Below are positions 1 through 34,551 of a stretch of DNA of 34,551 nucleotides, in pieces. Where the stretch lies: contig JAJFGW010000015.1 of NCBI GenBank assembly GCA_021775915.1, forward strand, positions 1-34,551, in the 5' to 3' direction. Positions within the stretch are counted from its first letter, which is position 1, and each line of letters opens with the position of its first letter. The position numbers and the translations under genes were made by a program. This DNA is from Alphaproteobacteria bacterium. GTDB lineage: Bacteria > Pseudomonadota > Alphaproteobacteria > Micavibrionales > Micavibrionaceae. The notes under the pieces are model-generated. The model was not told the DNA's origin. It worked only from the letters and a program-made list of their open reading frames with translations, and did no database searches.

Positions 1-16
1 CATTTATTTACTCCTC
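1..16 (-). promoter_or_regulatory. Ribosome binding site and start codon of a gene leaving the window
   Basis: On the minus strand a perfect GAGGAG Shine-Dalgarno (bases 11-16) is followed after 7 bases by an ATG (bases 3-1). The previous gene stops at base 25, so the spacing suits the next gene of an operon. Only the start codon lies inside the window, so nothing can be said about its product. Confidence 0.6.
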
Positions 17-24
17 TATTACTT

Positions 25-357
25 TTAATCCTGATGGATAATAAGGGGAAAATACTGGCCGCTATCCGGCTCTTTTTCCTTCTCATCCATCAGCACCATC
101 AACACCTGATATGCGTTTTGCATATCCCTGGCGAATTCTGGTGGTACCTGCGTACCAAAATTGCGAATATCGCCATCATCCATAACGAAGTCCAAATGCC
201 TTGTCTTCAGGTTAAATTCTAGCCATGACAAGTCACTTTTGAACGGCTTGTTGTGAAAAACAGCAACTTTTGCGCCTTCATTCACAACCAGGTCGACCTT
301 AAAATCAGGGTCGCCAACTTCACTATATTTAGGTTTTTCAGGGGTTTCTTCGGACAT
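25..357 (-). CDS. Conserved-looking small hypothetical protein
   Basis: I do not recognise this protein of about 110 residues. The reading frame is open up to 414, but I prefer the ATG at 357 (MSEETPEKPKYSEVGDPDF...) because it has a weak AGGGA-type ribosome site just upstream and begins a typical acidic, soluble N-terminus. There is no signal peptide or membrane segment. The body is rich in D, E, F and V with a central motif DGDIRNFGTQVPPEFARD. It looks cytoplasmic. It lies about 200 bases downstream of purH on the same strand and 21 bases before the next start codon, so it may be co-transcribed with the gene that exits the window. Function unknown. Confidence 0.7.
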   Translation of the reverse strand: MSEETPEKPKYSEVGDPDFKVDLVVNEGAKVAVFHNKPFKSDLSWLEFNLKTRHLDFVMDDGDIRNFGTQVPPEFARDMQNAYQVLMVLMDEKEKEPDSGQYFPLIIHQD

Positions 358-556
358 GTTCGTCCCTAATAGTTGATTAACACCCTTACATCCTAAGCCG
401 TTCGTATAAACCATTCAACACTAGTAACCTTAATAGATCGTAAATTTTTATGTATTTATGGTAATTTTGTTGTGGGGGCTGTGTGTAACATAAATAAACA
501 GGCCAAGAAGTATATTAAAATATCGGCGTAGTTTTGGCGTAAGTATTTGAATTTGT

Positions 557-2185
557 TTAATGCCGGAAGTGACGCATGTCCGTAAATACCATGGCAAGGC
601 CGCGTTCATCGGCGGCTTCTATGATATCTTCGTCACGGATTGAGCCGCCGGGCTGGATAATAGCGGTGGCACCGGCATCTGCGGCGGCAATCAGGCCGTC
701 TGCAAAGGGGAAGAAGGCGTCTGAGGCCACAACAGAGCCTTTCGTCAGAGTATCCTCAAACCCGGCTGCTTTGGCGGCATCAATGGCCTTCTGCGCGGCT
801 ATTTTTGTGGAATCTATCCGGCTCATTTGCCCGGCGCCGATGCCAACGGTGGCTTGATTTTTAACGTATATAATCGCATTCGATTTGACGTGCTTTGCCA
901 CTTTGAAGGCAAAGATCATGTCTTCTAGCTCTTGCTCCGTTGGTTCCCGTTCCGTAACAATTCTTAAATCTTCGGCTGTTATTTGCCCGTCATCGGCATC
1001 CTGTACCAGCAGGCCGCCGGATAATGTTTTAACCAACCGGCGGTGGGCTGTTGGGTCAGGCATGGCACCTGTCGTCATGACGCGCAGCTTCTCTTTGCTT
1101 TGTAAGATTTTTAGCGCCTCTGTCTCGATGGAGGGGGCTATAATGACTTCGCTGAAAACCTTTATAATTTCTGCTGCGGTTTCTTTGTCCAGCGTTCTAT
1201 TCAAGGCAACAATCCCGCCAAAGGCGCTAACCGGGTCACAAAGCAGAGCTTGTTTGTAGGCTTCTAACGGTGTTTCCCCAATAGCAATGCCGCAGGGGTT
1301 CGCGTGTTTGATAATGGCAACTGTGGGCTCCTCAAATTCTGAGACCAGTTCAAAAGCGGCATCTGTGTCATTGAGGTTGTTGTAAGACAACTCTTTGCCT
1401 TGTAATTGTTTGGCGGTAACAACGCCGGGGCGTTTGCTTCCATCCAGGTACAGGGCTGCTTTTTGGTGCGGGTTTTCGCCGTAGCGTAGTGTTTGCTTTC
1501 GGTCACCGGAAAAGCTAATTCGGCGAGGGAATTCGTATTCATCGATTTGTGCGGCGATCCAGCTGGCAATATTAGAATCATAGGTGGCTGTTAAAGCCAG
1601 AGCGCTTCCGGCCAGTTTTTGGCGCAAGGCATAGGTGGTGGCGCCGTTATGCTCTTTCATGTTTTCAAGGACAAGGGCGTAATCCTGTGGGTCAGTCAGA
1701 ACGGTAACGAATTCATGGTTTTTGGCAGAGGCGCGAATCATGGCCGGGCCGCCTATATCTATGTTTTCAATGCAGGTCTCGTAATCTCCGCCATCCTGCA
1801 CCACATCGGTAAAGGGGTAGAGGTTAACGACCACGAGATCAATATTGCCAATGTTGTTGTCCAGCATGGCTTGTTTGTGAGAGTCGTTATCCCGGCGGGC
1901 GAGAATACCACCATGAATTTTGGGGTGAAGTGTTTTAACGCGGCCGTCCATTATTTCCGGGAACCCTGTGTGATCAGCGACATCAACGACGTTGATACCT
2001 GCCTCTTTTAGAGTCTTGGCTGTGCCGCCGGTTGATAGGATTTCTACGCCGTAGTCCTGTAGTTCTTTGGCAAATTTATCCAGCCCGTTCTTATTGGTAA
2101 CGGAAATAAGGGCACGCTTTATGGTTACCGATCGTGGGTCACGGATCGTTTCCTGCGCAGTCGTTTGTGAATTTTCTATACTCAT
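557..2185 (-). CDS. purH: Bifunctional AICAR formyltransferase / IMP cyclohydrolase
   Basis: PurH carries out the last two steps of de novo IMP synthesis in the cytosol: 10-formyl-THF-dependent formylation of AICAR, then ring closure to IMP. The N-terminal MGS-fold cyclohydrolase covers about residues 24-165 (STGGTAKTL near 51; [18 protein letters not shown] near 81). The AICAR transformylase follows, with the family motifs RYGENPHQ (234-241) and KHANPCG (293-299), and the C-terminus ends in the usual RHFRH. The length of 542 residues is slightly above the usual 520-530 because of an extra N-terminal stretch of about 20 residues. No clear Shine-Dalgarno precedes the ATG, so the true start is less certain than the identity. 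It lies 33 bases downstream of cheR and may be read through from the chemotaxis operon. Confidence 0.97.
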
Positions 2186-2218
2186 AGGAATAGGTTTAGG
2201 AGATATTTCCTGGTTTGT

Positions 2219-3073
2219 CTATCCGGCAGCTGACTTTTCCAGAGCTTCCATGTCATAGTTGCCTTCTCGGAGAACGTAGAGGCCGCGGCAATCACTCATA
2301 GGAGTGAAGTCTTCTGAAATACCCAAGACAGTTTCGGCGCCGCCCAAAAACAGGAAACCGTCTGAGGGTATACGCTTTGCCATTTTGATGAGGATCTCTT
2401 TTTTCGTTTCTTCATTAAAATAAATCAGAACATTGCGGCACAGAATAATGTCAAAAAGGCCAAGAGTCGCCATGTCGTTTAACAGATTAAAGTTCTGAAA
2501 CTTAACCATGTTGCGGACCTCTTCTTTTAGTTTCCAGTTTTCATTATTTTGCTCAAAATATTTTGTTAGCAGCTGAATGGGAAGGCCGCGCTGTACCTCG
2601 AACTGTGAATATTCTGCTTTTCTTGCTATTTCTAAAATGTCATCAGAGATGTCGGTCGCAACAATTTCGATCTTCCAGCCAGGAATAAGGTGCTGATTTT
2701 CAAGCGCTGTGATGGCCAGAGAGTAGGGCTCTTGGCCGCTGGAGCTGGCCGCGCACCATATGCGCAAAGAACGCTGAGTAGATCTGCTTTTTGCGATATA
2801 GGGCAAAACAACTTCTTTGAAAAGCTCGAAAGGCTTGCCATCACGGAAAAAGGAAGTCTCATTGGTCGTCATGGCTTCGACTATATCTTTGACAAGAGCC
2901 GGATCTGGCATGCCGCGTAGAGCAACGCTCATGGTATCCAGAGAAGCAAAATCCCATTTTTTAGCAACCGGGGTCAGACGCGAGTCCAAGAGATAACATT
3001 TGTCCGCTGACAATGTAAGGCCGGATTGCTTCATCAGCATGTCTTTATATAGATCGAAGTCAGCTATACGCAT
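2219..3073 (-). CDS. cheR: Chemoreceptor glutamate O-methyltransferase CheR
   Basis: CheR methylates glutamates of chemoreceptors using S-adenosylmethionine and so sets adaptation with CheB. The 284 residues have the standard two-part layout: a helical N-terminal domain (1-80) with the conserved NETSFFR (71-77), and a Rossmann-type SAM domain containing IWCAASSSGQEPYSLA (105-120), the acidic ATDIS strand (139-143) and FDIILCRNVLIYF (207-219). There is no VxR-type C-terminal extension, and no TPR or pentapeptide tether module is visible. It is the last chemotaxis gene of the operon, 35 bases after cheB. No chemoreceptor gene lies in the window. Confidence 0.96.
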   Translation of the reverse strand: MRIADFDLYKDMLMKQSGLTLSADKCYLLDSRLTPVAKKWDFASLDTMSVALRGMPDPALVKDIVEAMTTNETSFFRDGKPFELFKEVVLPYIAKSRSTQRSLRIWCAASSSGQEPYSLAITALENQHLIPGWKIEIVATDISDDILEIARKAEYSQFEVQRGLPIQLLTKYFEQNNENWKLKEEVRNMVKFQNFNLLNDMATLGLFDIILCRNVLIYFNEETKKEILIKMAKRIPSDGFLFLGGAETVLGISEDFTPMSDCRGLYVLREGNYDMEALEKSAAG

Positions 3074-3108
3074 ATTTGCACTATCTCTGTAATTTGTTTA
3101 CACACAGT

Positions 3109-4245
3109 CTAGTCTATAACATTTTTTTTCAGCCAGGGCCCTATTTCATGTATAGGTAACACCTCCGTACACAGTCCCTCCAGGGCAACGGCTCCTGGCA
3201 TACCCCATACGACACTGGTTTGTTCATCCTGGGCGATGATATATCCGCCTTTATCTGCAAGAAGCTTAAACCCTTCTATACCATCGCTACCCATACCGGT
3301 TAGCATAATACCGAGCACTTTATTTCCGTATAGGTCAATGACGCTTTTCATCATGGGCTCAACGGAAGGCTTACAATAGTTCACTTGAGGTCCTTCATCC
3401 AGGTTAACTTCAAGCCTTCCATTGTTACGAACAATTTCCATGTGATAGCCGCCCGGGGCGACATAGGCATGCCCTTTTTCGACTGGCATGCCTTGTTCTC
3501 CCTCATGGCAGGGGATTTTACAGTTTTGCTCGATATGTTCAGCCAGAATAGCGGTGAAGGTTTTAGGCATATGCTGGGTAATGACAATGGGCACATCAAT
3601 GCCGGCTACAATTCTCAATGCCTGGAAAAGAGCTTGTGGTCCGCCGGTGGAACTGCCGATAGCGACGAGGTCCGGTTTTCCATTGTAAGCCAGAGTTCTA
3701 TCACGCAAGGGAAATGTTTTTAGTTCAGTCTTTGCGGCAACTGTTGCCGTTGTTGCCGCCGTTGCCGCAGCCTTTGGACCGTTGCGTGACTTTCCCAGTG
3801 TTTTAACAAGGCGCAGAAGTGTGCTTTGAAAATCATCAGATGTACCGATGTCGCTGTTGCTTGTGGGCTTGACCAGACATTCTGTAGCACCAAGGGAAAG
3901 AGCCTTCATTGAAATGGAGGCGCCTTTACGGCTTAATGTTGAGCAAATGAGAATTTTTGTATTTGGTTTCTCTTTCAGGATGAGTGGCAGGGCTGTTATC
4001 CCATCCATTATCGGCATTTCAAGGTCAAGGACGACAACATCGGGACGTGATTTTTTGACACTGTTAACAGCCATCTGACCGTTGTGAACGGAGCTGACAA
4101 CTTTAATTTCTTTATCAGCTTCTAGTGTGCGCGCAATAAGTCCGCGGATAACGGCCGAATCATCAACCAGCATGACTTTGATTTTGCCATCATCACCGTC
4201 ATCGGTTTTTTCTTTTGTTTTAGTTTTTGATGGTAACAGAGTCAT
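3109..4245 (-). CDS. cheB: Chemotaxis response regulator / glutamate methylesterase CheB
   Basis: CheB removes methyl groups from chemoreceptors (and can deamidate glutamines) when its receiver domain is phosphorylated by CheA. The receiver spans about residues 22-140 with acidic pair D28/D29, phosphoacceptor D74 (VVLDLEMP) and K126. An Ala/Thr-rich low-complexity linker (about 159-173) leads to the methylesterase domain. The catalytic triad is readable as S199 (IGSSTGG), H225 (TQHMP) and D321 (GMGSDG). The N-terminus carries a charged extension of about 20 residues before the receiver. The ATG at 4245 has AGGGAG 12 bases upstream, rather far, but no better start exists before the receiver. 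It is the fourth gene of the cheAWYBR order. Confidence 0.96.
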   Translation of the reverse strand: MTLLPSKTKTKEKTDDGDDGKIKVMLVDDSAVIRGLIARTLEADKEIKVVSSVHNGQMAVNSVKKSRPDVVVLDLEMPIMDGITALPLILKEKPNTKILICSTLSRKGASISMKALSLGATECLVKPTSNSDIGTSDDFQSTLLRLVKTLGKSRNGPKAAATAATTATVAAKTELKTFPLRDRTLAYNGKPDLVAIGSSTGGPQALFQALRIVAGIDVPIVITQHMPKTFTAILAEHIEQNCKIPCHEGEQGMPVEKGHAYVAPGGYHMEIVRNNGRLEVNLDEGPQVNYCKPSVEPMMKSVIDLYGNKVLGIMLTGMGSDGIEGFKLLADKGGYIIAQDEQTSVVWGMPGAVALEGLCTEVLPIHEIGPWLKKNVID

Positions 4246-4279
4246 ATCAGTGTGTTACTCCCTGGGGGCAGAGATTTTT

Positions 4280-4660
4280 TTACTCCGCCGCTTGTTCCAT
4301 TAGTCCAACCTGTACAAATTTTGATTCAATGATCTCACTATCAAAAGGCTTCATAATATATTCATCAGCGCCAGAGTTCATAGCGCGCTGAATATGACCA
4401 AGGTCATTTTCAGTGGTGCAAAATATAACTTTTGGCCCACTACCATTGTCCATTTCTCGTAGTTTTTCAAGGAACTCTATGCCACTCATGACTGGCATGT
4501 TCCAGTCCAGCAAAATCACATCAGGCATGGTACCCTGACAGGCATCATAGGCCTTCTGGCCATCCTCTGCCTCATCACAGGAAAACCCCAATCCTTCAAC
4601 TATGCGGCGCGCAACTTTTCGTACGACACGGCTGTCATCAACAACTAAACAGAATTTCAC
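4280..4660 (-). CDS. cheY: CheY-type single-domain response regulator
   Basis: This is a stand-alone receiver of 126 residues with the full phosphorylation set: D8/D9, phosphoacceptor D52 (LLDWNMP), T82/T83 (CTTEND) and K104 (MKPFD). It has no output domain. Position between cheW and cheB makes it the probable target of CheA, passing the signal to the flagellar switch, although the flagellar genes lie elsewhere. The start is GTG, supported by GGGGG six bases upstream. The short C-terminal tail (LMEQAAE) is unremarkable. Without sequence comparison I cannot exclude that it acts as a phosphate sink instead of the motor-binding CheY. Confidence 0.9.
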   Translation of the reverse strand: MKFCLVVDDSRVVRKVARRIVEGLGFSCDEAEDGQKAYDACQGTMPDVILLDWNMPVMSGIEFLEKLREMDNGSGPKVIFCTTENDLGHIQRAMNSGADEYIMKPFDSEIIESKFVQVGLMEQAAE

Positions 4661-4736
4661 TTATATCCCCCACAGCTAATACTATATTTCTACAAAACGT
4701 GCGTTACAATCTATAGTGTACAGAGTCGTCTGTCCA

Positions 4737-5231
4737 TCAGGCATGGACTCCTTTCAGTAATTTAGGCACATCAAGAATAACTAAAAGCTGAGATTCCAGT
4801 CGAAAAATACCCATGGATATCTCACGCCAGACAGAGTCCAGCGTTGCTGGGTTGTTTTCATAGTTTTCGTTTTTCAGGCTTAGGACGTCTCCGACCTTAT
4901 CTATGATCAGGCTGTAAAGCTCGTTTTCATGCTCGACGACAACGCTCATATCTTCCTCATCGTCAAGGCGCGGGTCCAGGCCCAGTCGTTCGCGAACATT
5001 GATCGCCGTGACAATGCGCCCGCGTAAATTCAATGCGCCAGCAACTTCTCGTGGAGCCAGAGGGATTTTTGTCACTTTTTGTGATCCAAGCACGTCCTGT
5101 ACCTGTAGTACGGGGATGCCAAACATTTGATCGGCAATTGTGATGGTCAGAAAATCTTTGGCCGAACCAGAAGCAATCTCTGCTTCTAAGTCTTGAGTTT
5201 CTTGAGTGTTTGCATTTGCTGCTGTTGTCAT
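4737..5231 (-). CDS. cheW: Chemotaxis coupling protein CheW
   Basis: CheW bridges CheA to chemoreceptors in the membrane-proximal array. The 164-residue protein is a single CheW-fold domain with a 25-residue acidic N-terminal tail. Recognisable family stretches are FLTITIADQMFGIPVLQVQD, KIPLAPREVAGALNLRGRI and the C-terminal LVILDVPKLL. Its ATG overlaps the TGA of cheA in an ATGA arrangement, which points to translational coupling and matched amounts of the two partners. A longer out-of-frame reading starting at 5244 is not used. Confidence 0.95.
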   Translation of the reverse strand: MTTAANANTQETQDLEAEIASGSAKDFLTITIADQMFGIPVLQVQDVLGSQKVTKIPLAPREVAGALNLRGRIVTAINVRERLGLDPRLDDEEDMSVVVEHENELYSLIIDKVGDVLSLKNENYENNPATLDSVWREISMGIFRLESQLLVILDVPKLLKGVHA

Positions 5232-7906
5232 GAAGCTTCTCCATAGCTTTCCGATAATGTCTGGGAAAGCGTGTTTAGTAAGGTTTCGCGGTCAAATTTG
5301 GCAATATACTTTGTGAATCCGGCCTGTATGCCGCGATCCATATCTTGCGGTGTTGTATGAGAGGACAGGGCAACAAGTGGTATGTTCTGCCAGTTTTCCT
5401 GTGTTTTAACTTTTTCTGCAAACTCAAAGCCACTCATCTCCGGCATTTCAATGTCGCTGACAATGATATCAAAATCATGCCCCGCGTCGCATAATTTCAG
5501 CGCGTCCATGGCACTTTCTGTCGTTGTGACCTCATAACCTGCAACCCTGAGAAGGGGTGTGAGCATATTGCGGAAGAAGGGGCTGTCTTCGACTAGTAAT
5601 ACCCGCTTTCTCTGTCCGCTACTATCGCTACCGTTAGCCCCATAGGGGTTGTCATCATGATCTTTGAACCAGTCTTTATTGACCGTTTGCAGGAAGTGCT
5701 CAACATTGACGACGTCGGTCGCTTTGTCTTCAATGATAGCGCTGCCGAGAACGCCGTCCTTGGTCCCTGCTATCTGGATGTCGATATGTTGCTCTGTAAT
5801 ATCAATGATTTTATCAACGATCAGTCCCATAGAGCTTCCTTTGTCGGAAAAGACCAGAATAGGCTTGCTCTCGAGTTCCATAACTTCCATGGAAGAGTCA
5901 AAGGGGATGAGAGGCATAAGTTCGCCGCGATATTGGACAACAAACGCGCCGTTAGCTTTTTCGATTTCAGCTGTTTTAACTTCCTCAAGTCGTGAAACAA
6001 GCTCGAGAGGTACGGCTTTGGGGTTTGCGTTGCCGGCGGTAAAAAGCAGCAGGGATGTTTTTGCCATTCCGCTGTCGATTTTAGCTTCTGCGGCGGCCCC
6101 CCCTCCCATTGTTTCAGCGGCCTCAATTTCACCAGAGTTTTTGGCAATACCGGCCGGGTCTAAAATCATAATAACGCTGCCGTCGCCGAGGATGGTATTT
6201 CCTGAGAAAATGTCGAGGTCGCGCAGGATATTCGGTACTGGCTTGATGACAATTTCTTCAGTGTCAAAAACACGATCGACAATAACGCCGAACGTATAAG
6301 AGCCGACCTGAGTGACAACAATATATTTGTTAGCGTAGCGGGCTTCGTCTGCTTCCCGGCTCTCTTTTTCGCTGTCTGTCTCATCCTCATGTGAGGAAGG
6401 TGTGTCCGTATTGATTTTCAATAGTTCCTGTAGCGGCACAAGTGGTAGCAAATGATCACGCAACCGGAAGACCGGTGTTCCTTTTATTGTTTCGATACGG
6501 CTGTCACCGTCTGCTGACGTCATAACCAATTCTTTTACTGCCAGTTGAGGAATAGCAAATTTTTCTTTTCCTGATTCGACAATCAGGGCGGAAACAATGG
6601 CAAGTGTCAGCGGAATTTTTATGATAACAGAAGTGCCTTGACCTTCTACGGATTTCAGTTCAATCGATCCGCCGATTTTCTCAATATTGGTGCGAACCAC
6701 GTCCATACCGACACCACGTCCGGAAACGGAGGTCACTTTTTCAGCCGTGGAAAAGCCCGCTTTGAAAATAAACTGTTGTATTTGCTGAGGTGATAGCTCG
6801 GCAATTTCATCTGCTGTGGCCAGCCCATTTGATAAAATTTTGCTCTTGATCATCTCCAGCGGAAGACCTTTACCATCATCGGCAATTTCAATGATGATAT
6901 GGCCGCCTTCGTGATAGGAATTCAGGCGTATCGTTCCTGTTTCCTGCTTGCCGGCAGCGGCACGTATATCTGGTGTTTCGATTCCATGGTCGGCCGAGTT
7001 GCGGACCATGTGAGTGAGAGGGTCTTTAATGAGCTCCAGCACCTGACGGTCAAGTTCTGTATCTTGCCCCAGCATTTCGAGGTCTATTTTCTTGTTGAGC
7101 TCGATACTAATATCACGAATAATACGCGGTAGCTTTGCCCAGGCATTGCCAATGGGTTGCATACGTGTTTGCATCACACCTTCTTGCAAGTCCGAGACAA
7201 CATGATTCAGACGCTGTAACGGCGCGGTAAATTCACTGTCTACTTGTGAACGAAGAATTTGCAGGAGTTGGTTACGATTTAGCACAAGCTCGCTGACAAG
7301 GGTCATTAAATTTTCCAGCACATCAACATTGACGCGTAATGACTGGTTAGCAACGGAAGATTCCTTGGGGACGGCCTGGTCAGCGTCTTCCGCTGCTGGT
7401 GTTGGCGCGGCGGCTGGTGGTGGCTCAGCTGCCACGGGTTGTTCTTCCGGGGTTTCTTCCTGCGTTTTTGGCTCAATTATTATATCTGCCATGTCCGGCA
7501 TTATAACTTCATCACTAGGCGTCACGCCTGCATTTTTAAGAACATCTGCCAGTTTCTGGATTAATTCTGTATCGTCGCCTTCAGGCTCGGAGCCGGTACT
7601 TTCCAGCCCATCGAGAATAAGTTTAATGCGGTCAAGAGATTCAAAAATCAGCGTTACATATTCAGGCGTAACTTCGAGAGTGCCGTCCCTGAAAAGACCG
7701 AGGACATCCTCCCCTTTGTGGGCGACAGCTTCAAGGCGAGGCAAGCCAAGAAAACCGCAGGTACCCTTAACGGTATGGATGACTCGAAAGATTTGAGACA
7801 GGAGTTCTTTGTCGTTGGGGTTTTGTTCAAGCTTAACAAGACCAACGTCCAGCTCCCCAAGGTTTTCACTTGTTTCTGTTAAAAACTCTGTTATCAGGTC
7901 ATCCAT
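5228..7906 (-). CDS. cheA: Hybrid chemotaxis histidine kinase CheA with extra CheW-like and receiver domains
   Basis: CheA autophosphorylates under chemoreceptor control and passes phosphate to CheY and CheB. Order along 892 residues: Hpt domain (1-105) with phospho-His H44 in FRVIHTVKG; a Glu/Pro/Ala-rich linker (about 145-185) where the P2 CheY-binding domain would normally sit; dimerisation helices (190-260); HATPase with N box HMVRNSADHGIE (299-310), G1 DDGKGLP (343-349) and G2 SGRGVGMD (395-402); a CheW-like domain (about 430-590); a second, weaker CheW-like segment (about 616-745); and a C-terminal receiver (768-890) with E773/D774, phosphoacceptor D818 and K870. The P2 loss and terminal receiver resemble the hybrid CheA type of complex chemosensory systems. 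GGGGA lies about 6 bases before the ATG. First gene of the operon. Confidence 0.96.
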   Translation of the reverse strand: MDDLITEFLTETSENLGELDVGLVKLEQNPNDKELLSQIFRVIHTVKGTCGFLGLPRLEAVAHKGEDVLGLFRDGTLEVTPEYVTLIFESLDRIKLILDGLESTGSEPEGDDTELIQKLADVLKNAGVTPSDEVIMPDMADIIIEPKTQEETPEEQPVAAEPPPAAAPTPAAEDADQAVPKESSVANQSLRVNVDVLENLMTLVSELVLNRNQLLQILRSQVDSEFTAPLQRLNHVVSDLQEGVMQTRMQPIGNAWAKLPRIIRDISIELNKKIDLEMLGQDTELDRQVLELIKDPLTHMVRNSADHGIETPDIRAAAGKQETGTIRLNSYHEGGHIIIEIADDGKGLPLEMIKSKILSNGLATADEIAELSPQQIQQFIFKAGFSTAEKVTSVSGRGVGMDVVRTNIEKIGGSIELKSVEGQGTSVIIKIPLTLAIVSALIVESGKEKFAIPQLAVKELVMTSADGDSRIETIKGTPVFRLRDHLLPLVPLQELLKINTDTPSSHEDETDSEKESREADEARYANKYIVVTQVGSYTFGVIVDRVFDTEEIVIKPVPNILRDLDIFSGNTILGDGSVIMILDPAGIAKNSGEIEAAETMGGGAAAEAKIDSGMAKTSLLLFTAGNANPKAVPLELVSRLEEVKTAEIEKANGAFVVQYRGELMPLIPFDSSMEVMELESKPILVFSDKGSSMGLIVDKIIDITEQHIDIQIAGTKDGVLGSAIIEDKATDVVNVEHFLQTVNKDWFKDHDDNPYGANGSDSSGQRKRVLLVEDSPFFRNMLTPLLRVAGYEVTTTESAMDALKLCDAGHDFDIIVSDIEMPEMSGFEFAEKVKTQENWQNIPLVALSSHTTPQDMDRGIQAGFTKYIAKFDRETLLNTLSQTLSESYGEAS

Positions 7907-8088
7907 TATTTTTCCCCAGGGTGTATTTCAACGTTTCGTTCATCGCGTCTATCTAACTCTATACGAAAACAGTGTTTCTTTGAACGTTTTCAAAGTTTTG
8001 GCATACAGTGATATTACTTCAAAAATACTGAATTTAAGGTTAATAGGCGGGTGATTTGAAAGAGAATTTTGGGAGTGTTATTGAGATG
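7907..8088. promoter_or_regulatory. cheA upstream region with a small inverted repeat
   Basis: This 182-base gap must hold the promoter of the chemotaxis operon. It contains an exact inverted repeat TTTGAA-CGTT-TTCAAA (7979-7994), a possible operator, about 75 bases upstream of the cheA ATG. It also has two close TTAA boxes (8034-8037, 8040-8043; TTAACCTTAA on the minus strand), reminiscent of CtrA half-sites but with the wrong spacing. I see no convincing -35/-10 pair and no sigma-54 or sigma-28 type promoter. The regulatory role is inferred from position. Confidence 0.3.
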
Positions 8089-8763
8089 TTATTGATAAGT
8101 CAGTGTAAAAACGGTGCGCTCACTCTTGTGTTCAGATATATTAATCTCAAATCCATAGTGATGGGCGAGCACTGAAATTGCATACGGATGTACGAGACGC
8201 GGGTCGAGATTCTTCACTGCTATAGTTCTGGAAAGAGCTTCGTCAACCTGTTCGCGCACGAGAGTGTCTTGACCTGTTGCCGTAATGATTGTTTGGCTTT
8301 TTTCTCCGGGGGAAACGCTGATCATGCCGCCTTTAGGCAGGCATTCCTGAGCCAGCATCATAGTGCCCATCAATATTTTGCAGAATCCAAGTGGTATCTC
8401 ATCGTGGCCCATGGGGCCGTGAGGGTCCCAGTCCTGCGTGATTTTGCCGTCTGTACTAATGAGGTCATCAAATATTTTGTGGACGTCTTCGGGTTTGATA
8501 TTCGGGTCGCGTCCTCCGGCACCATAAGCCATGCGGAAAGCCTGAAGACGGGCGGCAGCCATCTGGGCGCTGTGAGCAATGAGGCCAACGGCCTCCTGGC
8601 CTCCTTCTATTCCCATTTCTTCAAGAAATTCAACGCCATTATGGACGGCACCAACAGGACTGATCAAATCGTGACATATACGGGATGCCAGAAGCTCTAG
8701 TATTTCTATATCCAAGGGAGAGCTCTCCATCTTTTCAGTATCATTCCGGGAAGGTAACGACAT
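8089..8763 (-). CDS. chpT: ChpT-type histidine phosphotransferase
   Basis: ChpT is the dimeric phosphotransfer protein that moves phosphate from the hybrid kinase CckA to CtrA and CpdR in alphaproteobacteria. The diagnostic helix SRICHDLISPVGAVHNGVEF places the phospho-His at residue 31, followed by the second bundle helix (LIAHSAQMAAARLQAFRMAYGA) and a degenerate HATPase-like C-terminal domain without N or G boxes. Length is about 224 residues, normal for the family. The start is uncertain: a TTG at 8778 has GGAGG directly abutting it, the ATG at 8763 is preferred, and an ATG at 8730 is possible. The first two overlap the end of the mutase gene. It sits upstream of cheA on the same strand. 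Confidence 0.88.
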   Translation of the reverse strand: MSLPSRNDTEKMESSPLDIEILELLASRICHDLISPVGAVHNGVEFLEEMGIEGGQEAVGLIAHSAQMAAARLQAFRMAYGAGGRDPNIKPEDVHKIFDDLISTDGKITQDWDPHGPMGHDEIPLGFCKILMGTMMLAQECLPKGGMISVSPGEKSQTIITATGQDTLVREQVDEALSRTIAVKNLDPRLVHPYAISVLAHHYGFEINISEHKSERTVFTLTYQ

Positions 8764-10171
8764 AACCAACTTTCTCAACCTCCGTGCAAACCATTTGTTT
8801 CATTTTTTCAAGATTTTCAGGGCTATCCGCTTCTGCTCTGGTCACCAGGGCATTTTGCGTATTAGACGCTCTTAACAGCCACCATCCTTCGGGGGTTGTG
8901 ATGCGAACACCGTCAATATCGTTGACCTGAAACTCTTTACTCTCCAACGCTTTTAGATCATGAACAATTTTTTTAACAAGGTCAAATTTTTTGCTTTCAT
9001 CAACATCAAATCTTATTTCGGGTGTGTTGTATAGTTTCGGTAAATGTGCGGTCAGGGAGGAAAGCGGTCCTTCGGCATCACAGACCTCATTCATCAAGCG
9101 AATAGCGCAATACATACCATCATCAAAGCCATACCATTTGTCGGCGAAGAAAATATGGCCGCTGAGTTCTCCGGCCAGCGGCGCTTTCATTTGCGCCATT
9201 TTGTCTTTGATCAGGGAGTGGCCAGTTTTCCACATCACAGGCTCACCGCCTAAACGCTCAATTTCATCAAATAAAACATGGCTGCATTTGACGTCTGCGA
9301 TAATGGCCGCACCTTTGCGCTCTTCCAGGACTTCACGGGCATAAATCGTCAGCAATATATCACAGCGCAGGATCGTACCGTTTTCGTCAACAACGCCGAT
9401 ACGGTCGCCGTCGCCGTCAAAAGCAACGCCTAGGTCGCAACCGTTATCCAGAACCGTTTTGATAAGGTCCTGCAGGTTTTTGTCAACGGTAGGGTCGGGG
9501 TGATGGTTAGGGAAGTTGCCGTCAATTTCGTCATAGAGCAGGATGTGCTCTCCATCAAGCTTTTCCGTGAGGTGACGAACGACCTCCCCGGTTGAGCCGT
9601 TGCCGCAATCCCATGCGATTTTCATGGGGCGCGAGCCTTTGAAATCGCGTAGCAGGCGTTCAACATAATTATCAATGACATTGGTTTCGCGTAAAGCCCC
9701 TTCATCGTGCTCAAAGTCACCTTTCGCGGCCATTTTCCCTAGCTCCTGAATAATCTCGCCAAAAACAGGAGAGCTTTGCAGGGTCATTTTAAAGCCGTTA
9801 TAATCCGGCGGATTATGCGAGCCTGTGACCATGATGCCGCCATCGGCCATATGATCTTTCACGGCAAAGTAAAGCATAGGGGTGGGGCCAAGCCCTACAT
9901 TTTCAACGGTCACGCCCGTTGTAAGAAGACCGTCAATCAAGGCCCTTGTCAGAGCAGGGGAGCTGTCGCGCCCGTCATAACCAACGCAGACTTGAGAGCC
10001 GCCTTTGCGTTTAATGTAGGTGCCAAAGGTGCAGCCCAGAGCAAAGGCATCTGCTTCAGACAGATTTTTACCTATTTGTCCGCGAATGTCGTATTCCCGC
10101 AAAATTTCAGGATCGAAATTATAGGCTTGCGGGGTAAATTCTGTGTTCTGTTGTTCATCAGGCATTGGCAT
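8741..10171 (-). CDS. Phosphomannomutase / phosphoglucomutase
   Basis: This is an alpha-D-phosphohexomutase of the AlgC/ManB type that interconverts hexose 6- and 1-phosphates for nucleotide-sugar and envelope polysaccharide synthesis. All four signature loops are present: the phosphoserine loop TGSHNP (S118), the Mg loop DGDGDR (252-257), the sugar-specificity loop GELSGH (334-339) and the C-terminal phosphate loop RASNTQNALVTR. The length (476) fits the family. GELSGH suits both mannose and glucose substrates, so the specificity is left open. Its start overlaps the end of galU by 14 bases, which suggests coupled synthesis and supports glucose 1-phosphate as one product, because GalU consumes it. 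Confidence 0.93.
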   Translation of the reverse strand: MPMPDEQQNTEFTPQAYNFDPEILREYDIRGQIGKNLSEADAFALGCTFGTYIKRKGGSQVCVGYDGRDSSPALTRALIDGLLTTGVTVENVGLGPTPMLYFAVKDHMADGGIMVTGSHNPPDYNGFKMTLQSSPVFGEIIQELGKMAAKGDFEHDEGALRETNVIDNYVERLLRDFKGSRPMKIAWDCGNGSTGEVVRHLTEKLDGEHILLYDEIDGNFPNHHPDPTVDKNLQDLIKTVLDNGCDLGVAFDGDGDRIGVVDENGTILRCDILLTIYAREVLEERKGAAIIADVKCSHVLFDEIERLGGEPVMWKTGHSLIKDKMAQMKAPLAGELSGHIFFADKWYGFDDGMYCAIRLMNEVCDAEGPLSSLTAHLPKLYNTPEIRFDVDESKKFDLVKKIVHDLKALESKEFQVNDIDGVRITTPEGWWLLRASNTQNALVTRAEADSPENLEKMKQMVCTEVEKVGYVVTFPE

Positions 10172-11024
10172 TATATTTTTCCAGTATCTTTCTAATGTCT
10201 TTGTTCATGTCCGGGTCTTGCAGGCCAAAGGCAATATTGGCCTCAATATAGCCTAGTCTCGTGCCGCAGTCATAGCGTGTGCCGTCAAAGCGTAGACCGT
10301 GAAAGGGTTGGTTGCCGATTAGTCTGGCCATGGCGTCGGTAAGCTGAATTTCCCCGCCTGCACCTTTATCGAAGGTGGCAAGGTGGTCAAAAACGGTGGG
10401 TTGTAGGATATAGCGCCCTATAATGGCCGTGTTTGATGGTGTTTTTTCCGGGCCGGGTTTTTCAACCATGTTCTTTATTTCAACAATTTTTCCGTTGTCG
10501 GATTTAATGTCGAGAATACCGTATCGCGCCGTGTCTTCTTTTGATACATCCATAGCCGCGACAATATTACCGCCATGCGTCTCATACGCTTCCATCATCT
10601 GTGACAGGCAGTTCTGCTCGGCAATGAAAACATCATCAGGCAGAAGAACCGCAAAAGGCTCGTCGCCCACCAGATCTTTCGCGCACCAGACCGCATGGCC
10701 AAGCCCGAGTGGGTCTTGCTGGTAGGTTTCAAACAGTTTGTCTTTCGGTATTTCGCAGTTCTGAACATCCTCCAGCATTTTTTCGAGATGCGGCTGCGGG
10801 GTAAAATGCTTTGTTAGAAGCTCTTTGCGCGGTGTTGTAACGAAGATGAACTCTTCAATCCCGGCAGCGCGCGCCTCTTCAACAGCATGTTGTATCACTG
10901 GCCTGTCATGCAGCGGTAGCAACTCTTTTGGCATGACTTTGGTTGCAGGCAAAAAGCGAGTGCCCAGCCCTGCAACAGGAAAGACAGCCTTGCGAACGGC
11001 TTTGAAATCGTTAGTTGAACTCAT
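10158..11024 (-). CDS. galU: UTP-glucose-1-phosphate uridylyltransferase
   Basis: GalU makes UDP-glucose from UTP and glucose 1-phosphate in the cytosol. The nucleotide-binding signature AGLGTRFLPATKVMPKELLP spans residues 19-38, followed by QQDPLGLGHAV (102-112), LLPDD (127-131), GEIQLTDAM (224-232) and FDGTRYDCGTRLGY (246-259), all typical of bacterial GalU. Length 288 is normal. No good Shine-Dalgarno is visible before the ATG. It forms a two-gene metabolic unit with the overlapping downstream mutase and may belong to a longer transcript with the upstream J-domain gene, 89 bases away. Confidence 0.96.
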   Translation of the reverse strand: MSSTNDFKAVRKAVFPVAGLGTRFLPATKVMPKELLPLHDRPVIQHAVEEARAAGIEEFIFVTTPRKELLTKHFTPQPHLEKMLEDVQNCEIPKDKLFETYQQDPLGLGHAVWCAKDLVGDEPFAVLLPDDVFIAEQNCLSQMMEAYETHGGNIVAAMDVSKEDTARYGILDIKSDNGKIVEIKNMVEKPGPEKTPSNTAIIGRYILQPTVFDHLATFDKGAGGEIQLTDAMARLIGNQPFHGLRFDGTRYDCGTRLGYIEANIAFGLQDPDMNKDIRKILEKYNANA

Positions 11025-11113
11025 TTAAATGGTACACACTTAATTAAATCACAGGCGGCCTTTTTCGCATAAAAGGGCCTTTGTTTCAAGGGATGTCTAA
11101 TTATTCAATTATT

Positions 11114-11536
11114 TCAACTTAGTAAGATGTCTTTGGCTTGGTTTATCTTGGCCGCAAGCCATTCCGAGCCTTCTTTGTCCGGGTGAGTTTTTTTGATGAG
11201 CTTTTTGTGGGCATCCTTGATTTCTTCGGTGCTTGCACCTTCTTTCAGCCCGAGAACTTCGAGGGCTTCAGAACGGGTCATGGGGCCGGATGATGACACC
11301 GACGGTTTTTTCCTCTTGTGCCAGAGCGCCAGAGTAATCGGCCAGAGCGCTGCTAAAAGCCCGAGTGCCGCCGGAAGTCGTCCTGTGATGGCGAGAAAAA
11401 AGAGCGCTACACAAATGACGGTAAACACACTCACCATTAAAAGGGCGGTAATTTGTTTGAGATTGGCATTCAGGAAAAAACGGTACAGACCGTAAGTACC
11501 TAAAATAACACCAATTCCTAATAGAAGGTAATGCAT
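11114..11536 (-). CDS. Membrane-anchored J-domain protein
   Basis: J-domain proteins stimulate the ATPase of DnaK-type chaperones. Here three hydrophobic segments (about 1-22, 29-51 and 54-72) are followed by a basic stretch and a C-terminal J domain (85-140) carrying the essential HPD at 118-120. There is no Gly/Phe region, zinc finger or substrate domain, so it is not DnaJ itself. The layout resembles TIM14/Pam18-like J proteins, with a cytoplasmic J domain tethered to the inner membrane. It starts 3 bases after the mipZ stop, so the two are almost certainly translated from one message. The client is unknown, and a role linked to division or envelope assembly is only inference. Confidence 0.85.
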   Translation of the reverse strand: MHYLLLGIGVILGTYGLYRFFLNANLKQITALLMVSVFTVICVALFFLAITGRLPAALGLLAALWPITLALWHKRKKPSVSSSGPMTRSEALEVLGLKEGASTEEIKDAHKKLIKKTHPDKEGSEWLAAKINQAKDILLS

Positions 11537-11539
11537 AGG

Positions 11540-12409
11540 TTACACCGCTTTTCTTTCCATGGGGGGGCGGGCATAGCCTCTGATCTTTTCAGGGGCTATG
11601 GTGCAAATAAGTTGTCGTACTTCCTGACGAGCCGCAAGCTGTGATACGGTCAGGCCACCGTCCTCTTCTTTTAGGTCAAGCAGAGTCAGGCCTTTTAAGA
11701 AAAGTTCTCTGAAAATAACGCGCTCTCCGAATCCAGGGACCAGTTCGAAGCCAAACATTTTGCTCATTTTGTTTAGTAGGGTACCGACATCTTCTTTGTT
11801 ACGGGCATTAAGGTGGGACAGGCGGTTGCGCAAGACAATCCAGTGCATGGGTTCACCGCCGCGCGTTACTTTTTCCGCATTTTGCTCATCCACCATTATT
11901 GTATAAACGGAGGGCTTTTCTATTTCGTAAGTCTCGGCATTAATTCGCGCAAGAACATCAATGTCGATCAGGCTGTCATTGAGAGGCGTAATAAGCGTAT
12001 CGGCATAGGAGTGTCCGAGACGGCTTAAATAATTGTCCGTGCCCGGCGTGTCGATAACAATAAAGTCGCATTGGATCTTTAACTCGTTCAGAGCCATGTC
12101 TATAAAGTTTCGTTCTTCTTCTTTTTTTCGGGCGGAATCTTCATTGCTACTTTGCGGGATTGCCATATGGGTCGGGCTGGGAATACCCTGCCGGTGTTTT
12201 TCGATAAAGTTCCAGCGATTTTGCATGTAGCGGGTCAGGGTGCCTTGCCGCGCATCCAGATCAATTGTGCCGACCTTGTAGCCCAGCCGTATCAAGGCAA
12301 TTGCCACATGCATTGCCGTTGTCGATTTACCGGAGCCGCCTTTTTCATTGCCAAAAACAATGACGTGGGCCGGTTGCTCTGTGGCTTGATTATAGTCTTT
12401 GTTTGTCAT
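11540..12409 (-). CDS. mipZ: Division-plane positioning ATPase MipZ
   Basis: MipZ is a ParA/MinD-type ATPase that forms gradients from the ParB-origin complexes and inhibits FtsZ polymerisation near the poles in alphaproteobacteria. The deviant Walker A motif GNEKGGSGKST (20-30) has the signature lysine K23. It is followed by IDLDARQGTLTRYMQNR (49-65), the switch DTPGTDN (120-126) and the subgroup-typical stretch WIVLRNRLSHLNARN (190-204). These separate it from chromosomal ParA and from MinD, and no C-terminal membrane-targeting helix of the MinD kind is seen. Length 289 is normal. It is transcribed divergently from the aminopeptidase gene with fewer than 50 bases between the starts. Confidence 0.93.
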   Translation of the reverse strand: MTNKDYNQATEQPAHVIVFGNEKGGSGKSTTAMHVAIALIRLGYKVGTIDLDARQGTLTRYMQNRWNFIEKHRQGIPSPTHMAIPQSSNEDSARKKEEERNFIDMALNELKIQCDFIVIDTPGTDNYLSRLGHSYADTLITPLNDSLIDIDVLARINAETYEIEKPSVYTIMVDEQNAEKVTRGGEPMHWIVLRNRLSHLNARNKEDVGTLLNKMSKMFGFELVPGFGERVIFRELFLKGLTLLDLKEEDGGLTVSQLAARQEVRQLICTIAPEKIRGYARPPMERKAV

Positions 12410-12456
12410 TGCGGTGTACTTGCAAAAATATTCAAAACCCTCTATTGCTGGAGATT

Positions 12457-14277
12457 ATGGCAGATAAAAACAATAATGAAAAGCTACAGGGCTTAAGGGG
12501 CGAACTTCAAAAAAAAGGGCTTGCCGGTTATATGGTTCCACGCGCCGATGAATGGCAGGGCGAATATGTTCCGGCGCGGGCAGAACGCTTGTCATGGCTT
12601 ACCGGGTTTACTGGGTCGGCGGGGCAAGCGCTGATTCTTGAGGACAAGGCCGCTGTTTATTCTGATACGCGCTACACCGAGCAAATGAAAAATGAGCTCG
12701 GTGATACGCAGTATGATGGTGAAACCCAGACGAAAGACAATAAAAACACGCCGGGGAGCTGGTTGTTAAAGAATGTCCCCGAAGGTTCTCAAATAGGCTA
12801 TGACCCGCGGCTCTATACTGTGAAGCAAATTGAGAAATTACAAAAAGAGATCGCTGAAAAGAAGATTGAGCTGGTGCCGGTCGATGGCAATCTGGTTGAT
12901 GAGATTTGGAACAATCAGCCGGATCATCCGATGGATGAGGTGGTTGTCTATCCCGAAAAATATGCCGGGCAGTCTTTTGCTGACAAGCGCGTAGAAATTT
13001 CCGGAGATGTAAAAAAGGCCGGGGCAAAGGCCGTCTTACTAACCGCGCCGGATTCCATTGCCTGGCTGCTGAATATCAGGGGCAGTGATGTTCCCAATGT
13101 GCCGATTGCGCTGTCTTATGCGGTGCTGCATGAGAATGGTGATGTTGACTGGTTTATCCCGGCGGCAAAAGTGAGCGCGGAGGTGAAGCAGCATATTGGC
13201 AATAAGGTACAAATTCATGAGTTTGAGGATATGCCGGACGCGCTGAAGAACCTGGCAAAAGATAACAAAATTCTGCTGGATGAAAATACGACTCCCATTT
13301 GGTTTAATAAGCTGCTGATTGATGCCGGGGCAACTACAGAACATATGGATGACCCGATTGTTTGGCGCAAAGCGCTTAAAAACGAAACAGAGCGTAAATA
13401 TATTACGGAAGGTCATGTGCAGGACGGCGTGGCGCTGGTCAAATTCTGGAAGTGGATTGACGAGAATGCGCTGAATGGCACCCTTACGGAACTGGACGGC
13501 GTTGCTAAGTTGCGGGAATTACGGGAAGAGCGCGAAGGGTTTAAGGACACCAGCTTTGACGCCATTGTCGGCTGGGCGGCGCACGGGGCCGTTGTGCATT
13601 ATCGCGCTGATGAAAAGTCTAATGCGACAATCACCAAAGACAGCCTTTTGCTGGTAGATAGCGGCGGGCAGTACCTTGGTTGTACCACAGACAATACGCG
13701 CACGCGCGCCATCGGCACGCCGACAAATGAAATGAAAGAAAGCTTTACCCGGGTCTTAAAAGGCCATATCGCGATTGCCGATGCGCGCTTTAAGGAAGGT
13801 GCCACGGGCCGGGATATGGACGTGCGGGCACGGCAGTTTCTTAATAAGGCAGAACTGGATTACGGTCACGGCACCGGGCATGGTGTCGGCGCCTATCTGT
13901 CGGTTCATGAATCTGGTGTCGGTATTCATGAGAAGTTTGATAAACCGCTCAAAGCCGGGATGCTGGTTTCTAATGAGCCGGGTTATTATCAGACAGATGA
14001 AAATGGCATCAAAGATGAATACGGCATCCGGATCGAGAATCTGGTGTTTGTCGAGGAAACGGGTGACGAAGAGCTTAAATATAAATTCAACACAGTGTCT
14101 TTGACGCCTATTGATCAAAATTTGATTGATATTGATTTGCTGGATAGCGATGAGATTAAGTGGCTTAATGAGTATCATCAGAAAGTCTATGATAACCTAG
14201 CGCCGCATCTCGATGCCGATGAAAAGACCTGGCTAAAAAAAGAAACTGCGCCTTTGAGCCGGGTTCCCGCGCCTTAA
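12457..14277 (+). CDS. pepP: Xaa-Pro aminopeptidase (aminopeptidase P, M24B)
   Basis: This dinuclear metallopeptidase releases the N-terminal residue from peptides with proline in second position. It is the long, three-domain form (about 606 residues): two creatinase-like N-terminal domains and a C-terminal pita-bread domain. All five metal ligands can be read: D401 (VDSGG), D412 (TTDNTR), H475 (GTGHGVG), E507 (NEPGYY) and E527 (RIENL). I place the start at 12457, behind GGAG, because the open frame from 12403 would overlap the start of mipZ and adds unlike sequence. There is no signal peptide, so it is cytoplasmic. It may help to use the peptides imported by the YejABEF-type system downstream, but that is inference. 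Confidence 0.94.
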   Translation: MADKNNNEKLQGLRGELQKKGLAGYMVPRADEWQGEYVPARAERLSWLTGFTGSAGQALILEDKAAVYSDTRYTEQMKNELGDTQYDGETQTKDNKNTPGSWLLKNVPEGSQIGYDPRLYTVKQIEKLQKEIAEKKIELVPVDGNLVDEIWNNQPDHPMDEVVVYPEKYAGQSFADKRVEISGDVKKAGAKAVLLTAPDSIAWLLNIRGSDVPNVPIALSYAVLHENGDVDWFIPAAKVSAEVKQHIGNKVQIHEFEDMPDALKNLAKDNKILLDENTTPIWFNKLLIDAGATTEHMDDPIVWRKALKNETERKYITEGHVQDGVALVKFWKWIDENALNGTLTELDGVAKLRELREEREGFKDTSFDAIVGWAAHGAVVHYRADEKSNATITKDSLLLVDSGGQYLGCTTDNTRTRAIGTPTNEMKESFTRVLKGHIAIADARFKEGATGRDMDVRARQFLNKAELDYGHGTGHGVGAYLSVHESGVGIHEKFDKPLKAGMLVSNEPGYYQTDENGIKDEYGIRIENLVFVEETGDEELKYKFNTVSLTPIDQNLIDIDLLDSDEIKWLNEYHQKVYDNLAPHLDADEKTWLKKETAPLSRVPAP

Positions 14278-14320
14278 TCCTCCGTTATCCCGGATCAAGT
14301 TCAGTAATGACAGGGGCAAT

Positions 14321-14348
14321 AAAAAAGCCGGGTGATAAACAACCCGGC
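14321..14348 (-). terminator. Intrinsic terminator of rpsU
   Basis: A perfect 7-bp stem GCCGGGT/ACCCGGC (14327-14333 with 14342-14348) and an 8-base loop are followed on the minus strand by six T's (14326-14321). This is a canonical rho-independent terminator, 27 bases beyond the rpsU stop. On the plus strand no T tract follows the hairpin, so it would only weakly end the converging pepP transcript. Confidence 0.9.
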
Positions 14349-14374
14349 TGATTCATTATAATAGATGTTAGCGA

Positions 14375-14575
14375 CTATTCTTTATCGCGTTTTTTACGTT
14401 CCAGCTTGCGCCAGCGACGTACGGCTTCGGCCTTTTCGCGTTTTCTCTTTTGCGATGGCTTCTCAAAGTCGCGGCGAAGTTTCATCTCACGGAAAATGCC
14501 TTCACGTTGCATTTTCTTTTTGAGAACTTTCAGCGCCTGATCGACGTTGTTATCACGTACAGTTACGCTTACCAA
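14375..14575 (-). CDS. rpsU: 30S ribosomal protein S21
   Basis: S21 is a small basic protein of the 30S subunit involved in translation initiation. The 66 residues match the family from end to end: [20 protein letters not shown], then the arginine/lysine-rich [19 protein letters not shown]. The initiation codon is TTG, not ATG; it is supported by a strong GAGGTGA Shine-Dalgarno (14581-14587) five bases upstream and by the usual M-V-x-V N-terminus of S21. It is flanked by its own terminator and stands alone, with yejF ending 88 bases upstream. Confidence 0.96.
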
Positions 14576-14663
14576 CTAAATCACCTCTTTCAATGTCAAA
14601 GTTTATAAAATTAAAGTCCTGCCTTTCTAAACGGCAGCGGGCGTTAAAGCAAGGAAAAAAGTG

Positions 14664-16286
14664 CTAGGCCGCCTTGCGGGCTTTGAGGTTCAGGGCGGCT
14701 TCCATCAACTCGATGGTGTAGTCCTGTTGCGGATTGTCGAAAATCTGGCTGCTTGCGCCGGATTCGACGATTTTGCCGTCTTTCATGACCAGCACTTCAT
14801 GCGCCATGGCGCGGACGACGCGCAAATCGTGGCTGATGAACATATAGCTGAGATCATACTTTTCTTGCAATTCCCTGAGTAAATCGACAATTTGCGCCTG
14901 TACTGATAGATCAAGCGCGCTGGTCGGCTCGTCAAGCACCATAAATTCGGGCTGGAGCACCATGGCACGGGCGATGGAAATGCGCTGGCGCTGACCGCCG
15001 GAAAATTCATGCGGATAACGGTTGCGGGTGTCCGGGTCAAGCCCGACATCTTTGAGCGCCGCAATAACGCGGTCTTCGCGTTCGGAGTGACTCGTGTCAC
15101 TAAAATGCACCTTCATTCCCTCGCCGATAATGCTTTGTACGCTCATGCGCGGGGAGAGCGAGCTAAACGGGTCTTGAAAGACAATTTGCATCTTTTTGCG
15201 CAAAGCTTGCATGTCTTTGAGGCCATAATTGGTAATATCATCGCCTTTGAATGAAACCTTGCCATCGGTGAGACCGGTAAGGCGCAGCAAACCATAGCCC
15301 AGCGTTGACTTTCCGGAGCCGGACTCGCCGACGATTCCAAGTGTCTGTCCTTTATGGCAAGTCAGATCTATGTCATCAACGGCTTTGATCCATTGCGTTG
15401 TTTTGCCGAAGAAGTTTTTCTTTTGAGGAAAGTGAACTTTGATATTTTTGCCCTCAAGCACAATGGCGGCCTTGTCATTAAGAGGCACGGAGTCTCCCTT
15501 GGGCTGTGCCGCCAGCAGCATCTTGGTGTAGGTGTGCTCCGGCTTTTTAAACAGCTTTTTGCTGTCTTTTTGTTCAACGATTTCGCCGTTTTTCATGACG
15601 CAAACATGGTCGGCCATTTTTTCGACAACCGTCAAATCATGGGTGATGAGCAGCAGCGCCATATTCAGTTCTTTTTTGAGGTCTTCCAAAAGTTCCAGAA
15701 TTTGCGCCTGTATCGTCACATCGAGCGCGGTCGTTGGCTCGTCGGCGATGAGTAAGTCCGGGTTATTGGCAAGGGCCATGGCGATCATGATGCGCTGGCG
15801 TTGGCCGCCGGAAAGTTCATGTGGATAGGCGCGCAGCCGGTTTTTTATATCCGGTAGCCCCACCATATCCAGAAGCTCCATAACTTTGCTATGGGCGGCG
15901 TCTTTGTCCATGCCTTGATGCAGGCGCAGGACTTCGCCGACTTGCCGTTCTATCGTATGTAGCGGGTTAAGCGAGCTTTGCGGCTCCTGAAAAATCATGC
16001 CGATACGCTTGCCCCTTATTGTACGCATAAAGGCGTCCGGCGCACCAACTAGCTCTTCGCCGTCAAAAATAATGGATGATTGGTCTGTGTGGCTGGCCAG
16101 AGGGTAGGGCAGGAGCTGCATAACGGAAAGCGCGGTCACTGATTTACCAGAACCGGACTCGCCGACAAGAGCCACGGTCTCTCCCTTTTTAATATCAAAA
16201 GAGGCACCTTTGACAGCTTTAAAGACTCCTTCCGGGGTTTTGAAGCTGACATCAAGATTTTTGATTTGCAGAAGTGGTTTGTTCAT
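14664..16286 (-). CDS. yejF: Double-ATPase subunit of a YejABEF-type peptide importer
   Basis: This inner-membrane-associated ATPase drives uptake of peptides through the YejB/YejE permeases. Two complete ABC modules are fused: module 1 with Walker A GESGSGKS (42-49), signature LSGGQ (158-162) and Walker B LLIADEPTTALD; module 2 with Walker A GESGSGKS (320-327), signature FSGGQ and Walker B FMVLDEPTSALD. The length of 540 fits YejF and the related GsiA/DppDF fusions. All four Yej-type parts are in this window (yejA 26795, yejB 20858, yejE 18799), which supports the assignment, but they are not contiguous. No Shine-Dalgarno is evident. The start faces the FlgN-like gene across 38 bases. Confidence 0.9.
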   Translation of the reverse strand: MNKPLLQIKNLDVSFKTPEGVFKAVKGASFDIKKGETVALVGESGSGKSVTALSVMQLLPYPLASHTDQSSIIFDGEELVGAPDAFMRTIRGKRIGMIFQEPQSSLNPLHTIERQVGEVLRLHQGMDKDAAHSKVMELLDMVGLPDIKNRLRAYPHELSGGQRQRIMIAMALANNPDLLIADEPTTALDVTIQAQILELLEDLKKELNMALLLITHDLTVVEKMADHVCVMKNGEIVEQKDSKKLFKKPEHTYTKMLLAAQPKGDSVPLNDKAAIVLEGKNIKVHFPQKKNFFGKTTQWIKAVDDIDLTCHKGQTLGIVGESGSGKSTLGYGLLRLTGLTDGKVSFKGDDITNYGLKDMQALRKKMQIVFQDPFSSLSPRMSVQSIIGEGMKVHFSDTSHSEREDRVIAALKDVGLDPDTRNRYPHEFSGGQRQRISIARAMVLQPEFMVLDEPTSALDLSVQAQIVDLLRELQEKYDLSYMFISHDLRVVRAMAHEVLVMKDGKIVESGASSQIFDNPQQDYTIELMEAALNLKARKAA

Positions 16287-16324
16287 GGCTATTATTTAAG
16301 CATGCTACCAAGGAGAAGCAAACA

Positions 16325-16645
16325 ATGAATGAACAAAATACTTTGCCGCAAAACCCTGTTTCAGCAGTAACGCATGTGACAATGCTTGCCAAAAAACTGA
16401 TCGAGGTTATGGAACAGGAATCAAAGGCCTTAGCAGTTAAGGATTCTGTTGCCTTTACCGCAGCGCAGGAAGAGAAAGAGCGCCTGTCTGCAAGCTACCA
16501 AAGATGTGCGCAGGAGTTTCAGCAACGCCTGATGGATTTCCGTGATGTTGATAAAACTCTTCTGGATAATCTTAATCAGGCGCAGCTTGATCTGAAAAGC
16601 AAAACGCAGGAAAACTCTGCCGCGATGGAACGCATGCAGGGTTAG
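16325..16645 (+). CDS. Small helical protein, possibly FlgN-like flagellar chaperone
   Basis: The protein has 106 residues, starting at the ATG at 16325 behind a clear AGGAG (16311-16315, 9-base spacer); the open frame extends upstream to 16274 but that part overlaps the yejF start. It is almost entirely alpha-helical and charged, with no signal peptide or membrane segment. The central pattern LIEVMEQESKALAVKDSVAFTAAQEEKERLSASY resembles the helical hairpin of FlgN-family chaperones, which hold hook-associated proteins before export (the match is split here only in description, roughly residues 27-60). No flagellar gene lies next to it, so the assignment rests on this pattern alone. It could equally be an unrelated coiled-coil protein. 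Confidence 0.6.
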   Translation: MNEQNTLPQNPVSAVTHVTMLAKKLIEVMEQESKALAVKDSVAFTAAQEEKERLSASYQRCAQEFQQRLMDFRDVDKTLLDNLNQAQLDLKSKTQENSAAMERMQG

Positions 16646-16648
16646 AGG

Positions 16649-17845
16649 CTATTCCTCAAGTGGCATATAGGTCTCCGCTAGCGCGGCGAAATAGCTCGCG
16701 CCAATTGGAATCACGTCATCATTGAAATCATAATTTGGATTATGTAGTTCTGTGCTGTTATGGCCGTGCGGATCGTCCGGGTTGCCTTGCCCGACAAAGA
16801 CAAATGCGCCGGGGACTTCTACCAAAAACGCCCCGAAATCTTCGCCGGCCATGGTCGGAGAGTAATTAGTGTCAACATTTTCTGTACCAACAACCACCGT
16901 GGCAGCGTTTGCCGCAATTTCAACGCCATCTGCGGTGTTTACGGTGGCATCGGTTTCAAATCCATAGTTAAAATCTACTGTGGCGCCAAAGGCTTGCGCA
17001 ATATTTTCACACAAAGTCTCTATGCGATCTTTAATCATACGGCGCGAGTCGTTGTTAAAGGTGCGCACCGTACCGCGCAGCGTTGCTGTGTCTGGAATAA
17101 TGTTAAATGCCTCTGTGCCGGCGTTAAGGCTTGTGACGCTAATGACCGCCGTGTCGATCGGGTTTACATTGCGGCTGACAATAGTTTGCAGCGCCGTGAC
17201 AATCTGGCTGGCAATGATCACAGGGTCAATCGCGGTTTCGGGTATAGCCGCATGGCCGCCTTTGCCGATGATCTCGATTTTAAATTCATCGACCGAGGCC
17301 ATCATGGGGCCTGCGCGCATGACTATTGTCCCCGCCGGTTCTTTGGGCCAGTTATGAATACCAAACACATAGTCGCAGGGGAATTCATCAAACAGTCCTT
17401 CAGCGATCATTTTATGCGCGCCGTTGCCGCCTTCTTCGCCGGGCTGAAATATCAAATGAACCTTGCCGTTAAAGTTCTTGTTTTCGCTTAAATATTTGGT
17501 CGCGCCGAGTAAGCTCGCCATATGACCGTCATGGCCACAGGCGTGCATCTTGCCATTGTTTTGCGAGGCATAAGGCAGCCCGGTTTTTTCCTGAATATCG
17601 AGCGCGTCCATATCAGCGCGCAGTCCGATAGTTTTACCAGAGTCTGTTTTTTGTCCTTCAATTGTGGCAACAATGCCGGTTTCGGCCATGCCGCGTTTAT
17701 AGGTCACGCCCCATTCATCAAGCTTTGCGGCAATTAGGTCACCGGCAAAAATTTCTTCGTATTTAGTTTGCGGGTTTTTGTGTAAATCCTGACGCCATGC
17801 GGCGATTTCATCTTTTTGATCGGCGATACTATTAATAACAGGCAT
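16649..17845 (-). CDS. M20D-family amidohydrolase (hippurate / N-acyl amino acid hydrolase type)
   Basis: These metal-dependent enzymes split amino acids or acyl groups from N-acyl amino acids, hippurate or dipeptide-like compounds. The 398 residues show the M20D markers: LRADMDAL (75-82), the Cys-containing metal motif HACGHDGH (101-108), the catalytic pair PGEEGG (135-140), GIHNWP (162-167), the lid-domain GKGGHAA (194-200) and the C-terminal HNPNYDF. There is no signal peptide. The exact substrate cannot be read from sequence. It lies among the importer genes, between yejE and yejF on the same strand, and could process imported peptides or conjugates; that is inference from position. Confidence 0.9.
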   Translation of the reverse strand: MPVINSIADQKDEIAAWRQDLHKNPQTKYEEIFAGDLIAAKLDEWGVTYKRGMAETGIVATIEGQKTDSGKTIGLRADMDALDIQEKTGLPYASQNNGKMHACGHDGHMASLLGATKYLSENKNFNGKVHLIFQPGEEGGNGAHKMIAEGLFDEFPCDYVFGIHNWPKEPAGTIVMRAGPMMASVDEFKIEIIGKGGHAAIPETAIDPVIIASQIVTALQTIVSRNVNPIDTAVISVTSLNAGTEAFNIIPDTATLRGTVRTFNNDSRRMIKDRIETLCENIAQAFGATVDFNYGFETDATVNTADGVEIAANAATVVVGTENVDTNYSPTMAGEDFGAFLVEVPGAFVFVGQGNPDDPHGHNSTELHNPNYDFNDDVIPIGASYFAALAETYMPLEE

Positions 17846-17863
17846 GAGGCTCTCTTTTGTAAA

Positions 17864-18718
17864 TTAGCGCGGCTTATTATCATTTACAGGGTCGGGAGGG
17901 CTTTGTTCAAGTGTTTTTAACGGTTTGGTGCCGATGCACCTAGTCATGAGGATATGTTTTGTTGTGCGGTCAAAGTCGAGCACATGGAATCCTTTTTCAA
18001 GAAGGTTGTTGAGTCGCCGGTGCGCTTGCTTGTTCATATGACCATAATCGTCAAACAGCCTGATTTTAATCGTGTCTTCGGGCCGGGCGCTATAAAGAAA
18101 TTCGTAATCCAGCGGCTTGTGGACATAAACGAGGTCGGAGCCATCACGCGGGTCATGACCGCTGGCATAAATGGCGAATCCGCAATCGAGAAATACGCTC
18201 CAGCTAAATTCGTTATCAACGCAGACTTCGGCAATAGCGTGACTTTTCCCGTCTTCTTTTGCGATCTTGAGCCATTCTGCCATCATTTGCTGCATTAGCT
18301 TATTGCCGCGAAAGTCCTGATGGACAAGGACATTGGCAGCGATAGCTATTTTATCCAGATCCTTATCGGGTAAAACACTACTGTCTCCTATTCCTGCTTC
18401 TTTCATGGTTTGTGGATAGACAATCAACATATGCGCAGCCAGCCGGTCGGGCTCTGACGGTGTGTTGCCTTTAACAAAGGTGCCAATAACAGCATGGCCG
18501 TTTGCTAATAGCTTGCGCAGGTAATTTTTTGTTTTAGGAATGATGTAATGTGACTTACCCAATTTCTTCAGGGCATTCATAACATGGTCTTGTAATTCCA
18601 TACTGTGATGAAGGTCGGTCGCGTTCATATAGCGCACAACATAGTGCAGCCCTGATTTAATGAGCTGACCATTATTAATCTTTCCCTGCGAATGGGTTTC
18701 GAAGTGTTTGCGCACCAT
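17864..18718 (-). CDS. GNAT-family acetyltransferase-like protein
   Basis: A protein of 284 residues with one GNAT fold. Motif A is visible as IAANVLVHQDFRGNKLMQQM (126-145), where the DFRGNK loop would grip the acetyl-CoA pyrophosphate. Motif B follows as N169-x3-S-x-F-x4-GF (to 181), the common N..S..F...GF pattern. The N-terminal 120 residues and the C-terminal tail of about 80 residues are not recognised. The stop lies 18 bases upstream of the M20D start, so the two genes form a pair. There is no signal peptide. The substrate could be a small molecule or a protein; nothing in the sequence decides this. Confidence 0.75.
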   Translation of the reverse strand: MVRKHFETHSQGKINNGQLIKSGLHYVVRYMNATDLHHSMELQDHVMNALKKLGKSHYIIPKTKNYLRKLLANGHAVIGTFVKGNTPSEPDRLAAHMLIVYPQTMKEAGIGDSSVLPDKDLDKIAIAANVLVHQDFRGNKLMQQMMAEWLKIAKEDGKSHAIAEVCVDNEFSWSVFLDCGFAIYASGHDPRDGSDLVYVHKPLDYEFLYSARPEDTIKIRLFDDYGHMNKQAHRRLNNLLEKGFHVLDFDRTTKHILMTRCIGTKPLKTLEQSPPDPVNDNKPR

Positions 18719-18798
18719 TATTTTTTTATTTATGTGCTTTTTATTTATCCCTGTTCAGAATAATTAGTAGCAAATTTTTGCGGGTGCTTCCAGAGAAA

Positions 18799-19824
18799 TT
18801 ATAAATTCGTCTTACGCGGGTCGAAGGCATCGCGTACGGCCTCACCGATGAAGGTCAGTAGCGAGAGCATCATCGCCAGACTGACAAAGCCCGCAATACC
18901 CAGCCACGGCGCTTGCAGGTTGTTTTTGCCCTGTGCCAGTAATTCTCCGAGAGAGGCAGAGCCGGGCGGTAGACCAAGTCCCAGAAAATCCAGACTAGTG
19001 AGCGCGGTAATAGACCCGGTCAGGATAAAGGGCATCAAGGTCATGGTTGCCACCATCGCATTGGGTAGAACGTGGCGGCGCATGATGGTTAGGCTCGAAA
19101 CGCCCAGAGCGTTGGCGGCGCGGACATAATCAAAATTACGTGTGCGCAGGAATTCGGCGCGGACAACATCAACGAGGCTGACCCACGAAAACAGCAGCAA
19201 TATAAACAAAAGCGTCCAGAAGCTCGGCACAAACATGGCCGAGAAGATAATCAGGATATAAAGGCTCGGCAGCGAAGACCAAATCTCGGTGAGCCGCTGC
19301 ATAACAAGATCAAGCCAGCCGCCGTAAAATCCCTGAAACGCTCCGGCGGTCACGCCTATGACGGAACTTATCAGCGTTAGTGTAAGGCCGAACAGCACAG
19401 AAATACGAAAACCGTAAATCACCCGCGCGGCGACATCGCGCCCCTGATCGTCTGTACCGATAATATTGTCTCTCGTTGGCGGGGACGGCGCCGGTTGCGG
19501 CAGGTTATAATTTATTGTGTCATAGGAATAGCGGATAGGCGGCCAGACTATCCAGCCCGATTCTCCTATAAGCTCTTTGACAAAGGGATCGCGGTACGCG
19601 GCTTCGGTTTCAAAATCCCCGCCAAACACCGTTTCGGGGTAGGATTTGAATATCGGCGCGTAGAAAGCCCCCTCAAATTTAACCAGCAAGGGCTTATCAT
19701 TGGCAATAAAATCAGCCGATAGCGCCAGAACAAATAGCGTTAGAAAAACCCACAAAGACCAGAATCCACGTTTGTTGGCGCGGAATTGTGCAAAGCGGCG
19801 GCGGGTGATCGGTGAAAAACTCAT
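18799..19824 (-). CDS. yejE: YejE-type peptide ABC transporter permease
   Basis: This is one of the two inner-membrane channel subunits of the importer. It has 341 residues: an N-terminal membrane helix (FWSLWVFLTLFVLALSADFI), a large periplasmic loop of about 100 residues typical of YejE and DppC-like permeases, and a C-terminal BPD_transp_1 domain with about five helices. The EAA loop that docks the ATPase reads RTRNFDYVRAANALGVSS. The closing DPRKTNL matches the usual end of this family. Its partner yejB lies about 1 kb upstream, separated by two small genes, instead of directly before it as in the standard yejABEF operon. Confidence 0.92.
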   Translation of the reverse strand: MSFSPITRRRFAQFRANKRGFWSLWVFLTLFVLALSADFIANDKPLLVKFEGAFYAPIFKSYPETVFGGDFETEAAYRDPFVKELIGESGWIVWPPIRYSYDTINYNLPQPAPSPPTRDNIIGTDDQGRDVAARVIYGFRISVLFGLTLTLISSVIGVTAGAFQGFYGGWLDLVMQRLTEIWSSLPSLYILIIFSAMFVPSFWTLLFILLLFSWVSLVDVVRAEFLRTRNFDYVRAANALGVSSLTIMRRHVLPNAMVATMTLMPFILTGSITALTSLDFLGLGLPPGSASLGELLAQGKNNLQAPWLGIAGFVSLAMMLSLLTFIGEAVRDAFDPRKTNL

Positions 19825-19883
19825 GGGGTATTATAATCACGAATGAGTATAAATCTATAGCAGCCATTCATAGAATAAGCTGT

Positions 19884-20144
19884 TTAATGAACGGTGTTAT
19901 TGTCTACGCCTGATTTAGCGGACAGTTCCAGCCTGCGCCGTGCTTCATCAAGGCGTAGTCTTGCCGTTTTTAGCTCAACGACGACCTCATTGAGGTAAAC
20001 GCTTTTTTTGCGTAAATAGATGTTTTTCTCATGCAGCGTTTCAAGGGCGAGCTGAAGAGCCTTTTTTTGTTCTTCTGCGCTGGGACGCTCAGTATTTTCC
20101 ACTTGTTTTAAAAAGTTTTGTACTTTTTCCGGTAAGGCACTCAT
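19884..20144 (-). CDS. Small coiled-coil hypothetical protein
   Basis: An 86-residue charged protein predicted to be nearly all helix, with heptad-like runs of Leu, Glu, Lys and Arg in residues 22-74 (ALETLHEKNIYLRKKSVYL, then TARLRLDEARRRLELSA). It has no signal peptide, membrane segment or cysteine. I do not recognise the family. It lies 59 bases upstream of yejE on the same strand and could be co-transcribed, but nothing links it to transport. Confidence 0.6.
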   Translation of the reverse strand: MSALPEKVQNFLKQVENTERPSAEEQKKALQLALETLHEKNIYLRKKSVYLNEVVVELKTARLRLDEARRRLELSAKSGVDNNTVH

Positions 20145-20309
20145 AGCAACTTTCTCATTTGTTCGTGGTGAAGTTGTAAGAGCTTACCTCATGATTATGG
20201 GAATTGCAAGTTTTATACTTTTCGTGCCTCGAAATCTACCTATGGACAGCGATTGCTTGTTAGTGCCACAATCTGTAAATTTTATAAAATGAGGCAAAAA
20301 GGGGGCAGG

Positions 20310-20861
20310 ATGTCAATTTTACCTGAACATATGAGGGATTGTTTTAACAAGGCGGAGATGGCCGTGCTTGATATAGCTGTTCCTGATGATTTGATGGAAT
20401 CTGTTGTCAGGGCAGAGTGGGGCTCTTACGTTAGAAACCTGTCACCAGCACGGATGGTTGAAAAATTTGCCGAAGCACTTGATGCGTTTACAGCAGAATC
20501 TTTAAAGCACTCTGACTCTTCTTCTTTGTCATGTGAGGATAAGGAGGCCGTGTTTTCGAAATGGGCGGCCGCCGATATTGTGGCAAATTCAGCTATTCGC
20601 GAGAGGTTTTTTTATCATTTACCCAGGGGCGAAGCGGACAAGTTTGATAGTGATACGGACTTATCCATATTTTTTGTCATCGATTTTCTAAAAGGTTCTG
20701 CTTCAGATGCGTTAGCGGAGTGGGAGCAGCGCCGTAAGGATTATAATGTACAGAATAGAAGACAGTCTATTCATGAAGTAGTATCAAAAATTTGGCATGA
20801 TGTTTATATGATTAAGGACGAACCGGGGGCCAAAGGTGGCGGCGATCTGTCTCCGTCCTAA
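20310..20861 (+). CDS. Hypothetical protein between yejB and yejE
   Basis: About 183 residues from the ATG at 20310, which follows a purine-rich GGGGGCAGG; the open frame reaches back to 20253 without a better ribosome site. The protein is soluble and acidic, probably helical, with aromatic-rich stretches (KWAAADIVANSAIRERFFYH; DLSIFFVIDFLKG) and a Gly-rich end. No motif or family is recognised. It is read opposite to the surrounding importer genes, and its stop overlaps the yejB stop by 4 bases (convergent). Base composition looks AT-richer than yejB and yejE, in keeping with a later insertion. Confidence 0.65.
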   Translation: MSILPEHMRDCFNKAEMAVLDIAVPDDLMESVVRAEWGSYVRNLSPARMVEKFAEALDAFTAESLKHSDSSSLSCEDKEAVFSKWAAADIVANSAIRERFFYHLPRGEADKFDSDTDLSIFFVIDFLKGSASDALAEWEQRRKDYNVQNRRQSIHEVVSKIWHDVYMIKDEPGAKGGGDLSPS

Positions 20862-21964
20862 ACTTTCCGCGCTTCGAAATCTATACGTGGATCGACATAG
20901 ACGTAAACGATGTCTCTTATTAAAGTCATAACCAGCCCGATAAGCGCGAAGACATAAAGTGTGCCGAGTACAACCGGATAGTCGCGGTTGATGATGGATT
21001 CGTAGCCCAAAAGCCCCAGTCCGTCGAGCGAGAAGATGACCTCGATCAGTAGCGAGCCGGTGAAGAAAATAGCAAGAAATGCGCTGGGGAATCCGGCGAT
21101 CACAATTAGCATGGCGTTACGGAAGATATGCCCGTAAAGCACGCGCTTTTCGGCAAGGCCCTTGGCGCGGGCGGTCAGGACATATTGTTTGTTAATTTCA
21201 TCGAGAAACGAGTTTTTGGTCAGCATCGTTAGTCCGGCAAAGCCGCTAATGACCATCGCAATAATTGGCAAGGTCATGTGCCAGAAGTAATCGAGCACAA
21301 GCCGGAACGTTGACATGTCTTGCCAGTTGTCCGAGACAATGCCGCGTAGCGGGAAAATGTCCCAATAGCGCCCCCCTGCGAACAGGATAATCAGCAAAAT
21401 CGCAAACATGAAGCTGGGGATGGCATAGCCGATAAAGATCATCGCGCTTGACCATATATCAAAGCCTTGCCCGTCTTTGACCGCTTTTTTAATGCCAAGC
21501 GGGATCGAGATAAAATAGATGATAATCGTCGACCATAGTCCGAGCGAAATCGACACCGGCATTTTTTCCAGCACTAGATCAATCACGCTGATGTCGCGGT
21601 AATAGCTCTCGCCCAGATCAAAGCGCAGGTAATTACCGACCATCTGAAAGAAACGTTCGTGCGCCGGTTTGTCAAAACCGTACATGGCTTCCAGCTCGGC
21701 AATGAATTCAGGGTCAAGCCCCTGTGCGCCGCGATATTGACTGTTTTGTCCGGTGCTTTGTGATGACATGGCTCCGGCGGCCATATCACTGCTGGAGCCG
21801 CCGGAAATACGCGCGGTGGCATCGGAGCCGTGGCCTTGAAGCTCGGCAATCATGCGCTCGACCGGGCCGCCGGGCACGAACTGGATGATCGCAAAACTCA
21901 CCAGCATAATGCCGAGCAGAGTGGGGATCATAAAGAGCAGGCGTTTGAGAATATAATTGGCCAT
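20858..21964 (-). CDS. yejB: YejB-type peptide ABC transporter permease
   Basis: This is the second membrane channel subunit of the importer. The 368 residues begin with the classic membrane helix and ILKRLLFMIPTLLGIMLVSF; IIQFVPGGPVERMIAEL follows. A periplasmic insert of about 50 residues (40-90) rich in Gly, Ser, Ala and Gln precedes the conserved YGFDKP. The BPD_transp_1 domain has the EAA loop YVLTARAKGLAEKRVLY, and the C-terminus DPRIDFEARKV is typical. YejB proteins carry a similar Ser/Gly-rich insert, which supports this name over DppB. yejA, normally just upstream, lies 4.8 kb away. Confidence 0.92.
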   Translation of the reverse strand: MANYILKRLLFMIPTLLGIMLVSFAIIQFVPGGPVERMIAELQGHGSDATARISGGSSSDMAAGAMSSQSTGQNSQYRGAQGLDPEFIAELEAMYGFDKPAHERFFQMVGNYLRFDLGESYYRDISVIDLVLEKMPVSISLGLWSTIIIYFISIPLGIKKAVKDGQGFDIWSSAMIFIGYAIPSFMFAILLIILFAGGRYWDIFPLRGIVSDNWQDMSTFRLVLDYFWHMTLPIIAMVISGFAGLTMLTKNSFLDEINKQYVLTARAKGLAEKRVLYGHIFRNAMLIVIAGFPSAFLAIFFTGSLLIEVIFSLDGLGLLGYESIINRDYPVVLGTLYVFALIGLVMTLIRDIVYVYVDPRIDFEARKV

Positions 21965-22070
21965 GAATAGGTTTTACCATTAAGGCAGCAGGACACCAAG
22001 ACATCAAATTTCATCTTATGTTAACGACTAAGGTTTATATTTAACATGTAAATATGAGGGGTTAAATATT

Positions 22071-22451
22071 ATGGCTGATAGTTTTTTTACATTTTTGTAT
22101 CCTTTGGTGGTGTTTATTTCGCTTAGTGCCTACATTCCGCAGGTGAAATCCTTGATAAAGGCTGAAACGTCGTCAGATGACATTTCTATCAAAGCGTGGC
22201 TTCTATGGATTCTCAGTTCTTCCATTGGTCTGGGGTATGGCATCTTTAGCCTAAAGGACATCCTGTTTTGTATTACCACAGCCGTTGGACTGATTATGAT
22301 GACCGCTATCGTAGGAATAACGCTTTATAATCGTTACATTAAGTTCGGTGATTGTAAGAATTTGCTGCAAGCAGTGAATGCCTACATTTTTGGTGTCCCT
22401 CCAGGCGTAATGAAGACGGTTGCCGTGAGAAAAGGCTCCCGGCGGTTCTAA
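22071..22451 (+). CDS. PQ-loop (SemiSWEET-like) membrane protein
   Basis: A 126-residue protein with three hydrophobic segments (about 5-25, 42-60 and 64-86) and the PQ motif at the end of the first (SAYIPQVKSL, P23-Q24). Three helices with one PQ loop is the layout of bacterial SemiSWEETs, which dimerise to move small sugars across the inner membrane, and of related PQ-loop proteins of unknown substrate. A basic tail of about 35 residues follows the last helix. GAGGGG (22056-22061) lies 9 bases before the ATG. The substrate is not known, and the neighbours do not suggest one. Confidence 0.75.
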   Translation: MADSFFTFLYPLVVFISLSAYIPQVKSLIKAETSSDDISIKAWLLWILSSSIGLGYGIFSLKDILFCITTAVGLIMMTAIVGITLYNRYIKFGDCKNLLQAVNAYIFGVPPGVMKTVAVRKGSRRF

Positions 22452-22463
22452 TTACACTTTATA

Positions 22464-22492
22464 TTGACATAATCACAAAAACGTTCTACACT
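22464..22492 (+). promoter_or_regulatory. Probable housekeeping promoter of the Tiki/EreA-like gene
   Basis: A consensus -35 TTGACA (22464-22469) is followed after 17 bases by TACACT (22487-22492), a 4/6 match to the -10 box. Transcription would begin near 22499, about 25 bases before the TTG start at 22524. The spacing and position are both right, but no experimental support exists. Confidence 0.5.
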
Positions 22493-22523
22493 CTCTTGTT
22501 AATAGAGCAAGGGAAAAACGGAA

Positions 22524-23525
22524 TTGCCTGAAACAAACAATATATTGAAGCGTCTTTTGAAGAAGAGTAAGGGCTTATTTATAGCGGGTGCTCTGGTCTT
22601 TGGCCTTTACCATGCAATGGCCCCCGATGTTCGGGAGCTTGATGATAATAAAAGCTATGCGCCGAATTCTATTCAGCAGGAATTTATGAGGCTGGCGGCA
22701 CAAAAATATGATTATCTGGCGCTGGGTGATACAGACCATCGTCGTGCAGAGATTGATCTTTTTGCCCTTAGTCAGGAAACCGTTGGTGCTGTTTCTGCAG
22801 GAGGGGATGATAATTATTTTCTTGAAACTTCAGAATCGCGGCAAGGTGAACTTGATGCCCTGAGAGATAAGGTAAATAAGAAACTTTATCAGGGTAAACA
22901 TAGTTGGATTTGTAGTAAAAATGCCAAGGACAGAATGAGTGCCTCTTTTTCTAAATCTGTGCGCGACAATGAAAAAATTCATTTTATAGCAGCCGACAAA
23001 AGACAGGCAGACGATAGTGCTATGAAGAGCAATGTGAAGTTCTCTCTTCTTATCAATTTACCTTTTAGTTTTTATAAAGCAGTCTATGGCTGTATAGACA
23101 AGCCCGCGTTGATTCTTTTGAATGTTATGGGGGATATTGGGGGTATGGGTGTTGTTACTGATGACAGGCCGACAACACAGTTTATTCTTACCCATAAAGA
23201 GGGTGGAACTATATTGTTCGGGGCGGGCCATTTTAATGACCGCCATTCTGTAACTGGAAAACATAGTATGGCAAGGCTTTTGAAAGACGCAGGAAAATCT
23301 ATCGCTGTCTTTAATATTTATGCTGATCCTGAACAAAGAAAAAGCAAGGCCGCCCGTTCTCGCTATCCTGACGCCTATCTTTATGTGACTCCACCGCCTG
23401 GTGAACCTGATGGTGTTCATATTAATAACCCAGCGTTCCAAGGGCTTTATAAGCAGGCGGTCGAGAATGTCCGTCAAAAGGAAACCGGGAAATTTAAAGT
23501 AGCGGCTTTAAATTCCACTCCTTGA
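22524..23525 (+). CDS. Membrane-anchored Tiki/EreA/ChaN-superfamily-like protein
   Basis: A 333-residue protein with a TTG start, behind AAGGG at about 10 bases; the next Met falls after the membrane segment, so TTG is needed to include it. A basic N-terminus and one hydrophobic helix (17-33) act as a signal anchor and place the rest in the periplasm. Pattern matches to the Tiki/erythromycin-esterase/ChaN superfamily are LALGDTDHRRAEI (65-77, for the usual GExH), YFLETSESRQGELDAL (98-113) and FGAGHFNDRH (232-241). These hold the conserved acidic and His residues of that fold, with Asp replacing the usual Glu. Activity is unknown; relatives include proteases and esterases. The 3' end overlaps the phosphatase gene by 32 bases, tail to tail. 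Confidence 0.7.
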   Translation: MPETNNILKRLLKKSKGLFIAGALVFGLYHAMAPDVRELDDNKSYAPNSIQQEFMRLAAQKYDYLALGDTDHRRAEIDLFALSQETVGAVSAGGDDNYFLETSESRQGELDALRDKVNKKLYQGKHSWICSKNAKDRMSASFSKSVRDNEKIHFIAADKRQADDSAMKSNVKFSLLINLPFSFYKAVYGCIDKPALILLNVMGDIGGMGVVTDDRPTTQFILTHKEGGTILFGAGHFNDRHSVTGKHSMARLLKDAGKSIAVFNIYADPEQRKSKAARSRYPDAYLYVTPPPGEPDGVHINNPAFQGLYKQAVENVRQKETGKFKVAALNSTP

Positions 23526-24117
23526 TAATCCACCGATCATCAACATAGTGAAAAATACACAGCGCGCCGGTGGAGATTTTTATACTGTGTTCTGCGCGGA
23601 AGCCTTCGAAATCTCCGGTTAAGTGCGGCGCGAAACGGGCGATGCCGTTTGATGTGACAACCAGAGCAACTTCACCGTCATCATGTATGCGGATTTGATC
23701 GGCAAAGCCTTGCCAGTTTTGAATGATTTCTTCAGGATCAACAACCCAGCCCTCCGGTACAGTCGCGCTTTCGTCCCAGTCTTTTAGGGCTTGCTCTCCT
23801 AAACGCGCGATGACTTCGTCTTCAGTTTTATTCTCGTCCGGGCCATAATCAATCTCGTTAAAAATATCGAGCTGGTAGGCGGGTTGCGGAAAGCCCGCTT
23901 CCTTCGCGGCAATTTCTCCGGTCTCAATGGTGCGCTGGAGTTTCGAAGAATAAGTCACCTCCGGCACAAGCTCGTTTTCTTTTAAATAGCGCCCGATGGC
24001 GCGGGCTTGTTCCCGGCCTTTTTCGGTGAGCGGTAAATCTGTGTGCGTGCCAACGCGGCGCGGAAGCTCGCCGGGTTCAAACGTATTGCCGTGACGGGCG
24101 ATGATGAGTGTTGTCAC
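23494..24117 (-). CDS. Histidine-phosphatase (phosphoglycerate-mutase-like) family protein lacking the second His
   Basis: The 207-residue protein has the branch-1 histidine phosphatase core: ARHGNTFEPGE with nucleophile H9, GTHTDLPLTEKGREQA, YSSKLQRTIETGEIA with R62, and the acid residue near E88 (NEIDYG). However, the second catalytic His (normally a T/S-H-G motif) reads VVTSNGIARF, with N157 in its place. Phosphatase activity may therefore be reduced or altered. The start is GTG, supported by GAGG about 6-7 bases upstream, and its GTGA overlaps the stop of the O-antigen ligase gene, which implies translational coupling. The substrate is unknown; a sugar-phosphate or lipid-linked phosphate is only a guess from context. 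Confidence 0.85.
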   Translation of the reverse strand: MTTLIIARHGNTFEPGELPRRVGTHTDLPLTEKGREQARAIGRYLKENELVPEVTYSSKLQRTIETGEIAAKEAGFPQPAYQLDIFNEIDYGPDENKTEDEVIARLGEQALKDWDESATVPEGWVVDPEEIIQNWQGFADQIRIHDDGEVALVVTSNGIARFAPHLTGDFEGFRAEHSIKISTGALCIFHYVDDRWIIKEWNLKPLL

Positions 24118-25997
24118 TGGTTTTCCTCTTCTTCCTCATAGGCGCGTTTCATGGCGACCAGGCCCTCGATACTATTCATGATCGTACCGAAGCCGGTATC
24201 GACAGAAGGCGCATGCGGGTATTTCAGTCCGTCTTCAAGAAGCACGTAAGCTTTTTCAACATGGCCGCGCTGGATATAAAGCGTGGCGAGTTCCTGCCGC
24301 GCATTAAAGTGCATTTTGTTTTTCTCAACGGCGCGTTCCAGCTCTGTTATGGCTTCTGTCTTTTTATTCATAGTGTTATAGAGCATGCCGCGCTTGTAAT
24401 CGACTTCCGCCCAGGGCGGATTTTGGCTCCCGGCAATATTCAGAAGCTCCAGCGTTTGCGTATAAAGATGCTCTTGTTCTTCAGGCGTAAAAAGTGCGCT
24501 GGCATTAACGCCGAGTAGATCAATATAAAAGGCGGCGAGCTGCATTTCGCTATCAATGAAACTACGCGGTGCCCATTTTTCGGCCGTCTCAATCGCAGCC
24601 ATGAACTGCTCGGTTTTGCCTTGTCTGATAAGCTCGTGGGCGCGGAGGAGGTGATGTTGTCCCATGGCGCTGCTCACGGCCATTAAACCAATAAGCCCGG
24701 CAATAGAAATTGTCACAAGCCCCATAAACGGTTTCTGCCAGCGCTCCATATTCACAACGGAGAAGGAATGGTCTTCCCCCAGCGCTTTGGCCGTCAGATG
24801 ATACCACAGCGCGAGCCATGTCCCCGTTACAATCAGGATCGGCATAATATAGAGGTGAAATGTTGCATGAGTGTGCAATATCATGGCAAACAGCCCGCAG
24901 AACATGGCCATGATTCCGGCGCGCTCGGCTGAGTCTTTGGGCAGGGTGTTAATAGCTTTGATTGTGCGGACAAGAACAGCAATGCAAAGTCCGTAAAAGA
25001 GCAGCGGCGCAATAACGCCCATTTCCGCCCAATATTGCAGAGGGTCCATATGTGCCCAGTTGCCGGTGGAATCGTCTGCGCCTGCTTGGCGGTAGCCGGG
25101 GTAATAGAGATAAAATGTGCCAAACCCTATGCCGAGCCACAGATGGTCTTTCACCATTTCCCATGTGTTTTGCCAGATGGCAAGTCGGGCTAGCGCCGAA
25201 CTGTTACTGCTTATCGAGGCGGTGAAGTTTGCATCGCCGCTTATACTCATCATGAAAAATATAATGGAGGCTGGAATGATAAAAATCAGAAGGCGCTGCC
25301 AGAAAACAGGTGGGTGGTGGCGCAGGGTCGTTATAAGAATAGTTCCGGCAATGAGAGTACTTAATAAACCGCCCCGGCTTTCGGTGGCAAGCAGCCCGGC
25401 GAAAAAGACCAGCGCCAGAATAAGCGCGCCAAGAAACAGCCAGCTTTTCTCCTTAACAATCATAAACAGCGCGAGCGCTGGAAGAAGGCCAAGGTTAATC
25501 AGCCCTGCAAGGTTGTTGGGATTAGGCAGCGGGTGATGGGCGCGGGAGCCGAATGTGTCTTGAAAGAATAGCGATTGAATGATCGCCCACAGGGACGCAA
25601 TGGCAAGGGCTATAAACAACCCAGTGCCAATCGTTTTCAGCCAGCCCTCTCGATTAGGTGCGAGGAGTGGCGCAAAAAATGACAGGGGGAAGGCAATAAA
25701 AATTAAATAAGTCACAAGGCTGGCAAAGGGGACGCTGCTCCATGATAGGCTAAGTGTTACATAGAGCCAGAGTGTAAAGACAAGAAGCGCTGCCGGAGTC
25801 GCCGGAACCTGAAAGTTTTTCCAAAAAGACGGGATGATGGCGATGCAGGAAAAAGCGAGCAGTGCGAGCGCCGCAGGCGCGTAATGAATATCGCGGTATC
25901 CTTCAAAAAACATCGCAATGCTAAACGCCGCCAGAACCAGAATCGTGCCGATCAGGGTGGAGGGGCGCAGAACTTGTTTTGTAGAATTAATTGCCAT
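24114..25997 (-). CDS. O-antigen ligase/polymerase-like membrane protein with C-terminal TPR
   Basis: The protein belongs to the Wzy_C/WaaL-type group that joins or polymerises undecaprenyl-linked glycans at the periplasmic face. The 627 residues carry about ten to twelve membrane helices (12-435), and the family region between them contains ATESRGGLLSTL and the large periplasmic loop with RLAIWQNTWEMVKDHLWLG and GFGTFYLYYPGYRQ. After the last helix (about 430-452) a soluble segment holds TPR-like repeats (about 525-600, VDYKRGMLYNTMNKKTEAI and ARQELATLYIQRGHVEKAY). Whether it acts as ligase, polymerase or a protein glycosyltransferase cannot be told. It overlaps kdsB by 11 bases, placing it in an LPS context. 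Confidence 0.85.
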   Translation of the reverse strand: MAINSTKQVLRPSTLIGTILVLAAFSIAMFFEGYRDIHYAPAALALLAFSCIAIIPSFWKNFQVPATPAALLVFTLWLYVTLSLSWSSVPFASLVTYLIFIAFPLSFFAPLLAPNREGWLKTIGTGLFIALAIASLWAIIQSLFFQDTFGSRAHHPLPNPNNLAGLINLGLLPALALFMIVKEKSWLFLGALILALVFFAGLLATESRGGLLSTLIAGTILITTLRHHPPVFWQRLLIFIIPASIIFFMMSISGDANFTASISSNSSALARLAIWQNTWEMVKDHLWLGIGFGTFYLYYPGYRQAGADDSTGNWAHMDPLQYWAEMGVIAPLLFYGLCIAVLVRTIKAINTLPKDSAERAGIMAMFCGLFAMILHTHATFHLYIMPILIVTGTWLALWYHLTAKALGEDHSFSVVNMERWQKPFMGLVTISIAGLIGLMAVSSAMGQHHLLRAHELIRQGKTEQFMAAIETAEKWAPRSFIDSEMQLAAFYIDLLGVNASALFTPEEQEHLYTQTLELLNIAGSQNPPWAEVDYKRGMLYNTMNKKTEAITELERAVEKNKMHFNARQELATLYIQRGHVEKAYVLLEDGLKYPHAPSVDTGFGTIMNSIEGLVAMKRAYEEEEENQ

Positions 25998-26790
25998 GCT
26001 CCCTCAAAATCTTCTCCGCACGCTCCACATCCTCCGGGGAATCAATCCCGGCTTGTGCCAGTCCTGCATCTACATCCAGTGCTACAGTCTGAATGGAAAT
26101 ATTGTTCTCCAGCAGACGTAATTGCTCCAGCCCTTCGAGCTTTTCGTAAAAACCTTGAGGTAGAGCGACAAAGCGTTTTAGAACATCAGTGCGATAACCG
26201 TAAAGGCCGAGGTGCTGATACACAGGAGAGAACTCACTCTTGTCGCGCTGCTGCTCTTCTTTACGGATTGCCGGAATTATATTTTTTGAAAACCATAGCG
26301 CCGTGCCGCTTTTATCAATGACCGCAGTCGTGCCGCTAAAAGGCGTAACTTTTTTGGATTCGCGTAAAGAGTCCAGTTCTGCCCAGCGCAACTTTACAAC
26401 GGGCGTAATGACCTCAATATCCGGGTTGCTTTGGACGGCATCCAGCATTTCCTCAATAGCGTCCGGCGGGGTAAAAGGCGCGTCGCCTTGCAGGCTAAAC
26501 ACAAAATCAAAACCGCCGCCCGCTTTTTCAGCCGCTTCCAAAACCCGATCTGAGCCAGTGTGGCAATCATCCGATGTCATCATGCAGAGCACGCCAATTT
26601 CATCGCAATGATCGGCAATGCGCTGGTCTTCTGTCGCGACCATCAGGCTGGTATTTTCATGTTTGTCGGCGGCAAGCCTGCCAACCTCCACAACGCGCTC
26701 TAGCATGCTCATACCACCGATTTTAACCAACGGCTTGCCGGGGAAGCGCGTAGACCCGTAACGGGCCGGGATGATGATCGCTGTTTTCAT
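25987..26790 (-). CDS. kdsB: 3-deoxy-manno-octulosonate cytidylyltransferase
   Basis: KdsB activates Kdo as CMP-Kdo for lipopolysaccharide inner-core synthesis. The 267 residues show PARYGSTRFPGKPL (8-21), ATEDQRI, MTSDDCHTGSDR and HLGLYGYRTDVLKRF, all diagnostic, and the C-terminal DSPEDVERAE. One oddity: the nucleotide/Mg loop reads SLQGDAPFTPPD, where KdsB usually has QGDEP. The metal-binding Asp is kept but the next Glu is Ala. The protein is also about 15-20 residues longer than usual. It could be a paralogue acting on a related sugar acid. It starts 4 bases after the yejA stop and overlaps the ligase gene by 11 bases. Confidence 0.9.
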   Translation of the reverse strand: MKTAIIIPARYGSTRFPGKPLVKIGGMSMLERVVEVGRLAADKHENTSLMVATEDQRIADHCDEIGVLCMMTSDDCHTGSDRVLEAAEKAGGGFDFVFSLQGDAPFTPPDAIEEMLDAVQSNPDIEVITPVVKLRWAELDSLRESKKVTPFSGTTAVIDKSGTALWFSKNIIPAIRKEEQQRDKSEFSPVYQHLGLYGYRTDVLKRFVALPQGFYEKLEGLEQLRLLENNISIQTVALDVDAGLAQAGIDSPEDVERAEKILREHGN

Positions 26791-26794
26791 TGTT

Positions 26795-28588
26795 TTACTT
26801 CACCCACCATGTATCAATCACTCCGAGTGAATAAGGCGCCTGCGTTTCTGGCAGGCCGAATTTGTTCCAGTAGGCAATGCGCCACGCCGCTAAATGCCAA
26901 TTCGGAATGACGTACCATCCGCTCAGCAAAACCCGGTCAAGGGCGCGGCTACGCAGCACAAGCTCTTCCCGTGTCGGGGCGCTGACGATCAGGTCAATCA
27001 GCGCATCGACCACCGGATCTTTGACGCCGATATAGTTGCGCGTCCCCGGCGAATCCGCGCGGTCGCTGCCCCAGTATTCGCGCTGCTCGTTCCCTGGCGA
27101 AGTCGATTGCCCCCAGCTACCGATAATTAGCTCGTAATCATGAGCAAGGATGAGATTGATATATTGCGAGGCATCGACAATGCGGATGCCCGCAATAATG
27201 CCAAGCCGCTCCATATTTTGTTTGAAAGGCTGGAACCAGCGTTCAAACGCGGCGTTGGTGTTGGAGACTAGAAATTCAAACTCCAGCCGCTCGCCCGTGT
27301 CTTTGTGGGTGCGCACTTTGTCTGCGCCGACGACATAACCGGCATCATCGAGCAATTTCATCGCAATACGAAGATTGCCACGGTTATTACCGGAGCCGTC
27401 AGTTTTCGGGATGACGAATTCTTCGGTAAAAACGCTGTCGGGAAGTTGATCACGGAAGGGTTCCAAAATTTCAAGCTCGCGGCCTTCGGGCAATCCTGTT
27501 GCTTCCATTTCCGAATTTTCAAAATAGCTGTCGGTGCGGGTATAAGCGTCAAAGGCGAATTGTTTGTTCGACCATTCATAGTCAAAGGCGTAGTTAATCG
27601 CCTTGCGCAGCGCGATATTTTGAAATTTAGGCAGGCGCATATTAAAGGTAAAAGCCTGCATGCCTTGCGGCAGGCCGTTGTTGATTTTCTTTTTGGTGAT
27701 GCGCCCGTCATTGACCGGCGGCGCGTCATAAGCGGTGGCCCAGAGCTTGGCGGTATATTCCTGGCGGAAATCATACTCACCGGCAAAAAGCGCTTCGAGC
27801 GATACATTCTGGTCGCGGTAATAATCATAAGTCACACGGTCGAAATTATAACGGCCTTTAAAGACGGGAAGTTCCGCGCCCCACCAGTTTTGCACCCGCG
27901 TAAATTCAATCGAGCGCCCCGGCACGATTTTACCGATTTTATAAGGGCCGCTGCCTAGTGGTGGCTCCAATGTGGTCGCGGTGAAATCTTTGTCTTGCCA
28001 ATAGTGCGCGGGCAAAATTGGCATTTCCCCGACAATCAGAGGAAGCTCGCGGTTGTTCGCCATATCAAAGGTAAATTTAACGCGGCGTTCATCCAGCGCT
28101 TCCACATTTTCAACATTGGCGTAATAGGCTTTGTAAAAAGGTCGCGCCTTTGTGGTCAAAATTTCAAACGTCCAGACAACATCGGCGGCGGTGACGGGCT
28201 TTCCGTCATGCCATTTGGCAGTGTCGCGGATATTGAAAATGACCCAGCTTCGGTCTTCCGGCGTTTCCACACTTTCGGCCAGTGCCCCGTACATCGAAAA
28301 AGGCTCGTCCTGCGCTTTTTCCAGCAGCGAGTCATATAAAAGCCCGAGACTGTCGGCGGCAACGCCCTTGGTTGAAAAGCCATTTAGCGTATCAAAAGTC
28401 TCATTTCCCGCCATCCGCAACGTGCCGCTTTTGGGCGCATCAGGGTTCACATAGTCAAAATGGGTAAAATTCGCGCTATATTTCATATCGCCATGCATGG
28501 CAAGGGCGTGCTCCTGAGCGAAAGCCGGCATGGAGAGGAAGCATAAGAGGAGCAGAGCAAGGACAGAAAATTTCATGATAATGACCAT
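26795..28588 (-). CDS. yejA: YejA-type extracellular solute-binding protein
   Basis: This is the periplasmic receptor of the peptide importer (SBP_bac_5 fold). The N-terminus is a Sec signal peptide (hydrophobic core LALLLLCFLSMPAFA, cleavage expected near residue 24, no lipobox Cys). Next comes HALAMHGDMKY, a hallmark of the YejA branch, then YVNPDAPKSGTLRMAG, GKPVTAADVVWTFE, GSGPYKI and the C-terminal PNWHLAAWRIAYWNKF. The length of 597 fits YejA and exceeds DppA. Two starts are possible (28588 or 28576); neither has a clear Shine-Dalgarno, and the second gives a more compact signal peptide. It is followed by LPS genes instead of yejB. Confidence 0.93.
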   Translation of the reverse strand: MVIIMKFSVLALLLLCFLSMPAFAQEHALAMHGDMKYSANFTHFDYVNPDAPKSGTLRMAGNETFDTLNGFSTKGVAADSLGLLYDSLLEKAQDEPFSMYGALAESVETPEDRSWVIFNIRDTAKWHDGKPVTAADVVWTFEILTTKARPFYKAYYANVENVEALDERRVKFTFDMANNRELPLIVGEMPILPAHYWQDKDFTATTLEPPLGSGPYKIGKIVPGRSIEFTRVQNWWGAELPVFKGRYNFDRVTYDYYRDQNVSLEALFAGEYDFRQEYTAKLWATAYDAPPVNDGRITKKKINNGLPQGMQAFTFNMRLPKFQNIALRKAINYAFDYEWSNKQFAFDAYTRTDSYFENSEMEATGLPEGRELEILEPFRDQLPDSVFTEEFVIPKTDGSGNNRGNLRIAMKLLDDAGYVVGADKVRTHKDTGERLEFEFLVSNTNAAFERWFQPFKQNMERLGIIAGIRIVDASQYINLILAHDYELIIGSWGQSTSPGNEQREYWGSDRADSPGTRNYIGVKDPVVDALIDLIVSAPTREELVLRSRALDRVLLSGWYVIPNWHLAAWRIAYWNKFGLPETQAPYSLGVIDTWWVK

Positions 28589-28726
28589 ATGGTTTTGTTT
28601 TGGTTCATGGCTATTTTAAACGTCATGTGCTGTAAGTCTACAAAGTTTATTTTCATTGACATAATTTAAATGTCTATGATACGTTGCCGATCAGATGAAT
28701 AATAAACGCCTGAGGAGGGCACGAAA

Positions 28727-29122
28727 ATGAACAAAGGAATTGCATCTGTTTTTTGTAGTTTATCGCTTTTGATGTTAACGGTTGCACCAGCAGCGGCAGA
28801 TGAAAAAGTAGAACAGCCTAAAGATAAGACTGTCACATACTATTTTTCACAATCCGATGCGGAACCAGAAGATGGAAGACTACCTTCAACAATGTACTAT
28901 AAGTCGACAACGGGTGCCGCGATACCGGTACAATCCTGTTCTTCTCGTTTTGTAACTGTTCCTGATGGAAAAGGGGGCAGCAAAGATGTTCGTTATACAA
29001 GAATGTATACAGGTGATCCTGAGAATGATGACGCTCCGGTTCGGGCCAAGGAAGGCGTTGTGTGGCAGGGTCTTGAATCACAGGCAGAACATCACATTTG
29101 TTCTTATTCTCCAAAGAGATAA
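28727..29122 (+). CDS. Small secreted hypothetical protein
   Basis: A 131-residue precursor with a strong GAGGAGGG (28712-28719) 7 bases before the ATG. A Sec signal peptide is clear: Lys at position 3, hydrophobic core SVFCSLSLLMLTVAP and an AAA cleavage site near residue 24. The mature part of about 107 residues is hydrophilic, with two Cys (VQSCSSRF and HHICSYS) that could form a disulfide in the periplasm, plus a DGKGGSKD turn. No family is recognised. It is divergent from yejA (138 bases apart) and convergent with the EAL protein gene, 6 bases away. Confidence 0.75.
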   Translation: MNKGIASVFCSLSLLMLTVAPAAADEKVEQPKDKTVTYYFSQSDAEPEDGRLPSTMYYKSTTGAAIPVQSCSSRFVTVPDGKGGSKDVRYTRMYTGDPENDDAPVRAKEGVVWQGLESQAEHHICSYSPKR

Positions 29123-29158
29123 AAAAGGTTAAGCCGCTTTTTCTTCGCGGTAAGCGGC
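29121..29158 (-). terminator. Possible terminator overlapping the end of the EAL gene
   Basis: A 7-bp stem GCCGCTT/AAGCGGC (29133-29139 with 29152-29158), loop 12 bases, lies over the last codons of the EAL protein gene and is followed on the minus strand, after a short TTAACC spacer, by six T's (29126-29121). The long loop and the gap before the T tract make it weaker than the two clear terminators in this window. Confidence 0.35.
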
Positions 29159-30556
29159 GTGGTGATCGGGTTTGCCGAACAGGTAGCCCTGACCGTAGTC
29201 AATGTTAAAGTCCAGCAATTCGCGCAGCATATTTTCGGATTCAATCTTTTCAACGATCAAATCAATCCCGGCGGCGTCGAGCTGCTTTTTCATACGGACA
29301 ATACGCGAAAAGCCGGTCTTGCTGTGCGCTTCGGACAGCAGCCAGTTGGCATCGAGCTTGATAAAGCGGATATGGCGACTTTTTAAGGACTTAATGTCGA
29401 TCTTGCGGTTGCGCACTCTGTCCATGGAAAAGCGGCAGCCCAATTGTGACAGGCCGCCTAAAAGAGGCTCAATGCTTTCATTGCGCTCATCAAATTCTTT
29501 TTGTGATAGTTCGAAAATCAGGCGCCCGGCCATTTTATGGTTTTTGGACAGGAACGCTACGAGGTCGCTCATAAAGGCGCGGTCATTAAGCGCTGCCGCT
29601 GATATATTGATAATATAAGGCGTATTGTCGTTGCCATCACGCTCACGCAGTATTTTTAAAGCGCGCAGGAGCAAAAGATTATCCAGTGAGGATGTTAGTT
29701 GTTCTTTATACGCCATATCCATATAGCGCTCTGCCGGTAAATAGGTTCCGCCGCCGGCCCGAATACGGCTGAAAACCTCATGCATGCGTGTTTTACGCTG
29801 GGGCAGATTGACGACCGGTTGCATAAATAAATCGATTTTGTCGTTGCGTACCGCGTGGTTCACCAGTTCGGAGACGACGGCATCGCTATATTTGCTGAAA
29901 TCTGGTGATAGCGCGGTATCAAGGTCGCTTAAGGGCGGCGGATTTGACGGTGGCGGTGCCATTTCAAGCTCGAGAATATCGCTGTCATATTTCGTTTCAA
30001 GGTCAGAGCGGGGCTTGTCTCCGATGGCGCCGAGCTGATAAACCATAGTTTCAATCATTTGCGCTTCAACGCTGGAAGAGGGGGGCAGGTCGCGGCCTTG
30101 CGCTTCAACGTTTAGGGCCATGTCCCCCAGTCCTTCTTTTAAAATGCCGATATCGCTGCGGTTACGGGCGACTTCACGCACGGCGCGGTCATGATTGGCG
30201 CAAAGCTCGTTAATCTTAAGCGTTAGTTTCTTTTCCCAGAAGCGGCGGCCGATAATGTCGTAGGCGATCAGGCCGCACAACGTCATCATCGTTGCCACAA
30301 GGACGGTGAATTCCGGCGTTGAATGTTGACCGACAATCAGGAGAAGCAGGACCACGCCAATCGCCGTAATGCCTCCGCCGGTGATAAGGCGTTTTCTAAG
30401 CTCGATGATTTCTTTGTCTTTGCGCGGGCGCTTTAGTAAATGGAAGCCCTTGCCTTTTTTGTTGGCACGAAAGGCTCTGGGTTCCGGCGTTTTTTGAAAG
30501 AAACGCCATATATTTTTAAGCGCCCTGACCCGCCTTATTTTTTCGAATATTTCCAA
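29129..30556 (-). CDS. TipF-like membrane protein with degenerate EAL domain
   Basis: The 475 residues comprise a basic N-terminus, two membrane helices (56-76, 81-103), a helical charged linker (105-150), a Pro-rich stretch (200-209) and a C-terminal EAL domain (223-468). Compared with active c-di-GMP phosphodiesterases the signature is EVF (260-262) and the DDFG loop reads MDRV (378-381). N317, E349, D379, K400, E436 and Q456 remain, so ligand binding may persist without hydrolysis. This layout matches Caulobacter TipF, a c-di-GMP receptor for flagellum placement; the match is by architecture only. The start is TTG, with AGGA (30564-30567) 7 bases upstream. It overlaps the pyrD 3' end by 41 bases; no in-frame Met occurs before residue 90. 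Confidence 0.85.
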   Translation of the reverse strand: MEIFEKIRRVRALKNIWRFFQKTPEPRAFRANKKGKGFHLLKRPRKDKEIIELRKRLITGGGITAIGVVLLLLIVGQHSTPEFTVLVATMMTLCGLIAYDIIGRRFWEKKLTLKINELCANHDRAVREVARNRSDIGILKEGLGDMALNVEAQGRDLPPSSSVEAQMIETMVYQLGAIGDKPRSDLETKYDSDILELEMAPPPSNPPPLSDLDTALSPDFSKYSDAVVSELVNHAVRNDKIDLFMQPVVNLPQRKTRMHEVFSRIRAGGGTYLPAERYMDMAYKEQLTSSLDNLLLLRALKILRERDGNDNTPYIINISAAALNDRAFMSDLVAFLSKNHKMAGRLIFELSQKEFDERNESIEPLLGGLSQLGCRFSMDRVRNRKIDIKSLKSRHIRFIKLDANWLLSEAHSKTGFSRIVRMKKQLDAAGIDLIVEKIESENMLRELLDFNIDYGQGYLFGKPDHHAAYREEKAA

Positions 30557-31622
30557 AATCTGTTCCTACAGCTTCGCTGATATGGGCAAAGCCATCCCGC
30601 TTCAAATATTGTAAAAGTTCCCCATTTATTTTTCTTACCACATCCGGGCCATGAAATACCAGTGCCGTGTAAAGCTGCACCAGAGAAGCCCCCGCTTTTA
30701 TTTTTGCGTAGGCATCAAGCCCCGAAGATATGCCGCCCAGCCCGATGATCGGTATTTTGCCGTCTGTCAGCCCATAAAAATTACCAATAATGGCGGTGGA
30801 CTTGTCTTTGACGGGCGCGCCGCTCAGGCCGCCTTTTTGCGCGGCAAAGCCCTGTTGCAGGTTTTGGGGACGATCCAGCGTTGTGTTGGTCAGGATCAGG
30901 CCATCTACGCCGCACTCTATAACGGTCTTGGCAATGCCTTCCTGTTGCTGCTCATCAAGATCAGGCGCCAGTTTCAGCAGGAGCGGCGGCGGGTCTATCT
31001 TACAGGCTTTGGTGCGCTCCTCTATGATGGCGCTCAGTAGTTTTTTTAAATGTTCCGGCGATTGCAGATCACGCAAGCCCGGCGTATTAGGCGATGAAAC
31101 ATTAATCGTGAGATAATCGGCCAGCGGCGCAAGCTGCCGCACCAGCATACAATAGTCTTTTGCCGGATCAGTTTGGCTTTTATTCATGCCGATATTCAGG
31201 CCGACAATTCCTTTAGGGCGCGGTTTGCTGCTCAGGAATTTTTCCAGATTGCTCTTAAAACGGTTAAGGCCATCATTAGGAAACCCCATGCGGTTTATAA
31301 CCGCTTGGCTTGATGGGTCGCGGAATACACGCGGTTTCGGGTTTCCATGTTGTGGCTTTGGCGTCACGGTGCCGACCTCGACAAAGCCAAAACCAAAACC
31401 CAGCATGGGACTGATGATCTCGGCGTTTTTATCAAAACCGGCAGCAAGGCCAACAGGGTTCGGAAAATGACGATTCCAGAGCGTGACTTTAAGCGCGGGA
31501 TCATCAATCGCCGCAATCTTCGGCGCGACCCCGGTCTTTAGGAGCTTTAATGTTAGATTATGCGCCTTTTCCGGGTCTATGCGAAACAGGAGCGGTTTGC
31601 TGGCTTCGTAAAAATTGAACAT
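30516..31622 (-). CDS. pyrD: Dihydroorotate dehydrogenase (quinone), class 2
   Basis: PyrD oxidises dihydroorotate to orotate in pyrimidine synthesis and passes electrons to membrane quinones. The 368 residues start with the class 2 membrane-associating helices (FNFYEASKPLLFRIDPEKAH), then NPVGLAAGFDKN (55-66) and the FMN-site stretch NVSSPNTPGLRDLQ (174-187), whose second Ser (S177) is the class 2 catalytic base. KLAPDLD, LTNTTLDRP and GLGGISSG follow. The C-terminal tail runs about 20 residues past the usual end (GTDFGNIRKNKAGQGA) and its coding sequence overlaps the EAL gene. It starts 3 bases after the pgsA stop. Confidence 0.96.
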   Translation of the reverse strand: MFNFYEASKPLLFRIDPEKAHNLTLKLLKTGVAPKIAAIDDPALKVTLWNRHFPNPVGLAAGFDKNAEIISPMLGFGFGFVEVGTVTPKPQHGNPKPRVFRDPSSQAVINRMGFPNDGLNRFKSNLEKFLSSKPRPKGIVGLNIGMNKSQTDPAKDYCMLVRQLAPLADYLTINVSSPNTPGLRDLQSPEHLKKLLSAIIEERTKACKIDPPPLLLKLAPDLDEQQQEGIAKTVIECGVDGLILTNTTLDRPQNLQQGFAAQKGGLSGAPVKDKSTAIIGNFYGLTDGKIPIIGLGGISSGLDAYAKIKAGASLVQLYTALVFHGPDVVRKINGELLQYLKRDGFAHISEAVGTDFGNIRKNKAGQGA

Positions 31623-31625
31623 GCT

Positions 31626-32168
31626 CTAATCTTTAATATGCGCCATACCGCTTTGCAAATAGTTCCAGCCGGTAATAACGGTGAAAAAGGCGGCAACGCC
31701 AAGCCCGATTTGGCCAGCGGCTTCGATATATATGTCATAAGGGCCAACGATTAGGCAGCCAATGACGATCATTTGTATGGCAGTTTTCCATTTAGCCAAA
31801 TTTGTAACGGGTAGTTTGATGTTTTTCGGCCCCAGATATTCGCGCAGGCCTGCCACCAGAAATTCCCGGGCCAGAATAATAATCACGGCCACAACGAAAA
31901 TGCCGGAAATGCGGTCGACAGCAACCAGCATGATCAGCATGGTAGCAACAAAGATCTTGTCAGAGATCGGATCCATAAATTTTCCGAACTCTGTAATTTG
32001 GTCAAATTTACGCGCCACCCAGCCATCAAGAAAATCCGTTGCTGCGCCAATAATATAAAGCCCAAGACAGGCCCACGCCGCCCATGCTCCCGGCATATAA
32101 AACAGCAGGATAATAACCGGCAACAGCGCCAGCCGCGTTAATGTGAGAATGTTTGCTAAATTGTTCAT
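31626..32168 (-). CDS. pgsA: CDP-diacylglycerol-glycerol-3-phosphate 3-phosphatidyltransferase
   Basis: PgsA is the inner-membrane enzyme that makes phosphatidylglycerol phosphate, the first step towards phosphatidylglycerol and cardiolipin. The CDP-alcohol phosphotransferase motif is complete and correctly spaced: D45, D48-G-x2-A52-R53, G62, D66 and D70. About five membrane helices are visible in 180 residues, the normal length. The start is NNLANILTLTRLALLPVI, typical of PgsA. It is 9 bases downstream of the EEP-fold gene and 3 bases upstream of pyrD, so the three genes are very probably one operon. Confidence 0.95.
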   Translation of the reverse strand: MNNLANILTLTRLALLPVIILLFYMPGAWAAWACLGLYIIGAATDFLDGWVARKFDQITEFGKFMDPISDKIFVATMLIMLVAVDRISGIFVVAVIIILAREFLVAGLREYLGPKNIKLPVTNLAKWKTAIQMIVIGCLIVGPYDIYIEAAGQIGLGVAAFFTVITGWNYLQSGMAHIKD

Positions 32169-32177
32169 GACTTTGTT

Positions 32178-33146
32178 TTACCGCGAAGATGCGAATGTGG
32201 CAATGACTGGATAGTGATCCGAGTTCATCGCCGGTCCTCTTTTTTTTTCAATAAGCTGTAAGTTCCCTTTGAAAAGCACATGGTCAATTGGAATTTGGAA
32301 CAATGGTACCAGAAAATGTGAGGGCCACGTAGATACGGGTAGTAAGCTAGTTATCTGGTACTTTAGACCACTTTTGTCTATCAAAGCTGAAAAGTGGGGA
32401 GAGTAAGGTGTGATGTTCCAGTCACCGGTCATGATAACGGCTGAGGCATTATCATTCTTTATGTATTCTGCTGTTGTGAACATATCACTATTTCTTTGTA
32501 ACAGAAGGTTTTTGCTTGTGGGGGGTGGTGGATGAACAGCATATACAGATATGTCGTTTCCATCGGGTAATTCTACAACAACATTAATAGCAAAATTATC
32601 CAGAACATAGCGTTTCAAAGGGATGGGCCGTATTTTAATAAACGGATATTTACTCATCAGTACCATACCAAATGCATTTTGGCGCGGTTCGTGGATTTGG
32701 TACGGAAATATTTTTTTCAGGGACTCTGCGGCTTTAACATGCGAGCTTCTGGCTTCAAGCAATACCAGCATATCAAAGTTACTTTTGTTTTCATTAATCC
32801 ACGCCGTAAAAGAGGAGTGATCATCCAGCATGTAACGCCTGTTATATTGCACGATGGTAAAGGCAGGTTTTTCAGCCTGATCGTTTATCACCAAGTCCGT
32901 TTTTCCGTAAATTTCAAAACTGTTTAGGAAGAAAATAGCAAGCGCCAGAGTAGCATATTTCCAGCTTTTGCAGTATAGAAGCGCTGTCCCCAGAAGAAGA
33001 CCGCCCACAGCATATTGGAATGCAAAGTGGCTGAATAGGTCAAAGAGGTAATAAAAACCAGCAAACAAGGACAGGGTATAGCTAAGAGCTAATAATCCGG
33101 TTAGCCAGGTCGCGCTTACCTTTACAGATTCTGTGAAATTCTTCAT
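32178..33146 (-). CDS. Membrane-anchored endonuclease/exonuclease/phosphatase-fold protein
   Basis: The 322 residues have two to three N-terminal membrane helices (about 12-32, 40-58, 62-78) and a C-terminal EEP domain. Active-site residues can be read: E131 (LLEARSSH), H205 (YAVHPPPP), D242/N244 (TGDWNITP), the D288/H289 pair (IDHVLF) and SDH (309-311), so it should be catalytic. The Y-N-R-R strand at the domain start and the ST-W-P stretch match the YafD-like group of membrane EEP proteins. The substrate may be a phosphodiester or a phospholipid-type headgroup; the sequence does not tell. It lies directly before pgsA, which hints at membrane lipid work but is no proof. Base composition looks AT-richer than its neighbours. 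Confidence 0.85.
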   Translation of the reverse strand: MKNFTESVKVSATWLTGLLALSYTLSLFAGFYYLFDLFSHFAFQYAVGGLLLGTALLYCKSWKYATLALAIFFLNSFEIYGKTDLVINDQAEKPAFTIVQYNRRYMLDDHSSFTAWINENKSNFDMLVLLEARSSHVKAAESLKKIFPYQIHEPRQNAFGMVLMSKYPFIKIRPIPLKRYVLDNFAINVVVELPDGNDISVYAVHPPPPTSKNLLLQRNSDMFTTAEYIKNDNASAVIMTGDWNITPYSPHFSALIDKSGLKYQITSLLPVSTWPSHFLVPLFQIPIDHVLFKGNLQLIEKKRGPAMNSDHYPVIATFASSR

Positions 33147-33220
33147 AGCTCCTTTTACCTTGAAGAGTTATTTATACGAAGGGATTTATTAAGGTTATAT
33201 TTGGGTTTTAAAAAGGCATA

Positions 33221-33249
33221 AAAAAACACCCGCTTTATCATAGCGGGTG
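33221..33249 (-). terminator. Intrinsic terminator of ctrA
   Basis: An 8-bp perfect stem (CACCCGCT at 33227-33234 with AGCGGGTG at 33242-33249) and a 7-base loop are followed on the minus strand by six T's (33226-33221). It lies about 35 bases after the ctrA stop and separates ctrA from the EEP-pgsA-pyrD operon. Confidence 0.92.
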
Positions 33250-33283
33250 CTTCCCAAAGGGGGTTCGTTAGCTCTGTATTTAT

Positions 33284-33997
33284 CTAAATTGCTGCTGCTG
33301 TAGCTGCTTTTACTTTATCAGCTTCAGGGTCGCGCAGGACATAGCCGCGTCCCCAGACAGTTTCGATATAGTTTGCACCATCTGTAGCGTTTTGAATTTT
33401 CTTGCGCAATTTGCAGATAAACACGTCGATAATTTTGACCTCAGGCTCGTCCATACCGCCGTAAAGATGGTTCAGGAACATTTCCTTGGTCAGTGTTGTG
33501 CCTTTCCGCAGGGAGAGGAGCTCAATTATGCCGTATTCTTTGCCGGTCAAATGCAGAGGCTTGTCGTCAACTTCGACTGTGCGCGTACTAAGGTTAACCC
33601 GCACTCTGCCGGTAATAATCTCGCTCTGCGCATGGCCTTGAGAGCGGCGGACAATGGCCTGAATCCGGGCAATAAGTTCGCGCTTATCAAATGGTTTTGT
33701 AAGATAATCATCAGCGCCAAAGCCAAGACCTTTAATCTTGTTATCAAGCTCGGCCAGACCGGAGAGAATAAGGATCGGCGTTTCGACTTTTGCTGCCCGC
33801 AGGCGCTTAAGCACTTCATAGCCATCCATATCCGGTAGCATGAGGTCGAGAATAATAATGTCGTAATCATAAATCTTGCCGATTTCCAGGCCGTCCTCGC
33901 CTAAATCAGTTGCATCCACGATATAGCCTTCGGATTTGAGCATAAGCTCAATAGATTTAGCCGTAGACGTATCGTCTTCTATCAGTAAAACCCGCAT
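33284..33997 (-). CDS. ctrA: Cell cycle transcriptional regulator CtrA
   Basis: CtrA is the alphaproteobacterial OmpR-family master regulator, phosphorylated through CckA and ChpT, binding TTAA-N7-TTAA sites that control motility and cell cycle genes. The receiver (1-118) has D8/D9, phosphoacceptor D51 ([16 protein letters not shown]), S79 and K101. The winged helix DNA-binding domain (123-223) carries the CtrA-typical [20 protein letters not shown] and [25 protein letters not shown] lies 8 bases before the ATG. The C-terminus is AATAAAI: alanine-rich like the ClpXP-recognised end of Caulobacter CtrA but closing in Ile, not Ala-Ala. TTAA boxes upstream suggest autoregulation, and a terminator follows. 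Confidence 0.97.
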
Positions 33998-34055
33998 AGC
34001 ATAATTCCTTGCATTATTATTTGAATGGTCGAGTGGGAAAGTCTGACCAGTTTTC

Positions 34056-34128
34056 TTAATCTGATCTTATTATCAAACTTTATTAATACATTTTAACAAA
34101 GATTAACAGCTTTAACAAATTTTTTTAA
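34056..34128. promoter_or_regulatory. TTAA-box array upstream of ctrA
   Basis: Six TTAA boxes begin at 34056, 34083, 34093, 34103, 34112 and 34125. Four of them are spaced 10, 10 and 9 bases apart, and three read TTAAC on the plus strand. The known CtrA site is TTAA with a 7-base spacer (11-base period), so these pairs are one or two bases short. The region is AT-rich, so chance must be considered, but position 60-130 bases before the ctrA start suits autoregulation, as known in Caulobacter. No GANTC methylation site is present between ctrA and the upstream gene. Confidence 0.45.
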
Positions 34129-34150
34129 TAGGAAGGCCTGATAAAAAGTA

Positions 34151-34551
34151 CTAACTCGTGGACACAACGCAGTTTCGGCCCTGTTCTTTGGCGGTGTAAA
34201 GCGCTTCATCTGCATGACTGAGCAGGAGATCGATAGTTTGTTCGTCAATTAGGAAAGGGCCTGTAAAACCAATGCTGGCGGTATAGTTGAGAATAGAGTG
34301 AACGCCGCCGGGGCCTTCATATTCACAAGGAATATTGGCGATGGTATCACATAGGCGCTGCAGTATGTTTATGGCACCCTCACGGCCAATTTTAGGAAGA
34401 ACAATGGCAAATTCTTCGCCGCCGATCCGGCCCGTAATGTCGCCTGCCCGGAAGGCCCGTTTCAGAATACCGGAAAAATGCTGGAGAACTTTGTCGCCAA
34501 CTTCGTGCCCGTATGTATCATTAACATTTTTAAAGTGGTCCAGATCCAGCA
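34151..34551 (-). CDS. GGDEF-domain diguanylate cyclase, 3' part only
   Basis: The gene enters from the right edge and ends at the TAG at 34153-34151; about 132 codons of its GGDEF domain are present. The reading frame gives [19 protein letters not shown] at the domain start, the catalytic GGEEF (34409-34423) and, five residues before it, RAGD, which fits the RxxD inhibitory site. SIGFTG and [14 protein letters not shown] close the domain in the usual way. It should therefore make c-di-GMP from two GTP and be product-inhibited. The N-terminal sensory or receiver part lies outside the window, so PleD or any other name cannot be assigned. It lies 153 bases upstream of ctrA on the same strand. 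Confidence 0.92.

What the first reader, a model, noticed from the sequence alone, without database searches (positions are those of the whole stretch)
5228..8763. ChpT phosphotransferase directly upstream of a hybrid CheA operon
The CtrA-pathway phosphotransfer protein ChpT is encoded on the same strand 182 bases before cheA, whose product has its own C-terminal receiver (D818) and lacks a recognisable P2 domain. A receiver on CheA offers a place where ChpT could deliver or withdraw phosphate, linking the cell-cycle relay to chemotaxis. Shared transcription and phosphotransfer are inference; the domain content and order are seen.
Basis: partly seen in the sequence, partly recalled or inferred. 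Interest (0 to 1): 0.6.

Follow-up and report, generated by a model that had tools for sequence, protein, structure and literature searches.

The report
CtrA-relay gene beside chemotaxis operon
A gene of the bacterial cell-cycle relay (chpT) sits next to the chemotaxis operon in this genome and across dozens of related families, most likely because that relay switches chemotaxis genes on, and not because it passes phosphate to the chemotaxis kinase.

Summary
In detail: chpT (8089-8763, minus strand) ends 182 bp before cheA (5228-7906). The adjacency is not local: in a class-wide sample of 289 genomes I found it in at least 81 genomes of 53 families, almost only beside receiver-bearing, F5-type CheA. 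It belongs to a larger conserved locus: in 42 of 76 linked loci ctrA follows the che operon, nearly always convergent, usually with a fliI-like gene on its other side. In four genomes without a detected cheA, chpT and ctrA are convergent neighbours. The window is a rearranged version (ctrA at 33284-33997). ChpT-to-CheA-receiver phosphotransfer is disfavoured: at alpha-1 positions where CtrA contacts ChpT, CckA, CtrA and CpdR carry Asp/Glu (72 of 72) and mostly a small residue; linked CheA receivers carry Ser (74 of 76) and Phe (76 of 76), resembling CheY. Co-transcription is not excluded, but the gap (median 158 bp) is enriched for CtrA-box-like sites. Best reading: ChpT feeds CtrA, CtrA~P activates the che operon, and the CheA receiver serves CheA's own Hpt. 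All inference from sequence; no biochemistry was possible.

The parts
8089..8763 (-). chpT, histidine phosphotransferase of the CckA-ChpT-CtrA relay; H-box His invariant in the 72 linked relatives aligned
   Evidence: PF10090 above cut-off; 4qpj match; alignment A1
7907..8088 (-). 182-bp gap between chpT and cheA; holds a half-site TTAACCTTAA 137 bp before cheA (weak, single)
   Evidence: class-wide enrichment; no consensus promoter or terminator on this strand in the gap
5228..7906 (-). cheA, F5-type: Hpt, dimerisation, HATPase, CheW, CheW, receiver (D818)
4737..5231 (-). cheW (overlaps the cheA stop)
   Evidence: PF01584 3.6e-30
4280..4660 (-). cheY
   Evidence: PF00072 3e-28; role from position in the operon
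3109..4245 (-). cheB
   Evidence: PF01339 9.3e-57; NCBIfam CheB subfamily above cut-off
2219..3073 (-). cheR
   Evidence: PF01739 1.7e-58
33284..33997 (-). ctrA, the relay's DNA-binding response regulator; in 42 of 76 linked loci it lies after the che operon, nearly always convergent; displaced here
   Evidence: NF045991 414.9 bits, cut-off 350; comparative position
8741..10171 (-). phosphomannomutase/phosphoglucomutase-type gene upstream; its end overlaps the chpT start; a homologue was found in only 3 of the fetched cheA loci (window included)

Best explanation
The pair is the remnant, in this genome, of an old alphaproteobacterial motility-control locus ordered chpT > cheA-cheW-cheY-cheB-cheR > < ctrA | fliI >. 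CckA hands phosphate to ChpT, and ChpT hands it to CtrA and CpdR (known pathway; homologues of all four are present here). CtrA~P then activates the che operon from a promoter in the chpT-cheA gap, and flagellar genes such as the divergent fliI-like gene (inferred). CheA's C-terminal receiver does not talk to ChpT; it works inside the chemosensory array on CheA's own Hpt, as a phosphate sink or an aid to Hpt dephosphorylation, as reported for other CheA receivers. So the relay is coupled to chemotaxis by transcription and gene neighbourhood, not by direct phosphate exchange. Shown: gene content, order, conservation, and the mismatch of receiver contact residues. Inferred: promoter activity and all phosphate flow.
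For: Adjacency in 74 of the 98 genomes whose chpT and cheA were both listed, plus 7 more found in fetched loci, in 53 families. Of 83 linked CheA (one, L065, from outside the 289), 76 carry the receiver, 6 are cut by contig ends and 1 (L131) lacks it; among 40 unlinked rows without a receiver none has a chpT found beside it (phmmer with the window ChpT). ctrA is in the fetched stretch of 42 of 76 linked receiver loci, typically about 3 kb after cheA, and a fliI-like gene lies within 1.5 kb of ctrA in 36 of 45 ctrA-bearing loci, divergent in 35. With no cheA match, chpT and ctrA are convergent neighbours (37 to about 620 bp apart) in G003, G027, G052 and G053; in G056, which has a CheA elsewhere, they abut. 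TAA-N7-TTAA in the 200 bp before linked cheA: 18 of 83 against 3.4 expected (maximum 11 in 200 random resamples); before unlinked receiver-less cheA: 1 of 39 against 0.9. Receiver alpha-1 residues resemble CheY, not CckA/CtrA/CpdR. A same-family genome with no cheA match keeps pmm-chpT (G136).
Against: Only a minority of gaps contain a recognisable CtrA box; the window's own gap has a single half-site, no full TTAA-N7-TTAA occurs in the window, and a sigma-70 consensus scan found no minus-strand promoter-like site in the gap. The shorter TTAACC site is also raised before unlinked receiver-less cheA (7 of 39 against 2.7, maximum 8) and not before unlinked receiver-bearing cheA (1 of 25 against 1.9). 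17 of 52 linked loci with enough downstream sequence lack ctrA there, including the window's family. If only CtrA mattered, it is unexplained why chpT, rather than another relay gene, sits by cheA. Linked receivers keep their phospho-site more often (74 of 76) than unlinked ones (21 of 29), which a ChpT-receiver link would also predict.
Confidence: 0.66

Rival explanations
1. ChpT exchanges phosphate with the CheA receiver: either CheA acts as a second hybrid kinase feeding ChpT and CtrA, or ChpT drains or loads the CheA receiver.
For: Receiver-bearing CheA is almost the only CheA found beside chpT (76 of 83 linked, 6 cut by contig ends; none found beside 40 unlinked receiver-less rows). Linked receivers have intact phospho-sites in 74 of 76 against 21 of 29 unlinked (Fisher p 4.5e-4, not corrected for kinship). 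In family f49, where no ChpT was found in 3 genomes, both fetched receivers are degenerate. A paper notes that in Azorhizobium the CheA receiver does not seem to be a sink, so its role is open (PMC10782961 passage).
Against: The alpha-1 contact positions differ from the known ChpT partners. G133 keeps an intact receiver with no ChpT detected at E<=10. chpT persists with no cheA match in G136, G003, G027, G052 and G053. Receiver-bearing CheA occurs in Helicobacter, Campylobacter and Pseudomonas (PMC10782961 passages), outside the class in which ChpT is described (general knowledge; among 14 control genomes PF10090 rang only in Caulobacter).
Confidence: 0.12
2. The adjacency is inherited gene order with no present function: an ancestral cluster that drifts apart slowly.
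For: One orthologous operon seems to be inherited, so genomes are not independent. Some lineages have separated the genes (ctrA moved in the window; 17 of 52 loci without ctrA nearby; chpT about 3-4 kb from cheA in G028 and G257).
Against: The order is kept in 53 families while the upstream flank is not: a pmm homologue is in only 3 of the cheA loci searched. CtrA-box-like sites are enriched before linked cheA.
Confidence: 0.22

Closest known systems
F5-class chemosensory system with hybrid CheA (Rhodospirillum centenum Che1, Azospirillum brasilense, Azorhizobium caulinodans, Caulobacter; PMC10782961 passages, and PMC2890560 passages)
   Same: CheA with two CheW domains; C-terminal receiver; no P2 found here
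   Different: Those passages do not mention chpT beside cheA; I could not inspect the named genomes.
CckA-ChpT-CtrA/CpdR phosphorelay (Caulobacter, Brucella)
   Same: ChpT with the H-box; CckA, CtrA and CpdR homologues in the same genome
   Different: Here, and in 53 families sampled, chpT neighbours a chemotaxis operon. ChpT, CckA and CpdR score below NCBIfam equivalog cut-offs (120 of 240; 722 of 1000; 164 of 180), so they are divergent members.
Rhodospirillum rubrum flagellar gene cluster (PMC12363192 passages)
   Same: Reported to include chemotaxis genes and to have ctrA, cckA and chpT associated with flagellar genes: the nearest published statement of this neighbourhood that I saw
   Different: One genome, given in passing; the class-wide chpT-che-ctrA-fliI order and the receiver association were not in the passages read.

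Membership tests
ChpT histidine phosphotransferase | PF10090 C-terminal domain over the curated cut-off | tested here: met
   76.8 bits against 22.9
ChpT histidine phosphotransferase | Phosphorylatable His in the CHD H-box | tested here: met
   His invariant in the 72 of 83 linked ChpT that were aligned, window included
ChpT histidine phosphotransferase | NCBIfam ChpT equivalog cut-off | tested here: not met
   120.2 bits against 240 and 98.1 against 225: a divergent member. The two models are named for Brucella/rhizobia and Caulobacter, so I treat this as distance, not exclusion.
ChpT histidine phosphotransferase | Relay partners CckA, CtrA, CpdR in the genome | tested here: met
   CtrA over cut-off; CckA and CpdR are best matches but below cut-off
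F5-class CheA | Two CheW domains plus C-terminal receiver, no P2 | tested here: met
   class description from PMC10782961 passages
F5-class CheA | Placement in the F5 clade by phylogeny or class HMM | not tested
   No class models at hand; inferred from architecture
Receiver partner of ChpT (like CckA, CtrA, CpdR receivers) | Asp/Glu at position 9 and a mostly small residue at position 11 of alpha 1 (CtrA numbering; contacts from PMC9981736 passages) | tested here: not met
   Position 9 Asp/Glu in 72 of 72 CckA/CtrA/CpdR, Ser in 74 of 76 linked CheA receivers; position 11 Phe in 76 of 76
Receiver partner of ChpT (like CckA, CtrA, CpdR receivers) | Phosphotransfer with ChpT in vitro | not testable with these tools
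   needs purified proteins

The most novel reading that the evidence does not exclude
ChpT and the CheA receiver exchange phosphate through a docking surface of its own kind: the strictly conserved Phe-Phe at alpha-1 positions 11-12 and Pro at position 18 (76 of 76 linked receivers) form a ChpT-facing patch, so that the chemotaxis array reports to, or drains, the CtrA relay. That would explain why chpT tracks receiver-bearing CheA so closely.
Probability: 0.1. Interest if true: 0.85.

Novelty: new member of a known kind. Interest (0 to 1): 0.45.

Why it matters
CtrA is best known as a cell-cycle regulator, but its primordial role has been proposed to be motility (stated in PMC8116508, passage). 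A class-wide chpT-che-ctrA-fliI neighbourhood, with chpT beside ctrA in some lineages without chemotaxis, is an independent genomic argument for that view. It also gives a practical way to find chpT, which earlier surveys reported as missing or hard to identify in Rhodospirillales (PMC8116508 and PMC2877005 passages). Disfavouring direct phosphotransfer changes what a ChpT-CheA experiment should expect.

Tried and rejected
Direct ChpT to CheA-receiver transfer: rejected as the leading reading on contact residues. It is not excluded.

Mirror-tree coevolution (43 non-redundant loci): partial correlation ChpT-receiver -0.02, but the known pair Hpt-CheY gave -0.04, so the test had no power; I give it no weight.

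Strict dependence of an intact receiver on ChpT: suggested by f49 (receiver degenerate, no ChpT found) but broken by G133 (intact receiver, no ChpT found) and by f112 (ChpT present, receivers degenerate). The f49 genomes are 81-86% complete, so the absence of ChpT there is uncertain.

Exact CtrA box in the window: none. TTAACCAT sites in gaps: none in 79, no enrichment. The extended motif tested was shaped on the same loci and is not independent; I rest on TAA-N7-TTAA, which comes from the literature (PMC9430884 passage).

A genome-contig scan with the window ChpT returned only one named locus (L065, 73% identity), so species names could not be attached to the survey.

Mended on re-reading: my notebook says ctrA was in 6 of the 24 shorter loci; the output shows 7. 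The notebook's tentative residue numbers are replaced by those derived.
Full report
What was checked. chpT is 8089-8763 on the minus strand, cheA 5228-7906 on the same strand, with a 182-bp gap. ChpT passes the Pfam PF10090 cut-off, matches solved ChpT entries by sequence, best the Brucella ChpT 4qpj (the organism of 4qpj from PMC9981736), and is the only such gene in the 2.45-Mb genome. CheA has Hpt, dimerisation, HATPase, two CheW stretches and a receiver with D818 and an acidic pocket in place. No P2 domain was found at E<=0.01; a proline/alanine-rich linker lies there in the sequence. Downstream are cheW, cheY, cheB and cheR. It is the only cheA found in the genome. The second CheW domain, the overlap of chpT with the upstream phosphomannomutase-type gene, and ctrA at 33284-33997 were not in the finding.

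Is it local? No. I searched 289 genomes drawn evenly from the class for ChpT (PF10090: 183 of 289) and CheA (PF02895: 127 of 289). Each table lists only its best 150 rows. Among the 98 genomes that had both genes in the listed rows, 74 have chpT just upstream of cheA on the same strand. Fetching 149 stretches and searching them added 7 genomes whose chpT had not been listed, giving 81 genomes in 53 of the tool's families (family labels copied from the tables). This is a lower bound for the 127 genomes with a CheA match.

Which CheA? With the named locus L065, which is outside the sample, there are 83 linked CheA. Of these 76 carry the second CheW and the receiver; 6 are cut off by contig ends (L066, L075, L096, L130, L163, L164, judged from coordinates) and one, L131 (741 aa), lacks them. 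Of 69 unlinked rows, 29 have a receiver and 40 do not (some are fragments; L179 is one gene split over two rows, one in each group). No chpT was found beside any of the 40, by phmmer with the window ChpT alone, so a very divergent one could be missed. The likely reason is orthology: the linked CheA is the F5-type; CheA with two CheW domains is described for Azospirillum, Rhodospirillum centenum, Caulobacter and Azorhizobium (PMC10782961, passages), while the receiver-less CheA are presumably other systems. The association is therefore likely one inherited arrangement, not dozens of independent events.

The larger locus. A search for CtrA in 58 of these genomes put ctrA close to chpT repeatedly. 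In the fetched loci, ctrA (at least 200 bits to the window's CtrA) lies downstream of cheA in 35 of the 52 linked receiver loci that have at least 6.5 kb of downstream sequence (34 convergent, 1 same strand; mostly near 3 kb, where cheR ends) and in 7 of the 24 shorter ones: 42 of 76 in all. The 40 of these among L066-L139 fall in 27 families. A fliI-like gene lies within 1.5 kb of ctrA in 36 of 45 ctrA-bearing loci, divergent in 35 (some of the other 9 loci may end too early to show it). In L116 and L127 Pfam calls it an ATPase of the flagellar/type III export kind, with a FliJ gene next to it in L116. In G028 and G257 the same order holds with chpT about 3-4 kb from cheA. In genomes with no cheA match, chpT and ctrA are convergent neighbours, 37 to about 620 bp apart, in G003, G027, G052 and G053; I did not test the two larger gaps for small genes. 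Read by eye such genomes among the 58 have both genes: 4 show this, 1 (G025) has them 7.6 kb apart, and in the other 9 they were on different contigs or chpT was not placed. G056 has the two genes abutting although a CheA exists elsewhere in that genome. The window and its relatives are a rearranged form: ctrA is 25 kb away on the other side, and a pmm homologue occurs only in the window, L065 and L129 among the cheA loci searched. A same-family genome with no cheA match (G136) keeps pmm-chpT, so ChpT can be retained without CheA.

Transcription. Over 83 pairs the gap has a median of 158 bp; 5 are 60 bp or less, 52 are 61-200 and 26 are longer. In the 200 bp before linked cheA (which reaches into chpT where the gap is shorter), the published CtrA box form TAA-N7-TTAA (PMC9430884 passage) occurs in 18 of 83 against 3.4 expected and at most 11 in 200 first-order random resamples; TTAACC in 24 against 7.5 (maximum 15). 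Other sets for the box: inside cheA 0 of 83 against 0.4; before unlinked receiver-less cheA 1 of 39 against 0.9; before unlinked receiver-bearing cheA 6 of 25 against 1.2; before chpT (start approximate) 10 of 83 against 2.2. For TTAACC the picture is less clean: receiver-less 7 of 39 against 2.7 (maximum 8), unlinked receiver-bearing 1 of 25 against 1.9, before chpT 12 of 83 against 5.4 (maximum 13) (all). So box-like sites mark promoters of receiver-bearing cheA, and to a lesser degree of chpT. The window gap itself holds only a half-site; a sigma-70 consensus scan found no minus-strand promoter-like site in it, and no terminator after chpT. Co-transcription of chpT and cheA is therefore neither shown nor excluded.

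Phosphotransfer. PMC9981736 (passages) lists contacts in the Brucella ChpT-CtrA complex (ChpT S26, A30, N33, L37 with CtrA D9, A11, S15, L18, M19) and the matching CckA receiver residues (E579, A581, V585, R588, L589). I aligned 30 CckA, 30 CtrA and 12 CpdR receivers from the class with 76 linked CheA receivers, 70 CheY and 68 CheB receivers. Of the 30 loci fetched by the CpdR search I used the 12 best-scoring, because many weaker rows lie in long frames that look like hybrid kinases; the CheB rows have many gaps. Position 9: Glu/Asp in 72 of 72 ChpT partners, Ser in 74 of 76 CheA receivers and 70 of 70 CheY. Position 11: CckA A21/P8/S1, CtrA A15/S8/T3 and 4 others, CpdR S7/A3 and 2 others; CheA receivers Phe 76 of 76; CheY Val 69 of 70. 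Position 18: Pro in 76 of 76 CheA receivers, Arg in 30 of 30 CckA, Leu/Met in 28 of 30 CtrA. The CheA receiver therefore lacks the ChpT-partner signature and is nearer to CheY, which takes phosphate from the CheA Hpt.

ChpT itself. I aligned 72 of the 83 linked ChpT (7 left out as near relatives of others, 4 because my motif missed their H-box, which does hold the CHD His by eye); the phosphorylatable His is invariant in the 72.

Evidence the other way, told in full. Linked receivers are intact in 74 of 76 and unlinked ones in 21 of 29 (Fisher p = 4.5e-4, kinship not corrected). Two fetched receivers of family f49, in which no ChpT was found in 3 genomes by profile A1 at E<=10, are degenerate. 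Against that, G133 (99% complete) has an intact receiver and no ChpT found; and f112 genomes have a ChpT yet degenerate receivers. The mirror-tree test was uninformative.

Role of the receiver. Published work seen as passages gives phosphate sinks in Helicobacter and for R. centenum CheA3 (PMC10782961; PMC3868531), and for Azorhizobium CheA a receiver that does not seem to be a sink but is needed for Hpt dephosphorylation (PMC10782961). I take the intramolecular role as most likely here.

Literature. Thirteen papers in the library hold ChpT, CheA, chemotaxis and CtrA together; I opened 4 of them, as passages. A search for chpT and cheA with 'upstream of cheA' found none; related searches are. 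In all I opened 15 papers, each by term search and passages only, none in full. Of these only PMC12363192 comes near: it says the three relay genes are associated with flagellar genes, and chemotaxis genes are part of the flagellar cluster, in Rhodospirillum rubrum. I did not see the class-wide order stated, but subscription papers (for example on Magnetospirillum and Sphingomonas CtrA) were not available, so I do not claim it is unpublished.

Verdict. A real, class-wide conserved neighbourhood of known parts. The link between relay and chemotaxis is most likely transcriptional through CtrA; direct ChpT-CheA phosphate exchange is disfavoured but not excluded.

Noticed in passing
window 33284-33997 (-): ctrA lies in the same window as chpT and the che operon, 25 kb away, on the same strand; the contig ends at 34551, so a fliI neighbour could not be checked.
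   Followed up: yes
window 8741-8763: The chpT ATG at 8763 lies inside the end of the phosphomannomutase-type gene (23-bp overlap), hinting at translational coupling to it; that gene itself overlaps the ORF upstream (10158-11024), which looks like a UDP-glucose pyrophosphorylase (name recalled, not searched).
   Followed up: partly
L166, L171, L179, L183, L185, L186, L208, L213 (CheA C-termini): CheA receivers with altered acidic pockets (GD, AE or EK in place of the acidic pair): several unlinked CheA carry likely pseudo-receivers; two linked ones (L071, L074) also fail the check.
   Followed up: partly
CheA residues F777, F778 and P784 of the window (alpha 1 of the receiver): Two Phe and a Pro on alpha 1 are invariant in 76 of 76 linked CheA receivers, an unusually fixed surface whose partner (Hpt, second CheW or other) is unknown.
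   Followed up: no
L192 (G133): Intact receiver on a two-CheW CheA in a 99% complete genome with no ChpT detected at E<=10.
   Followed up: partly
G007 C372, C702, C40: One genome with 7% contamination carries three chpT copies, two beside cheA and one beside ctrA; possibly mixed sequences.
   Followed up: no
second CheW-like domain of CheA, window 5687-6052 (-): This CheA carries a second, weaker CheW domain before the receiver; earlier studies are said not to have explored its function specifically, apart from one deletion in Azorhizobium (PMC10782961 passage).
   Followed up: no
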